Assembly (NCBI GenBank): GCA_003575245.1
Contig: NMQN01000107.1
Span: forward strand, 1 to 12,508
Length of the DNA stretch: 12,508 nucleotides
DNA from: Candidatus Atribacteria bacterium 1244-E10-H5-B2
GTDB lineage: Bacteria > Atribacterota > JS1 > SB-45 > 34-128
Direction of reading: 5' to 3'
The translations under genes and the position numbers were made by a program. Positions 1-12,508 of the stretch are shown one piece after another. Each line of letters begins with the position of its first letter. Within the stretch, counting starts at the first letter, position 1. Under the pieces are notes generated by a model. That model was not told the DNA's origin. It did no database searches and saw only the letters and a list, made by a program, of their open reading frames with translations.

Positions 1-330
1 AGGGACTTAATAAGTGAGAGGACCAGGGCAGTATTAAATTACAAAATAGAGAAAGGGGAATATGTCGGGAGTCCGGCTCTCGGATATAATGCCAACCTCG
101 GAGAGAGTAAATTTTTAGAGGTAGACAAAAGAGAACAGGATACGCTTAAGAGGATCCACTATCTAAAGAGATATCAAAAAATGAGTATGGGAGCAATTGC
201 CAGGGAATTAAATCAGAACGGGGTCCCTACTAAAAGAGGTGGCCGGTGGTATCCGGGAACAATAAAGCTAATATTGGACAGGGGAGCGTCAAAGTTTAAG
301 GTTGAAGAATTAAACAGAAACAGAGAATAA
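1..330 (+). CDS. Serine recombinase, C-terminal part (5' end outside window)
   Basis: The frame is open from base 1 to a TAA at 328-330 and encodes 109 residues. They begin RDLISERTRAVLNYKIEKGE, followed by P-A-L-G-Y, then ARELNQNGVPTKRGGRWYPGTIKLIL. This is the pattern of the DNA-binding region after the catalytic domain of site-specific serine recombinases (Resolvase plus Recombinase domains): the end of the long E helix with the ISERT motif, the K-G-x-P-x-G-Y turn, and the IA-x-x-LN-x-x-G-x-PT-x-RGG-x-W helix-turn segment. The catalytic serine lies upstream and cannot be checked. The tail after the recombinase domain is only about 15 residues, so there is no coiled-coil extension of the large-integrase type. 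This gene points to mobile DNA at the left edge. The family is clear; whether it is an integrase, a transposon resolvase or an invertase cannot be told. Confidence 0.85.
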   Translation, partial: RDLISERTRAVLNYKIEKGEYVGSPALGYNANLGESKFLEVDKREQDTLKRIHYLKRYQKMSMGAIARELNQNGVPTKRGGRWYPGTIKLILDRGASKFKVEELNRNRE

Positions 331-335
331 TCTTT

Positions 336-389
336 AGTTTAATTAAACTTTCAGTAGATTTCGTATATAAACCGCTCCCTTTATATATG
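336..389. repeat. Two palindromes behind the serine recombinase gene
   Basis: Bases 336-349 (AGTTTAATTAAACT) are a perfect 14-bp palindrome. Bases 364-371 (TATATAAA) and 380-387 (TTTATATA) are a perfect 8-bp inverted repeat around CCGCTCCC, extended by a C-G and a G-T pair to 362-389. No T-run follows the second hairpin, so it is a poor intrinsic terminator. Either could bind the recombinase or fold in the transcript. The sequence does not decide between these. Confidence 0.4.
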
Positions 390-469
390 AAATCAGGAAA
401 AAATTAAACAGAGAGGAATATTGTTTAATCAATTAGTCAGGATAATCAAAGGGAAAAGGGGTTTTGATT

Positions 470-937
470 ATGTTTGAAATAGTAACCGCTAAAGAGATTC
501 AAAATATTAAGGAAAGATTAGAACAAGAGAAAAAGGCCAGGCACGTATTACCCGGCAGGTATGATGAGCTCAGGACGCTTATCAATTTTCTTTCTACCTG
601 GCTGGATTGGCAAAAATACCGGAGAAAAGAATATCACCGGAAAGAGGAAAATCAATTAGAGGATATCCTGAAACGTATCGAAGCCGGTAAAGAGGATTGC
701 TATAATTGTGAGAATCTAACGAAATTTAGCAGAAAGGAATTAAGAGAAAGTATTACCGAATGGAAAAGGGCCAGGGCTTTCGGTCTATTTAAAAATTTAG
801 CAGATACAAATCCTTATATCGCAAGGTGTAAGATTCAGGGTCCTATGACAGAATTAGGTATTTTAAGACTTCACAATAATTGCAAAGAAAAAACCCTAAA
901 ACTGCAAAAACCCGATAATTTTTTTAGAAAAGCTTGA
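470..937 (+). CDS. Unknown cysteine-containing protein, 155 aa
   Basis: I do not recognise this family. The ATG at 470 is preferred over an in-frame TTG at 464 because the purine tract GGGAAAAGGGG (451-461) then sits about 8 bases upstream, the usual distance. The protein is highly charged, with an N-terminal amphipathic, probably coiled-coil helix (about 5-70, rich in K/R/E). It then has Cys77 and Cys80 in a CYNC pair, and single cysteines at about 120 and 138 near a conserved-looking QGPMTELGILRLHNNC segment. Four cysteines spaced C-x2-C...C-x17-C could bind one zinc ion, but no histidine or cysteine context proves it. It lies 139 bases after the serine recombinase gene on the same strand and ends inside the iclR promoter. 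It has no predicted membrane segment. It is likely cargo of the mobile DNA on the left. Confidence 0.6.
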   Translation: MFEIVTAKEIQNIKERLEQEKKARHVLPGRYDELRTLINFLSTWLDWQKYRRKEYHRKEENQLEDILKRIEAGKEDCYNCENLTKFSRKELRESITEWKRARAFGLFKNLADTNPYIARCKIQGPMTELGILRLHNNCKEKTLKLQKPDNFFRKA

Positions 938-961
938 TTTTTTAAATTCATATGGTATAAT
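934..961 (+). promoter_or_regulatory. Probable sigma-70-type promoter of the iclR gene
   Basis: TTGATT (934-939) and TATAAT (956-961) are separated by 16 bases. The -35 element overlaps the stop codon of the preceding gene. Transcription would start around 968, about 20 bases before the regulator's start codon, giving a short leader with GAAAGGGG as ribosome binding site. No clear operator palindrome is visible around it, although IclR proteins usually bind close to their own promoter. Confidence 0.55.
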
Positions 962-988
962 ATTAAAAAAGAAAGGGGTTTCCGTAAT

Positions 989-1756
989 ATGGAAATAACG
1001 ATAAGCAAAAAAGAAAGAATAAAATCTATAGATAAAGTTTTAGATTTATTAGAATTTCTTTCTGTTAATGAGCAAGAAATAGGAATTGCTGAAATAAGTA
1101 AAAAATTAAATATGGGTCTGAGTACAACGCACAGGATATTAACTACTCTTAAATCCCGAGGTTATATTAATCAAAATGGGCAAACAGCGAAGTATAGATT
1201 AGGAATTAAATTATTTGAACTTGGTTGTGCAGTTCAAAATACAGTACAGTTAGTAGAAATAGCAAAACTTTATCTTAGACAATTATCCAAAATTACTAAC
1301 GAGACTGCTAATATAGCGGTTTTAGAGGATAAAGAAGTTATATATCTTGCTACAATTAAAAGTCAAGAAATTTTAAGGACAGAGATTAGACCGGGAACAA
1401 GGACCCCAGCCCATTGTACTGCTTTAGGAAAGGTTTTATTAGCTTTCCTTTCTGACAGGGAATTTAAAAATTTATATAAAAGTAATGAGCCAATAATTTC
1501 CCTTACTCCCAAATCTATATCTTCATTAGAGGAACTAAAAAAGAATTTAAAAAAAGTTAAAGAACAAGGTTATGCGGTTGATAGAGAAGAATATAAAATT
1601 GGCATTAATTGCATAGGCGCCCCCATATTTGGTAGAAATGGAGCCATAGCTGCTATTAGTATTACCGGCCCCGCATCACGTTTTACTATAGATGAGATGG
1701 AAAAAGTTAAGGGAAAACTAATGGCTATGTCGAAAGAAATTTCTAATCAGCTTTAG
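989..1756 (+). CDS. IclR-family transcriptional regulator
   Basis: This is a 255-residue cytoplasmic DNA-binding protein, close to the usual length of about 250. Residues 13-72 form the winged helix-turn-helix: SIDKVLDLLEFLS, then IAEISKKLNMGLSTTHRILTTL as the recognition region, then the wing ending YRLGIKLFELG. Residues 85-250 form the GAF-like effector-binding domain, with RPGTRTPAHCTALGKVLLAF (134-153), GYAVDREEYKIGINCIGAPIF and AAISITGPASRF, all typical of IclR proteins. Such regulators usually control an adjacent catabolic operon and respond to a small organic acid. This gene heads five same-strand metabolic genes, 35 bases before panB, which makes it their likely regulator. The effector is unknown. 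Start choice: GAAAGGGG lies 10 bases upstream of the ATG. Confidence 0.93.
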   Translation: MEITISKKERIKSIDKVLDLLEFLSVNEQEIGIAEISKKLNMGLSTTHRILTTLKSRGYINQNGQTAKYRLGIKLFELGCAVQNTVQLVEIAKLYLRQLSKITNETANIAVLEDKEVIYLATIKSQEILRTEIRPGTRTPAHCTALGKVLLAFLSDREFKNLYKSNEPIISLTPKSISSLEELKKNLKKVKEQGYAVDREEYKIGINCIGAPIFGRNGAIAAISITGPASRFTIDEMEKVKGKLMAMSKEISNQL

Positions 1757-1791
1757 ATAATATAATAAAAATAGAAAGGAAGGACTAAAAA

Positions 1792-2646
1792 ATGGCTAAA
1801 AAGAAAACCCGTTTAGATTTTATGGAAATGAAAAAGAAAGGAGAACAAGTAGCTTGGGTGACTGCATACGATTTTCCCACTGCATCCTTTGTTGAGCAAG
1901 CCGATATGGATATGATCTTAGTCGGTGATTCACTGGGGATGGTAGTATTAGGTTATCAAGGTACAGTCCCGGTTACCATGGAAGACTGCATCTCTCATTG
2001 CCAGGCAGTTCGGCGAGGAGCACCAAATACCTTCTGTATTGGAGATATGCCTTTTCTGTCTTATCAGGTCTCTGACCAAGAAGCAATTAGAAATGCAGGA
2101 CGTTTTCTCAAAGAGGCAGATATGGATGCCGTAAAATTAGAAGGGGGAATAAGAGTCTGCAGTAAGATAAAGGCTATATCTGATGCCGGAATCTTGGTAA
2201 TGGGTCACATCGGTTTAACCCCTCAGAGTTCAGGCCAGTTAGGTGGCTTTAAAGCACAGGGTAGAGATGCAGCCAGTGCCCGAGAGTTAATCAAAGATGC
2301 CTTAGCTATCCAGGAAGCAAGGGGTTATGCTCTTTTGTTGGAGGCAGTTCCTCCGGAACTTACCGTATTTATTACTAAAAAATTATCTATACCCGTCTAC
2401 TCTATTGGGGCAGGAGGACCCTGTGATGGCCAGTTATTAATCTGTGGTGACATGTTGGGCCTATTCCAAGCCTTTACTCCTAAATTTGTTAAGAAATATG
2501 CTAATGTTGCCGAGATAGAGACCAATGCTTTTAAGGAATATATTGAGGAAGTAAAGACCGGTGCCTTTCCTACTGATGATCATTCCTATCATATTAAAAA
2601 AGGCAAAGAAGAAGAGTTTTATAAGATGTTAAAAGAATTTGAATAG
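1792..2646 (+). CDS. panB: 3-methyl-2-oxobutanoate hydroxymethyltransferase (ketopantoate hydroxymethyltransferase)
   Basis: PanB transfers the hydroxymethyl group of 5,10-methylene-tetrahydrofolate to 2-oxoisovalerate, giving ketopantoate in the pantothenate/CoA pathway. The 284 residues span the whole (beta/alpha)8 family, slightly longer than E. coli PanB (264), mainly at the C-terminus. Expected active-site residues are present: metal/substrate ligands D46 (VGDSLGM), D85 (IGDMPF) and E117 (VKLEGG), K115, H139 (GHIGLTPQS) and the catalytic glutamate E184 (LLLEAVPPEL). IGAG (205-208) and PKF at 230-232 also match, and the tail HSYH corresponds to the family's HSFH. The ribosome binding site AGAAAGGAAGG lies just upstream. 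Unusually, no panC, panD or panE is adjacent. It sits instead between an IclR regulator and amino-acid enzymes, so a catabolic or paralogous role is possible. The reaction call is strong by motif; the physiological role is uncertain. Confidence 0.9.
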   Translation: MAKKKTRLDFMEMKKKGEQVAWVTAYDFPTASFVEQADMDMILVGDSLGMVVLGYQGTVPVTMEDCISHCQAVRRGAPNTFCIGDMPFLSYQVSDQEAIRNAGRFLKEADMDAVKLEGGIRVCSKIKAISDAGILVMGHIGLTPQSSGQLGGFKAQGRDAASARELIKDALAIQEARGYALLLEAVPPELTVFITKKLSIPVYSIGAGGPCDGQLLICGDMLGLFQAFTPKFVKKYANVAEIETNAFKEYIEEVKTGAFPTDDHSYHIKKGKEEEFYKMLKEFE

Positions 2647-2710
2647 TATATAGTTTGTAGATAATAAATTAAAGTGAATTTTTATATTTTAATAGTAAGG
2701 AGTATATAAA

Positions 2711-3661
2711 ATGACGAGAACAATAAAGGAAATTAGAGAATTTATGGAAGGAATGGGAATTCCCGGAAGAGACTTGGGAGAACTTCCTCCGTCAAATAAG
2801 ACTTTTCCAGATGGCACACAATGGAGAATAGAAATTTCAGGGGTTGAACATCCATCAACTATGGAGGCTATGATTGATGAGGCAAGAAAAAGGAACGTAA
2901 TAATCCATAGAGCAATAATAACTGTGTCAGGCTCAACTTTAAGCGATTTTGGTGAATTAAAAGCTATGGCTCAAATGGGAAAGGATGAAAAAATAGAAGT
3001 TATTACCACTATGGGTCCACGTAAAGGTTGGGATGTAGGAGCAAGAGCGCCGGGTTTTTTCGAAGGTGCTATGGTGGGATTTAGGTTGAGAGGTTCTGAT
3101 AATATTTCCTATTGGCTTGCAGATATGATGAGAAATATTGAAGCCGGGCTCAGGGGATTTCTGGTACTTGATGAGGGAATACTATCTATTGTGACTAGTA
3201 TGCGTGAAAAGGGTTTTATACCCAAGGATGTAGTTTTTAAATGGTCTGCATTTGGAGGATACTGTAGTGCTGCCGGAGCTAAAGTCATTGAAAAAATGGG
3301 GGCAAATTCGCTAAATCCTACATCAGATGTTTCGCTCCCAATTTTGGCAGGGATGCGAAAAGCAGTTGATATGCCTCTTGATATTTATATGTTCATAACA
3401 GATGCAGAAGGGGGAATGTGTAGAATCTATGAAGCCCCGGAAGTCGCAAGAGTCACCTCGCCATGTTATTTTAAAATTGAACCGGGAACTAGCCAAAATG
3501 ATATTTATAAACCCTGGGTAAAAGAAAGTTGGCATGCAGAATTTATGAGAGAGAAAGTAAAAGAAGCAGCCATTTTCCAAGAAATTATGGAAAGACATGC
3601 TCCTCAATTAAAATTATCTAAGAAAGGCCCTTCTGATTTGGTTCTCCCGGTTTATAAATAA
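2711..3661 (+). CDS. Conserved TIM-barrel-like protein, possibly peptidase U32-related
   Basis: This is a 316-residue soluble protein without signal peptide or membrane segments. Alternating strand/helix blocks suggest a (beta/alpha)-barrel: VIIHRAIITVSGS, EKIEVITTMGPRKGW, GLRGFLVLDEGILS, VVFKWSAFGGYCSAAG, MPLDIYMFITDAEGG. The stretch GANSLNPTSDVSLPILAGMRKAVDMPLDIYMFI followed by GGMCRIYEAPEVARVTSPCYFKIEPG is reminiscent of proteins annotated as U32 family peptidases, but the classical U32 signature (E-x-F-x2-G-[SA]-x-C) is not obvious, so no proteolytic function is claimed. Cysteines at GGYCSAAG, GGMCR and SPCYF stand in glycine-rich or polar contexts. AAGGAG precedes the ATG. It lies 64 bases after panB and 36 before the dehydrogenase, so it is likely co-transcribed and acts on the same substrate set. 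The family assignment is weak; that the gene is real is near certain. Confidence 0.6.
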   Translation: MTRTIKEIREFMEGMGIPGRDLGELPPSNKTFPDGTQWRIEISGVEHPSTMEAMIDEARKRNVIIHRAIITVSGSTLSDFGELKAMAQMGKDEKIEVITTMGPRKGWDVGARAPGFFEGAMVGFRLRGSDNISYWLADMMRNIEAGLRGFLVLDEGILSIVTSMREKGFIPKDVVFKWSAFGGYCSAAGAKVIEKMGANSLNPTSDVSLPILAGMRKAVDMPLDIYMFITDAEGGMCRIYEAPEVARVTSPCYFKIEPGTSQNDIYKPWVKESWHAEFMREKVKEAAIFQEIMERHAPQLKLSKKGPSDLVLPVYK

Positions 3662-3697
3662 GCCAATGGAACAAGCAATAATAGGAGGAAATAAATA

Positions 3698-4933
3698 ATG
3701 AAAAACGATCCCTTTGAAACAGCTTTAAATACCTTGCTCACTGCAGGGAAAATTGCCGGACTAGAGCCCAACGCCATTAAACTTCTTAGTCAACCTAAAC
3801 GTATTTTTGAATTTACTATTCCTATGAAAATGGATAACGGTGAATTTAAAATATTTAATGCTTTTAGAGTACATTATAATGACGCCTTAGGAGAAATTAA
3901 AGACGGGACAAGATTTGTACTTAATTTAGATTTAAATACAGTAAAAGCCTTAGGATTTTGGATGACTATCAAACATGCTGTTTCTGGTATTCCTGCTGGT
4001 GGAGGGAAAGGTGGGATTAGAGTTGACCCCGAAAAATTGAGTGAATGGGAATTAGAGCGCCTTGTTCGTGCTTTTATACGCAAGTTACCAATGAAAGGAG
4101 CTTGGGTTGATGTACCAGGTGCCGATATTGGGACTAGTGCGAAGACACAGGCATGGATGCTTGACGAGTATGAAGAAATAGTAGGATTCCATAGTCCAGC
4201 AGCAGTTAATGACAAACCTGCCGAAGTTAATGGTACTTTAGGTAGTATGGAGGCAACTGGAACTGGTGCATTTTTTGTTACTATGGAAGCAGTTAGAGAT
4301 TTAGAATTGCCTAAGGGAATATCAATAGCTGTTCAGGGATTCGGAGATGTAGGACGTACTATTACAAGGTTACTTTATAATGAAGGTTTTAAAGTTGTAG
4401 CAATTAGTGATATTAAGGGTGGAATTTATTCAAAAGAAGGTCTTAATATAGAAAAACTTGTGAAACATGTTGAAGATACTGGATTTGTTGCAAACTTTCC
4501 AGAGACAGTAGCAATAACTAACGAAGAGTTATTAGAAACGAATTGTGATATTTTGATACCTGCTGCGGTACAAAGTGTTATTACTGATAAAAATGCAGAT
4601 AAAGTTAAAGCAAAATTAATTATTGAAGGAGCAAATGGTCCAACTACAACGAAAGCTGAAAAGATACTTGAAGATAATGAAGTTACAATTATTCCTGATG
4701 TATTAGCTAACTGTGGAGGTGCTATTGTATGTAGTTTTGAACGCACCCAAGGATTAACCGATACCTATTGGGATTTAGAAACGGTTAATAAAAAGCTTAA
4801 AAAAAGAATTTTAAAAGCCTATAAAGAAACTACTGTAACCGCAAAAGAAAAAAATACTTCTCTTAGAAATGCTGCTTGGATGAATGCGTTAATTAAAATA
4901 AGCAAGGCAATGAAAGCCAGGGGTTGGATATAA
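3698..4933 (+). CDS. Glu/Leu/Phe/Val-type amino-acid dehydrogenase, divergent
   Basis: This NAD(P)-dependent enzyme oxidatively deaminates an L-amino acid to its 2-oxo acid and ammonium. Its 411 residues match the usual size of bacterial glutamate dehydrogenases (about 410-450). The N-terminal ELFV dimerisation/substrate domain holds K68 (KDGTRF), K92 (MTIKHAV), the catalytic lysine K104 (GGGKGG) and the catalytic aspartate D143 (VPGADIGT). The Rossmann domain holds VQGFGDVG (212-219) and EGANGPTT (310-317). Odd points: the usual KGG[IL]RF is KDGTRF, GFGNVG is GFGDVG, and the normally conserved NAGGV-x-V-S region is N-C-G-G-A-I-V-C (338-345), which puts Cys345 where glutamate dehydrogenases have the substrate-contacting Ser (Ser380 in Clostridium symbiosum numbering). 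A substrate other than glutamate is plausible. Ribosome binding site AGGAGG. Confidence 0.88.
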   Translation: MKNDPFETALNTLLTAGKIAGLEPNAIKLLSQPKRIFEFTIPMKMDNGEFKIFNAFRVHYNDALGEIKDGTRFVLNLDLNTVKALGFWMTIKHAVSGIPAGGGKGGIRVDPEKLSEWELERLVRAFIRKLPMKGAWVDVPGADIGTSAKTQAWMLDEYEEIVGFHSPAAVNDKPAEVNGTLGSMEATGTGAFFVTMEAVRDLELPKGISIAVQGFGDVGRTITRLLYNEGFKVVAISDIKGGIYSKEGLNIEKLVKHVEDTGFVANFPETVAITNEELLETNCDILIPAAVQSVITDKNADKVKAKLIIEGANGPTTTKAEKILEDNEVTIIPDVLANCGGAIVCSFERTQGLTDTYWDLETVNKKLKKRILKAYKETTVTAKEKNTSLRNAAWMNALIKISKAMKARGWI

Positions 4934-5149
4934 AATATTTTTACCAAAACTTGATATTTTGATTACTGGAGAAGAAGAAATAAGGAAAAAGAAAAAGGTA
5001 GGTGATGGAAAGATAAAAAACTCTCTCAAAAGCACGTAAAATATTTATATAAAAAAAGGGGTGGTTCATTTTATAAAAAATAGTATATCAAATAAAATAT
5101 CGAATTAATTGTTTAGTATTATTAAAAATATTTAAAAGGAGGAAAAAAG
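4934..5149 (+). other. Intergenic gap between dehydrogenase and antiporter genes
   Basis: These 216 bases contain no ORF with a ribosome binding site and no convincing terminator hairpin, so read-through from the dehydrogenase into the antiporter gene is possible. The region is very AT-rich towards its 3' end (5080-5140) and could hold a weak internal promoter, but no pair of good -35/-10 boxes stands out. AAAAGGAGGAAAAA (about 5135-5148) is the ribosome binding site of the next gene. Confidence 0.5.
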
Positions 5150-6709
5150 ATGTTTGGATTTTGGTCAATTATTCCGCCAATTGTTGCAGTTGGTTTGGCT
5201 ATATGGACAAAACGTGTTATTTTTTCCCTATTTATAAGTATTTGGGTAGGAGGCTTAATTTTCACCGGAGGAAACCCGTTAGCTGCAATAGCTACTTCAT
5301 TTGATTGGATAAAAGATGTTATGACTGATTCATGGAATGCCAGATTCTTGGTTTTAACTATGCTTTTAGGATCTGGTGCTGCTTTTATGTTCAAAACAGG
5401 AGGAACATATGCCCTTACTAGGGTGCTTGAAAAGAGACTTACTACAGGAAAAAGATCCCAGCTTTTGGCATGGGTATTAGGCATTGTAGTCTTTTTTAAT
5501 GATTATGCGAATTCAGTTATCGTAGGCAATGCCACCCGAGACATAAATGCAAAATATAAAGTTTCTAGAGAAAAATTATCCTATATATTAGATTCAACTG
5601 CAGCTCCCATGGCTACATTTGGCCCGATATCAGACTGGATTGGGTATCAAGTAGGGTTAATAGGTGCTGCCTTTGTTGCATTAAAAATAGTAGATGTAAA
5701 AGCTTATTTTGTTTTCTTACAGTCTATACCCTGGAATTTTTATTGCATACTTTCCTTAATAGCTGTTCCTATGTTGATATTGGGAAAAGATTTTGGGCCA
5801 ATGGCAGATGCTGAACTAAGAGCCAGAAAGACAGGCCAACTTGTTCCAGAAGGCAGTACCCCATTATCTTCTATAGAATCAGATTTAGGAGAAGTTACAG
5901 ATGCTGAAAAGGCAAGTATATGGAACTTTGTTTTACCCCTGTTTACTTTAATCGGTGTAGGCATCTGGGCAATATGGTATACCGGGGGAGGGGGAACCGG
6001 AAAGAGCATTATGGATGCATTAGCTGATACAGAAGTTGATATCGCTCTGACTTGGGCTGCTTTTGCTATGACTGTAGTAGGGCTAATTTTAGCTTTAATT
6101 CATAGAATGTCTTTAGAAGAATGTGAAAAAACCGTTTTAGGCGGATTTAAAACCATGTTGCCAGCAGTTTTAATCATGGTTTTAGCTTGGTCTATAGGTA
6201 GCGTTTGTAGCTCTCTAGGTACTGCAGATTTTGTAGTTAATGCAACTAAGGGCTGGATGAGTGCGGCTCTATTACCTTTCTTAATTTTCATAATCTGTAT
6301 GTTTATATCTTTTGCTACCGGTACTTCATGGGGAACCATGGCAATCATTACTCCTATAGGAGTTCCCTTGGCTTACTCAATTGGCGGTATTCCGTTAGTT
6401 GCAATTGCTATTGGTTCTATTTTTGCCGGAGCAATATTCGGAGACCATTGTTCGCCTATCTCAGATACTACGGTTATGTCTTCAATATTTGCTGAATCTG
6501 ACCACATTGCCCACGTCACTACCCAGATACCTTATGCTATGGTAGTAGCAGGTATCTCTGCGGTATTGTATTTAATATCTCCGATGATTAAGAATGCATT
6601 CGTTTTACTTGCTGTGGGAATTGTAGCTCAATTCTTTATATTACGATATCTGGGCAATTTGTATCAGTCCAAGTTAAGCAAAGAAGATAGATTATTATTA
6701 GAACAGTAA
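5150..6709 (+). CDS. NhaC-family Na+/H+ antiporter or related Na+-coupled exchanger
   Basis: This 519-residue polytopic inner-membrane protein has roughly 11-13 hydrophobic segments, for example 6-20, 23-40, 65-82, 103-118, 165-182, 195-211, 258-277, 298-317, 337-356, 372-390, 414-430 and 460-510. Family hallmarks are FFNDYANSVIVGN (115-127), LDSTAAPMATFGPISDW (147-163), FATGTSWGTMAI (388-399) and FGDHCSPISDTTVMSS (430-445), followed by DHIAHVTTQIPYA. Charged or polar residues inside membrane segments (D118, D147, D162, D432) are candidates for cation binding. The NhaC family includes true Na+/H+ antiporters and also MleN-type malate-Na+/lactate-H+ exchangers. With amino-acid enzymes on both sides, an organic-anion or amino-acid-linked exchange is a reasonable alternative. 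AAAAGGAGG lies upstream of the ATG. A strong terminator follows about 60 bases after the stop. Confidence 0.9.
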   Translation: MFGFWSIIPPIVAVGLAIWTKRVIFSLFISIWVGGLIFTGGNPLAAIATSFDWIKDVMTDSWNARFLVLTMLLGSGAAFMFKTGGTYALTRVLEKRLTTGKRSQLLAWVLGIVVFFNDYANSVIVGNATRDINAKYKVSREKLSYILDSTAAPMATFGPISDWIGYQVGLIGAAFVALKIVDVKAYFVFLQSIPWNFYCILSLIAVPMLILGKDFGPMADAELRARKTGQLVPEGSTPLSSIESDLGEVTDAEKASIWNFVLPLFTLIGVGIWAIWYTGGGGTGKSIMDALADTEVDIALTWAAFAMTVVGLILALIHRMSLEECEKTVLGGFKTMLPAVLIMVLAWSIGSVCSSLGTADFVVNATKGWMSAALLPFLIFIICMFISFATGTSWGTMAIITPIGVPLAYSIGGIPLVAIAIGSIFAGAIFGDHCSPISDTTVMSSIFAESDHIAHVTTQIPYAMVVAGISAVLYLISPMIKNAFVLLAVGIVAQFFILRYLGNLYQSKLSKEDRLLLEQ

Positions 6710-6770
6710 GATAATTAGTATTAATAGAATTGATATAAATATAATGAAAATTATATGTTAACTTAAACAA

Positions 6771-6812
6771 GATAAGATATCACATGTCATTAATGTGATA
6801 TCTTATCTTTTA
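6771..6812 (+). terminator. Rho-independent terminator after the nhaC-family gene
   Basis: GATAAGATATCACAT (6771-6785) and ATGTGATATCTTATC (6793-6807) form a perfect 15-bp stem around a 7-base loop, followed by TTTTA. It closes the upstream transcription unit and separates it from the racemase gene. The stem is unusually AT-rich for an intrinsic terminator, so it could also be a regulator-binding palindrome. Confidence 0.8.
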
Positions 6813-6862
6813 ATTAAACCTAACTGTGTTTTATTTTAATAGAATAAAAAGGGATAATTTAT

Positions 6863-7981
6863 ATGTCATTATACCGGACGTGGTTGGAAATAGAAAAATC
6901 ATCAATTAAGAATAATGTAAAAAATATTAAAGCAAAAATTCCGACAAACAAACAGTTTTTAGGAGTAATTAAAGGTAATGGATGGGGTTGTGGAACTGTC
7001 CCCTATGCTAATTGCTTAATTGAAGCTGGGGTAGATTGGTTTGGGGTAACAAATATAGAAGATGCACTCTTGCTGCGGGCGGAAAAGATAAATTTGTCTA
7101 TATTGCTATTATGTGAAATTCCGAGTGGACGGATTAAAGAAGCACTCAAAAATAAATTGCGATTAACTGTTTGCACAAAAGAATTTGCTGAACAATTATC
7201 AGAAGAAGCGGTAAAAATAGGCCTTAAAGCAGATGTACATATTAAAATTAACACAGGTTTAAATAGAATTGGTGTTTCCCCAAATATGGTACTTGTTTTT
7301 TTAAAGTATATTTCTAAACTGCCAAATTTATATTTGGAAGGAGCATTTAGCCATTTTTCATGTGCTGAACAAATCGGCAATAAAGAAACGAAGCAACAAT
7401 TAAAAATATTTAAGGAACAAATAAAAAAAGCTAAACAAGTTGGTATTAATTTTAATATTTTACACATTGCTAATACTGCTGCTACTTTAAGTTTACCTGA
7501 AACCCATTTAGATATGGTAAGAATTGGAATGGGCATAGCTGGTCTTTATCCCAGTAATGATTTTAAAAAAATTATAAAACTGTATTTTCCGTTAACTTGG
7601 AAAACTCAAATTTCTTATCTACGATATGTAATGCAGGGTGAAACTGTAGGGTATTGTGGCCGCTATAAATGTGAATTAAAAACAAATATTGTAACCATTC
7701 CAATTGGTTATGCCGATGGCTTGAGTAAAAAATTTGAAGACAAAGGTTTCGTTCTTATTAGAGGCGAACCATTTAGAATTATAGCAGTATGTATGGACCA
7801 GGCAATGATTGATTTGCAAGGAACTCAAAATGGTTTAAAGATAGGTGAAGAAGTAGTAATTCTGGGTAAACAGCAAAGGACATATCTTGATCTGGAATTA
7901 ACTGCCAAACAGATAGAAACTTGTGCAGAAGAGTTGATTTGTCAAATTAACCCGAGGATACCTAGAATTTTTGTAGATTAA
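6863..7981 (+). CDS. Alanine-racemase-family PLP enzyme, active-site variant
   Basis: This is a fold-type III PLP racemase of 372 residues, the normal length. The N-terminal barrel carries the PLP lysine K37 (VIKGNGWGCGT). HIKINTGLNRIGV and AFSHFSCAE (barrel), then TAATLSLPETHLDMVRIGMGIAGLYP, match alanine racemases. The C-terminal domain has the second catalytic tyrosine Y264 (ETVGYCGRY), IPIGYADGLSKKF, VCMDQAMIDL and the ending NPRIPRIFVD. Odd: the usual KANAYGHG is KGNGWGCG, so the conserved Tyr (Tyr43 in Geobacillus numbering) is Trp41 and the neighbouring Ala, Ala and His are Gly, Gly and Cys. This suggests a substrate wider than or different from alanine, for instance serine or ornithine; it cannot be settled by reading. 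It follows a terminator, so it has its own promoter or relies on read-through. AAAAGGGAT is 9 bases before the ATG. Confidence 0.87.
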   Translation: MSLYRTWLEIEKSSIKNNVKNIKAKIPTNKQFLGVIKGNGWGCGTVPYANCLIEAGVDWFGVTNIEDALLLRAEKINLSILLLCEIPSGRIKEALKNKLRLTVCTKEFAEQLSEEAVKIGLKADVHIKINTGLNRIGVSPNMVLVFLKYISKLPNLYLEGAFSHFSCAEQIGNKETKQQLKIFKEQIKKAKQVGINFNILHIANTAATLSLPETHLDMVRIGMGIAGLYPSNDFKKIIKLYFPLTWKTQISYLRYVMQGETVGYCGRYKCELKTNIVTIPIGYADGLSKKFEDKGFVLIRGEPFRIIAVCMDQAMIDLQGTQNGLKIGEEVVILGKQQRTYLDLELTAKQIETCAEELICQINPRIPRIFVD

Positions 7982-8010
7982 AGTTTTAGATTGTAACAAT
8001 AAAAAAATTA

Positions 8011-8128
8011 GTCAGAGTAGATAACCTGCGTTAAGTGTTAGAGAATGGGACGTTGTCTCTAAACGAAAGGATCAAAGTTTTTTATAGGGAAATTATTTAA
8101 TCCTGCGGTAGGTTATCGCGTCCGCTGC
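8011..8128 (+). promoter_or_regulatory. Tetrahydrofolate (THF) riboswitch, folT type
   Basis: The leader matches conserved blocks of the THF riboswitch in order: AGAGTAGAT (8014-8022), GCGTTAAGTGT (8028-8038), GAATGGGACGTTGTC (8043-8057), then ACGAA, GCGGT (8105-8109) and CGCGTCCGCTGC (8117-8128). Supporting helices: ATAACC (8021-8026) with GGTTAT (8111-8116); TTAGAGA (8038-8044) with TCTCTAA (8056-8062), a perfect 7-bp stem; AGGAT (8068-8072) with ATCCT (8100-8104). The last arm is longer than in the Eubacterium siraeum example, with an AT-rich 27-base loop. It lies directly before a folate-transporter gene, the best-known context of this class. THF binding would lower expression of the transporter. 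Confidence 0.93.
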
Positions 8129-8174
8129 TACATCAAAAAAACAACTTTTGCAAAGACTCTTCTTGATGTAGCAG
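8125..8174 (+). promoter_or_regulatory. Likely expression platform of the THF riboswitch
   Basis: CTGCTACATCAA (8125-8136) and TTGATGTAGCAG (8163-8174) form a perfect 12-bp stem around 26 bases. The 5' arm uses CTGC, which also closes the 3' side of the riboswitch, so aptamer closure and this hairpin compete. No T-run follows. A smaller stem GATATA/TATATC (8174-8189) abuts the ribosome binding site AGGAGGG (8191-8197). This favours control of translation or folding near the start over simple intrinsic termination. Confidence 0.6.
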
Positions 8175-8205
8175 ATATAAAGCTATATCAAGGAGGGAAA
8201 ATGAA

Positions 8206-8736
8206 ATGAAAATATCGTCCTATAAAATTACCACTATGGGTCTTCTAATTGCTTTAAGTATAATTTTATCTCGGGTGGCCAGTCTACGTATTGCTATTGG
8301 AGGAGTAGAGGGAATCAGAATCGGTCTGGGGGGATTGCCTATAATTTTAGGAGGTATCCTGTTTGGTCCTTTATCCGGAGGCCTGGTTGGGGCAATTTCT
8401 GACCTGTTAGGCTATTTTATAAATCCCATAGGGGTTTATATGCCACACTTTACCCTAACTTCTGCCTTAACCGGGATAATCCCTGCTCTTGTTTTAAAGT
8501 TAAACCAGAAAAACGAGCCAAATGTTTTAGAGTTGGGTATTGCTATTGCAGTGGGGCAGACTATCACTTCTCTTATTTTGGTTCCTTATTTTTTACATAT
8601 TTTATTTGGGCTTCCATGGGTAATTTTAATGCCACCAAGAATTATTGGCGTGCCTGTTAATATTTTTCTTTATACTGTAGCAATTAATTTACTTTTAAAG
8701 AGAAATATTTTAATTTTTAATCATAAGAGGATTTAA
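8206..8736 (+). CDS. folT: Folate ECF transporter S-component
   Basis: This is the substrate-binding membrane subunit of a group II energy-coupling factor transporter. It captures folate and partners with shared EcfA/EcfA'/EcfT subunits, none of which is in this window. The 176 residues contain about six hydrophobic segments (10-24, 42-56, 58-74, 82-98, 110-130, 148-164), the family size. Typical features are the N-terminal TTMGLLIALSIILSR, RIGLGGLPIILGGILFGPLSGGLVGAISDLLGY, the P-I-G-V-Y-x-P-H-FTLTSALTG block and a C-terminal PPRIIGVPVNIFLYTVAINLLLKR. The upstream THF riboswitch independently supports the substrate. ATG at 8206 follows AGGAGGG by 8 bases. An ATG at 8201 leads to an immediate stop and is not used. 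The gene is a stand-alone unit followed by accessory DNA. Confidence 0.92.
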   Translation: MKISSYKITTMGLLIALSIILSRVASLRIAIGGVEGIRIGLGGLPIILGGILFGPLSGGLVGAISDLLGYFINPIGVYMPHFTLTSALTGIIPALVLKLNQKNEPNVLELGIAIAVGQTITSLILVPYFLHILFGLPWVILMPPRIIGVPVNIFLYTVAINLLLKRNILIFNHKRI

Positions 8737-8740
8737 AAAA

Positions 8741-8869
8741 TAACTAACATATCTGGCGAGGAAGAAAGGAAAATTTGTTTATTTTGAGGAACTTTAAAGA
8801 ACCACCTTTCCATTCATGAACAGAGTTGGCAGTTTAAAAGAATTTTTTTAAAGAAAAAGGTGTTAGTTA
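8741..8869. repeat. 9-bp inverted repeat bracketing 111 noncoding bases after folT
   Basis: TAACTAACA (8741-8749) and TGTTAGTTA (8861-8869) are exact inverted copies. Inside, AGAAAGG and CCTTTCC can also pair. No ORF is present. The rest of the gap to 8953 contains A/T runs and a short AAAGTG..CACTTT palindrome near 8878-8891. It may be a long-range stem after folT or the remains of a small inverted-repeat element; no target duplication was found. Confidence 0.35.
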
Positions 8870-8953
8870 CATTTTAAAAGTGAACACTTTAAGGATCAAA
8901 AATATACTATTTTTTTACAATTATTTAGCTGTAAATAAATTATCAGTTAAAAG

Positions 8954-9190
8954 CTAAAACTGCACTAAATTAAGGTCAGAATTTTTAACTTTTTGCATAC
9001 CTAAAAGTTCACCTTCATACCAGAATCTTATTTCTACTAAACCAGATTCTTTATCTGGGATAAGACGAAGTTGTATCCTTTCATGTAGTGGTGCACTAGG
9101 TACTTTTAATTCTAAATTATTTATAGAGACTTTACGGTAAGAATTTACCATTCTATCCGCATCAGGGAATACAAAAAAAATACAGGCTAA
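8954..9190 (-). pseudogene. Remnant of a DDE transposase/integrase C-terminus
   Basis: Reading the minus strand, the frame is open from 9190 (just after an in-frame TGA at 9193-9191) to a TAG at 8956-8954. The best part, from the ATG at 9151, is 65 residues: NSYRKVSINNLELKVP, then LHERIQLRLIPDKESGLVEIRFWYEGELLG. This resembles the small beta-barrel after the catalytic core of Mu/IS481/IS21-like integrases, in which a V-x-x-N-G/L-x-x-x-V-P strand is followed by V-E-I-R/I-x-x-x-G-x-L. The DDE catalytic core is missing: upstream (higher coordinates) the frame is closed and gives way to plus-strand small ORFs. It is therefore a decayed end of an insertion sequence, not a functional gene. The element's original borders are not identifiable. 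Confidence 0.5.
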
Positions 9191-9230
9191 TCAAAGAGGG
9201 AAGAAAAGAGGTAAAAACAATCTGTTTATT

Positions 9231-9413
9231 TTGGGAGAACCTGGGGGGACCCGGGTAATTTTTTTGCCTTTTTTTCATTTAACACAAGGATATCATGGTG
9301 ATATAAAAGAATGGTATCAAAAAAATGCCTGTAAAATGAAACTCCATATAGATACAAAAGATTGGATTGAAGGGGAAGTATATGGAGAAAGGGAGGTAAA
9401 AGTAGGGGGATAA
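9231..9413 (+). CDS. Small unknown ORF, doubtful
   Basis: There are 60 codons from a TTG, or fewer from an internal start; no ATG with a proper ribosome binding site is present (ATG at 9334 would give only 26 residues). The C-terminal half, IKEWYQKNACKMKLHIDTKDWIEGEVYGEREVKVGG, looks protein-like, with mixed charged and aromatic residues. The N-terminal part comes from a G-rich and T-rich stretch (9238-9275) that looks noncoding. The stop lies 6 bases before the next gene's ATG, and that gene's AGGGGG ribosome binding site sits in its last codons. It may be the surviving 3' end of a longer gene. Confidence 0.3.
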   Translation: MGEPGGTRVIFLPFFHLTQGYHGDIKEWYQKNACKMKLHIDTKDWIEGEVYGEREVKVGG

Positions 9414-9419
9414 TCTAAT

Positions 9420-9647
9420 ATGGGAGAATCAAAGGTGAGTAAAAAGACGATATTTCTGGGAATAATGAGGCGGTATTTAAAAATGCATATCAAAGTTAAA
9501 TGCAAAAATTGCGACTGGGGAGGCCAAGCGATTGTGGGAAAGAAGGGCTATCCTCTTGATAATTATAAATGCCCCAAATGTGGCCGGAATATAGAAAGAG
9601 CCAGGGGAAGGTATGACTATCATAGCGAATCTGCTCAATTAAAATAA
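9420..9647 (+). CDS. Small zinc-ribbon-like protein, 75 aa
   Basis: The function is not known. The protein carries two knuckles, CKNC (28-31) and CPKC (51-54), 19 residues apart, the spacing of a rubredoxin-type zinc ribbon. Each is followed by D/G and basic residues (CDWGG; CGRNIERARGRY). The first 22 residues are basic and less ordered; an alternative start at ATG 9483 would remove them and begin at MHIKVKCKNC, leaving the whole ribbon. ATG 9420 is preferred because AGGGGG lies about 9 bases before it. The protein could bind DNA, RNA or another protein. It stands in a region of transposase remnants and recombinase genes and is followed by hairpins with no further coding potential until 9876. 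Confidence 0.6.
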   Translation: MGESKVSKKTIFLGIMRRYLKMHIKVKCKNCDWGGQAIVGKKGYPLDNYKCPKCGRNIERARGRYDYHSESAQLK

Positions 9648-9672
9648 ATAAGTAAGGAATAATCTTCCGGTG

Positions 9673-9756
9673 ATCCGGACTTCTATCCAATTCCTTTGTC
9701 CGGATTGCCGTCCCCTGCCCTCTTGAATAAACGTTTTTTCAGAGGGGGCAGGGCTG
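9673..9756 (+). terminator. Two adjacent hairpins, the second a probable terminator
   Basis: ATCCGGAC (9673-9680) and GTCCGGAT (9698-9705) form a perfect 8-bp stem with a 17-base loop. Next, 9713-9727 pairs with 9738-9753: CCCTG/CAGGG, CCCTC/GAGGG and TGAA/TTCA, about 14 bp with two small bulges and a 10-base loop. CTGTTTAATC follows, only a weak T-run. The pair would end transcription of the zinc-ribbon gene and insulates the recombinase operon. They could alternatively mark the left boundary of the recombinase element. Confidence 0.55.
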
Positions 9757-9815
9757 TTTAATCTGATTGATACCTGAGCTACTTTTATCTGTTTTCTTAT
9801 AATTATCTATTATTG

Positions 9816-9844
9816 TTGACAAATGTTGTTTATGGTGATAAAAT
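9816..9844 (+). promoter_or_regulatory. Promoter of the excisionase-recombinase operon
   Basis: TTGACA (9816-9821), a 17-base spacer and TAAAAT (9839-9844) give a near-consensus sigma-70-type promoter. The start site would fall near 9851, about 25 bases before the excisionase ATG. The AT-rich stretch just upstream (9795-9815) may act as an UP element. Confidence 0.75.
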
Positions 9845-9875
9845 TAGATAGAATAAAGATAAAGGGGGATTTATG

Positions 9876-10061
9876 ATGTTGACTCTTAAAGAAGTAGCTC
9901 AAAGGCTGAACGTGCACGAAAATACGGTAAAAAACTTTATACGGGGTGGAAAGCTGACCGGTTATAAGCTTAACCGGGTCTGGAGAATCAAGGAGAAAGA
10001 CCTGGAGAAATTTCTTAATCAAAGGAAGTGGAGAGAGAATGAAGAACTTAATCGAGACTGA
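9876..10061 (+). CDS. Excisionase-like helix-turn-helix protein (MerR/HTH_17 type)
   Basis: The 61 residues form essentially one DNA-binding domain: LTLKEVAQRLNVHENTVKNFIRGGKLTGYKLNRVWRIKEKDLEKFLNQ. This is the winged-helix excisionase fold, with helix-turn-helix at about 3-24 and the wing GYKLNRVWRI. Two adjacent ATGs exist (9873, 9876); 9876 is chosen because AAAGGGGG (9861-9868) is then at a better distance. The last 23 bases overlap the tyrosine recombinase gene in another frame, so the two are translationally coupled. Small proteins of this kind act as directionality factors or transcription regulators of the integrase next door. A purely regulatory role is equally possible, since many stand-alone HTH_17 proteins have unknown targets. 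Confidence 0.85.
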   Translation: MLTLKEVAQRLNVHENTVKNFIRGGKLTGYKLNRVWRIKEKDLEKFLNQRKWRENEELNRD

Positions 10062-10950
10062 TCTATCCTTGGCGCTTCCGAATCTACAAGAGAAGGCCCG
10101 GGAAGTCTTTGACCTCTTGGATATCTCCGAGGGGACCAGGAGAGATTATGCCTATCGAATTTCCCTATTTCTGGCCTTTATTGCCCGGAATGGTTTTAAC
10201 AAAAATAGCTTTCTGGAATTTAAGCGCAGTCTGAAAGATAGAGACGATCTGACGGTAGCCACCAAGAATAAGTATCTGGCCTCAGCCCGGGTATTCTTAA
10301 GGGAACTGACCCGCAATGGACTTATGCCCCTGGATATCACTTTAAACATCAAGGGTTTCAGGCAGAATAAGAAACACAAGAAGGAAGGTCTTTCCGAAGG
10401 AGAGATTGAAAAGATCAGGGATAAGATAAAGACCTTTCCCGATACTCCCACCAATATCAGGATCAAGGCCCTCTTCTGCCTGTTCACTTTACAGGGTTTA
10501 AGACAGATAGAGGTTATCCGGTTAAACCGGGAGGACCTAGACCTGGTAAACGGGATCGCTTATATCCAGGGTAAGGGGCAGGATGATAAGGAGATGATCT
10601 ATCTCCACCCCCAGACAGTAAAGACCCTAAGACTCTATATCCGGATCTGTCGGGTAGGCTCGGGGGCCATGTTCAAGAGTTTGGGGAATAGGAAGAGTAA
10701 CCGGTTATCCTCGAGGACCATCAAGCGGGATTTCGAGAGCCTGTTTTCCCAATTAGGAGTTAAGAAGAGTGTCCACGGCTTCCGCCATTATTTTGTCACC
10801 CACCTTTTAAAATCCTTTGAGGTCTCCACGGTGAGGAAATTCTCCCGGCACAAGTCCCTGGATATGCTGATCATCTATGATGATGAGGTCGATCTGGTGG
10901 CCAAAAAGGACAAGGTCTTTGATTGTTTTTCCGGGATGGAAGTAGTTTGA
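10039..10950 (+). CDS. Tyrosine recombinase (XerC/D-like integrase)
   Basis: This is a site-specific DNA strand-exchange enzyme of 303 residues, the size of Xer proteins and simple integrases. The N-terminal core-binding SAM-like domain covers about 14-100 (SEGTRRDYAYRISLFLAF; ATKNKYLASARVFLRELTRNG). The catalytic domain follows with the full set: R155 (LQGLRQIEVIRL), K179 (IQGKGQDDKE), H246 and R249 (VHGFRHYFVTHLL), H271 (FSRHKSL) and the nucleophile Y280 (LIIYDDEV). GGAGAGAG precedes the ATG and overlaps the end of the excisionase gene. By eye its GC content and its codons (CTG, CGG, GGG, ATC rich) are clearly higher than the metabolic genes and the primase, suggesting separate ancestry. 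It is intact, probably active, and ends directly against a dif-like palindrome. Confidence 0.92.
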   Translation: MKNLIETDLSLALPNLQEKAREVFDLLDISEGTRRDYAYRISLFLAFIARNGFNKNSFLEFKRSLKDRDDLTVATKNKYLASARVFLRELTRNGLMPLDITLNIKGFRQNKKHKKEGLSEGEIEKIRDKIKTFPDTPTNIRIKALFCLFTLQGLRQIEVIRLNREDLDLVNGIAYIQGKGQDDKEMIYLHPQTVKTLRLYIRICRVGSGAMFKSLGNRKSNRLSSRTIKRDFESLFSQLGVKKSVHGFRHYFVTHLLKSFEVSTVRKFSRHKSLDMLIIYDDEVDLVAKKDKVFDCFSGMEVV

Positions 10951-10978
10951 ATGTCACATAATCGTAATTACACGACAT
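10951..10978. other. Xer/dif-like recombination core site
   Basis: Directly after the recombinase TGA come arm ATGTCACATAA (10951-10961), centre TCGTAA (10962-10967) and arm TTACACGACAT (10968-10978). The second arm read in reverse complement is ATGTCGTGTAA, identical to the first at 8 of 11 positions. The 11-6-11 layout and the CATAA / TTA edges of the centre match E. coli-type dif sites. XerS/difSL of streptococci and XerH/difH show that a single recombinase can sit next to its own site. Recognition by the adjacent enzyme is inferred. Confidence 0.6.
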
Positions 10979-11017
10979 TGGATTTAAAGGAGAATTTATT
11001 TATTTTTTAAAGCACTC

Positions 11018-11045
11018 TTGACATTGACTCTCGGGAGGATATAAT
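11018..11045 (+). promoter_or_regulatory. Consensus promoter in the noncoding region after the recombinase
   Basis: A perfect TTGACA (11018-11023) and a perfect TATAAT (11040-11045) are 16 bases apart, the best promoter in the window. It points rightward, and no ORF begins within 400 bases downstream, so its first product is an untranslated RNA starting near 11052. Confidence 0.8.
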
Positions 11046-11051
11046 GGAGAT

Positions 11052-11121
11052 AGCTCTTTAGAATTGGTCCAGCTAAGGGCATTAACGGGGATAAAAAAAC
11101 AGCCGTGATGTCCTTTTTTTT
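11052..11121 (+). ncRNA. Candidate ~70-nt small RNA (or attenuated leader) with its own promoter and terminator
   Basis: The strong promoter predicts a start near 11052. A weak 5' stem TAGCT (11051-11055)/AGCTA (11071-11075) is followed by a terminator: GGGCAT (11077-11082) with ATGTCC (11108-11113, one G-T pair) and inner ACGG (11085-11088) with CCGT (11103-11106). The loop is A-rich, and eight Ts follow at 11114-11121. I recognise no known RNA family. Either this is a free small RNA, or the hairpin attenuates a long leader running to the primase gene at 11508. Expression is not shown by sequence alone. Confidence 0.6.
11077..11121 (+). terminator. Intrinsic terminator of the small RNA
   Basis: A two-segment stem (6 bp plus 4 bp, separated by a 2+1 internal loop) closes an A-rich loop and is directly followed by TTTTTTTT, the clearest T-run after any hairpin in the window. 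Confidence 0.75.
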
Positions 11122-11133
11122 AGGTTAAAAGTA

Positions 11134-11289
11134 AAAGAGGAGTGGCGCGATTGTTTAGCACACTCCCCTTTAAAAAATTTTATAGCCTCTCCGCAATACT
11201 TTTCTTGTAGGCTACCTCCTAAAATGGGTGAGCCTTTTTCTTAGTAGGTTATACAGGCTAACACCCTATTTTTATATTAGGGGATTTTT
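11134..11289 (+). other. Chain of hairpins with competing AGGCTA/TAGCCT helices
   Basis: No ORF is supported here. Hairpin A: AAAG-A-GGAGTG (11134-11144) with CACTCC-C-CTTT (11161-11171). B: TAGCCT (11183-11188) with AGGCTA (11209-11214). C: GGGTGAGCCT (11226-11235) with AGGCT-AA-CACCC (11255-11266). D: CCCTA (11264-11268) with TAGGG (11278-11282), followed by GATTTTT. C and D share CCC and exclude each other. The AGCCT of C can also pair with the AGGCT of B. D with its T-run looks like a weak terminator and C like an antiterminator, which is switch-like. Alternatively, the AGGCTA copies (11209, 11255, 11435) are protein-binding repeats of an origin. Confidence 0.45.
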
Positions 11290-11325
11290 GAACAGATGTC
11301 AAGCAGTTTATTGCAGGTGGTAGTA

Positions 11326-11381
11326 AATATCATTTTATTATGTTTTGTAAACCGGTGAAACAAATAGAACTAAATGATATT
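11326..11381. repeat. 10-bp inverted repeat with nested 5-bp stem
   Basis: AATATCATTT (11326-11335) and AAATGATATT (11372-11381) are exact inverted copies. Between them TTTGT (11344-11348) and ACAAA (11360-11364) can pair around an 11-base loop containing ACCGGTGAA. The outer repeat's right arm overlaps the tRNA-like stretch, so the two folds are alternatives. It could be a binding site for the Rep/primase system or part of the leader RNA. Confidence 0.45.
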
Positions 11382-11420
11382 AGTAACTGAGTGGGTGTCG
11401 TTCGATCCCCACTTTCGCCT
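11354..11420 (+). pseudogene. tRNA-like fragment (decayed tRNA or tRNA-mimicking structure)
   Basis: GGTGAAA (11354-11360) pairs with TTTCGCC (11413-11419) as a 7-bp acceptor-like stem with one G-T pair. ACTAA/TTAGT (11369-11384) forms a 5-bp hairpin at the anticodon-arm position. GTGGG (11391-11395) and CCCAC (11408-11412) form a 5-bp T-stem directly joined to the exact T-loop sequence TTCGATC (11401-11407). However, five extra bases (TGTCG) interrupt the T-arm, no D-arm fits, the anticodon-like loop has 6 bases, and no CCA follows. It is not a working tRNA. It may be a remnant left at an attachment site. Confidence 0.35.
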
Positions 11421-11476
11421 GGCTGGTAATTGGAAGGCTACATTTTCCTTTCGGTTACTTCTGATTACCGGCCAGG
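11418..11476 (+). repeat. 13-bp hairpin just upstream of the primase gene
   Basis: CCTGGCTGGTAAT (11418-11430) and ATTACCGGCCAGG (11464-11476) pair over 13 positions with a single G-T wobble, enclosing 33 bases that include another AGGCTAC copy. It ends 13 bases before the primase ribosome binding site (AAAGGAG at 11490) and overlaps the acceptor-like 3' strand of the tRNA-like fragment. No T-run follows. A role in translation control, as a processing site or as part of an origin is possible. Confidence 0.6.
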
Positions 11477-11507
11477 TAATAAATAACGGAAAGGAGAATA
11501 TAAATAT

Positions 11508-12508
11508 ATGCAAAAAGAATTAACAAAATTTTTTAAGGCGATTTTTGGAGGAATTAAAGGATGTATTGACATCAGAACTTTTGTTCATACCAGAAATAAA
11601 GATAAAAAAACTATAACGCATCAAGTAAACCATTTGTTCAGACCAATAACAAAAAGTGGAGTGATAGATTTAATATCCTTGCTAAATAGTGAAAATTTCA
11701 CTAAAAATAAAAATATTCACTTTGGAGTTGCGCCCAGGGTCATAAATACTGGAGGGCGACAAACCGGAGCTGAGAGCGATATAAAGGTGCTTCCTGTTCT
11801 TTGGTGTGACGCAGATTGCAAGAGAGAAAAACAACCCGAGTTGCCTACAAAAGAAGAAATGATGAAGAAGATAGAAAAGTTTGGAATCCCTCCAAGTATT
11901 ATAGTAGATAGTGGATTAGGCTATCATTTTTACTGGTTGCTAAAAATTCCCATACTCATCAAAAACAATAAGATACTTTTGGAAACCAAAGGAATTTTGA
12001 AGGGATTGGCACTACAATTAGGGGGCGATATTGCTGGGCAAGATATCTCTCATTGTTTGCGGGTGCCGGGAACGAAGAATATAAAGCCGGAATGCCCATC
12101 GGGGCTACTAGTAAAGATTGTAAAATTTGAACCGGATCTAAAATATGAAGTTGAAAAATTTCAGAAATATAAGGTTAAGATAGAAGATACATCCAAGATG
12201 GATATAAATTTAAAAGACGTGAAAGTGCCGGCAAGATTTGAAGAATTATTAAAGAAAAATAAAAAATTGCAGGATACCTATTTAAAACGAAATAGACCGG
12301 ACCTCTCCGACCAGACGGGTTCAGGCTACGATATGGCCTTAGCGAATTTTTTAATTCAAAAAAAATTCACTGATTCGGAAATTATAGCAATTATAAAGAC
12401 TTCTAAAACTGGCACAGAAAAGAAGATAACCCCATCGTATCTGAAAATAACCATAGGCAAAGCGAGGGCCTTTGAGGAGAAAAGAAAAAAAGGAAGAAAG
12501 AAAAAAGA
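11508..12508 (+). CDS. Archaeo-eukaryotic-type primase / RepB-like replication protein, N-terminal part (runs off right edge)
   Basis: The ATG at 11508 follows AAAGGAG (11490-11496) by 11 bases; 333 codons are visible with no stop. Residues 70-78 (IHFGVAPRV) and VLWCDADC (97-104) give the catalytic DxD pair D101/D103. SGLGYHFYWLL (135-145) supplies the motif-II histidine H140. DISHCLRVPGTKNIK (179-193) is the conserved D-x-x-LRxPGTxNxK motif of plasmid and phage AEP primases. Residues 265-300 (DLSDQTGSGYDMALANFLIQKKFTDSEIIAII) resemble the helical PriCT-like domain that follows the catalytic core. The tail is very lysine-rich. Such proteins prime or start replication of plasmids, satellites and prophages, often with a helicase fused or downstream, which would lie outside this window. 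Its lower GC than the recombinase suggests the two were assembled from different sources. Confidence 0.85.
   Translation, partial: MQKELTKFFKAIFGGIKGCIDIRTFVHTRNKDKKTITHQVNHLFRPITKSGVIDLISLLNSENFTKNKNIHFGVAPRVINTGGRQTGAESDIKVLPVLWCDADCKREKQPELPTKEEMMKKIEKFGIPPSIIVDSGLGYHFYWLLKIPILIKNNKILLETKGILKGLALQLGGDIAGQDISHCLRVPGTKNIKPECPSGLLVKIVKFEPDLKYEVEKFQKYKVKIEDTSKMDINLKDVKVPARFEELLKKNKKLQDTYLKRNRPDLSDQTGSGYDMALANFLIQKKFTDSEIIAIIKTSKTGTEKKITPSYLKITIGKARAFEEKRKKGRKKK

Follow-up and report, generated by a model that had tools for sequence, protein, structure and literature searches.

A Dif-Like Site Directly after a Xer-Like Recombinase Gene

The window (the whole stretch of 12,508 bases analyzed here) carries, in this order, metabolic genes, an HTH_17 gene, a tyrosine recombinase gene, a dif-like site, and a primase-like gene, the last four of which are positioned as follows:

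9873..10061, + strand: HTH_17 excisionase-like protein, 62 aa, overlapping the recombinase start (HTH_17, E 1.7e-15)
10039..10950, + strand: Xer-like tyrosine recombinase, 303 aa (PF00589 at residues 118–282, E 1.3e-19)
10951..10978, + strand: dif-like 11-6-11 site (leave-one-out motif score 33.0; matching sites in 26/32 loci)
11508..12506, + strand: RepB-primase/DNA primase-like protein, running off the window (RepB_primase, E 2.1e-4, below cut-off)

The palindrome at 10951–10978 reads ATGTCACATAA TCGTAA TTACACGACAT and starts directly 3' of the TGA stop codon (10948–10950) of the recombinase ORF. Rereading these bases confirmed what a preliminary description of the locus had reported, namely two 11-bp arms complementary at 8 of 11 positions, a 6-bp center and the inner edges CATAA and TTA; with one base added per side (10950–10979) the pairing is 9/12, and the site is recognizable over that span. 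The bare palindrome is within chance expectation (32 palindromes of 11-6-11 geometry with at least 8/11 matches in the 12,508 bases vs. 25.4 on average over 30 block shuffles), and the significance of the site hence rests on where it lies and on how well homologues conserve it, not on the palindrome alone. The description had also seen only one copy in the window and was right to do so, as the site is the sole strong match to the family motif and the next, unrelated match scores just 6.4.

The recombinase finds its best NCBIfam model in XerA_Arch (103.9 bits, under the cut-off of 220), and its catalytic residues (R155, K179, H246, R249, H271, and Y280) are invariant in 28/28 aligned recombinase rows. 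The 62-aa HTH_17 protein scores 43.7 bits against the TIGR01764 excise model (cut-off 28.8), matches PHROG excisionases too and is a possible regulator or directionality factor. Its placement at the recombinase start is not conserved in relatives, and in two loci (L011 and L012) a gene that is HTH_17-like by eye stands 3' of the site; the earlier suggestion that an excisionase-like gene overlapping the recombinase denotes a mobile system held for mobility, but HTH_17 is not a constant partner. The primase-like protein matches a PHROG polymerase/primase family (E 5.6e-10), which suggests a replicating element to the right. Neither end of this element is visible in the window, which also contains no complete second integrase, so that the recombinase could still be that element's integrase. 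Positions 1–330 of the window encode the C-terminal part of a serine recombinase (Recombinase domain, E 6.6e-8), ∼9.7 kb from the tyrosine recombinase and separated from it by metabolic genes.

The Site Accompanies the Recombinase in Its Relatives

Relatives of the window recombinase number 1588 proteins at E <= 0.001 among 2908 candidates, and the window protein was aligned with 38 of them, giving 30 loci from genome contigs and 1 from viral contigs; the 32 loci compared below are the window and these 31 (L001–L031). The record names span several Patescibacteria-type candidate phyla, Bacteroidota, Lentisphaerota, Actinomycetota, a Deltaproteobacteria MAG, a Woesearchaeota MAG, and others. Every relative in the phage and plasmid collections is below 60% identity, the best 20 of 130 and best 20 of 146 phage/plasmid records being 23–33% identical, and scans with the single window protein or with P0011 as query found nothing. 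By eye, the first ∼27 residues of three relatives (L031 6217–7185, P0013, and P0023) look like a serine recombinase N-terminus (MKALGYVRVSTQEQ...), as if one recombinase had replaced another in frame.

With a motif derived from 20 sites and leave-one-out scoring, 26 of the 32 loci yield one leading 11-6-11 match; the refutation that the preliminary description had named, homologues bare of any conserved palindrome after the stop, thus did not materialize. The site lies at or beyond the 3' end of the recombinase gene in 26/26 of these loci (in L002 and L018 it overlaps the gene end) and on the same strand in 25/26, the site of L013 being inverted relative to the gene. Three further loci from the genome search (G356, G074, and G248; the three top scores with a 24-site motif are 30.7, 17.9, and 17.6) likewise have the site beyond the gene on the same strand (3/3), bringing the overall counts to 29/29 loci for position and 28/29 for strand. 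Sites outside the training set also include those of L005 (32.6), L015 (27.1), L018 (26.1), L001 (19.2), L007 (19.0), and L003 (18.8), the last two being nearly identical to each other although they come from different MAGs. Shuffled contigs gave a mean maximum score of 10.0 and an extreme of 24.1 (180 shuffles, 24-site motif); five of the nine sites outside the training set, at 17.6–19.2, fall within that extreme and are by score alone suggestive.

Most of the six loci without a site have a visible peculiarity: L006 is a contig end, L026 a truncated gene, L030 a fragment, and L027 and L028 are distant relatives. L025 is a true miss, with a full-length recombinase and no site in 20.9 kb, and two loci from the genome search also combine a full-length recombinase with no site, namely G431 (on a 4.9 kb contig) and G426, which has no integrase relative either and a broken DUF6642 gene. 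The distant relatives L027 (4221) and L028 (9810), of 32% identity, lie on one contig (JAHDBT010000043.1), and the weak candidate for the site that each of them has (13.1 bits) is located just upstream of the gene, not downstream. Partial matches occur elsewhere: L024 has one of 12.6–13.7 bits between gene and site, inside the shuffle extreme of 24.1, and one with a poor right arm lies at stitched position 44373 of G020:C5, ∼24 kb beyond the island, its 23.0 bits also below that extreme. Viral scans with three versions of the motif recovered L031 again (as L095) and two new matches, L096 and L097, neither of which showed a recombinase in the part examined of its much longer contig (3.4 and 11.8 kb). 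A looser pattern run over the 30 source records matched 24 of them, together with scattered matches elsewhere of a kind that the reversed control gave as well.

Arm differences between sites track the differences between recombinases over 28 loci (Mantel r 0.70, p 0.0002), whereas the first three center bases do not (r 0.03, p 0.27). Because shared descent adds to the former correlation, its informative part is the contrast with the center, a pattern that fits arms that would be read by the protein and a center that would need to match only its partner copy. The shared site, its linkage to the gene and this covariation show, at the level of sequence comparison, that the 28-mer belongs with the adjacent recombinase, and they support the enzyme–site pairing that had been proposed from the layout of the window.

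An Element Site, Not a Host dif

The strict motif occurs in 2/379 genomes of the G008 phylum and 5/101 genomes of the G020 family, in a single copy each, whereas the recombinase (E <= 1e-30) occurs in 5/379 and 7/101. All motif-positive genomes have the recombinase (Fisher 1.4e-4 and 2.7e-7, respectively); in the Dysgonomonas family, 5/7 genomes with the recombinase and 0/94 without it contain the strict motif, an absence that holds for the arm types searched, as strict patterns miss variant arms. The confinement of the motif to recombinase-bearing genomes in two sets indicates an element site linked to the recombinase, and both a chromosomal dif and a preexisting host attB were rejected on the same grounds. 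A chromosomal-terminus role like that of XerH/difH, which the preliminary description had entertained, is accordingly unsupported, and the search it had advised for further copies in the genome, for example at the other end of the element, fared no better: the strict searches gave one site per positive genome, and none of the delimited elements showed another strong copy at its opposite end.

Relatives with visible boundaries place the site on genomic islands. Six Bacteroidota islands of 7–13 kb are bounded by repeats of tRNA 3' ends (at least 11–13 bp), and a Doudnabacteria island by a repeat of 33 bp that terminates in a tRNA-like CCA end, where ARAGORN called no tRNA. The site is internal in six of these seven islands and absent from that of G426, and in none of them does it stand at the element boundary, as a phage-type attP would. 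The G020 island resides in a tRNA-Arg gene beside a gene that is folD-like by eye; G426 has the same tRNA-Arg intact with the flank directly after it, which constitutes an empty site and the one occupied/empty pair. As read from these boundaries, the integration target in relatives is the 3' end of a tRNA gene. The possibility that the site is the attachment site of its element, which a comparison of occupied and empty loci was meant to decide, hence finds no backing in the relatives, the target of the G020 island being tRNA-Arg and not the 28-mer. Three other leads came to nothing: G028 was rejected as a second empty locus because its intact tRNA-Arg is on the opposite side of the flanking gene, the search for an empty counterpart of L014 was negative, and an insertion into comM at L012 found no support, that genome having no Mg_chelatase_C match.

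Most of these islands have an integrase of their own. Relatives of the L017 integrase, an arm-type tyrosine integrase by domain search, stand near the right end in 5/6 delimited Bacteroidota islands (blastp), although the counterpart in G023 amounts to just a 213-aa ORF; the Doudnabacteria island also has a tyrosine integrase distinct from the recombinase, located between this gene and the left repeat. Tyrosine integrases occur in L011 and L024 and large serine recombinases near the system in L001, L015, and L018. The replicon types are several: L013, with a ParA-type ATPase, HTH_36 and a 79-bp repeat near its ends, is the sole plasmid-like locus, L011 has DnaB/DnaG-type domains nearby, and L031 is a phage record with a terminase. 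The mobility of the system, which had been suspected from the window, is thus supported by the islands, in which the site is internal, by one phage record and by one plasmid-like contig. A gene common to five Bacteroidota islands and replication-like by eye matched no Pfam replication family and no PHROG and was set aside. An inverted repeat by the tRNA at the left end of the Bacteroidota islands resembles the site, but its T-run and different spacing led us to take it for a terminator.

Variable DNA between Recombinase and Site

The window, in which site and stop codon abut, represents a minority arrangement. The bases after the recombinase stop had been singled out as the place to look in homologues, and a palindrome directly at the stop was indeed found in several; general adjacency was not, as the site lies within 30 bp of the gene in 8/26 loci and 0.2–8.6 kb away in the other 18. 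On the recombinase tree, which omits L029 on account of a recombinase divided between two frames (although L029 counts for the site), 20 of 28 loci have 0.2–8.6 kb between gene and site, and the adjacent state changes 7 times, at least 5 of them on well-supported branches, compared with an average of 7.1 for shuffled labels. In L007, a tRNA-Arg (tct) and a tRNA-Phe (gaa) lie between recombinase stop and site (10903–11050), the end of the tRNA-Arg meeting the recombinase stop codon.

By position, the interval is a cargo slot, and it often holds defense-related DNA. A scan that covered part of the ORFs of each of 13 loci found in-between proteins that match PADLOC defense models in 6 loci and no match in 7: restriction–modification in L004, L020, and G074, PD-T7-3 in L017, PDC-M11A in L022, and a partial PDC-S37-type match in L001. 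Among the 10 proteins to the right of the site, L020 and L017 contributed weak PDC-S26 matches, and L017 also a homing endonuclease. Two loci, L022 and L029, agree at 98.8% over the stretch from the recombinase to 16253, diverge thereafter (2.0 vs. 0.66 kb) and resume their likeness (89%) at the site; the point of divergence may resemble the site. Of 28 Bacteroidota pairs compared over 200-bp flanks, five can be aligned to the right of the site (three of these just over 18–28 bp) and one to the left.

The second site expected from simple cassette insertion is missing: of the 17 loci tested, 16 have no left copy following the recombinase stop, and the left half-site of L031, in the top 1.3% of background, is lost after correction for the 17 tests. 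An integron array was rejected likewise, each locus having one strong site.

A Probable Resolution Module and Its Alternatives

We hypothesize that the 28-mer is the cognate core site of a resolution module in which mobile elements combine a single recombinase with a single site, a reading that is, on balance, probable. Whenever an excised or replicating circular element formed multimers, two copies of the site would stand in direct repeat; both copies would synapse, with one recombinase protomer per 11-bp arm, and strand exchange across the 6-bp center, for which a match to the element's own copy would suffice, would return monomers. In the relatives that show it, tRNA ends are the integration target, and most islands carry a separate integrase. 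Binding, cleavage, exchange across 6 bp and the resolution role are what we infer from sequence. The single site, its internal position, the several replicon types, and the separate integrase make resolution the least demanding reading, whereas the full-length recombinases without a site (L025, G426, and G431) and the fact that just L013 is plasmid-like count against it.

Resolution alone does not explain the conserved placement of the site 3' of the gene, up to 8.6 kb off, and this keeps alive the idea of a variable slot whose fixed edge would be the site. According to this idea, to which we assign a low though appreciable probability, a family of mobile elements in Patescibacteria-type phyla, Bacteroidota and others would use the recombinase and a single site to fix the edge of a defense slot, and co-integration through the sites of elements resident in the same host, with a second crossover elsewhere to follow, would swap anti-phage cargo, an integron-like function without an array of sites. 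The occupied slots and adjacency no more clustered than shuffled labels, the defense matches within the slot, the block ending at the site in which L022 and L029 differ, and the better alignable right flank all accord with cargo exchange; against it stand the single site per element, the 7 of 13 loci without a defense match, the weak defense matches to the right of the site, and centers that differ between elements, which should hinder exchange. If the window is taken by itself, the site might be the attP of its own element, the recombinase and the HTH_17 protein forming an integrase/excisionase pair. The overlap of the two genes, the excisionase matches, the lack of a complete second integrase in the window, and the ability of simple Xer-like recombinases to drive mobile elements (PMC8138268) favor this arrangement, but it is rendered doubtful by the seven tRNA-bounded relatives with their one empty site, and no locus has a pair of strong motif copies.

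Two readings dispense with an element-borne recombination system. A palindrome that serves as an operator or transcription element would account for the mostly intergenic position and for the eight loci in which it lies just 3' of the recombinase gene; we regard this as very unlikely given the 11-6-11 geometry with Xer-like inner edges, the enzyme-linked arms and free center, distances of up to 8.6 kb from the gene and, in the window, the absence of a T-run directly 3' of the 28-mer. Least probable is a host site for chromosomal dimer resolution, as XerS/difSL or XerH/difH would be: a single recombinase beside its site may be a hallmark of XerS and XerH (PMC5357621), but the recombinase is sporadic, the strict motif occurs in no genome without it in the two sets searched, and in delimited cases the site is on islands.

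Relation to Known Recombination Systems

Lox sites have a 13-8-13 geometry, unlike the present site, which is 11-6-11 with Xer-like edges and goes with an Xer-like protein. Cre/loxP of phage P1 is likewise an element-borne tyrosine recombinase with its site, and Cre acting at loxP keeps P1 monomeric, a precedent for the resolution we propose (PMC2409434); here, too, the recombinase and a single site share an element, apart from the three site-less loci named above. XerH/difH and XerS/difSL also pair one tyrosine recombinase with one dif-type site near its gene (PMC5357621), as observed here, but they act on chromosomes, whereas the present recombinase family is sporadic and on mobile elements, namely tRNA-bounded islands, and is not spread across a host group; the center of difSL is moreover 11 bp (PMC5357621), compared with 6 bp here. 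IMEX, including LME-1 of Legionella, are likewise mobile elements with a dif-like site (PMC9765430), but use the host Xer at the host dif (PMC5357621); the present elements have their own recombinase and tRNA-located islands, and their strict motif is absent from genomes without the recombinase.

Among Xer-related simple tyrosine recombinases, the “Cand” subgroup is likewise short, without an arm domain and from candidate phyla; the text of PMC8138268 available to us gives no cognate site for it, and the comparison is one by description. SE and GInt elements likewise combine tyrosine recombinases with imperfect inverted repeats around a 6-bp spacer, but with motifs at the element ends and several core genes (PMC10214605), compared with one internal site here. 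A full-text search of open PMC papers, subscription papers being outside its scope, showed, among the matches listed, no title or abstract linking this recombinase family to an internal cognate site. The present analysis hence proposes, from sequence alone, a cognate site for a large uncharacterized recombinase family, many members of which come from candidate phyla known through metagenomes. The predicted 28-bp site, with arms that vary by clade and a free center, is a directly testable enzyme–site pair that would show how elements owning an integrase stay monomeric, or how defense cargo gets shuffled.

Genes Neighboring the System

Several genes recur beside the recombinase or the site. A DUF6642 gene (L022 10849–11418 by Pfam; other islands by blastp) overlaps the recombinase stop in 7/7 Bacteroidota islands compared, that of G426 being the broken copy, and the open-access papers searched contain no mention of DUF6642. 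Just after this gene, L020 and L019 have an inverted repeat, CTTATGGGTATGC / GCATACCCATAAG, with its halves ∼150 bp apart; lying beside an island-conserved gene, it is possibly a replication origin. A small stand-alone protein with an MgsA/RarA C-terminal domain adjoins the recombinase in L018 (10924–11622), and genes resembling it by eye occur in L005 (where there is no Pfam match), G356, and G074. DUF488 genes stand directly beside the recombinase or the site in L001 (7988–8374), L003 (4393–4848), and L015 (4389–4799).
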